Assembly: GCA_020543525.1 (NCBI GenBank)
Contig: JAHYIO010000028.1
Location: forward strand, 62,001 to 126,000
DNA: 64,000 bases
Origin: Coriolopsis trogii
Lineage: Eukaryota; Basidiomycota; Agaricomycetes; Polyporales; Polyporaceae
Reading direction: 5' to 3'
The notes beneath the pieces are model-generated. The model searched no databases. It saw nothing but the letters and a program-made list of their open reading frames with translations, and was not told where the DNA came from. Shown here piece after piece: positions 1-64,000 of this stretch. The first letter of the stretch is position 1. The number at the start of each line of letters is the position of its first letter. The position numbers and the translations under genes were made by a program.

Positions 1-279
1 CTCAATGCGGCCACAGTAGACGCATGGCGGACGCCGTCCCACGCAACCGCCGGTCGAACGCTCCGATTCCCAGAGTTGGAGCACTGACCGCTCAGCTTCT
101 GCAGCCCAAGCGTTCTCCGTGGGGATACCGCGGACATGGACTCGGCATTTCCGATATAGGACACGCTTCTCGCCCGTCTTCCCGAGGGACATATAGATAG
201 CAGGGTACGCCACGCCACCCTACAGCCTGCTCGTTCGTCGTCGTCCCCCACGTCCGAGCGACGCTCAACTCCGTCCACT
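1..279. promoter_or_regulatory. Upstream region of first DUF6534 gene
   Basis: No coding sequence is apparent. A TATA-like stretch (catatagatag, near 189-199) lies about 85 bases upstream of the start codon at 280 and could serve as core promoter. It is followed by a pyrimidine-rich tract, as is common before fungal transcription starts. This is inferred from position and composition only. Confidence 0.3.
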
Positions 280-2318
280 ATGCTCACACTCGACAACACC
301 CTTGGCGCTGCGTTTCTTGGTATGTCCAGTGTGCTCTGCATCGAGATTTTGGCGGCTCACGAGTCGTTGGCAGGCACTGTAGCAACTTCCGTGTATGTTG
401 ATCGAGCATCAGTTTCGGCGGATATGACTGATGTTTTCTCAGCTTCTACGGCATCACAGTCATTCAAACATACATCTACTTCAAGCGGAATGGATCGGAC
501 CCCACATATCTGAAGCTCTTGGTGAGTACGATGTACATCGCGGCCGATGTTCGAGGTTATCCATCCCATTTCAGGTCTTTTTCCTATGGTCAGCATCATA
601 TCAGGGGGGTTCCGGTGCAGACATTGACCAAAGACATGGTGGCTCAGGCTGTTAGACAGTCTACATCTAGCCCTTGTCACGCAAGCCGTATATTTCTATG
701 CGGTCATCAATTTCTCCAACGTGCTGGAGCTGCTGATTCCAACATGGTGCGCCGGAAGCCGTCCAATCTCTAAGGCTGGCGTGTTGACTAATCATATACT
801 GCAGGAGCATTATAGTAAGCTAATATCATACGCGAAATGAGGAGATTGTTGATTATCGTACAATTGCGGCAGGCACAGATACTGGTGACTGTGAGTATTC
901 CGCTTGGCAAGTAACCTCTGTCTTATGCCAATTTACAGGGTGTCAGTGATCTTGCTGTCAGGGCGTAAGTGACAGTCACTGGTTGAGTTCTTTTCTCATC
1001 CTGATGACTTCACACAGGGTGTTCTGTCAACGAGTGTGGAAATGTACGTATTATTCAAAACCATGTTGGCGCAATGGCTGACCGACCTACATCCAGTAAG
1101 CAATAGGAATTGGGGCCTCATGATCGCGATCGTATGTGCCGACATCCATAGTACTGATGAGTTCAGCTAATGCGTTCTTATAGATCATCTCGACTGCCGT
1201 CGCATTCGGTAGGTTCTACCATTAGATATTCTGTTCCTCGGTGAATTGATGACTTGCTTTCTCACAGGAGGCAGCATCGGTGAGTAAGAGAACCAGTGTC
1301 CCAACCCCCGGAACGAGACTGACAATTTGATGAATAGCGTTCACAGTAAAAGGGTGCGTCATAGACCACGTCAATTGGTACCTGCGCCACCTGACCTCTG
1401 ATCACCCAGATTTGAACTGACGAACTTCGAGGGAATGGCCAAGATATCCGTAAGTTTGTGCACCCTCGTTTTCGGTGCGAAGTCTTACCGTGAGCGTGCA
1501 GCCCATCATGTACATCAGTCTCGGGGCGGGAGTCGTAGCGGACGTCCTCATTGCAGCGTCCATGTGTACCCTGCTGGCTAAGCGCAGGACAGGCTTCTCA
1601 AGGTATGACGTCTTTGCGGTATTGATAGCGACGTACGTGCTCATACCTAGTCTTCACAGGACTGACTCAATAGTCCGGGTTCTAATATTGTACAGCATAA
1701 ACACTGGCGCTCTCACCAGGTGAGTTTTGTGTTGGCATTCGCGCTCTACATCTGCGTGACGATGCGACTGTCTTCCACAATTACAGTCTAGGTGCACTCT
1801 TGACCCTCATTACGGTACGTGATCTTCGTCATGTAGGCGTGCGACATGATGTTGACTTGATTTGTTTAGTATGCGACCATGCCATACAACTTCATTTTCA
1901 TCGCTTTCTACTTTGTCCTGCCCAAGCGTATGCTATTTCAGGTTTTCTCACTCACACCTTACTCATTGCCGCATGGCAGTCTTCCTGAACTCGTTACTCG
2001 CAACGTTGAACGCGAGGCTGCCACTGCGGGAAAGCAGCTCGGGCACGATGCTGTCAATGCCCATGTCGACGTCCAACTCCCGCCTTTCCTTTTCGCCACG
2101 TAGCCAGTATACGCACAGTCAGGGACGCGAAGATCAGGTGCGTATGCCCAGCAGCTTTGAATCTCGCCGCGTGTCGCTTGCTTACGATTTTGACGACGTT
2201 GGATGTAATCCCATAGGTGAACCTTCAGATAGAAGTTCGCACGATCACAGACACGAAGACAGACCATGAACCCCATGAAAACGAGGAGGTAAGATTCTGC
2301 CTCACTATCCCCGCCTAG
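280..2318 (+). CDS. DUF6534-family multi-pass membrane protein, copy 1
   Basis: Function is unknown; the family is abundant in agaricomycetes and consists of multi-pass membrane proteins with a C-terminal DUF6534 domain. The start at 280 gives MLTLDNTLGAAFLG, the usual N-terminus. Exons traced by splice sites and phase include 280-319, 374-392, 443-521, 575-588, 648-746, 805-814, 873-890, 939-964 and 1018-1043. They encode blocks such as VFYGITVIQTYIYF, LLDSLHLALVTQAVYFYAV and RVW. The DUF6534 part follows: a membrane block with VVADVLIAASMCTLLAKRRTGF, then VRVLILYSINTGALT, then a segment ending FYFVLPK, then FLNSLLATLNAR. I found no frameshift or stop. The last exon is uncertain: translation stops at 2269 if a final intron (about 2139-2232) is retained, or at 2318 if it is removed. 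The gene is a tandem neighbour of copy 2 on the same strand. Confidence 0.82.
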
Positions 2319-3174
2319 GTTGCCATGCTGACAAGACGCACTCGCGTACGTTAGGAGGCGAAGTCATGGCGTCCGATATATTCGAGAACGGACGAGCCCA
2401 TCGCGATTGCGGTCTAGGACGCTGTAGAGTTTCCAGGGCGATCACTTGTACCATCACGCCAATACGTATACCTCCTTCCATTTGAGCATCGTGTTTGCAT
2501 CATCTGTCCATCGTATGCCCGCTCGCTGAATTTTGCGCCTGCAGCAAACAACGAGATCGATCTCCAGATTTCCCGTGCCTCCAGGTCACGAGAGAGCGCT
2601 CAGTGTCTGTAACACTCGTTCGGCCTCCGCTTCCCTGTCGTCGGAGACTGTTGTGGCGGCGGGTGTCCTTGAACCGCTTCCCATACCATTCAACGTATGT
2701 GCACAGGCTTGCGGGTGGTCGAACTGCTTCCATCCGGGGCCAGCAGGATGATAGATGCGGGTCTATGGGGAACCGCCCGTCAAGACACAAATGCCGCACA
2801 CTGTGCCTATTGCTTCCGACGAGCTCATTCGCGGAAATACGCCGGCTGTAGTAACACTCAAGAGTGATGTGAGTGGCTGCGCCCTTGTCTCAGGATAGAG
2901 CAGCGTACTCAAAGTAGAGGCAAGTTCCCAATGTTCCCACCAGATCATCCGGAAAGCTTCTAGTGGGAATTTCCCGAAGAGCGGTCCTCCTGCCTTTGGG
3001 AGAACATGAGCTGCGCGCATCGTGTGAGCATACTGACCGGCGCGGAATAGTGAGTGCTCTTCCCCCTCACGTTGGGACTCATATACGTCGTGTCACCCCG
3101 GTGGTCCCCCGCGCGTCGCGTGAGCTCTCTTCCTGTCTAGTTACTGCCTCTACCACTCGCTTTTCTCGAACTAT
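2319..3174. other. Intergenic region between DUF6534 copies 1 and 2
   Basis: No family or domain is recognisable in any frame. Short open frames here overlap each other on both strands and lack splice-consistent extensions. It presumably holds the 3' end of copy 1 and the promoter of copy 2. Confidence 0.4.
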
Positions 3175-5193
3175 ATGGCTGGTCCTGCTCTCGACGACAC
3201 CCTTGGGGCTGCTTTGATTGGTGAGCGGGGTTCATTTACGAGCGTGAAGGGTAGCCTGTTGATTTGCATTATCGAGTCCAGGGAACATCGTGTCCGCATG
3301 GTGAGCACAGCGGCCACAACGTAAATGATCTTCTTAACGTTCAGCGTTTCCCACAGCCTCTACGGTCTGACGACTTTGCAGACCTTCACGTTCTACAACA
3401 GGAGTCACAGAGATAAGTCTCTACTGAAGACTCTGGTGCGTGAGCTGTTGACGAAGGCCATTGGTTGCACGCTGAGCTGTCCGTGCGCAGATAGGTATAT
3501 TGTGGTTCGTTGCTCCTCGACTTGGTTCCTACGGCATGTGAATGTTCATCGGTTATCGGAAGGCTGTTGGACACGCTGCACTTGGCCTTCATATCGCATA
3601 CCGTCTACATCTACGTTGTGAAGGACTTCGGCGACCTCATTTCTCTACTAAATCCGACATGGTACACTTTCTATTCGTCTATGTATGCGCGTGGCGACTC
3701 ACGGTGAAGACGTGTTCTAGGACCGTACTGGTGAGTAACTAGCGACATATGGCCCAGGAATTACGGCGCTGACACGTGTTAGGCGCAAGTCATTGTTACG
3801 GTACGTCCCTGGCCTGCAGAATAGGCATCGTCATCGGCCTCATACTCGGTCCAGGGTGTTAGCGATGCCATTGTCAGAAGGTGCGAGTACTGACCTGGTG
3901 CACGAACTCGCGAGTGATCGCAGCTCTTTGCAGTATCTTCTGCTACAGGATATGGATACGTGAGTGAATACATTTCCACATAAGCTATTGTATGGACTAA
4001 TGCTATCTTCGTGGGCGGAGGTTAGTGAGTGATCACAACATCCTGGTTGTTTCGGTGCTGGTGAGCGACTTGACAAGACGTTACTATAGCTTCCCGAGCG
4101 CGGTGATCAACGTGTAAGAACAGGCAGCGTCTTCACTCGTGGCATTTGGTGGGTACTCGCGAATTGCGCTTGAGTGAGCGACTGACGAGGTACCCTCTAG
4201 GTTGTAGCATAGGTTAGTATGCTACTCAGACCAGAACACACTCATCTGACTATGTGCCAGCATTCCCCATTGAAGGGTAAGGCAGTATAACCTATCCTCT
4301 CACCGGATACATACCCAAATTGCAAAAAACCGCAGTTTCAAGTTCACTACATTCCTGCAATTAGATAGAGTATCGGTACGCAGAATTTCCCGAACTTTTC
4401 TCTCCATGACAGCCTGCCTCTGATTACGCAACTTAGTGGATACTATACCTCGGCCTTTCTACAGTGGCGCTCTCCGACCTCCTTGTATCGGCAGCATTGT
4501 GTATGTTTCTCTCGCGCAAGAAGAGCCACTTCGAGTCGTGAGTGGACTTGTGGCGACACTTGCTCTAGATACTGAAACAACATGTCATTACAAGCGTCAA
4601 CGGTGTCATGCGCACAATCATGCTCTATAGCATCAACACCTGCGCTCTCACTTCGTAAGGCTCATCCTATTGAGAAGGCCTCGACAAACTCTTATTTGCC
4701 TCTGCTAGACTATGTGCCTTGGCCGCGCTCGTGGCGGTAAGCGGAACCGAGTCTGGTCGGACAGCAAGCTGCTGATAGACAATCCTTGACACTGACAGTA
4801 CGCTGCATCTCCACATACATTCATCTACATCGCATTCTACTTCCTGCTTCCAAAACGTAAGTCGTACCTCATCGGTTACACTGCACTGTTGTCTCATCTA
4901 GGGTTGCGGCGTCCGTAGTATTCCTCAACTCCCTGCTAGCGACCCTGAACGCGCGGAGGTCGCTGAGGGAGCATTTGTCAGGAGGAGACGCTGTCACCAT
5001 ACCGCTTTCGTCCGAGGTGCTCTCCAGAGATGCTCCCCAAGCGAGAAGCTTTGACGCGGAAAGGTTCTCGGTAGGTGTGCTTCAAATCTCTGCGTTCGAT
5101 TTTACCTAAATTGGGTAACCTCAGCAGGCGATCAAAACACCAAGAAATGCATCTACAGTGGAATTCTCCAAAGGGGGGCCAGCAGGACTCTAA
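3175..5193 (+). CDS. DUF6534-family multi-pass membrane protein, copy 2
   Basis: Function is unknown. Start at 3175 (MAGPALDDTLGAALIG). The same exon order as copy 1 can be traced throughout: LYGLTTLQTFTFY, then a 14-base exon encoding IGILW, then LLDTLHLAFISHTVYIYVV, then IFCYRIW, LSDHNILVV, LVAFG, GCSIAFPIEG and FKFTTFLQLDRVS. The DUF6534 part follows: a membrane block with VALSDLLVSAALCMFL, then VMRTIMLYSINTCALTS, then FIYIAFYFLLPK, then LFLNSLLATLNARRSLRE. The C-terminal tail contains AIKTPRNASTVEF and ends at the TAA at 5191-5193. All junctions keep phase, so the gene appears intact with roughly 15-17 exons. The extreme fragmentation into tiny exons is typical of this family and makes automated gene models unreliable. 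Sequence divergence from copy 1 is substantial, so the duplication is old. Confidence 0.83.
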
Positions 5194-5837
5194 CACAGAG
5201 GACGGAGGGAACTCCCTGAATCTTTAGCCATCACGATTCGCATACACAGAGCGGCGAACTTGGCATATTGCTTGCATTCTCTATCGGCACAAAATTGACG
5301 ATAACATATACTTTGAATGCTGCTATGGAACCTGAAGGTTCGAATCGAAGGGTGTGTAGACGTACCCTTCCCAGGGGACGTACCGGAGTAACGCCTTCCA
5401 AGCACATGTAACGGACATGTTCTGCAAGTTCGACTGCACGAAACCACCATTGATTGCAATGTCCTTGAGAATAACGGCCCCAGGAGAGGTGGCCACGATG
5501 CCACGAAGTTCAGTATTTAGGGAGTACTTAGGGAGTACTTCGTATAGTACGATACCTCAATGAAGTCGAAAGCTGAGTCGGCCGGCACTAGTATATAGGT
5601 GTCAATTAGGATCTTCCTAGGGGAGCACAAGGGAGACGATGTTTGTCACAGTCGCCAGTGGGTTCTTTAATATCGAATAAGCGTGAGAGTCGGTCGCGAG
5701 CCTGGGCCGAGTCACTATCGAACTCGGACGTGCGCACGCGCTTCTTCGAGTCTCCTGACCCTCCTCTTTCCTTGTTCATTCCTGAACGTAACATACGGGC
5801 CAGTATAATAATCTCGTGCAAACCAAGTACAAACAGT
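5194..5837. other. Intergenic region upstream of first HET-domain gene
   Basis: No supported gene. An exact 11-base tandem duplication (tagggagtact twice, 5518-5539) is present. The stretch 5643-5837 is open in the frame of the HET gene but begins with no ATG, so it is more likely 5' leader. Confidence 0.35.
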
Positions 5838-8800
5838 ATGTCTCAGGAAGAGAGGTTTCAAATTGAGCACCTCACGGCAGCTCAATTGCAAGTGAGTCGT
5901 GACTGATTCAACAAGCCGGGACCTTCCTATGTTTACATTAGCGAACATTTGATTACACAGTCTCATCTCAACTATGTATGTGAGACTACTCTGTCCAGGG
6001 AAGAGTCGGTTCAAAGGTCTCCTTATCAGGTATCAGAATGTTCCGTTTTTGCCAATACATTTTCGCTCACGATTGACGGCACTTGAAACTAGGTGCAACT
6101 TGATCATATCGAGGGAACAGTCAACAGAGCGGCGCAATTCTCCCCGTTTGAACTCTGCCCATGTATATCAACTGCCCGTAATGAGTCTGGGATCTCGGGC
6201 GCCGAAGAGAGCCTCCTGTTCATCTACAAAGCTTCTCGAGAACTCTTTGAGCACTCAGTAGCCACACGCTCCCAGCTCGTGGAAACAGTCCCGCGAGGGC
6301 TCATGGAGCTGCTTGACATTATGCTTGAGGCTCTCGACGAGTACATTGAAGAGAGTTCAACACAACGCCGTGCCAACAAAAGTCCAATTTCATTCCTAAT
6401 TAACGCCATGTTTGTGATGGCCCGTCCCGAAACGCAGCACCCGTCGCGACTGCTCCCTATTGGTGTATTCACAACACATTTGTATATGATATGGAAGACT
6501 GAAGTTGTGTTCCGTCGGTCAACCTCGCTGTCCATCATGCCTTGGTCCACAACATCCCGACGAGAACGTGAAACGCATGCACCACCATCATATACCAACA
6601 CAGGTGATATACGTCGCACATTCCTGCGAACCCTAGTTCAGTCGTCTGATATCTTTCATCTGGCACAGATGGTCATGACCACCACCAAGCCCTCCAAACT
6701 GCAAGCTTGGGTTCAAGCTTCCTCACAGACGGACCCTCAGCTTCACCGCATCCTGGGCTTAATAGAGTCTCAATGCCATTGGATGGTCTACACCTTGGTC
6801 CGTCATATACGGTCATGATATTCCCCCAGCGTCACTGATGATAGCAGGGACATCCGTCCGCCGAAATTGCAGTACTGGAAGCAGCCGACTTCGAGAGGTA
6901 CATGCGTAACCTCAACATTCCTGCCTATGTCCACATGGTGCCGATGAAATGGCTCGGTGGGGTTCACGATGGGTACCCACAGTGTCGGACTCTCGGGGAG
7001 TACACTACCGTCCGTCGGAAACGCGGCGCGTCAAGACAGGAAGACGCAGCTCTTTGGCAGAGCGCGATGACCTTCGGAGTTCTCGAGGCCATCATGAATA
7101 TCTGCATAACGCAGTCGTTGCTCCTTTGTCAGGACGGAGACTCGTGGGTCTTGACGGGTGACATGCTATCTCCGCTCTGCTACTACTGGAAGTGGCGGAT
7201 CATGTCTCTCGAACGGGACGACCCGCTTGCCGCAGGTAATTGGATGGAGCATATGTATCTGACATTGGCGAGGGCATATCAGTCCTTGGGCCAAGTCTCC
7301 ACCGTCAGGATGTGTATCCTTCAGAGGGCGGGCATAGACGAGGATGACCGAAGGCGAATCCTCAGTGGTATCAACACTCTTCTATCAACTTTGGGGAACT
7401 GTCTGATAGCGACAGCCTCCTCCGAGTCATGCGACATTGTCAATTCCTGGTTGCCACGCATACGAGCACTCGTCAACACGCGCCCAGTCGTACACATCAG
7501 TTTGTCCGTATATCTCGAGATGCTCGTCGAGGCAGGATGGTGCCCATTCGTGGTCCACAACCTCTTCTCACACGAGTCCACTTTCCTGGCCTATGTGGTC
7601 TCATGTGTCCCTCCACATCAAGTTATGGTCGCCAGACACAAAGCATGCACCGCCGAGGCTTGCTTATACGCCACCGTCGACACCGCCAACTACTCAACTC
7701 GGCACGTTGACGAAGGCTGCGCCTGCGCATATCTCGTCGTACCCTCCTCGATCATGGAACTCCTCGAGGCAGGCACAGTGCCGGTCGTGAAGTACGATGA
7801 AGCTAAGGGGACGCTATCGGTGCGCGCGGGGACCACAGTTCCCTATATCGCCATCTCACACGTCTGGGCCGATGGTTTGGGGAGCGTGACGGAAATGGGT
7901 CTCCCGCGCTGCCAGCTCCGCCGTATCTCTGCCTACACCGCGCGTTTGGTCCCGGGCGGGGCGTTCTGGATGGATTCCCTCTGCGTGCCGGAGCGCAAGG
8001 ACCTCCGGAAACGGGCAATACTCATGATGGCGCAGACGTACACGGACGCGGACAAAGTGCTCGTCCTGGACTCCACCATTGGTGAGTGTCTGGCCTCGGC
8101 ACCGCCACGGGAGACAATCGTCCGCCTCCAAACATCCGGATGGATGCAACGCATCTGGACACTACAAGAGGGCATGCTCGCACGTAACCTTGTCTTCCAA
8201 CTTGCGGACGGCGTCCTCATGCCGCTCGAGTCAATCCTAGACACGTTCCGCCACCACGCACAGGCGCAGTACTCCCACCTTCCCATCGGCCCCCCGGACC
8301 TATTCACCTTTGGGGGGTCTGCCCATTTCCTTATGCTTCCTCGCGAGGAGCGCATGTCCGCTACACGACCGTACCTCGGGCACGTCCTCCACTTCCTCGG
8401 CGCACGCACCACGAGCAAGCCCGAGGACGAGACGATCGCGCTCTCTGGCGTCCTCGGGCTTGACACGGCCGCCCTGCTCGCCCACACGACGGCCGAGGAG
8501 CGCATGCGCGCCTTCCTCCTCCTCCTCCGTATCCTCCCCACAGCGATCATGTTTAGCATCGGGGCGAAGCTCCCCTTCCCCGGTTTCCGCTGGGCGCCAC
8601 GCAGCCTTACGAGCATCGGGAGCGCCGGGGCCGGCTCCCTCGGCGACGTTTGCACACCTACGGGGCTCGAGGGGACGCACACGCTCATCCGCTTCGCAGA
8701 GCACGCACTCCGGTTCGGTCGCACCCGTCTCGGTTATACGGCGCACTTCCTATGCCATGGGGCCAATAAAGGAGAGCGTGGAGACGGAGACGGCCTGTAC

Positions 8801-9118
8801 TGCGCAGGCATCATCACAGACACACCAGATGACGAGACGATACCCGCCTTGGCGTCGCGCCTCAATGCTATTGTGTTGCAGTCGGGGACGCTGCCACAAC
8901 TCGCCGGAGCCAGGATCCAAGGGGTTGGCGTGTACGCTGCCGAGGTTCTCGGAGGTGCAGCAACGGGTTCCAGTGCGGCTGCTGGGACGGGGTCCAATTC
9001 CGGATCGAGGCTTGTCTGTGAATACATCGCCCCTATAGGAGTCATCAAGGAGAACCCGGGAGCTGTACCCGATGGTCCACAGGGAGCACTGATAGAGAAA
9101 CCCATCTTACTCACATGA
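5838..9118 (+). CDS. HET-domain protein, paralogue 1
   Basis: Proteins with this domain are known in fungi from vegetative (heterokaryon) incompatibility, where recognition of non-self leads to cell death; the role of this one is not established. ATG at 5838 gives MSQEERFQIEHLTAAQLQ, ending at a GTGAGT donor (5892). One or two small exons (5961-5975 is likely) precede the exon 6093-6797. A clear intron, 6798-6847, joins it in phase to the last exon, 6848-9118. The protein is about 1,010 residues. The HET signature is in the last exon: YIAISHVWADG, then GGAFWMDSLCVPERKDLRK, then VLVLDS, then a TSGWMQRIWTLQE block. It shares architecture and the C-terminal IE-x-PILLT ending with the inverted paralogue at 14.6-17.7 kb. 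The N-terminal 330 residues match nothing I recognise. I see no transmembrane segment or signal peptide. Confidence 0.85.
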
Positions 9119-9317
9119 TCATTCACTTTGGTAGTATACTTAAGTAGTTGTGCCGTGTAACGACCACCGCTGACTCCCTTTGGCAATCGCTCTGTAGATC
9201 TCATGTCTCACGGAGATCACGTGAACGAGATGATGACCTACAAACACACGATCCAGCCAGGTAGAGTAAGCCAACAAAATCGCGCATACATCATGCCCCG
9301 ACGCGTACATGATCGCA

Positions 9318-11449
9318 TCACTGCACTATAGGTTGCGGGTCCGCGGGGTTCTGCTCTGCCTGACCTTTCCACAACTGGCACAACTCGTCGACGTTCGAGA
9401 CGTTGCCGAGCTTCCTATATTGCTCAAGGCACGCCTTCCGGAATTTATAAAGTGTTTCCGATTTGATCCCCCCTGTGCAATTCTGTGTGCGGGACGCATC
9501 GCCAAAGGTAGCATCAGCGCGAGAACTTGAGGATCTCCCGATCACGACCATTTGGGTCTACGACGCACCTTGCGGATAAACGGGTCCAGGACTATCAGTC
9601 TGTGATGAGTGTCCTTTGTTGGTATTGCGTCGGGTAAGAAGAGGGGTGACGGGAGCAGTGTTGCCTGATCTAACTCCACGATACCGCCGTCGCGAATGCT
9701 GACAGGAAGGTTTCTTGCATAGTTATGTTCTAGTGCCCAGTATCTATGCGTGGCGTGAGCAGTTTAGCGCAATAAACGTCCTTCAAAGGTCGCGCACCTG
9801 AACCACATGCGTACGAGGTCAACAGTGGTGAGCGCCTCTGGTGGCCGCCGCCACTGTGAACCATTGGTATATCGTATAGAGTACTTCTTGTGTATTCCGT
9901 CGTTGCCGAGGTCCCAGAAGTTCCAATCACATATCACCTTTCCTCCGCCAGTTTGCAAGTTGGGAAGTAAACGGCGTTGCTAGGAAAATGCGGTCAATTG
10001 AGATCCTTTATGCGAGAACGGCATCTACCTGCAACAGCGCGATTGCCATCAATATCAGCGAATAACTGCTGAACGAACGTGGTTGACTGGGTCCCTGAGC
10101 GGAATTGTTCAGGTTGACATGACGCGCCCAGCTCTTGATTCTCCTAAACAGCGCTGGGAGGGCAGGATATATCATAGTGTACTGCTTCAGCAGATAGGTG
10201 TTGTATAAGCCCAAGCGGCGATTGACGTTCATGTCGCAAGATACCCCCGTTTGCGGGTCAGTAAATCTGACTATTCCGTAATGAAGAATTAGGTCATGCG
10301 AAACAAGAAAGGCCTGCAACCTACCGATTGGAACAGCAGCAGAGCTGATGGTGGATACGTTTGTGTAACCGTTACGCCTGAGACAGGACGCGAGTAGCCT
10401 GTATTTTGTCGTACGTGAACGGGACGGAGGGTTAGAAGATTTGTTGAACGAACCTAACATCGTAAATGCCTACAGAAATCAACGTCAGCAGAACAAGCCA
10501 TGACTACTGATTTCGTACATAGCACGGCACGGATCAGGTACAAGCGCTGTGAGGGAGACCTGAACCACACCCAAGAGCCGTGGGTGCGGGTACGGAGAAT
10601 TTGCACGGGTAGGCGGATGGACAGATACACACAAGAAGTCGCAGTACCCAGCCGCACATACAAGGCAACGTGGAACGCGATCTCGTCTGTACTGTCCAGC
10701 ATTCGCAAGACAAGTCAACACAGCAGATGGTAGCACACCTCATATAAGGGTATTTGAGACCATTGCAGCGCTCCACTATGTGGACTCACAGAGGCTCTCG
10801 CGGGTATGGGTTTTCTGCCGCCTTGTCCTATCCCACCCGCACCCGAACGTGGTATACAAGTCCCCGTCACAGCTTAACCCAAACCGTTCTATGCCCCAAA
10901 GACGTACAATGGAGGAGAACGTACGCGGTAGGTTGTTCAGCGAGGTGCCTGGAGGGAAGCCTTGCGGTCGTTTGTTATCCTGGAGGGTTGCTCGAATTGA
11001 TCAACGAGTAACTCTAGAAGGGCCGTTCTCACGAATATGCAAATATCCACATCGCCACCTTCATGGCCAGCACTATAGCATGTACTTCCAAATGGGTAGA
11101 CCCGGTAGCCATTACCGTAGCTTTCAGTTATGACCTCCTGGAGACGGGTTATCGTCTGATCGCGGTGTTGCTTGAGCACCGCATATCGTGTTAACGCCTT
11201 CATCATGCCTATATTCTGTCCCCTGTTGAACATATGAGTAAGGGGCAGTATACTGCGTGACTCACATATGACGAGGTAGCGGGCGGCGAGAGGCGGGCCC
11301 GCACAGGGGATGGAAACTTCGTGGGTGGTCCCCTGGACGACGATATCGTACCAGCAGACAACTGTCTTGCTACATGAAGATAGTATGGGGGACAGGAGGT
11401 GGGGGGTGGGACATACCGTGATGAGCACCTCAGATGAGTCCGGAGTCAC
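9318..11449 (-). CDS. Cid1-type nucleotidyltransferase (terminal uridylyl/poly(A) polymerase-like)
   Basis: Predicted to add nucleotides to RNA 3' ends (Cid1/TUTase/non-canonical poly(A) polymerase superfamily). Reading the minus strand, an exon around 11240-11030 encodes a helix followed by YPFGST and GGDVDICIF. These are the G-S and D-x-D catalytic signature. A later exon (10460-10010) carries VPIGRLQAFL, the third carboxylate in SCDMNVNRRLGLYNTYLL, IKSWAR and SYSLILMAIALLQ. The next exon, near 9958-9764, has a typical NFWDLGN-type block. The last exons (9750-9318) encode a PAP-associated region with SIRDGG and LIVLDPFIRK and the C-terminus. Introns between 11030 and 10460 are not fully resolved. 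The true 5' end may lie upstream of 11449, so length is uncertain. No zinc finger or extra domain was seen. Confidence 0.75.
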
Positions 11450-11932
11450 TGACTGCTCAATGTTGGGGATACTACTCTACGAACATCATGAGCATCGCGA
11501 GGTTTTGGATGGAAAACATAGCAGGCCATGGCCTTTAGAGACTGTGGACCTAACCGAGCTATGGACGACGTACCGATTCGTTCGCCACATATCGCGACTG
11601 GGTCCTGGGTAGGTTGCCACTGACAGCTGTCCGCCGTGTTGCTGCTCGTAAGGTCGGCCGCGCCAGCTGGTGCGTGTGCAACAGCGCCTTTCCTGGACAC
11701 ATCGGTCGATACTACGACGGGCGTGAACGAAAACCTGAGTCAGAGGAGCAGGAAGTGGTGATGGTTGACGCTAATTCCGAGTGTAGACTAAGACAAGAGT
11801 GAAAGTACGAGTGGCACGTGCTCTCTATAGACGCTCAGGAGGACCGCGGTCCAACCTGAATTTTTGCAGTGCCGACGCCGTACACAACGTCTTTGCCCCA
11901 CATCCCTCTCGTTCTCAACCTATCCGAAGGCA
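11450..11932. other. Divergent intergenic region (Cid1-like / eIF3l)
   Basis: The region lies between a minus-strand and a plus-strand gene, so it probably holds both promoters. It may also contain the first exon of the nucleotidyltransferase gene, whose start I could not fix. No other coding signal was found. Confidence 0.35.
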
Positions 11933-14251
11933 ATGGCACAACATCGGAAAGCTCTTTGGGAGGCTGATCTGGATGAAGATCTTCAAGATGTCGACCTCAA
12001 CCTCGCCATCGGCAACTACGGGCAGCCTGGGCTATACGATGATGGTCCGTTCCCTCTGTCTTCGTCCCTGAGAACGATTCGTTGAGCCCACATATCAGCA
12101 CAGTCAAGGATAGATGAAGCTACTCTTTTGGCTGTGCAGCAGCAGATGGCGCAGCAGGCAGCCTTTGCCCAGATTCCTGATGTTGTGAAACGGGTGAGTG
12201 GCCCTTCTTTTCCCTTGCACCCTCGCAGAAGACTGAAGGCCTCAAGTTCATCGCACATTTTCACCAAGCCGTGCTTGATAACAACCTTGCCGAGATAACT
12301 GTTGCGTATGAGAGCGGGTGGAACCGTCTGACGGAGAAGTTCTACTCCAAGACAGAATGGCCGGAGGCGGAAGTCATCGCACCACTGGTCAACGACGGTA
12401 CGTTCTCGCTATTGCACTCCTCTATCTAGGCTCGTGTTGAGAAATTCTTCCACAAGACCAGATATTCCTTATCCTCTACCGTGAACTCTACTACCGTCAT
12501 GTCTACTCCCGCCTAAGCCCCGACATCGACGACCGCTTCCACTCGTATGAGAATAGCTGTGAACTCTTCAACTACTTGCTCAGTATGTTACAACAACACG
12601 ATACTGTCTCACCATGTTCAGCTTGCACTTCCAGATTCTGACGGACCTGTCCCCCTCGAGCTGCCGGAGCAGTGGCTCTGGGACATCATTGACGAGTTCA
12701 TTTACCAATTCCAGTCTTTCTGCGTATGGCGTTCAAAGGTCAAATCAAAGACAGAGGAGGAGCTTGGCTTGCTCGCAGATGCTAGTCAGGTGTGTGGTCA
12801 TGTGTGGACTCACGTTGCCGTTCACTCAATATGAAGTCAGGTCTGGAGTTCCTACAGCGTCCTCAATGTCCTCTACTCTCTCATTCAGAAGTCAAAAATT
12901 AACGAACACCTGATTGCGCTCCAAGAGGGCAAGAGTCCGGAGGATATCGCGTGAGTCCTTTGAACCGCCTACCCTCACATTCCCTGACCCGCATATGTTC
13001 AGAGAGATCGTCGGGGAGTACGGGACTCGGCCGCTGTACAAGCTGCTCGGATACTTCAGCATTATCGGGCTTCTCCGGGTCCACAGCCTTCTTGGCGACT
13101 TCACCCTTGCCCTCAAGGTCATGGAGAACGTTGAGCTGAACCAAAAAGTAAGTATAGTCCGTTAAGCCGAGCTCGACTGTGACTCATAGATGTGCTCAGT
13201 CGCCCTTTACGCGTGTCACTGCTTGCCATGTGACAACGTACTACTACGTTGGCTTCTGCTACATCATGCTTCGAAGATATCCCGACGCCATCCGTGCCTT
13301 TGCCTCGATTCTCAACTTCATTTTGCGCATGCGCCAATACCACACGAGGAGTTACCAGTATGACCAGGTCCGTCCCGCGTGCGTACGGGCACTTGTGTTG
13401 ACCGCTGATCTCTATGGAAATAGATCAACAAGACGGCAGACCGGATGTACGCGCTCTTTGCGATCTGCAACGCGCTTTCTCCAACGCGCGTCGACGACAA
13501 CATCCAGAACATCGTCAAGGAGCGCTATGGCGAGCAGTTTTCTAAGATGTCCCGGGGGTGCGTGTGATGACCGAGCGTTGGTGTGGTGATTTGTTAACGT
13601 TTGTACGTGTCTGGACATAGGGAGGAGGGCATCCCTGCATTCGAGGAACTCTTCCTTTACGCCTGCCCCAAGTTCATCTCCGCGAACCCCCCACCGTACG
13701 AGGACGCGGACCTGCTCGCGGCCTACATGGAAGACCCTCCGACGGAGCCGGCCCAGCGGCACCTCTCGCTCTTCCTCTCAGACGTGCGCGCGCAGGCGCC
13801 AGTGCCGACGCTGCGGAGCTTCCTGAAGCTGTACACGAGCCTGGACGCGAATAAGCTCGCGGGCTTCCTCGACGCGGACGAGGAGGAGATGGTGCAGCAG
13901 CTGATGGTCATGAAGCAAGCGAGCCGGAGCGTGAGCCGGGTCGACCAGCAGAACGAAAAGGGGCTCCTGGACGGGCAGATGATCTCGACGAGCGACCTGG
14001 ACTTTGTGATCAACGAGAACATGGTGCATATCGCGGAGAGCACGGTGGGCAGGAGGTATGCGGGGTGGTTCATCAGGAACACGGAGCATGCGCAGCGTGT
14101 GTTGGATACGCTGAGGACGGCGCCGTTGCCAGTGCCGCCGAAGCCGGCTGCTGCTCAGCCGGCGGAGGCGAGCAAGGATGCGGCCCCGACGGCTGCTGCG
14201 CCGACGACGGGCGGGAAGAAGGTCGCGTGGGGCAGTGCGAAGGCTGCATGA
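11933..14251 (+). CDS. eif3l: Eukaryotic translation initiation factor 3 subunit L
   Basis: A PCI-domain subunit of eIF3, which binds the 40S ribosome during translation initiation in the cytoplasm. Ten exons were fixed by GT-AG sites and phase: 11933-12044, 12099-12193, 12229-12397, 12457-12582, 12635-12789, 12841-12950, 13003-13147, 13200-13367, 13424-13557 and 13621-14251. Together they total 1,845 bases, i.e. 614 residues plus stop. The third intron ends in AAG rather than CAG/TAG. Hallmark segments are [19 protein letters not shown], an [12 protein letters not shown] block, [52 protein letters not shown] and a PCI-type C-terminus ending in an Ala/Pro/Lys-rich tail. Length is slightly above the metazoan proteins (about 560). 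It is a single-copy housekeeping gene and a good anchor for synteny. Confidence 0.95.
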
Positions 14252-14647
14252 GGTTGTGTGGTAGAGTCGGCGGGGTGCTTGTTGCCGTTGCGTGCGTGGT
14301 GCTGTGTCGAAGTACTTGTCGCATTTGGCCCTATGTATCGTTACACCCCGATGTTGTATGATTCGCGTTCTCCCTGAGATGTGTTTCGCAAGTTTCGGGG
14401 CAAAGTTGAAGCTGGCAGGTAAACAGCGTTAGCCTAACCTGGATGTCTTTCAATAAGTGGTAAAAGCATTCTCCCGATGCACATGTGTGCTTCTTGCTGA
14501 TATATGGCCGCCCCTCTGGCGAGGAACATCGTACCCGTTCCGACAGATGTGCGATGCCGTCTAATGCGTACCGTGTACATGCTGATTCAACGAAGTGTTC
14601 AAACTCCAACTAGTGAATTCGAACGATATAGTAGCGAATGTTGGACA
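14252..14647. other. Convergent intergenic region
   Basis: The region lies between the 3' ends of eif3l (+) and the second HET-domain gene (-) and presumably holds both 3' UTRs. No coding or structural signal was recognised. Confidence 0.4.
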
Positions 14648-17600
14648 TCAAGTGAGTAGAATCGGAGTCTCTATCAACGTACAACAAGGGCCCTTGTGCG
14701 GATGACCATCGTTCTGCTTCCACATACCAAGCGGGGCCACATACTCGCATGCCAAACGCGTTCCGCTCGCCATCCGCTCCTCCCACCCATCCTGCTGGAG
14801 GGGAGGTGCGAAGACCCCTGCGGCGATGAAACGCTTTCCAGTCTCCCTCAGCAGATGTGATGTCTGGAGGACAATGGCGTTAATTCGAACCGCTGGTGTA
14901 GGGTCATTGGGATGCCAAGTGTCGGTAATGATCCCGGCCGTGTAAAGGTGGCCTCGCTCGTCTGGCTTCTCGCGGTGCACAAACCACATCACGTCCCCGA
15001 CAGGCGTGCGTTCGATGTTGAGGTCCTCCCCAGAGAAATGCACAACCGTGTAGTCGCCTTCTAAACCCTCCTCTGTGCAGAAAGCGTTCATGGCGTCGAC
15101 CCCGCCCGATGCACTGGTGAGGGTACGTGGAGCCCATCGGAAGCCAGGCATAGGCAGCCTCGGGCCGAGATAGAAGATGATGTTCGTGGGGAGCACGCGG
15201 ACAAGGAGGAGGAAAATGCGCATGCGCTCTTCTGCCGTCGAGACTGACAGGAGCTTCGCAGTGTCGAGTTTTAGGAGACCTGACAAGGCGAGAGTCTCGT
15301 CTTCTGGTTTGCTCGTGACCCTGTTCTCCAGGAAGTGCAGGACGAGAGGGAAATTCCGCGATGTTCTGAGTTCAGCGGGAAACATTAGGAAGTGGCCGGA
15401 GCCTCCCCAAAGGAGCCCGTCCGGGGCGTCAATAGGCACGTAGCAGGAACGCGCACCACTTGACAATGCGGTTGGGGTCGGTGGTGGGTGGAGGAAGGCT
15501 TGCGCCTCTATCAGTTCGTCAGAGACGAGAAAGACCAGCTGGCGGGCAAGCATGGCCTCTTGAAGGGTCCAGATTCGTTGCATCCATCCCGATGTCTGTA
15601 ACCGCACCATCCTCTCCTTTTGTGGAAGAGATACCGGGCATGCGCTGATCACCGAATCAAGAACCAGCACGGATTGGGAGCCCTCGTAGGTCCGTGCCAT
15701 GAGGACGATAGCTTGTTTTCTGAGGTCCTTACGCTCCGGGACGCAGAGCGAGTCCATCCAGAAGGCGCCACTGGGAACCAACCGCGATGCGTAAGCCGCT
15801 ATACGGCGGACCTGGCAAACCGGAAGTCCTCTCTCCGTGACGCTTCCTAGACCGTCGGCCCAGACGTGGGATATGGCGAGGTACGGACCTTCAGATGCGG
15901 GTCGAACACGAAGGCTCGTGCCGTCGAACATGAGAACAGGAATCTGTTCAGATTCCAGAAGGGACATAACAGAGGCGATTGGGGGTGTGAGGTACTCGCA
16001 TGTACAATCGGGGAAAATGTGCCGGTTTACATAACTAGTGGTATCGATGTTTTGATATGAGCACTCAGACGGTGTGCATCGCTTGTGCTCGTCCTCATGC
16101 TCTCTGATAGGCGGTTTGCAGTTGACTGTAACGTATGCCAGAGCGGGGGGGTCGTGGGTGATGAGACGGTGCACAGCGAAAGGACACCAGCCTGTCGCAA
16201 CGAGCTTCTCGGCATAAACGCGGTTTGTGATATGGTTGGCGCTGCTGTTGTGCATGAAGGACCTCGTCAGTTGCCAGTCAAATATGCCGTTCTGCATGCC
16301 CAGCAACGTTGCGCTGTTCGCCAACGAAGTGAGGAGCGTGTGAACATGACAGATGACACGTCTGAAGTCGGGAGGGGACATCCCTGCACGCACGAGGACA
16401 CAAATCGGCGCTGTAACCACCTCGCCCAGGTCCTGGAATGCCCTGTGGAGGATCCGGACAGTGTGATCAGCCCAGGTCTTGCAGAACGAAGGGTCGCGAA
16501 TATGGGTAACCGCCAGACGAGAAGTCCAGTCGTAGATGAGGGGAGACAACATGTCGTCTACGAAGGTCCTCTCCCCGTTAACGTCCGGAGAAACTAAGAG
16601 GGATTCGGGGATTGCGATACCCGTGATCGCCTCCAAAACACCGAATGTCATAGCATTTTGCCATAGATCAGCGTCTTCCAGTCTGCTCGCATCGGCTTTA
16701 CGGCGGATGGCAGTGTACTCCCCGAGGGTGGAAGACACAGGATAGCCATCATGGGTACCGGCAGGCCACGGAATCGGCAGCATATAGACGAAGCGTCCGA
16801 CGGGAAGGGCACGGATTCGAGTAATAGGATCTTGCTCGAGTGTGTTCCCATCTACGCAAATGTCAGATGCTTCGATAGAATCACTGACGTGCGACTGACC
16901 CAAGTATGATGGTAGCAATGATTGATCCTGTTTGTGGTCGTCCGCATTCGGCCGAGTTGGCAAATTGTATCTGAAGGATCCCTCTTGCCATACAGGATGC
17001 AGATCCACAGAAATTTCACTGCCATGTCTTATCGATGTTCGCCAGTCTCCTGGAAGGAATTTGTGAGGCTGACAGTGAGCCGTAACTATTCAAGCTGCGT
17101 ACGAACCTGGCAAGGATTGCCTCGCTATCTCTTGACGCGAAGGGATAGACCAAGGCATAACTGACAGGGATGACCCATTACGAAACACAACTTCCTTTTT
17201 CCAATCCCCCAGGAGCTGTGTGAGGAAGGAGCAAACGACATCGTTTGACGTTTTCAGGTCCACAATGAATGGAGGATGGGGATTGAGCATCGACAATGTC
17301 AAGAGACGGATCGGGGCCATGTCAACGTTCCCGGCAAGCCACGACTCTCCGCGGCGCATTCCTTCAAAATCTTCCAACATCATCTTCATGAGCTTCATCA
17401 ATGCCCGACGAGGAGCTGCAATCGCCTTTGATGCCCCTTGGGAGATGTCTGCTTGATGATCTCGAGTTAGAACTTCTCGAGCAGCGGAAAAGATGACAGT
17501 CAAAGAAGTTCGCAACCCGTCGGTCTCTATAGGTGAGAGCTCGGGAAAACCATTAAAACGCTCCTGGGTCGCCGCAAGACAGATGAGTCTGGGAACGCAT

Positions 17601-17683
17601 CGAGCAAACAACTTTGCAAGCGTTGAGCATCGGCGTATACGACACGAACACGAACGTGCACACCTTTGAGATCGGGTCTTCAT
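14648..17683 (-). CDS. HET-domain protein, paralogue 2 (inverted)
   Basis: Candidate incompatibility-type protein, paralogous to the gene at 5.8-9.1 kb but on the opposite strand. Two exons, 17683-17107 and 17049-14648, join in phase across a 57-base intron (17050-17106). They give 2,979 bases, or 992 residues, if the ATG at 17683 is used. An alternative upstream ATG at 17711 (MEYRHLFPPNEDPISK, then a GTGTGC donor) would resemble the short first exon of paralogue 1, so the N-terminus is open. The HET core reads YLAISHVWADG, GAFWMDSLCVPERKDLRK, VLVLDS and TSGWMQRIWTLQE. Shared blocks before the core include GTHDGYP, STLGEYTAIRRK and a LWQNAMTFGVLEAI stretch. The C-terminus is IETPILLT. No stop or frameshift was seen; both paralogues appear intact. 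Confidence 0.86.
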
Positions 17684-17991
17684 TCGGGGGAAAGAGATGT
17701 CGATATTCCATGCTGGTCGTTAGAAAGGAAGGGTCGATGTGCGGTTAGCGGCAGTGTCAGCAGAAAGGACGAGTTCCCGTGGCGCTTGAAGTGCTGCGGT
17801 GGTGGAGCGATTCGCACACTGTCGAGATGTCCCGAAGCTTGCGAAGGTGGCTCAAGACGCCAAGGTCATACATCCGCACGATTGCAAGTGCACATGAGGA
17901 CTGCATCACGAATGCAACATGATATGCACATGAACGTTCGCATATACGGACACCGCATGAAAATTTTGGCCGAGAAATGTCGCGGACAAAG

Positions 17992-20900
17992 CTACTTTCC
18001 TCGCGTCTTCTTCATTTTCCGCTCCTTCCTCTTCCTTCCAATCAACGACCCTACCTGCGTACCCTTCTTTGCGGGAGACGATGGCTGTTCCTCTGCCAAC
18101 TTCGTCGTCTTGGCCGATTTGGCACTTGGTTTGGGAGGATCGGATACTCGGCGCTTCTTCTTGGGTCGCTCATCCAAATCCTCACTCTTGACGCTGGGAA
18201 GAGATTGGCGTCGCTGAATTCTCTTGTCCAGCAGAGCTTTTCGCGTCTACGTACACCGTATCAGCATGTCGTACGTAACAATTTATGGAGGATGCAAGAC
18301 TCACCGGCTTCTCACCGGTTTTCGCGTCGCCCGCTGCACCCGTCTTGGCCGCCCGACGCTGCACAACCTGGATATTCTCAATCGAGAACTCAACAATCAG
18401 GGTACCACGGCTCTTTGGAGGCACGCCCTTTTCGATCTCCTCCCGGATCCGTTTCATCCGCGCCTCGTCGCGCTTCGCCGCATCCTTGCGCTTTTCGACC
18501 TTGATGAGGTCTTCGAGTTCCGCCTTCCACCATTCCTCAAACAGCCGACCGACGGTGAGGTTGTTGTTCGCCCATCGAAGGACGCGCAATGCGTCCGCAT
18601 GCGTCCCAAGCTCTAAGAACCCATACCCTTTACTGCGGCCCTTGCCCGTGACAGGGTCGACGCGATCCTGTTGGCGCACTATCTTTGCCTGCTTTACGCC
18701 CGTGTTGCGGCCCTTCGCCTTGCTTTTCTTCTTACCTCCGGCATCGTCTTCCATCTTGACATCGACATCGGATTCAGACCCGTCCTCCTTGGACGGCTGC
18801 GGCTCGGTGAGTTCGTCGGGGGTCAGTGGCTGGCGCTTGCCTGTCTTGGCTTCGGACTCGAACGCACGGATGGCGTGGATGGCGAGCCGCTTCAGCATGC
18901 GCTCGTTGACGAAGAGCGGGAGCTGGCGGACACTGAGACGCGTACGGGATACGAATAGAGACGGGTTCGAGCGCAACAGAGCGCGGCGGGCATTGAAGGA
19001 CGCAGTGCGTTTCTCCACTTCTGCGGCAGGCAGGTTTTCGGCAGCTGGAGTGTTCGGGAGGATGACTAGCAAGGCGGGCGGGGAAACATATACAGGTGAA
19101 CACCGTAAAAAAGAAAATGAGCAAACGAGATAAAACGTACTGCCTTCGCGTAGCAGATAGAGGTTGCGTTTGTCTGCCTTTTCGCGCTGGCGCTCTCCGG
19201 CCTCCTTGAGCTTACTGGCTTCGTCCCTAGTGACGGCGCGGCTGACATCGAGAGTACGACCATGCAAGACAAGGTTCTGCGCTATCGCCGCAGAAGGGTC
19301 AGGAGTGAGGAGCGACGGTAGCTTGAAGGGGTTCTTCTTGACCTGTGAGAATACCAAGCTCAGTACAGCGTGCCTGCCTTAAGCTTGGGGAACACTCACG
19401 ACCGCAGGCTCATTCCCTACCGTCTCTGCGCGAAGGATGTTGCTTTGCTCAATAGCCTTATCTGCATCTTCCTTGTTCCAGAAACATGCGAATGCGGTGC
19501 CTCTGGAACGGCCGGTCGCGCTATCCATAGTGATGCGAGCGTATCGAAGCGGACCAAATGCGCGGAACCTAAATAATGTCAGATTCAGCATGCGCAGTGA
19601 ATGAGACCAGAGTCACGTACAATGTCCTGAGCTCGTCCTCCGTCGCCTCGAAAGGTACGTTCCGTACAAAGACGGTTGTGCCTACTTCGGGTGCTGGGAG
19701 CGTAGGTTTCACAGGGTGGTGATCCTCGCCTTCGTCGCCGCTGTCGTCGCCCGACTCATCGTCGGCGTGCGAGTCGCTGTCTTCTGAGTCGCTCCCGTCC
19801 GAACCGTCTTCGTGTACACCGAGCCGTTCGTCTTCTGACTCACTGTCGGCATCGTCGTCACTCTCCTCCTGTTCGCTGTCGTCGCTCTCAGAGCCGTCCG
19901 CGTCCTCCTTCATGTTCACATCTGCTTCCTGTGTTTCGAGCTTCGCCTTTTCCGCCTCCCACTTATCCTTGCTCAGCGCCCAATCCACAGCAATCATCCT
20001 TTGCCGGCCGCCTTCCTGTGTTTCGTCACCCTCGACTTCTTCCGCGCCGCCTCCCTCCTTGGCTTTCCGTTTCTTCTCCTCTCTCCGCTCCTTCTTTTTC
20101 TTCTGCTTGTCCGAGACCAGCTTCTCAGCCATGCCGGCCTCGACCGTCATGCCATTGCATCCCTCCATTGCCTTCTCTGCATCCTTCCTGCTCAGAAACC
20201 AAACGAACGCGAACCCTTTCGAACGTTGCCGTGGTTTAGCGTCTTCGCCGTCCTCTTCATTCTTGGGTTCTGTGGTGACGGGAATGTGCACCGAGTAGAT
20301 GGGGCCGTACGGCAAGAAGATAGCGCGTAGGTCTTGCTCTGTGATATCGAATGGGAGATTGCGAACAATGAGGCGGCTAGCACGGTTTGGGGCAGAACCG
20401 GACTTTTGCTGAGTGGACGGTTTGCTCTTCTTGACTGCTGCCGTCTTTGCGAGTCCGTCCAGACGTTTCTTCAGGGTGGCAGAGAGAAGGGAGCCCTTGA
20501 AGACATGCGCATGAAGCTTGTTGACAGCTTCGGATGCGGTCGCAGGGGTCTCGAATATCGCGTGTGCTGGAAGGCGAGTCGATACACGACCAATTTGCAA
20601 GTAGAACGTCACACACCTATGCTCGCATCCTCTCCGTTGCCAGTCTGTACAGGCCATTCCACTTTCTCTGCTCCTGTGAGCTTTCGGACCTTCTTCCAAA
20701 GAGCCTTCGAGTCGATCCCGGATGGCAAGCCAGAGACGACAACGGTACGGATAGCGAGGGGGTCTGATGGTCCCGCAGGCTTAACAGGACGTTGCGCATG
20801 TGACTTGGTCGGCTTGACAGAGGATTCTTCCGCGTTCTCATGGTCCTTGTTCTGCGTCCGCCTTGGTCACTGCGGTAGAGTCGCAACGACATAGTAGACA

Positions 20901-21223
20901 CACCTTACTCCCCGCCCACTGCACCCTCAGACTGCGACCGTCAATTGTGATCCCCTCCTTGCTGATCTTGTCGATGGCCATCGTTGCGTCCTCACGGATG
21001 GCAAAGGAGACGTACCCGACGCCTTTCGAAACGCCGGTTCCATGCTCAGTGACGACGAAAGCAGTCCGCACGGGGGCGATATCAGAGAAGAGGGTCTTGA
21101 GGTCTGTAGAAGTCGCCGTGTACGGCAGATTGGATACGAAGAGCGTTGACCTATGACCGTTTCAGGTGATAAACTAGGCTTCAGAACAAAATGTTACGGA
21201 CCCGTGAGGCTTGTCTTGGACAT
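17992..21223 (-). CDS. nop4: Nucleolar RNA-recognition-motif protein, Rbm28/Nop4 type
   Basis: Predicted nucleolar factor for 60S ribosome assembly. The first exon, 21223-21198, encodes MSKTSLTGP and splices at GTAACA to exon 2 (21150-20904). Exon 2 carries the first RRM: TLFVSNLPYTAT, then GVGYVSFAIREDA. A second RRM-like segment follows (TVVVSGLPSGIDSKALW). The third RRM has RLIVRNLPFDIT and KGFAFVWFLSRKDAEKAM, and the fourth has TTVFVRNVPFEATEDEL and RGTAFACFWNKEDADKAI. Between the third and fourth lies a long acidic Asp/Ser/Glu tract. The C-terminal third has a GYGFLELGTHADALRVLRW segment and a Lys/Arg-rich tail ending RKERKMKKTRGK, likely nucleolar targeting. Four RRMs plus acidic linker match Nop4/RBM28. 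At least six introns are present; not every boundary was fixed. Confidence 0.9.
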
Positions 21224-24200
21224 CGTCTCTTTCTTTCCTTTTGCCAAGACTAGACATGGCTTATATGCGTTGCTCCTGCGATATCGAACACGCGAGTAAG
21301 TCCGGGTGTATAAATCGGTAGCAAGGCGAGAGAACTCAAAAGTCCGCGCGACAAAAATCGGATTCGCAGTTAGGCGAAAGGCGGTCACATGACGCGCTCA
21401 CGCTCAGAGCGCTATAATGTCAGTTACATACTGTGGTCGTGCAGCCATGAGGATATTTACTCTCCCCGTCATCATCATTGTCTCTGGCCCACCTCTCCTG
21501 CAGGTCCGCTCTGCAATGTTTCAAGGTGTAGTGAGAACAGGACACTGCTAAGGTACGATATGTTCTTCCTCTGTCTCTGGTAAGATATCAAGACCTTGTC
21601 CGACCCCCCCCCTGCGCTTCCTAGGTCCATGTCTTGAAGTCGTCCAAGCTCCCCTCTTACAAGCACACCTCGCGGACCTGAACTGACACATCAATTACTC
21701 TCTATCTCACCCAATTGATCACCCAAATGACTTCATTATGCCCACGTCGAACAGGTGTCGTTCTTCCCTACATATAGGAGGCAACTTTCAGCTTGTGGTA
21801 CGTGCGGATTCCGCGCAGCAGAACTATTCATCGCCCTGGGCTGCAAGCTTCTAGGTTCGGCTGATGTATCGAACTCACCACCGCTCTTATCACTGTGCGA
21901 AGATGGTGCACCAGTCCATTGCGCGACGACAGGAAGGATGCACTTACTCAATCTGAAACTTGGAAGATTGTACTACTTCAGCCTCGCCGTATATCTGGGG
22001 GCTTCCGGTAGGGCGGAAGGCCCATGTACCTCCTGCGAGAGATTCTTTGAGCTGCTTCTCAGAAGCGCTCATATGCCCTCTTCCGGACTGCGCCAGGTAC
22101 GGTGAACCATGCCTTGTCTTCGTATAGCGGAGACAGGGAGGATCAGCAATATATTCATGGTTGGCTGGCTGATGAAATATCTCCCTAGACGTTTGATATC
22201 ATCCCTTCCCTCACCCTTCAGGGATGTGGTTTGATCAATGCGTCTTCAGGGTTGACCCTCTCTTCCCGAGCGCTGCTGCCACACGTATCATATCATCGAA
22301 AGCGAAGCTGATACTGATTGCGGTCGTACAGAAGGCTTCCACTGCCCAATGGGCAGCCCGGTGAGAATAGGTTGGCATCGGTGTCGTACAACTGGCTTCC
22401 TGCGAAGGCGTATCTGTGGCCGCATGGCTGCGCGACGAATGCTGCGCGCCCACAGAACTTCCAATGACATTCCAGTTTCACATCTTCCATGTCGACCATC
22501 CTATCTCTGCATAAGCTCTAACATATTTCCACAACTCAGCATCCTCGTGTGGCAGCGAGAGCGCGTTCAACAGCTCGCTCTGCAGTACCAAGGACCGACG
22601 AGCTGGATATTCGTACACAACTCTAATCGCTTCTCTCGCTTACGCGCTTGCCGCTCCCCTCGTTGCTCGCTACGGCTGTCGACACCACTCAGTTCCTCTC
22701 ACACGCGCGATACCAACAGGCGCATTGAGCACGTTGCGATATCTCTGCCTCATGGCTCAGGTTGTGATTATCGATATCGGATACTCGACATTGCCCGCCG
22801 CGCGCACCGCTCTTCCCGCACGCTGGCTATTGATGCGTCTTGCCACCGCCGCTGTGTCTGGCCCAGAAACGTTGTCACTCTGGCTCTGATTTCGGTCCAC
22901 CATATGCTTGGCGGTGACTGAACTATCTGAGTCTCAGGCAGCTGGAACAGCCGGCGATGACGGAGGCTGGGAAGACAACGCCGGTAGATTCCATTTGACT
23001 ATCCTCGGGCTTCCCATCGAGTCTCACACTGTCATTCTTGCGACTGTCTCAACCACCAGTCCCATCGTATTTCCTCCCATACATCCTCGGCGTCCCGAAA
23101 ACCGGAAGAATCCATGTATCTACTCCCCCGTACATCTTTCCCACCTTCACGGCAAGGTCTGTCCCTGGTGTCTTCTCAGGCTACGTGAACGATACGACCG
23201 CCCCTGGCGCACGTCGCACACGCACGTCTCAGAGGTGTCTCACTGGTTTTCCTTGGGCGCAACCACGACATTTCCACACCCACGAGTTACGGCACCCACC
23301 ACCGTTCGCGTACTCAAAACGCTCTCTCGGTCAGCATTCCACACGGCTCCCGATGACAGCGACGCCGCACACCGCTCGCAGACGCGGGAAGCGCGGACAC
23401 GAGGCGGCTCGCTATTTGAAGCGTTCAGGCTTCCTCGGAGAGATGTCTCGCACTCTCGGGCCCGACATCCGGTGATGTGGTGAGCCCAGCCGTCCCGGCT
23501 GGGAGGGCTGTCTTACGACAATACCCACTCTGGACGACGAGATACGCCAGTGCTCGCGCCTGCGTGCTGTTTATCGGGTGCGGCGTGTTTGCTGGATACG
23601 TACACCTACCTCGTCCTCGCGCGAGATGCACCACACGTGTAGGCTTATCGTGGGGTCCGCCTCTCGAGAGCGGCCGTGTCCTGTGTCTTCGACGATTCTC
23701 GTCGCCGTACGTGCCAGTGCGTATCTGCGCGTGTTGACGGTGTGCATCGTCGAGCAGGCTCGAAGAGGCAGAAGAACGGCCTTTCCGTACTACCTGTGCA
23801 TGAGCTGCGTCGGTCGCCAATGGGAAGGACACGTAAAGGAAGAACAAACTGAAGGCCTGTCTGTGGATGGGCTGGCCTCATTGCAGGGGCCGAAAATACG
23901 GTTGGAGAGAACGGGGAATCCAACAGGGCTGCACGCACCACAAGTGAGAACATGGCGTTGGCTATCATGGGCTCTGGAAGAAGAGCTGGGATACAAGGCC
24001 GCTTGGCTTGTTTGTTCCAGCGAGAGCATTCCCTTTCGGCCTTGAGCGAGCACGAGTTTCGCAAATCCGGGCTCGAGCTCCGCAAAATGCGGACAATGCT
24101 GCGGTATTATAACGAGGGTCCTGGAGCACTGTACCTTCAGGCTATATAACCGAGCCCGAGCGTGCTCCGAGGCACGGCCGCTCGGAACGGGTGAGCGGGA

Positions 24201-26470
24201 ACGTGTCCGTACCTGTGCGTACCCGAGTGGTAGGCGGTGTGACCTCTGCATTGACCCGCTCCGGAGGGCGCTGGACGGCTCCGCTCTCCGTTTGTCGTCA
24301 TACTACCACTACGCGTCATGTGTTCTTACAGTGGTATCGGGTAGCGGTTCCGAGGGATGCGAGTTCGTGGGGTGCGAAGCGCTTCACCTGGATGTATACT
24401 TCCAACGAGATGCTGACGGATGTCTCGGGGAGCACAATGTAAGTGGTCTCGTGCGCCGTGAGGTACATATGATCTCAGTGTTGAGAAATCAGGTGTGATT
24501 CAGAAGGCACACGAGCACGTTCGCGGGAATAGATGCGATGCGACAGTATTGACTTTTGGAGATCCATCCGGTGGCACACCTTCTCGGTCTTCGCATCCGG
24601 GGAAGAGCGCGAGTGGCGGGAGGCCTTAGACATTGAGATCTATGAGCTCGGGGAGCGCATAAGGAAGGTGATCGTCGATGGCCGAAACGATAACGGACCT
24701 ACACCCGCCACGATGCGTCGATGCGGTGTGTGCTTGATCTAAAGTGAGTATACAACGTGCACACTTTCCATATTGGCTGGGCCTCCGGAGGTAGATTTGC
24801 GGTTGGAGAAAGCAGCGGGGACGAACGTTCATGCTTTGGGAGACATCGTAGGTGCCACTCGCTTGCATCATGTGGTCTGGATCGTCGGATGAGAGCGATA
24901 TGCTTGAGAAGGCGTAAGATTGGGTACTCGAATGCGGAGGAGACGAGCGATGAGTGTTCGTTGGATAACTGGGTGTAGATGGATGGATGGATTGGACGAA
25001 TTCGGATTTGATTCTTGTGCACCTCCGTTCGCCTCGAGGACCTATCTCGGCCTGGATGAGATAGATGAGTACGGCATAATCGTAATCGCGGATACAAGGA
25101 TGCACTGAATCCAACATGTATCGGATGAGCGGAGTCTCGGTAAGTACTGTGGGTAAATAGCGATGGAAGTGTGGAAGAGATGCCGGGGCCATGCATCGAA
25201 ACTTGGAGGCCGGCCGAAGGTCGTAATGGCCGTCTCAGATGGTTCATGTAGGATACCCGATCCAGTAGTGTGCTTGGAGAGAGAAGCTAGACCGTTGATG
25301 AACCCTACCACACGCCAGAGGGAGCTACAAGCACCAACTGGGCAGCGGGATGGAGGAGGACCCTATCGTTCAGAAAGTTCTTCATTTGGTCTATGAATTG
25401 CCCTGTAGGGAGAACGGAAGAGGGTGAGAGACGGCGAAGCATAGAGCGGCGGAGTGCGTGGTCCCCGAGGCGATCGCAGCACACATTATATGAAAGGCAC
25501 GCAGTCTGGAGAAGTCGGCGACTGTCGTCTAGCTCCGCCTCCAGACGTCATGTCCCCCATACCTACGAAGGGAATCTACGACAAATGTTCGACAGCTGCA
25601 TACGTCAATCCCTCTGGAAGGGTTCCACGGATGGTCAGGCGAGCACCTGGCGGGATGGGTGGAAAATTATTGTCATGCGGAGGGCTTGCTAACGACTTTA
25701 CGCAAGACAAGACTCAGCTAATGTGCTGCCGACGCATATGCTGACTAGAAGTGCGGTACTAGAACTAGTCATGGCGTGGACCACTGCTCTCCGCGGTCGG
25801 TTCCGGAGTCTTGTTTGGCAAGTCCGGCGCTCCGGAGAAGCTGCGGGCAGGGGATAAGGCGTGGGAAGACCGACCCTAACCCGAGAGCGCCTATCAGGCG
25901 GAGATATAACATGGGCAACCACGGGATTTCAAACTCCGTCCGTGCTCTTTTTTCATGTTTTGCTTCCGTTAGGCTTTGCTTCCTCGTCCTCGGCCGTACT
26001 CGCTGCTTTTTCCTGCCAGCTGTGAGCGTAACAAGGCGTCTCATCACACGTATGTCTCCATTTCTCCGCTGGGAACTCTCCCGAAGTTGAACGGACCACT
26101 TTCGCCCACAGTGCAAAATTTTTATGATTTTGCCGCCGATTCGCCGCCGAGATTCGAGTCGAAGCGCGGGTTGCTGCGTCTGAGGAGGCCTAGGAGCGGA
26201 CAGTCGTCCGCTGTGGAGAGAAAAGCCCAAAAACACCAGGAGGTGAGTCGCGTTTGCCTGCAGGATGGGGGCTGCGAGCCCGCGACGGATGGGGGCAAAG
26301 GGTTTTTGGGCGTTGACAGCCACGCGGCTGTGCCCAGTGATGTGCCTTCCTAATCCGGAACCCCAGGCACTCGCGCCTCGTATTTATTACCTGACTCATT
26401 GTTTCCGGCCTGAGCTCAATGATCCTCTTTCCCCCCCTTCAGTTCCACCACCGTCTACAGGGTTTCCCTT
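21224..26470. other. 5.2-kb region without a supportable gene
   Basis: Both strands contain only short, mutually overlapping open frames. I tried to extend several by splicing and found no recognisable domain. A hydrophobic frame on the plus strand, about 22555-22890 (contains LAYALAAPLVARYG and YLCLMAQVVIIDIG), is the best candidate for a small unrecognised membrane protein, but it lacks a clear start. A plus-strand frame at 21755-22105 (116 residues, eight cysteines) is another weak candidate. The rest shows no repeats or element ends I could detect. Confidence 0.35.
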
Positions 26471-27975
26471 ATGATTACCCTTAGTCCCGGCTGCCTCTGC
26501 GACGTCTGCGCAGAGGAGTACGGTCCGCGCAACTTGCCTCATTCTATCCCGTGCGGTGAGTTCAACGCCCTGTTCAACATTCGGCTAAATTTTCTCATCA
26601 CTCTACCCAGGACACGTACTCTGCCTGAACTGCTGCAACAACATCATCAAAAAAACACCTTCACGTCTTACGCCTGCCTGTCCTTTCTGTCGCGTCACGT
26701 TTGCGAGCGACACCGTTCGTCTGATCCGCATCGACTATGGCAGTGGTTACTCCACCCCCCGGGGTTATGCTACGCCCAAGCGCGTCACCTCTCCGGCCCA
26801 GGACCACACTGACATCGGAGAGGACGACGTGCTATTGCTGAACCCTGGCAACCTCAAGACTCGGGCTGAGGCCCGGAGGCTTGAATCCAAGGTCGCCCAG
26901 GTCGCCGCCAAGAAGTGCTCTGTGGAGGAGGTCACGACGTTGCACAAGGAGCTTCAGGATTGGTTGCAGTCGGACAAGGTTGATGAACAGGTGCGTGTAT
27001 TCAGTCAGCATACTGTTGGTGGATGCTCATTGCTTCTCCCTGAATAGACCTCGTCCCTCCAGCTCAGTGCCGCGCTTTTGCGTGCTATCCTTGTCAACCA
27101 CGTCGCCCATTCCGAGGCCACCCGCATGGCCAAGACCGTCGAGTCGCATCTCCGGGATCGTCTCGAGCAAGCGGACATCGAAAAAGAAAAATTGGAGGCT
27201 GAGCTGCGTAGTCTGGTGAGTCGACACCTGAGTCCTCAGATATTATTAACTTGCTGACGGAAGATTCCAGCGGTCGCAGTACTCGCAGAAGGCCCAGGAG
27301 TGTCAAACTCTCCGTGCCGAGCTCAACCGTGCCAAGATAAAATCTGTTGCACCGTCATTGGGTGTACCTGCGACACCGCCTCCCAGCTCCGTCCCGCTTA
27401 CACAGAACCCGGGCTTGATTACACCGCCTCGTCCTCAGTCGGTGTCTACGGCGTCCGCAGGTTCCCGATCTGGCGCAACATCTCCGACGTCCCCGACTCA
27501 TTCATACACGCCGCAGTTCCAGTCTCCTCTTGCTCGGCCACCTCCGTCCTTGCACGCTCGTACTACGTCGTTGCATGTTGGACAGCGTTCCATGACTCCT
27601 TCGGTTAGGTCCGGGACTCCCGTTGTCAGCGGCGCTGACATTGCCCGGCCATCCACGATACCCCCCAAGACCCGCCGGATGTCGATGTCGTCGACTCCGA
27701 CCCCCTCCAAAATGACCCGTTCCAGCTCTAGCTCGGACGAAAAAGAGAAGCTCCTGCGCGCTGATGACAAGCAGCGGGAGAAGGATGCGCGTCGTGTCCA
27801 GTTGATACAGCGCTGGATTCCATCTATCGACGCTATGTCCCGCAGCCCACCGACGGGACGGCCGGAGAAGTTCGAGTCCTCCATCCCCGTCTCCTCGGCT
27901 GCTTCTCGCCCCCAGGCTTCCATGATGCCGCCTATCCTGCGGTATAAGACGCCTCTGTCCAACGCCTCTCCGTGA
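26471..27975 (+). CDS. RING-finger protein (putative E3 ubiquitin ligase)
   Basis: Likely ubiquitin ligase or RING adaptor of unknown substrate. Four exons keep phase: 26471-26555, 26611-26990, 27048-27215 and 27271-27975, for 445 residues. The N-terminus is a C3HC4-type RING: the first pair in CLCDVC, then IPCGHVLCLNC, then ACPFC by about residue 56. A helical, probably coiled-coil region follows (about 100-230, e.g. LRDRLEQADIEKEKLEAEL). The C-terminal half is Ser/Pro/Thr-rich low complexity, probably disordered, ending ILRYKTPLSNASP. The RING is split by the first intron just after IPC. No membrane segment is present. It stands alone between two gene-poor stretches. Confidence 0.88.
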
Positions 27976-30900
27976 TGGACGACGGACCCTACACTGGTTT
28001 GCTATCCCTATTTATCGTTTCATCGGATCACTTATTTTCTCTCGTCTGTGCTGCTCTCGTCGTCAGGATACCTTACTACGATATACATAGGTGCAACTCT
28101 GTTCCCTAATCTCCGTTTATCCTCGTTTTCTCTCCATGGATTGACTTCCATTCCTCCTTACTTTGTCCTGCATATATACTTATCCACCTTTTATTTCCTG
28201 TACATATTGGGTTTCTCAGGTCCCGCACGCCGCGCTACCCCCCGCACCCTTCGCGTCCGTTCTCTTCCCTTTTCACCTCCAGATACCTCTTTTTCCAATG
28301 CTTGCTCTGCTTCTCCGTTGCTCTCCGTCCCACGTCTCGCCGCCTCTACCTTTGCTTTGGCCCTGTCCTCGGCTCTCCGTCTCGTCTCTCGTCGCACTCC
28401 TGGAGCCCGACTAATCTGTTACCCCTCTCGGACAATGTCCTCGATCTTACAGCTCACCTACTCTCTCCTGTGTAGCAATGGTTGTTTATCCTTCATCTCT
28501 TACTGACTTTTACGACTCTTTACGGATAGAACGTCGTTACGATACGCAATACGATTTGTCATGACCCTTTATAATAGTATAAATGTGTGTCTACGAACCT
28601 CGCCCGGACTCCTGCATGACGAGCTAGCCTTTGGGCAAAGGGGTTTCCCGCGCGTGTCAAGTAAGGGTGCTACGTCTTTTCGAGAACTTGCGGCGTTGAC
28701 GATTCATTCCTGTGTAGAAGCCCTCTGTCCGAGATATTACGAAGACCTGGACCCTTGAATCCGCTGCCTTTGTAGAGAACGATAGAGGGCCGAGCCACAG
28801 TCGGAAGAGATGCGTGAGTTCGCGATTCGCACTCTGGGACAGCTCCGCTTCCACCTCGAAGGCGATAGATACAGAGACGACCGAGAATGACCTTCCCGTT
28901 TCTTCCTCGATGCACGGCATGCCACAGCGGAGACCGCGGTCGAGAGCTACGGAGTCATGCCTAGATATGTACGGTGCAGATCGCGCCCCGCAGTGCGTGG
29001 CAGCACTCTGGACTGCGGCTCCCCACCGCGGCGCGCGCAGGCTCCAGCCATGAACAGAACGTGATTGAGGCGCCACAGCGGCGTCCTGCTCAATCGTGAT
29101 CTGGTGGCAAGATTGTGGTGAGATCATCGAGATCCGTACACTGGTGGCAATGTGGTGAACGAGGGTGCACTCAGGCTTGCGGTGTGACGGGTTTGATACT
29201 ACTCATACCGAGCGCAGGTGGTGTCAGGGTTACCGGTACGGGAGACGCCCGCTATCCGGAGCTTGCGTGGTCAGCTGGGATGTATGCGGGAGCGTAGTCC
29301 GACATACGAGTACAGGTACGTGTTTCTGCGCTCACTCACCGGACCACCTGACGAACGGTGGTGGCTTCATTGTAGGGCGAAGGGGGTGTTGCTATGAAAG
29401 GAGTGCGGCCACCACACTGACGGCGCGCCTCCCTGCGAACACTAGGCAGGCGGAGTCCAGCCTGCGTGAACTTGCACCAACAAACGTTCGTGACAGCAAA
29501 GAGTACATCGTGACGCGGCGCCATCACTCAAATTCGCCATCGCCATGATCCCAGGATGCCATCATGGGCATAGCATGCCATACGCATTCGGACGCGCCCA
29601 CGCCAATGACCAGTTCCGGGTCGAGAGATCTCGTGGTTCGTGGTGCGCCGCGGGGTTGAAACGAGCGGATCTTGAATCCCCGGGCAGGGAAGGTGAGTAA
29701 CATCGTTATTCCATGCGTGAGTCAGCTTTCGCGACAGTACATGTGTACATACGGCATACGTGTTGGGATATGCACGCTTGGTGGTTGGCCGCAGGGCGAG
29801 TCGCGCGTTCAGCCCGATCATGTGAGTGGGGAGCGTTCCGCTTTGGGACCGCGAGCATGCTGGGAGAGCATGAACTGCGTTTGGATTCATCTATCATGCT
29901 GGAGCTCAACGGTGGCGCAGCTCGTTGGGTAGTCGCGCAATGCCTGCCTGTTGAACGGCTGTCGACTGCGGTACACACCTTCTCTTGGGGCCTAGAGGTC
30001 ATTCGCACGACGGCAAGTTTACCACGCTTTGCTGCAGGGGTCAAAAAGGCGCAGTGTACACACCTCTCGTGTATGCGGCTCACAAACGCTTACGCAGCAA
30101 CTTTTTGAGGGGTTCTGAGGTCTTTGACGTACTTCCTTACCGTCGATCGGAGACACTGCGTAAGCCAATGTATCGTCTGTCTCTGGACATGAACCACACG
30201 TACACACGCTGAGCGCGAGGCTGGGAGGTTGTAGAGGTCAGGCGACTGCGACTTCGACTTTGATTTGGCGATGCCGCACCCTGGGTTGCTCACGTTGCGC
30301 TGCGCCAACCACTACAGTCCGGAAGTCAATATGCTTACTACTAGATCCACCACTGCGGTTCGCAAGTCCATGGCGTGCGCCTCTTGCCTGTAGAGAGTTA
30401 CATCAACGGGCGCGAGGTCGAGACGGCATGACTGGATGCTGGTGGTTGGCGGGGCGTGAGAGATTCGGAGTCATCGACATCAATTGCGCGTTCATTCTGT
30501 TTGAACATAGTCAAAGCTGGTTTGGGAGGAATTTGGGTTGAGGCGAGGAGCTACTTATTGGACATACCTCTGTAGTAGGGGATGCATCGACCCCTGCCAT
30601 GCTCGAATTGGAACTCGGGCAAATCATACGAGCTAGTAGTCGCATTTGCTTACGCAGTGAGAGAAACGCAACGCTGACTTAGACGTCTAAGTTCGCAGTT
30701 GTGTGCAACCGCCAATGAAGCAGAGGGAGCTTTTAGAAGGTGCTCGTGGGCATCGTCATGAGCTCTATCCTCTAGAAGGTGTAAGTAAGGATGTAAGTGA
30801 TGACAGTCTCGACTGGTATAGAAGTAGCGTTAAGTGTGTCGCTCATGAGAGCTGCAGCTGAGTATTACTACTACTAGGCCAAGCGCCTGTCGGCCCACTG

Positions 30901-31484
30901 TGAGATCAGCGTCCCGGTCGCGTGCCTTCCTAAAGCGGGACTACTGAAGTTTGGCGAGGACGTTCGACTTTGCAACCACCACCATCCGACACATCGGCTT
31001 CTCTTCCAAACGTTCTCAACGAATGGTACCTGCTAAGGTATACCTCGCTAATGTTTCGCGACTGAAGAGAGGCCTATCGTCGGCATACGTCACATGCTTG
31101 CAGCAGAGACGCCTCTCTTATCTTGCATGCACAATTGGCTCCCCACGCCCCAGAGCGCGTCGCAGATAAGTGCGTCCAGCCAATACACTTCGTCCAATGC
31201 CCCCCGCCCACCCCGCATCACTGGCTAACTCGCCACAATGTCGAAATGTCAACGATAAGCCGTTCCAACGGGAAATATCGAGAGGCGAGAAGCCCTTCGA
31301 TGTCGTGATGCGGGGTCCCGAGACGTGGCTGGGCAGCCGTTTAGCGGGAACTATGTAAATGGCAGGACGAGGGAAGAAGGTGACTCGAACTCTCCTTTCT
31401 CTTCCACTTCCCTCGCGAAGAGGAGTTCGGAACGCCTTGTGACGCCTGCAGCTACGAATCTTTCACTCCTAACGCCGTGTCAAG
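27976..31484. other. 3.5-kb gene-poor region upstream of dur3 pair
   Basis: The first 500 bases are pyrimidine-rich and probably 3' UTR of the RING gene. The remainder holds only short overlapping frames without a recognisable domain. Two GATAAG motifs near the right end belong to the dur3 upstream region and are listed separately. Confidence 0.35.
31165..31259 (+). promoter_or_regulatory. GATAAG motifs upstream of dur3 copy 1
   Basis: GATAAG occurs at 31165-31170 and 31254-31259, about 320 and 230 bases before the start codon at 31485. Fungal urea permease genes are known targets of AreA/Nit2/Gaf-type GATA factors under nitrogen limitation. Binding here is an inference from motif and position; a six-base motif also arises by chance. 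Confidence 0.4.
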
Positions 31485-34339
31485 ATGTCTGCAAACGAAC
31501 CAATCTTACCGCAGGGTGCGGGCTATGGTATCGGTGAGTTGTCATCGCGCCGTATGTAGAGAGATTGATGATATTGATTGATTGCCCAATTGTAAGTCGT
31601 CGGTGAGTAATCCAGTGTGACTACTGAAGATCCTGGTGTTCAGCCGCGTGCTCTCTCTCAGGGATCGGCCTCTTCTTCAGTGCATTTATGCTCTGTTTGA
31701 CCGCTATCCAAGCGCGGTATACCGGCTTCTCTCCCAAAAACTCGGAAGAGTTTAATAGTGCGTCCCGAAGCGTGAAACCTGGCCTCATCGCGTCTGGGAT
31801 TGTCTCTGCATGGACATGGGCCGCTACCCTGGTGAGCACAGAATCGAATTCTTCGTGAGCGTCGCATTTTAACCCGATCGGATCGGCGTAGTTACAATCG
31901 AGTGCCGTCGCGTACAAAGATGGTATCTCAGGGCCCTGGTGGTATGGTGCTGGTGCGACAGTGCAAGTGCTGCTCTTCGCTCAGGTTCGTAGCCATCTAT
32001 CTCTTTCATGTACATAAGCTCATGTCTCTTCAACGCTCAGCTCGCCGCGAAACTCAAGCTTAACGCACCTCATGCGCATACATGGCTCGAGATCGTTGCC
32101 GCTCGCTGGGGCACCGTCGCCCACCTCGTCTTCATGTTCTTCGGACTTGCAACGAACATAATTGTATCCTCCATGCTCATTCTAGGCGGTTCTGCAACGG
32201 TCACCTCCTTGACCGGGATGAACACCATCGCAGTGAGTGTGGTTCGCGCAACTTTGCCTATGACATTGTTCTCACGACTTCAATCACCAGGCTTGCTTTC
32301 TGATCCCCCTGGGCGTCGCGATATATGTCGTCGTGGGTGGCATGCGTGCTACTCTTCTTTGCGACTAGTGAGCTGCTACGCTAACATATTGATCTGTCTG
32401 GCTCGCTGACCATGGGGGCCATACCATAGCACTCACACTGCGGTCTTATTCGCTATCATCTTTGTTTTCGTCTACACCGTATATGCGACCAGCGAGAAGA
32501 TCGGCAGTTTCAGCGCCATGCACGCCTTGCTCGCCAAGGCATCTGCGGAGAACCCCGTCGCAGGAAACGCGCAGGGCTCGTATCTGACAATGCGTTCGAA
32601 GAATGGACTCATCTTCGGTGTCATCAACGTCATCGGGAACTTCGCGACTGTATTCCAGGACCAAGCTGTGGGTGATTCGAGGATCTGTTGGATTTACATG
32701 GACTAATGCGGGGCCTAGTACTGGCAACGTGCCATCGCCAGCCGACCTGCGACCTGCGTCAAGGCGTACCTCCTCGGTGGTCTTGCGTGGTTCGCGATCC
32801 CCTTCATGTTCTCGACCACTCTCGGTTTGGCCGCTGTCGCTCTCCGTGGGGATCCGGATATGCGCGTACTCTCGCCTGCGGACGTTTCAGCTGGTCTCCC
32901 GGCATCGGCCGCTGCAGCTGCTATCCTAGGAAAATCGGGAGCGGCCGCACTGCTCGTCGTACTGTTCCTGGCTGTGACTTCAGCGACTTCTGCCGAGCTC
33001 ATCGCCGTCTCGTCGTTGCTGACATATGATGTGTACAAGGTACGTTGAGGGTGTGTCAGAGGCTGCTTTCAACTCTAAGTCGCATTATAGAAATACTTCA
33101 ACCCGCGCGCCACTGAAGATCAGATCCTCAAGGTATCCCATGCAATGGTACGTGTATCGTTGTGAATTGGGCTCCCAAGGTGCATACGTTCATACATTGA
33201 CCATTGATATCCAGGTAGCGGTATTCGCCGTCGTCATGGGACTACTCGGGGTGATTTTCTTCTACATCGGCATCGGACTAGGCTGGCTCTACGTGAGTGT
33301 TGAGAGCAACTGTACTCTAACTCATTACTGACCATATTTTCACGCCTTTTCAGGAATTCATGGGAGTTGCCCTTGGGTCTGCGGTTGTACCCATTGCTAT
33401 GTGCATAACCTGGGGCAAGGCGAACAAGTGGGGCTCGATTGGGGGGGCGGTTGCAGGGTTTTGTGCTGGAATCATTGCATGGCTTGTCACCACTTCGTCG
33501 CTGAACGGAGGTGATCTGAGCGTGACCGTGCGTTCAACCCCTCGAGACCTAGCGACTGCGGTTTCTGATTTTATTTGCAGACTACTGGTGGCGACTTGGA
33601 GATGCTCGCGGGCAACCTCGCATCCATCGGTGTTGGCGGTATTGTCTGCGTTGTGACCTCGTTAATCGTGAGCCCACCACTTCCGACGTCTTCCTGTCCT
33701 ATGTATTGATGTTTGCTCTCAGTGGCCCGAGAACTTCGACTTCGAGGCCACGCGCGCTATCAACACGCCTTGCCACGACGAGAAAGAGATCTCCGAGCGA
33801 GCAGCCCCGTCTACCGACGGACACGAGAGCGAGAAAAAGCGCGAGTCGACAGATGTCTCTCTAGAACCCGTCTCAGCAGACGCTGCCACGACAGAGGAGG
33901 AGAGAGAGCTCGATCCTGTCGCGCTTAGGAAGTCATTCCGCATCGCGGCATGGGCGTCCATCGTCCTTGTGCGTCATTCCCATGTATATAGTGATTCTGC
34001 TTTGCACTGACGTCAACTCGGCACAGACGTTTGTAATGCTGATCATCATCCCTCTCCCGCTCTTCTTTGCGCAAACGGTGTATGGCGTCGGGGGCCTGAC
34101 AGCGTGGGTTGTCATCGGGATGATTTGGGCGTTTTGCTCAGCTATCGCGGTCGTCCTGTACCCGCTATATGAGAGTCGTGCGGCGTTGTCTATGATCCTG
34201 AAGGGTATCGTGAAGGTGCGCGTTCTAACTTCTTGCTCGCGTTCAAGCGTATGCGAACTAATAAGTACATCTCTTGCAGGACGTGTTCGCGAAGGGTAGT
34301 GGGAAGTACGAGGAACCCAAAACGCAGACATTAGCATGA
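31485..34339 (+). CDS. dur3: Urea active transporter Dur3, tandem copy 1
   Basis: Plasma-membrane cation-coupled urea (and polyamine) symporter of the sodium:solute symporter family, importing urea as nitrogen source. The start at 31485 ([16 protein letters not shown]) begins a chain of many exons: 31485-31533, a 6-base exon at 31597-31602, 31662-31831, 31892-31984, 32041-32232, from 32291, and more. The protein is about 690 residues with multiple membrane spans. Family blocks include [19 protein letters not shown], a [18 protein letters not shown] stretch, [12 protein letters not shown], a CDYTHTAVLF block, [19 protein letters not shown], a [17 protein letters not shown] block, [14 protein letters not shown] and a C-terminal [17 protein letters not shown] span. 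The hydrophilic loop (about 33740-33940) is acidic. The tail ends [19 protein letters not shown]. No disruption was found. Confidence 0.9.
31597..31602 (+). other. Six-base micro-exon in dur3 copy 1
   Basis: The six bases between an AG acceptor (ending 31596) and a GTGAGT donor (31603) are needed to keep phase between [16 protein letters not shown] and GIGLFFSAF, supplying two residues (V-V-G across the junctions). The second dur3 copy has the equivalent exon at 35130-35135, which supports its reality. Confidence 0.65.
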
Positions 34340-35020
34340 TAGTGCTATGCCATAGTGTAAGAACGTTGTATATGTATGCCTCCGAGAACTCGTAACGAGC
34401 TCGACATTGTATAACCACACGTGATGTACCGGCCCGGGGATCCGGTGCACCTCATATGGTAGGTGCGATTTTCCGGGGCGGCTCTTTCCCTCTTTCCTTC
34501 TATCCACTACCAACTGAGTACTTGCCTCAGACCCTAGTGCGACAAGGCGCATCTAAGCAGGGAAGAGCGACAACGGCAACCATCCCAGTATCTCAAAGTC
34601 TCAATGGGGTCATCTCGCCAGCACACGAGGCCGAAGTTGACCCCCAAGGTCAGTTTGCGACTCGTGACCTCGCATCGTAGGGTTGCCCTACAATCGCGAG
34701 ACCCACGCCTCGCTATCTCTGGCATTGCCTGAGAAAGCTTACCTACAAGAGCTCGCTGTAGCGCGCTCTTAGGTCGGCGCACCTGTCACGCTGGCTTTGG
34801 AATGTTGGCCCCGATAAGCGACTCGTAAGGTGAATACGGGGCTTCCAGGCGGATGGGACTTCTTTAACGGAGGCCCGGTAGTCAGCGCAATAGCACGCGA
34901 TTGGAGCCTATGTAAGGAGTCGGCTGCGGGAAAGGTAACCCACGCCTCGTCTCTTGGAGCCAGGAGGATCGCGCGGGGACTTCAGAGCTGACGAGTCTTC
35001 CAACGTAGGTCTGCGACATC
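34340..35020. promoter_or_regulatory. Intergenic spacer between tandem dur3 genes
   Basis: This 681-base spacer holds the 3' end of copy 1 and the promoter of copy 2. A GATAAG motif lies at 34813-34818, about 205 bases before the start of copy 2, similar in position to those before copy 1. No coding signal was seen. Confidence 0.4.
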
Positions 35021-37907
35021 ATGTCTTCTAATGAGCCTATTCTTCCGCAAGCCGTTGGTTACGGAGTCGGTCAGTGACTATGTACTATACCTACTGGAAG
35101 GTTGTACTAACCATCATGTGTATGCGCAGTGATCGGTAGGTACACCGCCTACTCTTCCAAGGTCTGGCGATTTAGAAGTCCGGATCCCAGGAATCGGGCT
35201 CTTCTTCAGCGCCCTCATGCTGTCCTTCACCGCGATACAAGCACGATATACGAGCTTCTCGGTGAAAGACTCGGAAGAGTTCAACAGCGCCTCCCGGAGC
35301 GTCAAGCCTGGCCTTATCGCGTCCGGCATAGTGTCCGCTTGGACATGGGCTGCAAGTCTTGTGAGCATCTGAACCGTTCCTGCATAACTTCAACAACTCA
35401 CATCAAATATTTGTAGCTACAGTCAAGTGTGGTGGTTTACAAAGACGGCATCTCAGGAACATGGTGGTACGGTGCTGGAGCGACGATTCAGATTCTTCTC
35501 TTTGCCCAGGTTCGTGGAAGCTCGACTACATGCCCAGTGTCTACGGACTATGCCTCACCTATCCGTGACTCCTAGCTCGCTGCCAAGCTGAAGCTCAATG
35601 CTCCCTATGCTCACACATGGCTCGAAATTGTGGCAGCTAGATGGGGAACTGTCGCCCATCTTGTGTTCATGTTCTTCGGCTTCGCTACCAACATAATCGT
35701 GTCTTCTATGCTAATCCTGGGCGGTTCTGCAACTGTCACTGCTTTGACTGGGATGAACACGGTCGCTGTGAGTATCCTATCGTACACGGTCTCGTGCGAC
35801 GCTGACATCCTCCATTCGTCAGGCTTGCTTCCTGATCCCTCTGGGAGTGGCAATATATGTCATTGTCGGTGGCATGCGTGCCACTCTGATCTGCGACTAG
35901 TGAGAACCCGCCCTCTACCATGCTATCCGCTCATCATACTGACAATGAAATCCTGTGTACAGCACTCATACGATGGTTCTCTTTGCAGTCATGTTCGTCT
36001 TCATCTTCACCGTCTATGCCACAAGCGAGAAAATAGGCAGCTTCAGCGCGATGCACGCGTTGCTTCTCAGAGCATCTACCGAGCATCCAATCGAGGGTAA
36101 CGCACAAGGGTCGTACTTGACCATGCACTCGAAAAACGGTCTCATCTTCGGAGTCATCAATGTCATCGGCAATTTTGCCACTGTCTTCCAAGACCAGGCT
36201 GTATGTCTCCTACATCTATGATCTCAGTGCCCTTGTCGCTGCGTACCCATTGTGTCTCAGTATTGGCAGCGCGCCATCGCAAGCCGTCCCGCCACGTCCG
36301 TCAAGGCGTATTTGCTAGGAGGCCTCGCATGGTTCGCGATCCCGTTTATGTTTTCAACCACGCTTGGCCTTGCCGCTGTCGCGCTCCGTGGGGACCCCGA
36401 CATGCGTGTCTTGACGCCTGAAGACGTCTCCGCGGGACTACCCGCGTCTGCCGCTGCCGCCGCCATCCTCGGAAAGCCAGGGGCTGCTGCTCTTCTTGTA
36501 GTGCTCTTCTTGGCCGTGACGTCTGCGACATCGGCGGAGCTGATTGCTGTCTCGTCGTTGTTGACGTATGACGTTTACAAGGTGGGTAAGCACGGAGCTT
36601 GAGACCTGCCTTTGCGAGCTAAGCATGGCCATATATTACAGAAGTACTACAACCCACATGCGACCGATGCACAGATTCTCAAGGTCTCGCACGCTATGGT
36701 ACGCCGGCCAGCACTCCTAGTTCTTAACGTGTGACTATGCTGACGAGGTGTGCACAGGTCGCAGTGTTCGCTGTCGTTATGGGCGCACTGGGTGTCATAT
36801 TCTTCTTCATCGGCATCGGCCTCGGATGGCTCTACGTGAAGTCTTTTAGATGTAATGTATCTCAGCGCCTCACTGACACATTCTCTCTTTAGGAATTCAT
36901 GGGCGTTGCGCTCGGATCCGCTGTTGTACCTATCGCTATATGCATGACCTGGGGTAAGGCAAACAAGTGGGGATGTCTCTGCGGCTCCGTTGCAGGCTTT
37001 TGTGCCGGGATCGTTGCTTGGCTCGTCACCACCTCAGCACTTAATGATGGCGAACTCACTGTTGCCGTATGTTTCGTCTTTAAAATGCCTGGGGTCATTC
37101 TGATAGGCATGACAGTCAACCGGAGGTGACCTGGAGATGCTCGCCGGCAACCTCGCATCGATTGGCGTCGGCGGTATCGTTTGTGTCACAGTCTCGTTGA
37201 TTGTGAGTTTAGGCGCTTTTAGCTCGATCGTACATACTAGGACAGCTGACCATCGTTTCAGTGGCCTGAGGACTTCGACTTTGAAGCCACGCGTGCCATC
37301 AATAAGCCGATGCAGAACGAGGCAACCTCTGACTCACCTCGCACGGTCGAAACGAGCGATCGCAAGGACAAGGATGAATTAATAGATTTGTCAGTGGCGC
37401 AAGTCGCAGCAGATGCCATGTCTGTCATGGAGTCAGAGAACGAGCTTGACCCGGTCGCGCTCGAGAGATCGTTCCGTATCGCGTCATGGGCGTCCGTAAT
37501 TCTCGTACGCCTTCCCCTCGTCTGCACTAGCGTCCGTGTCCCGTGTCAGGCTCAGTACTGACTCACTCGTTTGCAGACGCTCGTAATGCTGATTATCATC
37601 CCGCTACCCTTGTTCTTTGCGCAGACGGTGTATGGTGTTGTAGGTCTTACGGCGTGGGTCGTCATCGGGATGGTCTGGGCGTTTTGCTCGGCCATCGCGG
37701 TCGTGCTCTATCCGCTGTATGAGAGTCGCGCCGCCTTGTTCAGCATTACAAGAGGTTTCGTGAAGGTACGTGATGCTACTTCTGTGCGTACAGAGTGGTC
37801 CCTCCTAATCATTCTTTTTGCGGCCGTGGCGATCCCAGGATGTTTTTGCGAGGAAAAGCGGCAAGTACGTTAATTTCAGGGCCAAATCTGAGGCATGTCA
37901 CGCTTGA
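35021..37907 (+). CDS. dur3: Urea active transporter Dur3, tandem copy 2
   Basis: Second urea symporter, clearly a duplicate of copy 1: nearly every exon aligns, including the 6-base exon (35130-35135). The start at 35021 reads MSSNEPILPQAVGYGV. Conserved blocks are [32 protein letters not shown], a CDYTHTMVLFAVMFVF stretch, [19 protein letters not shown], a [17 protein letters not shown] block, [18 protein letters not shown] and [17 protein letters not shown]. Differences cluster in the cytoplasmic loop near 37290-37470 and in the C-terminal tail, which ends DVFARKSGKYVNFRAKSEACHA at a TGA (37905-37907). The frame is open throughout, so the copy looks functional. The divergence of loop and tail may reflect different regulation or turnover. 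Confidence 0.89.
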
Positions 37908-38076
37908 GAGGCGACAGACTTGTCAATATATTATATAGTGGTCAACGGTGTACATTGCACGGAACACTGGACGATATCTGTCTAGCCCAACATGAGGGCC
38001 CGCAAATGAAGGGGTCCGAGTTTTGAGGTACAGAAGTGGAACAAGTAATGATCAAACATACGCATGTACAACGCTG

Positions 38077-40142
38077 CTACGCGACAGTGGGCGAATTTCG
38101 AACGTTGCCATCGAATTGAGCTGTTGCTTGACTTTTCTCTGTTGTCTGCTCAGCCGCTTCTAAGCCTGTTTGGGCTTGCTGACAACCGGGAATCACGGAT
38201 CGTAAGCGTGCGCGTGAAGAGTGTGTCTGCATAATGTACGCACAATTTCTCCTGCTACTATGATGGTACTTTCGCCAGGTACTCCTCTGAGGAAAGACGA
38301 GAAAGAAAAACGTGTATCGACGTTGGCGGCCAGTCGGTGTCGGAGGGCCTCTCTCCCGTTGAGTGTGGCAAGTAAGGCGTTCAGAAAGACTGCGTGTAGG
38401 AGTAAAATACAAGTAGCCTCAGAATCACCGTTAGGAGGACTGGTTGTCGCACGTACGTTTGGGAAGAACGAACCAGAACAAGAAGGGAAGCAGAGTTGTA
38501 TGGCGAGCCGCCGAGTACTGTATGCAGACTGTCAGTGATATGAAGGCTATCTACGTGCTGTGCGCTCACTACGATAAGAGTGCATGCAGAGCACAATCTG
38601 AGAGTGTTATGTATAAGCACTAGCCCCAAATGAAGGTGAGAGACGTACGTCGTGAGTCCCCCCGTGTTGATGGTATATACCATAAGTTTCCGAATCACAG
38701 ATTGCGTACTAATACAGCCAACAGTTCAGTATCTCGTAATCATGGATGTGCTCATCGGAAAGTACTAGCACCTACCTTTTGAACGCGCTACGACTTCTGG
38801 CAAGAAGTACGCATAAAGTCGCGGAGAGCAGGAGATCGGCAACAAATGCTCCTACGGTCCCTACCCAAAGTACCCACTACGTGACCACGTCAACACGACA
38901 ACAGAGTCTTGTTGCGACTACTTCGCTCACCGAAAGTGTCCTGTCAAGCTCAACAAACGTCTTGCATCTGAACCTGCCATGATATTGAGTTCACAAGATT
39001 AACAAAAGGGAGCCGGAGGTACTCGCCCTATGACAGAGTAGCCTGGACATTGGGGAACAAAGACGTCACACTCATTGGGGTCGGGAAGATAAACCCTCGT
39101 ACCAATGCTGAAGCCTGAGCGGATAGTGAGGTGAACTCATATGTCCGAGAGACCAAGAAATAAGTTTAATCACCAAATACAACAGTGGCGATGAATATCT
39201 GTCATGTGACGGAATCATGAGATCGCAGGCATGGTCATGAGCTCCCACGAATATCCTCACAAAGGTCGCCACCAGCACTCGGTTGCCTTTACTCACTGGG
39301 TAAGGTGTGAGCTCGTAGGCCTTGTCTACTAACTTGCGACAGCGGGAACTCACAAACCCATATTCTGTAACAGAACACGCTACGGAATGCATCCGAGTTC
39401 CATCGGCGTCATCGGATTCAGAGTAAAGACAACCCACCATCGAATGATTCCGTCACTTAGGCCCTATTTTTGCATCTGAGTCATCTCCCCAAAACCAATT
39501 GAGTGAATTCCGAGAGCACACCGTAGCGAGTACTGTCCCCTGTAGCGAGGTTCAGCAGTTGTGCTATTCACAGCGGAAGATCAGAGAGCGTACAATGATG
39601 CTCCTGGTAGTATGGTCCGTTGAGTCCGTGAGCGACACTACAAAGTACTGAGTCCATGAAATCCTCACCAGGTGGGTCCGACTAGTGCGTTTGGATCATC
39701 ATGACGTGTTACCGCGAAGGTATACACCGCATGGACAATCATAGCGAGATGAAGTCCATCAAGTGTCCTGTAAATTGTCAGCAAAGGAGAATTCATTAAG
39801 CGGGAGGTCGTGATGGGTCACCAAAGAGCGGCAATCTATTGTGCATATGAGCCGGAAACATTCCTGAGACAGATTGAAACACTCACAGATGTCTTCAGGA
39901 GAGCTGTATCGTTTGTGCTCCGGGTATAAAACATATATGTCTGCAGGGTGGTCAAGCCGAACAGACTGCACAAGCTTTGTCCATCGCTCCGATTAGGATG
40001 AGGTACAAAGTGAGACTCACATTGAAGCCAGAACGCTGCCTGTGGCAGATATTCAAAGTAAGGCTGAGCAGGGGTAGGAGAAATGTGAGTACGCACCGAT
40101 GTAGGCAGGCCCAAGAGTGTTGTTGATGTTAGATTGAAGCAT
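38077..40142 (-). CDS. DUF6534-family multi-pass membrane protein, copy 3
   Basis: Function is unknown. The minus-strand start at 40142 (MLQSNINNTLGPAYIG) is followed by LFGLTTLQTYMFYTRS, a short exon encoding IAALW, and LDGLHLAMIVHAVYTFAV. Further on are a YRIW block, FRCKTFVELDRTLS, a WVLWVGTVGAFVADLLLSAT membrane block, SVIRKLMVYTINTGGLTT, FLFWFVLPK and FLNALLATLNGREALRHRL. All segments I could align keep phase, so it may be intact, but the 39070-39450 part was only partly resolved. The C-terminal exon could stop at 38077 (ending GNVRNSPTVA) if one more intron is removed. It sits head-to-head with copy 4, to which it is closer than to copies 1 and 2. Confidence 0.72.
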
Positions 40143-41667
40143 GGAGGGAAATATCAGAAAGCGAGCTGAAGATGGCAGTCCGCGGGTCATATTTAGGGCC
40201 CCCCAGGATCACATTGTTGCCGCCTGCCTTCGAGGCAGAGCAAAGTCGCCGACTCCAGTTGTATTCTCCTCCGTCACTGCTGAAATGGACTGGCAAAGTG
40301 TTAGCCCGGTACCGAGTATGTCAGGCTTGCAGCACTTGCGAACTTTGCACTCCTACGTGCCGTTGATGCACAGCTATGATCTATGCGAATCACCAAGCTA
40401 CATCACCAATAATGTTCACGGTGTCTAGTATGACTCCTAGACAGGCTTTCGAGGCTGTGAATCGGTGCTTGAAGCAACGGAAATGGCACACACATTGTCA
40501 GGCCCTGACTGCGCAATCAGCATTCTCGACGCATATTGACGGATTTCGAACCACTCGCGGGGGTATTCACCATACTTCAGAGGAGTTTCTGTTACCTGTT
40601 GATGACAGATGATCAGCAGCTTGTCAGTCAGCGTCAACTGATGCGCACCGTGTACGGTCCCCGGTGTCCATGTGGTGTCCCAAGGCTGGCATTCGCGATA
40701 ACCTCTGAGGCATGGCAGTACGCCAAGAGTCGTGGGGTTCTGGTCAGCCTGGTCTGAACATGATGATGTGGAGACTAGATCCAAGTAGTAGTCGTACTAG
40801 ACTCGTAGTAGTCTCTTGCTCGTGCGGCGCCCACCGGATCCCACGGGCCGGAGGCCTCGGTTGAGATGTACGGCAATATCGCGATCATGCCCTCGACTGA
40901 ATCGACCCCGCTCAGACTTGTTGGCAAGTCGCAGCCTGATGCTTCTTGTCTTGGAGCTTGTGCTATCTCGCACGAAGCACTTGACACTGCATCTCTACCC
41001 GGAATGCCTCATCAACGAGGACCATCATTGTCCTCGCCACGTCATAGGACGACAGGGAGCGTGCGTTTACAGCTCTGTTGCGAGCGATAGACGCAGCTGC
41101 GGCGGGAGGACAGCGTGGGTGGTCATCGTGATATTCCGGGCAATACACTGCGCTAACAGGGAGGGCCTGTGCACACAGGTGAGCGCAGAGAGTGTTTGTT
41201 CTTGATCGGGCGGAGTAGGTCTGATTCAAGCACATATCTGGGCTCATTGCTTACATCGTGCCAAACAGGTTCATTGCACGTGGCTTGAGAAGCGATACGG
41301 GAACCACAGGAGCCCCGAGATACTCATTATGAAAAGGGCAGTCAAGGTTCCTAACGTTGGTCGCTCCCATTTGCCGGCTGGAGGCTTATTTAGGTTCAGA
41401 ACTCTACTTGGGAAGCATTACATGTCTCACATCTTAGCCGGCGAGAACCTTGGACGAAGACGTGTTTATCACGGCCCAGTGTACCGAATTGGGATCCTAC
41501 AATGCAAATCCAGCAATTACGCGCAGTCTGTGTGTGACTGCGCGGTTTGGACTTTGACTATCCATCCTCCCGATATATCTGAGCTCCTGACAAACCTCGA
41601 GGCCCCAACTACCGGAGGGGTATAACAATGAATACTCTGAGACTTGTAACCAGATTCCATCCCTCCG
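40143..41667. promoter_or_regulatory. Head-to-head spacer between DUF6534 copies 3 and 4
   Basis: This 1.5-kb region lies between two divergent starts, so both promoters should be here. Short open frames on both strands (e.g. 40437-40784 minus, 40816-41205 plus) show no domain or family block. A triplet-like run with tagtagtcgtactag occurs near 40786-40815. No gene is supported. Confidence 0.35.
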
Positions 41668-43762
41668 ATGCTTGAAGCTAATATCCAGAACACGCTTGGT
41701 TCCGCTTACCTAGGTACAGCTATCTCCGAGCTCGCTCCAGGCTGGTGCCACTACTGACCTTCTGCTCTTGACAGGTAGCATACTCGCAGCATGGTGAGCA
41801 ACGCTGTCACGTCTTGCCATCACGCCGACTCGCTGCTTTTGCCATCACGCCGACTCGCTGCTGAAGCATATACTCGGATCGACAGCCTCTTTGGCTTGAC
41901 GACGTGCAGACATACATATATTTCACACGAGCGCAGAAGGACATCAGACAATTGAGGATATCGGTGGGTCCTCCTCCCTCGGCCTCCCGCAGTAGTGGCT
42001 ACTCCATATACTGCGCCTGCAGATTGCCGTTCTCTGGTGAGTCTCTCTGCCTCATATTGGTCTGGATGAGAATTTCCAGCATATCCTGACCGAGAATATG
42101 AACAAGGGCTTTGGACGCTTTACACGTTGTGGTCATTACTCATGCAGTATACTTGTATGCGGTCACAAGACACAACGACCCCGATGCACTGAGCGGGCCC
42201 ACATGGTACGTCAACGACTTGTATTGCGAACTGAACATACACGTCTGAGCTCAATAATCATCTAGGAGTTTGATCGTATGCACTTGTCCTCTTCAGAACT
42301 ATCTAATACTGACTGATTCCGCAGAGCACAGTATCCCTAACGGTACGTGGTGGTTACAAACTATCATATTCGCGTGCCCGTCAAGTAATGTGTGTGTATG
42401 CTATCAGGAGATTAGCGATTCGCTAGCCAGAGGGTGCGCATGAGGCTCAAAGTCCCGAGACGTTTATGAGGTCTGACCGATTACAATAGGATCTTCTGTT
42501 ACAGAGTATGGAAATGTACGTAGTATGAGAATATCTTGATCGACGCACGACGAACTGAATCTTGGTGCTGCGTTGTAGTCAGCAATCAGAATCAATTTCT
42601 TGTGGTGATCTTGGTACGCTACCTGCGAATCCACCTCCCACCTCAGCCTGTCCGTCTGACATGATCATACACTGCCAGGCTGTTCCGGCTCTAGCGGTGT
42701 TTGGTGAGTGGCTACCTCGACTCAGTGGCCGGACTGTGGACTGATCGTTGCGCGCAGCTGTCAATCTTTGTCAGTAGTATCTTCGCAAGGCCGAAACTAG
42801 ACATGCTGACTCCGAGTTGAATGCGTATGCTTCGCCGCCATCGGGTGAGTGCGCGAGGCTCCTCGATTCTGCACTTCTCATCATCGCTATACTTGACCAG
42901 CTATCGGTGCAAGACATGAACGACAGATTGTCGGCAAGTGCTCGAGCTGGCGTGCGTTTATGCACTACTGATACTCGTGCAGTGGGCGATCTACTTTGGA
43001 CTCGGAGGGGACGCAGTCGCAGACCTACTGCTCTCCATCACACTATGCTACCTCCTTCACCAAAGACGGAGTGCTTTTGAAAGGTATCTCCCATACACCG
43101 GTAGAAAGTCTGACCGAGACTCAAAACTGCGTACAGAGTCGACAACACAATCCGTAGCCTGATGGGCTACACTATCAATACCGGGGCAGAGACGACGTGC
43201 GTCCCAACGGCACCCTCCTACGATTCGTTCATCCATGGCTGATACCTAACCATTGACTGCAGGCTCTGCTGCGTGCTTTGCACAATAGTGGCAAGTCATG
43301 CGTGCCTACTCTCATCTCACTGGCACAACGCTGAACTGCAATCAGTACGCGGCGACTGCAAACACGCTGCTCTACTGCATGTTCTACTTGATGCTGCCCA
43401 AACGTACGTCCCTATCGGCGAGCACCTCGTAGCGCTTGGCCTTGAAACTAGGGCAGTGCTCACCTCTCGCGTCCCCAGTCCTTCTGAACGCACTCCTGGC
43501 GAGCCTGGTCGCTGCGTGACCGGATGACGACCGGCATAGGCCTCGACATCCCGCTCTCCTCCCCAACGTCCGTAGGTCCTGGCGCAAGTGGGACCCTCCG
43601 AGGGGATGCATTCTCGGTCAGTATCTACATCGATGCCTCATGTCTAAATGGGGCGCCGTAACTGACCAAGCCGTACCTATCAATCATTACAGTTCCTTAC
43701 CGACTCCAGACATGCAATGGGGCAGGACCACAAGAACAATGCGGATAGAGGCTCGGTATTGA
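41668..43762 (+). pseudogene. DUF6534-family gene, copy 4, frameshifted
   Basis: Closest to copy 5 (MLEANIQNTLGSAYLG versus MLEANIDNTLGSAYIG). Most exons align: QTYIYFTRAQKD, LDALHVVVITHAVYLYAV, IFCYRVWK, a WAIYFGLGGDAVADLLLSI membrane block, VDNTIRSLMGYTINTG, a YCMFYLMLPK segment and LLNALLASL. Two lesions are visible. Near 41903-41905, between LFGLTT and QTYIYF, one base is missing relative to copies 3 and 5. Near 43500-43525 the conserved LNAR block is replaced by a shorter sequence (net loss of about 11 bases), and the frame runs into TGA right after ASLVAA. The intron near 41814-41862 holds a 24-25-base tandem duplication. A read-through or different splicing could rescue one lesion but not both simply, so I call it a pseudogene. 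Confidence 0.7.
41814..41862. repeat. 24-25-base tandem duplication in an intron
   Basis: The sequence ttgccatcacgccgactcgc (with flanking gct) occurs twice back-to-back within an intron of DUF6534 copy 4. Copies are identical apart from one extra T, suggesting a recent slippage or repair event. Confidence 0.75.
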
Positions 43763-44415
43763 CTCCCAACAACCGTCGATCACGCGTTCTCCAAGACATA
43801 CCGACACCGTCTCGGAGCACAGCAGGGCAGAAGCTCTACAAGTCCGTACACTCCCATTGAGTACAAGTTTACATCCGTAATACAACACTACAACACACGG
43901 CACGCGGACAGGTCACAGCATCGACAACAGGAAGGGGAAAACGCGGTGTACATGTGAGGTCTCGGCATAGGTATAGAACGAGCCGAGCGAGGGTGGAGCA
44001 GGAACGAAGACGGAGAAGACGAAACGACCATCGATACATTTCGGGGCAGCGTCCATGGAAGTAGGTGATGCGAATCTGAATCGATGAGACGAAGATGCCT
44101 ACGTATGACGTTCTTTCCGGCTGACAGCGGCGGTCGAGAGTTCAGAGGGGAAGGACGGGGGAGGGTGGCAGGGTCGGGAGAACAAGACCGGGGGTAACGG
44201 AAACGGATACCAGCACCAGGCACAACACGGACACCAGACAATAAGGAGGAGATGAACGTGCGAAGCAATCCTATAAATATAGGCTACAGGAGCCCTGACA
44301 GCCAAAATGCAACGATACACGGAAGGCGGAAGAGCGAAGGAGGGATAGCGGACCCAGGGCGGCAGTGCACTCGGGTGGATGGAGTATGAAGGGGCACAGA
44401 ACGGAGACCACGACC
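43763..44415. other. 3' flank of AGC kinase and DUF6534 copy 4
   Basis: Convergent intergenic region; most probably the long 3' UTR of the kinase gene on the minus strand. Open frames here are low-complexity Ser/Pro/Arg-rich and unsupported. Confidence 0.35.
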
Positions 44416-46776
<2,361 letters not shown>

Positions 46777-48044
46777 GTTGGGGACGATGGGAGACGATAG
46801 AGAGGTGCTGAGGCGCGTTCAGCAGAGGGAGAGGGCGCCGGAGGCAAGGAGAGAGGTGGTGGTTCTGAGCTGGATGCGCTCTCGCCGTGATCTTATCGCC
46901 GGTCTTCCAGCCGGCAGAGCGCGTCTGCATGCACGTCCGCCTACACACGCTCTCTCTCCCTCCCATCGCTCTCACATCCTCCTCCGACGTCCACCGGCCT
47001 CGCACAGGCAATCCATACGGGCATCCCATCTTCGCCGAGGCTCGCTCTACCCGCGCCGCATCTCCTTCTCCAGGTCCAGATGGCGCCTCGCCTTTTGCGA
47101 GGGCCGTTCGCCGCCCTCATGTGTGGAGAAGGCTGGCCAAACGTGCCATTTCATCCTGACGCCGTCTATTGTCTCAAGGCAACCAACACTCGGCGCAAGG
47201 TTTAGCAACGTTGGGAGCATGCGGGCGCGGTCATGCTCTTGTCCCTATCTCTGCCACTGGATGATCTGCGCAGTTGTAGCGCAGCAGTCCATACAACCTT
47301 TTGTGAGTTTGTCTAGTGTTGCTCAACCATAGCTTATGCCCCATGATGATGTCATCCATGAGCTAGAATACGCCTCATCTCTCTTCGCAAAGTTGATCGT
47401 CTCTTCTGCATATCGCCCATCGTACCAGCGGGTAACGCCAAGTCCGTAGTTCGTCCGCGTGATGCAGAGAGACTCGCGAAATTGAGGTCTGTCGAAGTTG
47501 CCCTCCACAAGGCTTGGTTTCAACTTCGACTCTGCCCACAACGGCTTCGTGACTGCATATGGCAGGAGCCGCGTGAACCGGGCCTTAGCAGCACAAATTC
47601 GATTCATAAGTACTTGAAATCTATTCCTTCATTGGACGAGGCGGAATGTCATGCAAAGTTGTCGTCACCCTGCGTCAATGGAGCTCATAAAGGAACATGT
47701 GCCAGAACGTTGCACCTCCATAGACGAGATCGAAGACGTTCCGTGGACCCTCAAGGTAACATCTGGGAAGGCCAGTCATGTATATCGAGTCTATAGGGGC
47801 TACGGGATTCGGTTCAAGTCTGGATGCCTTGGAATTTGATGAACAGAACAGAACTTCAGCGCAAGCCGTTCCGGACGCGCTCAAGGTTTGGTGTTGTGAT
47901 TTGCGATCGAGTAGACGGCGTTCAAGGGTACATTGGTGATGATCTATGCGCATGGTTAGGCTATCTTGTGCTCTAACAATCCATGTACTCATTCAATGTG
48001 AAAGCTTCTCATGCACCAAACTGTTTGTGCACTTACTGCCCATG
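46777..48044. promoter_or_regulatory. Spacer between AGC kinase and amidotransferase gene
   Basis: The part nearest the kinase (46780-47060) is CT-rich on the plus strand and probably its promoter and leader. A plus-strand frame at 47651-47839 with an ATG (62 residues, contains TSIDEIEDVPWTLKV) and a minus-strand frame at 47323-47607 (94 residues) look somewhat protein-like but match no family I know. I do not call either. Confidence 0.3.
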
Positions 48045-49066
48045 CTATGCTTTCGTCGCGCGCAAAATCTCCCACAACTTCTTGCCAACGACATCTACAC
48101 CATCATTTCGCCAATCGGCTCTGCGCTGGTAGTCTTCCACGATCTCCTTGCTCAGGATCCCGGTCGCGTGCCGGGCCTTGACTATCTCCTCAGTGATCGA
48201 GCTCACGAACTCTGGATGACCCTGAACTGTGAATATATGCACGTCCGCCGGGGACAGTGCGTCGGGAGATGCACCAGGATACAATTGGACCATCCCTTGA
48301 TTGGGAGCGACGGGCGAGGAGCCGAGGAGATGGAACGAGGGTGGGCAGGCTGGGACGTGATCGCGGTGCATCTGCTCAATATTCTGTAGGACGAACGAGG
48401 GTTCTGGTGTTAGCGTCCGTCTTCATGCCGTTCGCTCGAAATACCACACGCGTACCAGTTCGGATACTCCGAAGAGCTTTTTGCCCGTGTCCGTCAAGTC
48501 GACCTTCGTGACGCCTACTTCCCAATTGCCACCATTTGGCACGCATTCGCCACCAAGGGCGCGCGCGATGACTTGGTGTCCGAAGCATATACCTATCGGA
48601 TCCCGGTGAGCGGGGACTCTGTCAGTGGAAGGAGCGGGGCTTACCAAACAAGCGAATCTTAGGTTTCTCCTCAGACAAGTACCGCACGTAGTCGATGAGT
48701 CGGTTTATCCACTCCACGTTCTCGTACGCCGACGCGGCTGCACGTCGGTCCCGCAATTCAGCATGACCGCATGGTGAGTTTTGCGATCAGGAAGCACCCA
48801 CCGGAGCCAGTGAGTAGCATGGCGTCGTACACGTCCGGGTTCTCGGGATACTCTTGTTTGTTCCGCACGTCGAACGCGTCTACGACGAAGTCGAGGTCGG
48901 ACACGCTCGGGTCCGAATGAGCTGCTTCCGCCTTGAACGACTCGAGAGACTTGCGGAACAGGTCCCGGAAGATGACACCATAGTCTCCGCGAGCGGCCAG
49001 GACCGGTGGTATCGGCGTGTCGCACAGGAGGACAGCGATACGGAATGGGCTTTGCGACGAAGACAT
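48045..49066 (-). CDS. Class I glutamine amidotransferase-like protein
   Basis: Predicted to hydrolyse glutamine or a related amide; this stand-alone GATase1 subgroup (related to yeast YLR126C-type proteins) has no assigned pathway. The start at 49066 gives MSSSQSPFRIAVLLCDTPIP. Exons then encode FVVDAFDVRNKQEYPENPD, YDAMLLTGS, YENVEWINRLIDYVRYL and IRLFGICFGHQVIARALGG, in which the cysteine is the expected nucleophile. After GVSEL an intron leads to NIEQMHRDHVPACPP and then VQGHPEF, with the histidine of the triad; the Glu lies two residues on. Three or four introns of about 50-65 bases are present. The stop is at 48045. Length (about 260-270 residues) fits the family. All triad residues are present, so activity is plausible. 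Confidence 0.86.
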
Positions 49067-49634
49067 TGCGGCGGGAAACAGTCGGGATGGTTGGGTGTCG
49101 TATGAAGTCGCAGCGTTGGGGATGTATAAGCTTCAGGATCCCTTTAGCTTTGTCAGCCTAGAAGGCGGTCGTTAGTAACGAGACGTAGCGAGTGCATAGA
49201 TACTAGATCCACCAACTATACTGAAAACGACGTACGGGTAGGGTATCAGACGCGACAAGGCCGAGTTCCTGCCAGTGAGTGAGGACCACTGGCTCCTGAA
49301 GATATCTATGTCTAAATCGACCGAGGCATGACGAGATATCGAGTCAGGGCCCGCGACGGTCCGGGTCCCGGCGGTGAGTATCCTCTCCTTATCAGGACTA
49401 GTACTCCTGACATAAGCGTGAGTTCACTCCCTAAGGCGCCTATACGACTTTGTAGCTGACGTGCACTGGGCGACTGGCACGAGGTATAGCAACGAGCGAA
49501 GAATCTGTCGTATTCCTCGACCTATTCTTGCGTTTGTGCAAGAGGAACAGAGACTACGAGCGCTACGATGTCAAAGCCATAGTACGTTTCGATGCCTGAA
49601 AAGTCACCATCCTAACGTGGTATTAAGATGCGGG
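49067..49634. other. Intergenic region upstream of amidotransferase gene
   Basis: Probable promoter of the minus-strand amidotransferase gene plus 3' flank of DUF6534 copy 5. No coding signal. Confidence 0.35.
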
Positions 49635-51772
49635 TTACGAGCCTGAGGTTGGCTGATGTCCAATTTCCACGGAAATGGCCAGGTTGACATAGGCGACTGT
49701 TCTGTATGCAGTATCAGTAAGCCTCCAGCTCTGTAACCCCCTTGTAGTCCTGTGCGACCGCATCTCTCGAGTGCATGGGTAGCTGTATATATACCATAGG
49801 CGAAATAGTGAGCTATAGAATTTTGGTTGAAGACAGAGTTCGAATACTAACATTGAGCGAATCCGTACGCAGGAACCCACTTCCACTCGCACCTGCGGAC
49901 GTCGGAGCGGAGAGCGGGATCTCCACGCCTATTCCTGTGTTCATACGGTCTCGGAGAGATTTACGGGCATTCAGGCTCGAGATTTACGGGCATTCAGGCT
50001 CGCAAGTAGTGCGTTGGTGAGCACTGGAGTGCTGAGTTTTAGCACAAGTCTGAAGATGGCTTGCCAGGCAGACGAACGTTTTGGCAGCATCAAGTAGAAT
50101 ATGCAGTAAAGCAGAGTGTTGGCAGTCGCCGCGTACGTTTTGGAGGTCAGCTTGACGTGCATGAGAGCGAACATTTAGAACATACTATCACTGTAGCGCC
50201 CAAGCAGCAAACACTGTCGCGTGCTCTGAAGAGTCAGCAATCGACTACCCGCAGTTGAGTGCTTCTCGGAACGCACGTTGTTAGGACCCCAGTGTTAATA
50301 GTATAGACCATCAAGCTACGTATCGTGTTGTCCACACTGTATAGCATGTGAGTGCTGATCTGGTTAACTACTTGGAGAAAACGGGCTGCTGTACCTCTTA
50401 ATTGCACTCCGTCGCCTGTGCAAGAGAACGCATAAAGTGATAAAGAGCAGAAGATCCGCCAACGCGGCACCTCCGAGTCCGGCATAGATCGCCCACTGCA
50501 AGCATGTCAGGAAAACAACTCAAAGTCGGACCTCCTTCCACTCCATACTGACAGACAGTTTATCGTTCATTTCAACGAAAGTCTTGCACTGATAGCTGCA
50601 TCATACAGGTCAGCTCGACTGGGACATGCTTCGGTGTTTGTAGCATCTCACCCGATGATGCCAAGCCTGAGTAATGATCAGTCAGTTTCGCAATGAAAAG
50701 GTCAAGAAGCTGTCAATGTACATATGAAGAGTGACAGCTAGTGAGCCTGGTGTGAGTCTGCTGCCTTACAACTGAGTGGAGCCTGCTGCTTACCACAAAC
50801 CACGAGACCCGGGACTACCTGACAGTAGATGTGTATGTCAGATCAGTAACACAGTTATCCAAGCCTCACCAAAGGTAGCTCACCAACGCCGCCATGAGCA
50901 GGTAGTTCTTTTTGCTGACTGCAATGTGACAACTGTCAGTTGTATAGCATAGAGCAAAGAGTCATCACGCACATTTCCATATTCTATAACAGAATATCCT
51001 GCAATGCTTTCGGGCTTAGCCGTATGGCAATTGACCTCTTGTGTCGAAAGGCGCACCCTCTGGCCAAAGTATCGCTAAGCCCCTAGTCCGTAGTCCCATG
51101 AACTGTGCAGAAAACTTTGTATGGAATCTCGCAGAAAGAACGCACCGTCATAACTATGGTGCTCTACGGAATGGATCAGCATCATGATGTGAGACTATGG
51201 CCGGCGAGATTGAGCGCATACAATCAAACTCCTAGAGAGGTCTTCGGAATCGGCCGTGCAATGACGTGGGCATATCTACTCACCATGTAGGTCCAATCAA
51301 GGCTTAGGGATCATTGTGTCTTGTAACAGCATAGACGTATACCGCGAGAGTAATAACAGCAAGATGTAGGGCATCTAGAACCCTGCACAACGTGCGGGAT
51401 TGAGACATGCATGGCGAATCCCAGAAGAGACTTACCAAAGGACGGCGATCTAGAATCGCTATCGTCAATATCACGAATGGCAACCAATAGATGAGCTCAA
51501 AGACCTACTGAGATCTTCAATTGGATGACGTCCTTTTGCGCTCGCGTGAAATATATGTATGTTTGCAGAGTTGTCAGTCCGAAGAGACTGGTGAACTGGG
51601 TCTCAGTAACCTAGGTGTAAATGCCATCCGGAGTGTCTCTCACCATGCAGCAAGAATGCTGCCTGTCGAAGGCGTTGGAATTATTTCAGTGCAAAAGACC
51701 TGATGGCAGCATCCAGAATGGAGTACCTATGTAAGCCGAACCAAGGGTGTTGTCAATATTAGCTTCAAGCAT
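49635..51772 (-). pseudogene. DUF6534-family gene, copy 5, C-terminal frameshift
   Basis: The minus-strand start at 51772 reads MLEANIDNTLGSAYIG. An intact SLFGLTTLQTYIYFTRAQKD exon shows where copy 4 lost a base. Later blocks (a membrane block, a VDNTIRSLMVYTINTGVLTT exon and NALLASLNARKS) follow the family order. At 49956-50001 a 23-base unit is duplicated exactly in tandem inside the last coding part. Because 23 is not a multiple of three, the frame ends at NARKSRA and stops. Beyond the second unit the ancestral frame resumes (LRDRMNTGIGVEIPLS). The lost tail is the variable end of the family, so a shortened protein might still work; the pseudogene call is therefore tentative. The 3' limit is approximate. 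Confidence 0.65.
49956..50001. repeat. 23-base exact tandem duplication in coding sequence
   Basis: The unit starting gagatttacgggcattcagg spans 49956-49978 and is repeated at 49979-50001 without mismatch. It lies in the last coding portion of DUF6534 copy 5 and shifts its frame. Confidence 0.9.
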
Positions 51773-52806
51773 CGTCGAGGAAGAGATGGAACTCGAGTGC
51801 CACCGCAGCCAGTCTTATAAGTCAGACAGGAGGAAGCTGGGATCCGTGTCAGATAGTACGACACCGACAATGTGTACCACATAGCTTCTGCGATTGGGTG
51901 GCTATTTGGAACTCTATCGTGGCTTGGCTTGATGTTGAACCTGGATTGCCCACTTCAGTCCTCAGTCCTCAGGCCTCACTGATGGGCATCTGCGCCTCCA
52001 ATACTGACATCGAGTGTTGTAGTATTCACTATCAGTATGCGTAAAACGCGAGGAAAAGAAACTGAGGCGGCTCCCACCTGAACGGACAACTCAATAGCAC
52101 ATCCGGGCACATATTGAAGAGAGCCTCGGTCTTCTCGTGATAAATGCTGCGGTTTCTTGCCAGTTCTGCGGTCAGATTAAACCTGATCAAGATACACAAT
52201 GAACGCTTCATCAGACAGATGTCCCCTTCCAGGCGCAATGAGTGCTGTCCCGCGCCGCGCTCGCACAGCCCCTAGCTGAGCAAAATGTTCAATAAATCCC
52301 AATTCGTATCCATGTCTTAGCCTATAATACGACACGGGTGAAGGACTGATCAGTGCAGAGGAAAACACATACCGAGACAATCTAGGAAACCTCATTCACA
52401 GTGCGAACTTGAAGTGATAGCGCAAGCTCCTATCTAAGTCTGCATGATGTTCTCGAACCCGGCAAAAAGCCTTGAAGAGTGTGCTCCATAGTATCTCTCG
52501 AGTCTCATGTCCAAGAGATCAAGGTTACAACGCTCAACGGTACCGCTCGTCGCTGACCCTTGTATTCAGTGGCTGCCAGGAGGAACAATGTGACAGGGGA
52601 TCGAACGAGCGGCTTGGTCAAAAGGGTAGTGTATACACAATGCGCACCAGCAAGACTTATATCAGGGCAAGCGAATGCGTCTCAACAAGTACCTTCAGAC
52701 TGTATTTGGTGACGATACTCAGCCAGTGTTGGGCCGGAGAAAGGTGATGAGCGCTCGTAAACATGCGCGAGAACTCTCCGGATCACCGGTCCGAAGGCCC
52801 AACTGG
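51773..52806. other. Intergenic region left of the mobile-element block
   Basis: Upstream side of DUF6534 copy 5 up to the TA target duplication of the mariner-like element. Frames here are short and unsupported. Confidence 0.35.
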
Positions 52807-52808
52807 TA

Positions 52809-52836
52809 AGGTAGGCCCAAAGCAGATTCGACCACT
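52809..52836 (+). repeat. Left terminal inverted repeat of mariner-like element
   Basis: 28 bases, identical in reverse complement to 62094-62121, preceded directly by the TA target duplication. Confidence 0.95.
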
Positions 52837-54415
52837 TCACGTGATTATCACGTGATGCAGACTGTCACTCTGAATATCACTTGTATTTCAATAGCGCTCG
52901 ATATGTGTCAATAAGTGTAAATCAAGTAGCTACTCAGTATGGAAATGTTATGTTCCATAGACAAGACGACTGCTCTCCCTGCTCCTGCTGTCTGCGCGCA
53001 CTCCGATCTCAGCCTCCGCTGTCCTGTCCATGAGCTCTGGTCGCAAACGGGGCCTCTCGCAGTCCTTTGCGGACATAAGGAACAACCTTCGGCAAAGAAT
53101 CACCCAACTGCTCCCAAGCTTCGACAGGCATGAGAACCCCGGAGGCTCGGGCTCTGAGGAGATCTCTTGGGCGGACAAGGAGAACATTGTGAGTTTGCTG
53201 CATTGAGCCGGCTAAGCATATTACTTACTATTTGATTCAGCCTGAAGGTTCAGGTGTAGAGACTAGATTGAGGCGCACACCAACTCCAACGGAGCCAGGC
53301 TTTGCAGCACTTGTACAGCGCCGGTTCAGCAGCACATTTCAAGAGATTTCGACACCCACCTAATCAGCACCTCCTTCTGATTCTCGAGGCTCTTCCACGT
53401 CCTGTCAAGATGTGTCAATTTCTGTTCCATCTCTCGGCCCTACACACGGTCCCATCCGGTCTGAGACAGCTTCCCGGCATGGCTGGCCTCAATCGGGTCC
53501 TGTCGCAAGGGTGCCGGGTACGGCTCCAACACCTGAAGACCTGTGGGTTCCTCCGCCAGACAGGGAGGTTGCGCGCACCGCGCTCCGTGATCTCAGAGCC
53601 CTTCTCGAGCCTCGCAACCCGTCTGGAAAGCGTTGTGTACCCTTTGCAGGGACGGATATGCTGCGCGAGCGGATGGAGATGATGAAGCTCTTCTTGTACC
53701 ACTATGCCTCCTTTAGGTTGGAATGGATAGAGGCATCAGTGCTGGCAGCAGACGTGAACGATCGCGGGGCTTACCTGGCCAAGCAACTTCGGAAATGGAC
53801 TCGCAACTTCATTGCCGACCGACACGTTCTTCCCATTGCTATTCCGAACACATGGACCAAATCCCCGCTAGAAGACGAAGCGTTGGAGCAGGATATCTCG
53901 GCGCACCTGCAGAGTATTGGGAAGAATGTCCGTGCTCTCGACATCGTTGAATTCCTATCAAGAGCGGATATTCAGGAGAAGCATGCGCTCACGGACACGG
54001 TCAGCCTTGCCACGGCCCGGGCATGGATGCACGATCTTGGTTTCCGATGGAAGAAGGCTCCGAATGGTCAATTTGTCGATGGGCATGAGCGCGAGGACGT
54101 CGTTCGCTACCGACAGAATGTCTTCCTTCCCACCCTGGCTGCTCTCCGTCCGCGACTCCGTTAGTACACAGCAGAAGGCCATAAATACACACCTCCATTG
54201 CTCAGTCTCCCTCCTGCTCCGCTCTCTCCACCCATCTCCATTCCTTTCGAGCCCTCTGCCTGCGATTCACAAGCTCCTGCGGCCCCTGTGCAACATGCTC
54301 GTATTCTGTGGCATGATGAATCAATCTTCTATGCCAATGATTGCCGGACCACCCAGTGGACCCACAAAGACGAGAAGGCAGTCCCCCGGGCAAAGGGCGA
54401 GGGTGTATCGATGAT

Positions 54416-54420
54416 GATAT
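54416..54420 (+). repeat. Copia target-site duplication, left copy (GATAT)
   Basis: GATAT directly before the 5' LTR, matched at 60888-60892 after the 3' LTR. Five bases is the usual length for Ty1/copia integrases. Confidence 0.93.
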
Positions 54421-54968
54421 TGTTGACATTCCGGATTTACGGCTCTACCGGTCCGGAGTTGTGCACACAACCTTTGTATGGTCATGTTTACTTATGTTTA
54501 GATAGCGCTTACTGTAGGCTACTTACCATATACGGTTTTCTCTACGAAACTACTGTACGTTCCCATGACCATATGGTTCCCTTGTCTTCCTGTGCGTTCT
54601 ACAATGCACCGGAACTTTCTAGACCTTATGTCTTACTCAGAATACTCTCGGCTCTTACTCATACGCCAAGTACAGACTCTTACTCATCGTCCTATGGTTA
54701 ACATGTGACTGCTTCATTCGCTTACTCATGCACTCCTCTCTCTAATATATAAGGCAGTCTGTTTGCTCCTCTGCTCTTCAGTCGTTCGCTCACTGACTGA
54801 AGAGTAAGTCCCACTCATTACTTATGCTCTACTACACTTTACTTACTAGTACTTGTAGTCTCTCTTTGTGTGACTTACAGGTACTGGACTATGCAATATA
54901 GTCGTTCGCTCACTGACTGAAGATCTCTCTTTGTGTGACTTACAGCCTTCCAGGTTCAGAGTTCATCA
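54421..54968 (+). repeat. 5' LTR of copia element
   Basis: 548 bases, differing from the 3' LTR at three positions I can find (ccgga/ccgaa near 54433, aatatat/agtatat near 54745, cttacag/cttatag near 54945). A TATA box (TATATAAGG, 54746-54754) probably directs element transcription. A 23-base motif (gtcgttcgctcactgactga plus aga) occurs at 54781 and again at 54901, each close to a ctctctttgtgtgacttaca motif. Confidence 0.95.
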
Positions 54969-54985
54969 GGTTATGAGCCCTGCGC
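54969..54985 (+). other. Primer-binding site, initiator tRNA-Met anticodon-arm type
   Basis: GGTTATGAGCCCTGCGC abuts the 5' LTR with no gap. It is complementary to the anticodon stem-loop of eukaryotic initiator tRNA-Met (the CAU anticodon lies within the match), not to the tRNA 3' end. This implies priming from a cleaved half-tRNA, as known for Drosophila copia and yeast Ty5. Confidence 0.75.
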
Positions 54986-56023
54986 TCTAACCGGTTGCTT
55001 CTCTGTCAACACCTCTGTGCGCAACTCTTTGTACGTCGACTCTCTGCCCGTGCATTCCCACTTTCCTACTCTCTTGACTGTGCCCGCCGACACTGCTGCC
55101 AGGGGGACATTTCTGCGCTCGTGACGCAGCCCTGAGCGCTTTCGTAGTCAGTCTCTAGTTAACTATTGTTGTAACACCTGTTGTGCTCTCGAGGCACCTG
55201 GGTGATTCAGGCATCCCTCAGCCAGGCCACGCACTTGCGCCCGCCAGCTGTTGTACCCGGGGTGGTTAGCACCTTTGGACCGGAGGACAACCGTTCGGAC
55301 CCTCCTTACGATACCTTTTTGCCTCGGTAGTTACTATAGCGTTTCTTGGGCACAGTTGGCAACTTCTACCCAGATTGTCAGTAATTTCGGCTTACTGGCT
55401 CTCTGGTTCACCTCAAAAGGTGCCCCTGTCCACCTTCCTCGCACGTGGCACGTCAATCATCGCGTATACTTTGAACCACCGTTCTGGAGCCGACTCTTCC
55501 AGCATCTCCTCATTCCTCTGAGGCTGAAGTCGAGGACATCGTTGATACTTCGACAGAAGCATCCTCTGACAGCTCAGGCAACGAGGAATCCTGCGAAGAT
55601 CTTCCGCACGTTTGGGACTCTGACGAACAAGTCGACGCCCACCCTCAAAGCAACGGTTGGTACAATTGTGCCGTGAGCCCCTGTCCTCATCGGTACAACA
55701 ACGTTGCTTTACCGGAAGATCCCACATCGTTCGCTTGGCAACCTATCTCTCCCTACCAAGCAGACGAGGAGTTTCTTGCTGGAGTCAACACAGCTCTTCC
55801 AGTCGCATCCAATACACCCTACGACACACCACTTGTCGTAGCGCTTCCTCTCGCCTCTAACACCCCATACGACACCCCTCTCGTCGCATCTCCGTATCTC
55901 TCTCCAATCGAAACTCTCCCTCCTCCTCTCGTCACTGCGCTTCCATCTGTTGCGCCTATATCCTTCACTCTAGACTTTGACAACGAGGATTATCTCCACT
56001 CTTCTCAGTACCTGCTTTCAATC

Positions 56024-59000
56024 ATGGGAGACGTCAAAATCGACTCGATCCCTATCCTTTCTTCGGCGAACCAGTACAATGACTGGGCTGCAAAGCTCAA
56101 GGGGTACTTCATCTTCATGGGCTGTTGGGAGATTGTCGAAGGCACCAAGACTGAGCCCTCTCCTGCCAGTACTACCGCCACTGCGGCGGAGTTAGTCGCC
56201 ATAGAGGCATGGCAGAAGCTCAATGGGCAGGCTCGCGGCATGATGTACATGCGGGTCTCACCAAACTTCCACTACGTCCTTGATGCAAAGGTTCCAGGTC
56301 AACACGGTGCTGCTCCTCGTACCATGACAGCCGCTGAGACCTGGGCCGCCATCAAGACGAAGTTTGGCATGCCCAACAGTGCTCACGTCTGGGGCATGTT
56401 CGAGTCACTCATTGCAGAGCCTCGCATGAACGATTCGAAACCTCTCCAGGACCAGATGATGAAGATCATCAACCGCCTTCGCGACATCGATAGCAACGGC
56501 GTCAAGCTCAGCGAGACCATGCAGGCTCTCCTGTTGCTGTCGAAGGTCCCTGAGTCCTACCAGTCCATGGTTTCTGCGCTAATGGCTATTACGGACATCG
56601 ACAAGGTCACCCTCAACGACATCCAGTCGAAGACCTTGGCCGAGGAGTCGTTGCGCAAGAACGGACAGTCCGCCAACAAGGTCTCTCAGACCAAGCCGAA
56701 GCCTAAGGGTCCTTGCTCCTTCTGTGGCGGTAGTTCTCATCACGAGTCCAACTGCTACAAAAAGCACCCAGACAAGCGTCCCAAGGGCAAGAAGAAGGAG
56801 AAGGAGAGGGATAAGGACAAGGACAAGGGGAAGAACAAGGACACTACTTCTCATAGTCATGCACATGTTGTCTCTAAGTCTGTATCAGCTGTAAATGTAC
56901 TTTCGGGTCCCTCGAACATCGCTGCTTCTTTCTATGATGAGGCTATGACCTTGGACAGCTCGAAGTGGACCATGTGGCTTATGGACTCAGGAGCCTCCCA
57001 ACATATCACCGGCGACATGTCTGACTTCTCCACCTACCAGCCTTTCGAGACCACTGTTCCTTTTGGAACGGCTGCGTCAGGGGAAAGTAGTGTTATCCAT
57101 GCGCTTGGATCGGGAACGGTTGAAGGGATCGCATACATTGATAATCAGAGCGTCCCTGTCACCCTCAACAACGTCTACTATATCCCGCATGTGGAAGGTC
57201 GTCTTTTCTCGACGGGCTCCATCGAGCGCAATAGTTACTCCTTGTTCCAAGGCGAAGGTCGCATGTGTATCTTTGACAAGCTACCTGATGGTGCTGTCAA
57301 ACATGGTTCGACGATTCGTATCATGGGTCGAAAGATCCTTGAGGCAAGGTACAACCCGAATAGCAACACATACTGGACGCTCCTCGAACTCCGTAATGGT
57401 CAGCGTGTCCACCTCAATGTCCGTCGCTTCAAGACCTGGCATCATCGCTTTGGTCATGCGGGCAAGGACGTGCTGCGTCATCTTCCTAAGAACACCAAGG
57501 GAGTTGATGCCGTTGATCCTGCGGATGAAGAGCCATGTGGCAGATGTGCCTTTGGCAAATCCACTCGCGCCCCCTTTCCACCTTCTGAGAAGCATGCGAC
57601 TGAAGTTCTCGAGCTCATCCATACAGATCTCGATGGACCGATGCGTACTCAGGCTATCGGAGGATGGAAGTATTTTGCCGGTTTTATTGACGATTACTCT
57701 GGTCTTGCTTGCGCCTACTATCTTAAGTACAAGTCGGACGCTGTTAAAGCATTCCTCGACTATAAGGCATGGGCTGAGACTCAGACCGGTAAAAAGATCA
57801 AGAAGGTCCGCTCTGATCGAGGGGGGGAATATACGTCTGGCGAGTTCAGCGAGCTTCTTCGTTCGCATGGCATCGAGCACCAGAAGACAGTTGCGGGTTC
57901 ACCTCAACAGAATGGACGTGCTGAACGCTGGAACCGTACCATCACCGAGAAGGCCTTGTGTATGTTACATCAGGCTGGACTTAGTCACGGTTTCTGGCAA
58001 CTTGCCATCGATGCAGCCATTCATATCTACAATCGTCAACCTATGCGACGACACAAATGGCAATGCCCTATCACGTTGTGGGACGGTACTATACCGGATG
58101 TCTCCTACTTCCGTGTGTTTGGGTGCAAAGCCTTTGTGCATGTGCAGAAGGCGAAGCGTGAAGGGAAGCTCGACAAGAAGGCAGTCGAGATGATCTTCGT
58201 GGGGTATGAGCAGGGTTCCAAGGGGTATCGTTTTTGGAATCTGGCCACCCGCTCTATCGTTGTGTCCCGCGATGTGACATTCAATGAAGAGTCTTTCCCT
58301 GCACGTAAACTTCCTGGCAATCAACCTGTCGCCCCCAGTGATAATCCGTTTGTGAATGACCAGTCGGATGAGTCCTCGAACGACGACTCTGACTCGGTCG
58401 ATCCCAACGACATCCTGGACATTCCCCTTCCCATTCCGCTGGATGTCCCACCACCGCTTGATCACTCTGTAGACGATGATGCACCTGAAGCACCTGCTCC
58501 GGCTAATGCCCCTGATCGTCCTCCAACACCGCCGCCTGTTCCTGCTCCTCATCCTCCTCACCATCGTGGTCGTAACAGACCAGTGGGAGATAATCAGCCT
58601 AGCATTGCTCGTGACCGCCCTCGTCGTGACAAAGCAGGCATTCCCCACCCAAGTAGGACTCAGGACAACATCTATGGTGACGAGAACCCGGTTCATGTCG
58701 ATGCTCGGACAGATCCAGATGGAGATCAGTGGGAGGCAGAGACTTTCCTCGCTTTTCTCGCTGCTGCGCAGTCGAAAGCTGGTATTCCTCAATCCCACAA
58801 GGAGGCCATGCGATCGCCTGATGCTCCTAAGTGGCGTGAAGCTGAGAAGTCGGAGTATGATTCGCTCATCGAGAACAGGACCTGGGTACTTGTTCCTCGT
58901 CCTAAAGGTCGACACGTTGTCTCAAACCGCTGGGTTTATGATATTAAACATGATGGGCGATACAAAGCTCGTCTTGTTGCTCGCGGTTTTACTCAAGTAT

Positions 59001-60328
59001 GGGGTGAGGACTATCATGAGATGTTCTCTCCAGTTGCGCGGTTCGAGTCTATCCAGTATCTTCTTGCGCACGCTGCGCTTGAGGACTGGGACATCGAATC
59101 CATGGATGTCAAGACCGCGTTTCTGAATGGCGATCTCGAAGAGGAAATCTACATGGAACAGCCCGAAGGCTGGGTTGTTCCTGGGAAGGAAGACCACGTC
59201 TGTCTGCTCAAAAAGGCTATCTATGGTCTTAAACAGGCGTCGCGTCAGTGGAATGCGAAGATTCATCAGTCGCTTCTTGACTTGGGATTCCAACGGACTT
59301 ATTCTGATGCCGGGATCTATGTATATCGGCGACAAGGGGGGGAACACGTAACGATTGTCGTACTCTATGTCGACGATCTACTTCTCATCGGCAATCAGTC
59401 TAGCCACATCAAGCATGTCAAGCGCTCTCTTTCTAAGCAGTACAAGATGACAGACTTGGGACCAGTTAAGCGCTTCCTTGGTCTTCGCATCATTCGAGAT
59501 CGTTCTACTCGAACACTCGACATCGACCAGGAAGAATACATCCAGTCTGTTCTTGAGCGTTTCCAGATGGCTGACTATAAACCGTCGCGTACTCCTCTCC
59601 CTGCTGGTGCTGTTTTGGTGAAAACCGATCAGCCCGCTTCCGATTCGTTCAGGCAACGCTACCAGAGTCTTATTGGCAGTTTTTTGTACGCCATGCTCGG
59701 GACGCGCCCTGACATTGCTTTCGCTGTCACACGGTTGTCCAAGTACAATGCCAATCCCTCTGAAGCGCACATGAACTATGCCAAGTATGTCCTGCGTTAC
59801 CTTCAGGGAACAAAGGCATATCAGCTGCGCTACAAGGGAGCGTCTAATGACGGTCTGATCTCGTACTCAGATTCGGACTGGGCGGAAGACCGTGATGATC
59901 GGCACTCAACCTCTGGCTTTGTCTTCTTGATAGCAGGTGGTGCCGTATCGTGGGCATCGAGGCGTCAGCCTACCATTTCGCTCTCCTCGACCGAGGCGGA
60001 ATATAAAGCGGCCTCCGACACTTGTCGTCAGTTGGCATGGCTGAGGACCTTCGGCAATGAACTCAGAGATGACGTGACTGATCCGACGCCTTTGTGTCTC
60101 GACAACCAAGGCTCGATCTTCTTGTCCGTCAATCCAGTCATTGACCGTCGTACTAAGCACATAGAGATCCGTTATCACTTCATTTGTGAACAGGTCGAGA
60201 TGGGATCTGTTGAGATCTACTATGTTGCTTCTGAGGACCAATTGGCTGACCCTCTCACGAAGAACGTGCCTTACTCTAATCAGGCTAAGTTCGTTGAGGA
60301 GATAGGTCTTGTGTCCGTTGCATCTTGA
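56024..60328 (+). CDS. Copia gag-pol polyprotein
   Basis: Encodes capsid, protease, integrase, reverse transcriptase and RNase H in one frame; 1,434 residues from the ATG at 56024 (MGDVKIDSIPILSSANQYNDW). Approximate positions from that Met: gag 1-220; a CX2CX4HX4C zinc knuckle (CSFCGGSSHHESNC) at 231; Lys-rich linker; protease MDSGASQH at 320; pre-integrase WHHRFGH at 471 with the CxxC zinc pair; integrase core from HTDLDG (about 534) with FIDDYSG and SPQQNGRAER; RT with VSNRWVYDIK, VARGFTQVWG, YGLKQASRQW and YVDDLL (about 1115); RNase H with YSDSDWAED and SSTEAEYKA. No stop or frameshift. The frame stays open upstream to about 55476 without an ATG and includes a duplicated SNTPYDTPLV peptide. 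A spliced or non-ATG start is therefore possible. Confidence 0.94.
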   Translation: MGDVKIDSIPILSSANQYNDWAAKLKGYFIFMGCWEIVEGTKTEPSPASTTATAAELVAIEAWQKLNGQARGMMYMRVSPNFHYVLDAKVPGQHGAAPRTMTAAETWAAIKTKFGMPNSAHVWGMFESLIAEPRMNDSKPLQDQMMKIINRLRDIDSNGVKLSETMQALLLLSKVPESYQSMVSALMAITDIDKVTLNDIQSKTLAEESLRKNGQSANKVSQTKPKPKGPCSFCGGSSHHESNCYKKHPDKRPKGKKKEKERDKDKDKGKNKDTTSHSHAHVVSKSVSAVNVLSGPSNIAASFYDEAMTLDSSKWTMWLMDSGASQHITGDMSDFSTYQPFETTVPFGTAASGESSVIHALGSGTVEGIAYIDNQSVPVTLNNVYYIPHVEGRLFSTGSIERNSYSLFQGEGRMCIFDKLPDGAVKHGSTIRIMGRKILEARYNPNSNTYWTLLELRNGQRVHLNVRRFKTWHHRFGHAGKDVLRHLPKNTKGVDAVDPADEEPCGRCAFGKSTRAPFPPSEKHATEVLELIHTDLDGPMRTQAIGGWKYFAGFIDDYSGLACAYYLKYKSDAVKAFLDYKAWAETQTGKKIKKVRSDRGGEYTSGEFSELLRSHGIEHQKTVAGSPQQNGRAERWNRTITEKALCMLHQAGLSHGFWQLAIDAAIHIYNRQPMRRHKWQCPITLWDGTIPDVSYFRVFGCKAFVHVQKAKREGKLDKKAVEMIFVGYEQGSKGYRFWNLATRSIVVSRDVTFNEESFPARKLPGNQPVAPSDNPFVNDQSDESSNDDSDSVDPNDILDIPLPIPLDVPPPLDHSVDDDAPEAPAPANAPDRPPTPPPVPAPHPPHHRGRNRPVGDNQPSIARDRPRRDKAGIPHPSRTQDNIYGDENPVHVDARTDPDGDQWEAETFLAFLAAAQSKAGIPQSHKEAMRSPDAPKWREAEKSEYDSLIENRTWVLVPRPKGRHVVSNRWVYDIKHDGRYKARLVARGFTQVWGEDYHEMFSPVARFESIQYLLAHAALEDWDIESMDVKTAFLNGDLEEEIYMEQPEGWVVPGKEDHVCLLKKAIYGLKQASRQWNAKIHQSLLDLGFQRTYSDAGIYVYRRQGGEHVTIVVLYVDDLLLIGNQSSHIKHVKRSLSKQYKMTDLGPVKRFLGLRIIRDRSTRTLDIDQEEYIQSVLERFQMADYKPSRTPLPAGAVLVKTDQPASDSFRQRYQSLIGSFLYAMLGTRPDIAFAVTRLSKYNANPSEAHMNYAKYVLRYLQGTKAYQLRYKGASNDGLISYSDSDWAEDRDDRHSTSGFVFLIAGGAVSWASRRQPTISLSSTEAEYKAASDTCRQLAWLRTFGNELRDDVTDPTPLCLDNQGSIFLSVNPVIDRRTKHIEIRYHFICEQVEMGSVEIYYVASEDQLADPLTKNVPYSNQAKFVEEIGLVSVAS

Positions 60329-60330
60329 AC

Positions 60331-60339
60331 GAGTGGGAG
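60331..60339 (+). other. Polypurine tract of copia element
   Basis: GAGTGGGAG immediately before the 3' LTR, two bases after the polyprotein stop; the usual plus-strand DNA primer. Interrupted by one T. Confidence 0.7.
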
Positions 60340-60887
60340 TGTTGACATTCCGAATTTACGGCTCTACCGGTCCGGAGTTGTGCACACAACCTTTGTATGG
60401 TCATGTTTACTTATGTTTAGATAGCGCTTACTGTAGGCTACTTACCATATACGGTTTTCTCTACGAAACTACTGTACGTTCCCATGACCATATGGTTCCC
60501 TTGTCTTCCTGTGCGTTCTACAATGCACCGGAACTTTCTAGACCTTATGTCTTACTCAGAATACTCTCGGCTCTTACTCATACGCCAAGTACAGACTCTT
60601 ACTCATCGTCCTATGGTTAACATGTGACTGCTTCATTCGCTTACTCATGCACTCCTCTCTCTAGTATATAAGGCAGTCTGTTTGCTCCTCTGCTCTTCAG
60701 TCGTTCGCTCACTGACTGAAGAGTAAGTCCCACTCATTACTTATGCTCTACTACACTTTACTTACTAGTACTTGTAGTCTCTCTTTGTGTGACTTACAGG
60801 TACTGGACTATGCAATATAGTCGTTCGCTCACTGACTGAAGATCTCTCTTTGTGTGACTTATAGCCTTCCAGGTTCAGAGTTCATCA
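60340..60887 (+). repeat. 3' LTR of copia element
   Basis: 548 bases, same length as the 5' LTR with three substitutions and no indel. The internal 23-base motif occurs at 60700 and 60820. Followed by GATAT at 60888-60892. Confidence 0.95.
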
Positions 60888-60892
60888 GATAT
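60888..60892 (+). repeat. Copia target-site duplication, right copy (GATAT)
   Basis: Matches 54416-54420. Removing one copy with the element restores the transposase reading phase. Confidence 0.93.
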
Positions 60893-62093
60893 CGGACTTC
60901 TTTAGTGCAGAGGATGGTTGGTTGAGGTCGGAGGATGGGAAAGAGGCTGTGCAGCGTCTGTTCCGTCCAGGAAAGAATCGAGATAGCTATTTTAACAGTG
61001 ACGATGTCATCGAGCAATTCTGTCTCGCTGCACAGATCTCCTGAGCGCGCTGGCCCCATGAACACATCGTCTTTGTCGTTGACAACACCCCGACTCACTA
61101 GAAGCGAGCTCCCGATGCGCTGTCTGCCCGCCAGATGCCAAAGAACCCATCGCGCAATTTCGGCATTGATGTTAGTGTTACGGACGAGAATGGCAAGCCT
61201 GTTCACAGCCCCGACGGCAAGGTGCAGAAGAAGCGCATCCGCATGACCGACACAACACTCGAGAATGGTGCCGTCCAGGCTCTCTATTTTCCTGACGACC
61301 ATCCCGACCCCGACCTCCGTGGTGCCTTCAAGGGAATGGCACGTCTCCTCAAGGAGCGTGAATATTCAGGCATTGACCAGCTCCGTGTACAGTGCGACAA
61401 ATTCCAATGCCCTACTCCCCCTGCTGGTGTCCTCCCTCTTGAGCATTACACATGTCATCCCTGCTGCTGTCGGCGACTTCTCTACGAACAGCCCGACTTC
61501 CGTAACGTCAAGTCTTTGCTCAAAATCAAGATGGAGGCGCTCGGCTGCCAAGTACTCTTTCTACCCAAGTTTCACTGCGAGCTCAACCCCATTGAGCAAT
61601 GCTGGGGCTACGCCAAGCGACTGTACCGCTTGAAGCCCCCGTCTTTAAAGGAGGCGGACCTGGAGAGAAATCTGGTGGATTCTATTGACGCTGTTCCTCT
61701 TGAGTGCATGCGCCGGTGAGTTATACTGGTTACTCCTGTTTAGTTGTACACCTCTCACAGTATATTGCTGCAGGTTCTATACACGTGCCCTCCGGTTTGC
61801 TGATGCATACATGAAGGGACTCAATGGCAAGCAGGCTGCGTGGGCGAGCAAGAAATACCGCGGACACCGTGTAATTCCTGAGAACATTTTCACGGAACTC
61901 ACAGCTGCAGGACTAGCAGACATTTGATCACACTTTCATTCAATTTGCCAGCCCCTCCTATGATGATTTTCACACATTCGTTACACTACTCTACGCCCTC
62001 TTGAAATACTCGCTCGCTTGGACCATTGTCGTACAATATTAAGACTTAATCGTATTAGACGCCATGTTATTGCGTGATGTCACGGTGTGACAT

Positions 62094-62121
62094 AGTGGTC
62101 GAATCTGCTTTGGGCCTACCT
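62094..62121 (-). repeat. Right terminal inverted repeat of mariner-like element
   Basis: 28 bases, exact reverse complement of 52809-52836, followed by the TA target duplication at 62122-62123. Confidence 0.95.
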
Positions 62122-62282
62122 TAGCGCGCTTGAGCCGTTGACTCAAGACTCTCCATGCACGCTTGAACCTACTTGAACGCGGCCCAAAGCTACTGTATTG
62201 TCCGTCGCAGCCACGAGGTATCGCTCCCTGTCATATTCTGTTGGAATCGGAGTTGATCCTGCTATGTGCTAGGACGAAAAGG

Positions 62283-63738
62283 ATGTCGATCTTCTACGAT
62301 ATAATTCGCGAGAGCGAGCTGGAGAATGCATACAAGATAGAGTCGGAAGGTAGCGTATGGGCCGCGACCCCGACTGTGTCTCTTTTTAGGGCGTGAATTC
62401 ATCATATGCACACGCGCAGGGTACCCAGAGGACGAGGCCGCTAGCCTCGAAGCGTTCAGGTTAGCCCTTGTCGGACTGGCACGCTACACAAGTGTCTACG
62501 AGTCTGTTCTAACAATCCGCCGCTCCTAGGTACCGACAGTCCCAAGCCCCCGAACTCTTCCTTGGCGCGTACCTTCCCAGTGACACGGGGAAGGACCGTC
62601 AACTGATTGGATATGTCTGCGCTACGCTCTCCCCCGACGACACGCTCACGCACGCCTCGATGGCGACCCACGTCCCTGGGGGCCGCTCGGTCTGCATCCA
62701 CTCCGTATGCGTCGCCTCGGAGCAGCGTCGTTCTGGAGTCGGCCTCAGTCTCGTCAAAGAATATGTCTCCCGCCTCGCGTCGACAGGGAAGTACGACCGT
62801 GTCCTGCTCATCGCGCACGACCACCTTCGCGGGTTCTACGAGCGTGCCGGGTTCGAATGGATCGGACCGAGCGCGGTCGTGCATGGGGCGCGGCCCTGGT
62901 TCGAGATGCGCAAGGATCTCACCCCAGCGTCCGACATAACGCAGACCAGCACTCCCGAGACCACGCTAGCGAAGTCGCCCAGCAACGACAATGAACAGGA
63001 TATCAACGCAATCCCACAAGCTCCTACCAACTCAAACCTCCCCCCAGGCGTCTGGGAGGCCCTCCTCTCCTCCTCCTCGCGCAGTCGGCCAGCCGCGCGC
63101 GTCCTCTCTGCGTTCCCCAACGCCGTGCAGGACGTCGTCGACCCCGACCCCGCCACAGGCGCAGCAGCCAACAAGCACGACCTCCTCTGTCCCCGGCCCG
63201 GCTGCGGGAGCGTGATCCTCAAGGCCGGGGTCGCGCGCTGGGTCGAGCGTGCGAGCGTTCAGCTTGACTGTCTCTCGCAGTCGCCGTCTAGCGAGGACAC
63301 AAAACTGCCAGAGTATTTGGGAGCGCTGCCCGCGCCGCCTGCGACGGCGCAGTGGTGGCTCGTCGTGCCGAACGCGATGGTGTTTGAGAACATTGGATTC
63401 TCGAGGGCCGTGCAGGGTGCGTCAGCTTTCTATTGGCTTTGAGCTGTCTCTCTCCTTTCTTCTGGTTCCGTGTCAGACCCGAGCTGACGACGAATCATGG
63501 GACACTGACGGTTGTTTCCTCTCTCACTACGTGTGGACTGCCTGATCCATCACTGCCGTCCACACACATGCATCACTACGCGCTGCTGTTCGTCGCTGCG
63601 CGGACGATAGGCTCTAGAGGAGGGGCCCGGATGAAATTCCTTGCGTGCGCCGAGTGTGACCTCGGACCGCTGGGCTGGTGCGAGGAAGGCGGAAGTGAGT
63701 TCTGGCTGGCGTGCAATAGGGTCGGCTATCGCGTGTAA
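62283..63738 (+). CDS. GNAT N-acetyltransferase fused to Mss4/Dss4-type domain
   Basis: The N-terminal half is an acetyl-CoA-dependent acetyltransferase resembling arylalkylamine/serotonin N-acetyltransferases: LFLGAYLP, LIGYVCATL, then VCIHSVCVASEQRRSGVG, the acetyl-CoA loop, and FYERAGFEWIG. After a Ser/Pro-rich linker the C-terminal part is Mss4/Rabif-like. It has DLLCPRPGCGSVIL (first zinc pair), WWLVVPNAMVFENIGFSR, then MKFLACAECDLGPLGW (second pair) and EFWLACNRVGYRV. Mss4 proteins bind nucleotide-free Rab GTPases. Exons 62283-62349, 62421-62460 and 62530-63416 are firm. The last intron is less sure: 63417-63619 (203 bases, unusual GAG acceptor) gives 370 residues in phase and joins FSRAVQ to GGARMKFL as in Mss4. 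Stopping at 63442 would lose the second zinc pair. The start lies 160 bases from the mariner-like element. Confidence 0.85.
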
Positions 63739-64000
63739 CGCGGTGTCGGGGTAGCCCGAGATAGATGGGGGCGGTTAAAGTGACCGGAGCTGTAGTCGAC
63801 TGTGCTTGTACGAACAACAGAACCACAACCTGTGCCTAGTCTGCTCGTAAACTCTAAATTGGCATGGGCGCTATCGGCCGCGAGCGTCGGACACGGATGA
63901 GTAGCAAGTGCACCTTTCGAAGTCCGAAGCTCATGGGCCTCTGGAAGTCCAGCGTAAGGACGTTTCTTTGCGGAGATTCCTACACTCCGTTCACAGTTGC
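63739..64000. other. 3' flank of GNAT-Mss4 gene
   Basis: No coding or structural signal; probably 3' UTR and intergenic sequence. Confidence 0.35.

What the first reader, a model, noticed from the sequence alone, without database searches (positions are those of the whole stretch)
62283..63738. An acetyltransferase and a Rab-binding Mss4 domain in one protein
The same spliced frame carries a complete GNAT core (IHSVCV...RRSGVG, FYERAGFEW) and an Mss4/Dss4 domain with both zinc cysteine pairs. Mss4 proteins are usually small and stand alone. A fusion suggests an acetyltransferase directed to Rab GTPases or membranes, or acetylation linked to vesicle traffic. Whether other fungi share the fusion is unknown to me.
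Basis: partly seen in the sequence, partly recalled or inferred. Interest (0 to 1): 0.75.

Follow-up and report, generated by a model that had tools for sequence, protein, structure and literature searches.

The report
Acetyltransferase fused to Rab chaperone domain
In this mushroom-type fungus one gene makes a protein that joins a serotonin-acetyltransferase-type enzyme to an Mss4-type handler of Rab proteins, the switches of membrane traffic; many relatives share the fusion, though what joining the two achieves is still unknown.

Summary
Window 62283-63738 (+) holds a four-exon gene for one protein of about 373 residues: an AANAT-type (serotonin/arylalkylamine N-acetyltransferase) GNAT domain, a variable linker, and an Mss4/Dss4 domain with all four zinc cysteines. 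The GNAT core, the linker and two thirds of Mss4 lie in one unbroken ORF, so the fusion does not depend on the last intron. It gave the only Mss4 matches and the only close AANAT-type match found in this genome. All 120 listed homologues (of 353 passing) carry both domains; the named ones are Agaricomycetes. A rust protein (GNAT plus 29 Mss4 positions, by my own profile only) suggests an older origin. Active-site and zinc/Rab-loop residues are nearly invariant; the linker is not. Some lineages carry the halves as separate genes, and at least fifteen species list the fusion plus an Mss4-only protein. Best reading: two working modules on a flexible tether, a small-amine acetyltransferase (non-vertebrate AANAT/Paa1 type) and a Rab holdase. 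I found no paper describing the fusion in the held library. No structure prediction could be run.

The parts
62283..63738 (+). whole gene, ATG to stop (four exons, about 373 residues)
   Evidence: aligns over 100% of its length with the 369-residue Trametes maxima protein at 66% identity
62283..62349 (+). exon 1
   Evidence: first Met of the open frame 62142-62396; GT donor at 62350; the spliced reading GYPEDEAASLEAF is the same in P0002
62350..62419 (+). intron 1 (70 bases)
   Evidence: GTAGCG...CGCAG
62420..62459 (+). exon 2
62460..62529 (+). intron 2 (70 bases)
   Evidence: GTTAGC...CCTAG
62530..63416 (+). exon 3: GNAT core, linker, conserved pre-Mss4 segment, first two thirds of Mss4
   Evidence: one open frame 62513-63442; both Pfam domains above cut-off
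63417..63610 (+). intron 3; acceptor 63610 favoured over 63619 and 63622
   Evidence: donor AGG|GTGCGT, acceptor GATAG; spacing against homologues
63611..63738 (+). exon 4: end of Mss4 domain with second zinc pair, and stop
   Evidence: PF04421 positions 71-102 at window 63628-63723, E 2.6e-6
62283..62926 (+). GNAT domain of AANAT type (residues 1-168, introns inside)
62693..62701 (+). C91-I92-H93: equivalents of ovine AANAT H120 (here Cys) and H122 (kept)
   Evidence: alignment; C91 and H93 in 121 of 121 sequences
62837..62839 (+). Y139, equivalent of AANAT Y168
   Evidence: 120 of 121
62927..63037 (+). variable linker
   Evidence: mean pairwise identity 0.115 in 64 chosen homologues
63038..63142 (+). 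PxGxxEAL segment, moderately conserved, also seen in Mss4-only proteins of Agaricomycetes
   Evidence: mean identity 0.442; read in standalone sequences
63170..63738 (+). Mss4/Dss4 domain (intron 3 inside)
   Evidence: PF04421 E 1.1e-17; MSS4 chains of the PDB E about 1e-12
63188..63205 (+). first zinc pair C256-X4-C261
   Evidence: both Cys in 120 of 120 full fused and 99 of 99 full Mss4-only proteins
63646..63657 (+). second zinc pair C341-X2-C344 (370-residue numbering)
   Evidence: 120 and 119 of 120 full fused; 99 and 98 of 99 full Mss4-only proteins

Best explanation
One bifunctional protein of two working modules on a flexible tether. The C-terminal Mss4 module is this fungus's Dss4/RABIF: it binds nucleotide-poor exocytic Rab proteins (Sec4/Rab8 type) through its FENIGF loop and zinc-stapled sheet and holds or reloads them. 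The N-terminal module is a non-vertebrate AANAT-type enzyme that moves acetyl from acetyl-CoA to a small primary amine, with His93 and Tyr139 as the proton-handling residues (their roles are recalled from AANAT). Shown here: the fusion, family membership, near-invariance of those residues, single matches in this genome, wide sharing, and splitting in some lineages. Inferred: both activities, the small-amine substrate, and that the tether serves dosage and co-location rather than a shared reaction.
For: Both domains above cut-off in one ORF. A GNAT profile hits AANAT chains at 68-72 bits, the next GNAT at 34 bits. H93 121/121, Y139 120/121; zinc and FENxGF residues in 118-120 of 120 full fused proteins. 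GNAT and Mss4 are similarly conserved (0.59, 0.64 identity) while the linker drifts (0.115) in 64 chosen homologues, and the span between the domains ranges from 40 to 125 residues. Only Mss4 matches found in the genome; only close AANAT match found. Separate genes for both halves in Tetrapyrgos, Marasmius, Collybiopsis and Gymnopus, on contigs of different length. Yeast Paa1 is cited as having spermine as main in vivo substrate (PMC10220653, passages); MSS4 acts as Rab holdase (PMC7818423, passages).
Against: No activity was measured. AANAT H120 is Cys here, and the P-loop Gly105 is G in only 143 of 204 fused proteins, so catalysis may be weak in part of the family. If the modules were fully independent, keeping them joined in many Agaricomycetes would need another reason. 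For the Mss4 half, PMC7604616 (passages) reports less active RAB13 after loss of RABIF and treats it as an exchange factor as well as a chaperone, so 'holdase' may be too narrow.
Confidence: 0.5

Rival explanations
1. The Mss4 half brings Rab proteins to the GNAT, which acetylates them on a lysine.
For: Two halves in one chain, each with its expected active or binding residues; wide sharing of the fusion; a long flexible linker could let the GNAT reach a bound Rab.
Against: The GNAT is nearest to small-amine acetyltransferases. Linker length and sequence vary freely. Halves live apart in some lineages, and Mycena-group species list Mss4-only proteins besides the fusion. One narrow library search, asking for the phrase lysine acetylation of Rab, gave nothing.
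Confidence: 0.15
2. The GNAT is a weak enzyme or acetyl-CoA sensor that tunes the Rab chaperone to the carbon state of the cell.
For: His120 of AANAT is Cys; P-loop Gly105 is replaced by K, R, H or Q in 51 of 204 fused proteins.
Against: H93 and Y139 are kept in nearly all, which a pure sensor would not need; Gly105 is also replaced in 7 of 38 GNAT-only proteins.
Confidence: 0.12
3. Two neighbouring genes merged by the gene model.
For: In some species the listing has the two halves as separate models on contigs of equal length (Serpula, Daedalea, Fistulina, Punctularia).
Against: Here GNAT and two thirds of Mss4 share one ORF without stop or intron; 204 of 359 fetched proteins join them, 84 of these with a partial Mss4; four Mss4-only models look like cut forms of the fused frame (Artomyces, Daedalea, Hypholoma, Gloeophyllum).
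Confidence: 0.02

Closest known systems
Mss4/Dss4 (RABIF), Pfam PF04421; structures 1fwq, 1hxr, 2fu5
   Same: Whole domain, four zinc cysteines, FENxGF loop, GPxGW stretch
   Different: First zinc pair is mostly CX4C (194 of 204 fused) where the solved MSS4 chain reads C-x2-C; extra N-terminal PxGxxEAL segment; joined to an acetyltransferase
AANAT family, non-vertebrate type (yeast Paa1; the S. pombe name C9.02c is carried by P0033 and P0100)
   Same: Best solved matches are AANAT chains; LTHxSMxxH, IHS and FYxxxGF blocks; H122 and Y168 equivalents
   Different: H120 equivalent is Cys, so it lacks the His pair of the vertebrate type; joined to Mss4
The same fusion in database entries named acyl-CoA N-acyltransferase or Mss4-like protein (Trametes, Ganoderma, Schizophyllum, Mycena and others)
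   Same: Same order, both domains
   Different: Only short entry names seen; no description of the fusion found in the held library

Membership tests
Mss4/Dss4 | Profile match above curated cut-off over the whole domain | tested here: met
   PF04421 64.6 bits, cut-off 22.6, positions 2-102 of 104
Mss4/Dss4 | Two zinc cysteine pairs | tested here: met
   C256/C261 and C341/C344 present; first pair spaced CX4C, not CX2C
Mss4/Dss4 | FENxGF loop that faces the Rab | tested here: met
   F321 119, E322 118, N323 119, G325 119, F326 119 of 120 full fused proteins; that this loop faces the Rab is recalled
Mss4/Dss4 | Rab binding, nucleotide release or holdase activity | not testable with these tools
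   no assay
GNAT superfamily | Acetyl-CoA P-loop (Q/R)xxGx(G/A) (motif recalled) | tested here: met
   RRSGVG at residues 102-107 of the window protein; Gly105 in 143 of 204 fused relatives
AANAT | Nearest solved relatives are AANAT | tested here: met
   68-72 bits against 34 for the next GNAT
AANAT, vertebrate type | Pair of catalytic histidines | tested here: not met
   H120 equivalent is C91, H122 equivalent is H93; so non-vertebrate type only
AANAT | Acetylation of arylalkylamines or polyamines | not testable with these tools
   no assay

The most novel reading that the evidence does not exclude
The Mss4 half catches Rab proteins as they leave the ribosome (as RABIF does with RAB13) and the GNAT half acetylates the nascent Rab's own N-terminus or a lysine on it, so that in many mushrooms Rab folding, loading and acetylation are one coupled step. 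Rosetta-stone logic would then predict that yeast Dss4 and Paa1 also work together.
Probability: 0.07. Interest if true: 0.85.

Novelty: new variant of a known kind. Interest (0 to 1): 0.5.

Why it matters
Both halves are known families with well-studied single-domain members, but their union, shared by many basidiomycetes, turned up in none of my library searches. It makes a question testable: whether amine or acetyl-CoA metabolism is tied to Rab-driven secretion. Nature has also done the control: lineages with fused, separate, and fused-plus-Mss4-only proteins can be compared. For annotation, entries named only acyl-CoA N-acyltransferase hide the Mss4 half, which gave the only Mss4 matches found in the genome examined.

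Tried and rejected
Merged gene model: rejected, see rivals. Fusion private to this species: rejected. Fusion limited to Agaricomycetes: doubtful, because a Cronartium (Pucciniomycotina) protein has GNAT followed by 29 Mss4 profile positions at 22.5 bits; 12,100 shuffled tails reached at most 8.8 bits. Against this, Pfam's own Mss4 model does not list that piece, nor the like pieces of two Tulasnella and one Clavulina protein, at E up to 1, so these four rest on my own profile. The Cronartium piece also lacks the PxGxxEAL segment (read). Single fusion origin with later splits against several origins: not settled; deep branches of the trees are weak. The trees use hand-picked named proteins: 37 from the fused lists, 39 from the Mss4-only list and 23 from the GNAT-only list, out of 359 fetched. 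The Mss4 tree needs 14 changes of the label fused (10 if the four cut models count as fused; 6 are forced by well-supported branches), the GNAT tree 6 (4 forced). GNAT loss in Suillus, Amanita or Auriculariales: not claimed, because listings stop at 120 rows.

No RNA family match at gathering score in window 55000-64000. NCBIfam gave 9 matches, none reaching its cut-off. The first splice enumeration found none because of an off-by-one start, mended.

Full report
WHAT IS THERE. The gene runs from ATG 62283 to stop 63736-63738 on the + strand in four exons. Exons 1-2 encode the start of the GNAT fold. Exon 3 (62530-63416) encodes the rest of it, a linker and about two thirds of an Mss4 domain in one open frame; exon 4 finishes Mss4. 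The spliced 370-residue model matches PF04421 (Mss4) at E 1.1e-17 and three GNAT families above cut-off. The single ORF 62513-63442, which needs no choice of splice sites, already carries both domains above cut-off. Homologue spacing and acceptor sequence favour acceptor 63610 and hence 373 residues: 12 residues between GF[ST] and K-x-x-x-CAEC against 9 in the 370 model, where the 105 of 120 homologues that could be counted have at least 10.

WHICH GNAT. Against solved structures the window protein's GNAT matches arylalkylamine/serotonin N-acetyltransferase (best E 1.6e-12) and its Mss4 half matches MSS4 (best E 1.1e-12). A profile of eight fused GNATs gives AANAT chains 68-72 bits and the next GNAT 34 bits. 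By the printed alignment, AANAT H120 falls on C91, H122 on H93 and Y168 on Y139; that these residues are catalytic is recalled, and PMC2897805 (passages) states that a pair of histidines facilitates catalysis in vertebrate AANAT and that non-vertebrate ones lack the vertebrate features. C91 and H93 are kept in 121 of 121 sequences (window plus 120) and Y139 in 120 of 121. Over all 204 fetched fused proteins C91 is kept in 199, H93 in 201 and Y139 in 201; the rest are gaps except two (C91) and one (Y139). In the 38 GNAT-only proteins C91 is kept in 37, H93 in 35 and Y139 in 38. The P-loop glycine 105 is less steady: G in 143 of 204 fused and 31 of 38 GNAT-only proteins.

WHICH MSS4. All four zinc cysteines are kept in 119-120 of 120 full fused proteins and 98-99 of 99 full Mss4-only proteins, and the five FENxGF positions tested in 118-119 of 120. 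The first pair is CX4C in 194 of 204 fused proteins, two residues longer than in the solved MSS4. The only PF04421 matches found in the genome are the two pieces of this gene; a search with its GNAT finds only this gene plus one chance-level hit (E 0.24).

WHO ELSE HAS IT. The full-length search passed 353 proteins and listed 120, all of which carry both domains by profiles built here. The domains precomputed in the listing lack Mss4 for P0024 and P0077 and GNAT for P0015. Pfam finds Mss4 and GNAT in 64 of the 64 that I chose and aligned. Two further searches used one domain each, so their length limits favour split or cut forms; counts from them are no measure of frequency, and in the second only the 7,999 candidates sharing most words were scored. 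Of the 359 proteins fetched in the three searches, 120 hold GNAT plus full Mss4, 84 GNAT plus a partial Mss4, 99 full Mss4 only, 18 partial Mss4 only and 38 GNAT only. Many partial forms stop near Mss4 position 27-45 or 76-80; I take these ends for introns, as in P0001, which reads into the same intron as the window ORF. Named holders of the fusion span Polyporales, Agaricales, Boletales, Russulales, Gloeophyllales, Jaapia and, by the Mss4 start alone, Tulasnella and Clavulina (order names other than Cantharellales for Tulasnella are recalled). One rust protein, P0352 of Cronartium quercuum (Pucciniomycotina), has GNAT plus Mss4 profile positions 1-29 at 22.5 bits, against a maximum of 8.8 bits in 12,100 shuffled tails; Pfam alone does not see it, and it lacks the PxGxxEAL segment.

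SPLIT FORMS. Mss4-only proteins of about 160-200 residues occur in Suillus, Amanita, Lentinula, Armillaria, Auricularia, Serendipita and others. Most of those that I read carry an N-terminal PxGxxEAL-type segment like the one that precedes Mss4 in the fusion; a simple pattern for it is met in 100 of 120 full fused and 79 of 99 full Mss4-only proteins. Four Mss4-only entries look like cut models of fused genes: Artomyces P0207 begins inside the GNAT, Daedalea P0154 begins at the Met that ends its GNAT piece, and Hypholoma P0123 and Gloeophyllum P0192 begin in the like place. Four species have both halves as separate entries on contigs of the same length (Serpula, Daedalea, Fistulina, Punctularia), probably one locus; four have them on contigs of different length under one assembly name (Tetrapyrgos, Marasmius, Collybiopsis, Gymnopus), a real split (lengths, compared). 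At least fifteen species, fourteen of them Mycena or Roridomyces, list a fused protein and also an Mss4-only one, two of which are partial or short (hand tally; list length; assemblies not matched). Six of the Mycena-group Mss4-only proteins form a well-supported group apart from the fused ones (97), so these are second genes and not cut models. On the Mss4 tree (77 hand-picked rows) fused and separate forms are interleaved, 14 changes against 25.8 in shuffles. On the GNAT tree (61 rows) six changes are needed; the fused Moniliophthora protein sits with the separate Marasmius GNATs (98/93), while the outgroup GNATs chosen (Glomus, Mortierella and others) are all separate. Deep branches are weak. 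The simplest history is an early basidiomycete fusion with later splits or duplications; it is not proven.

HOW IT PROBABLY WORKS. The two domains are conserved alike (mean pairwise identity 0.59 and 0.64) and the linker hardly at all (0.115) in 64 chosen homologues, with 40-125 residues between the domains, the PxGxxEAL segment included, median 61 in 120. This looks like two folded modules on a string, not one fixed machine. MSS4 is held to be mainly a Rab chaperone (PMC6767298, passages; PMC7818423, passages); PMC7604616 (passages) reports that it binds RAB13 during translation and also treats it as an exchange factor, and yeast Dss4p is assayed as a Sec4p exchange factor in PMC3171412 (passages). 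Yeast Paa1 is cited as having spermine as main in vivo substrate in PMC10220653, which itself saw arylalkylamine acetylation in E. coli but no gain in yeast (passages). I therefore commit to a small-amine acetyltransferase tethered to a Rab holdase or exchange factor, with co-dosage or co-location as the gain, at 0.5. Rab acetylation in cis is possible (0.15); an acetyl-CoA sensing role is possible (0.12).

LITERATURE. Searches of the held library for Mss4 with GNAT and fungi, serotonin N-acetyltransferase with Mss4 and fusion, and Mss4 with AANAT found no paper. Any two of Mss4, Dss4 and acetyltransferase domain found 13 papers, none with the acetyltransferase term. The 15 listed of 2,003 papers in a broader search had no Mss4-like mention. 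A survey of eukaryotic GNATs, PMC7790372, holds neither Mss4 nor fusion nor fused in its main text (term count). Most papers of subscription journals are not held, so this is weak evidence of absence.

LIMITS. No transcript data, no structure model, no fungal genome collection beyond the window's own. The three protein searches listed 120 rows each; 233, 360 and 278 further passing proteins were not seen.

Noticed in passing
window 61102-61719 +: ORF resembling the end of a DDE_3 transposase (PF13358 E 4.8e-5, below the curated cut-off), about 560 bases upstream of the gene.
   Followed up: partly
L006:5355-5933 - (beyond the window end, window scale 64355-64933): The downstream neighbour on the opposite strand has a weak SNARE-like stretch (PF05739 E 0.014, below cut-off), which would also be a membrane-traffic gene.
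   Followed up: partly
L006:7339-8855 -: ORFs with a Zn2Cys6 cluster and a fungal transcription factor domain, both above cut-off.
   Followed up: no
P0260 and P0266 (Trametes maxima, T. meyenii): A GNAT-only paralogue lies on a contig of the same length as that of the fused gene (2026438 and 1958456), so possibly the same contig; no such copy was found in the window's genome.
   Followed up: no
P0024 (Earliella scabrosa), P0077, P0015 (Trametes elegans): The precomputed domains lack Mss4 for the first two and GNAT for the third, yet my own profiles find both in all 120 listed; precomputed domains undercount the fusion.
   Followed up: partly
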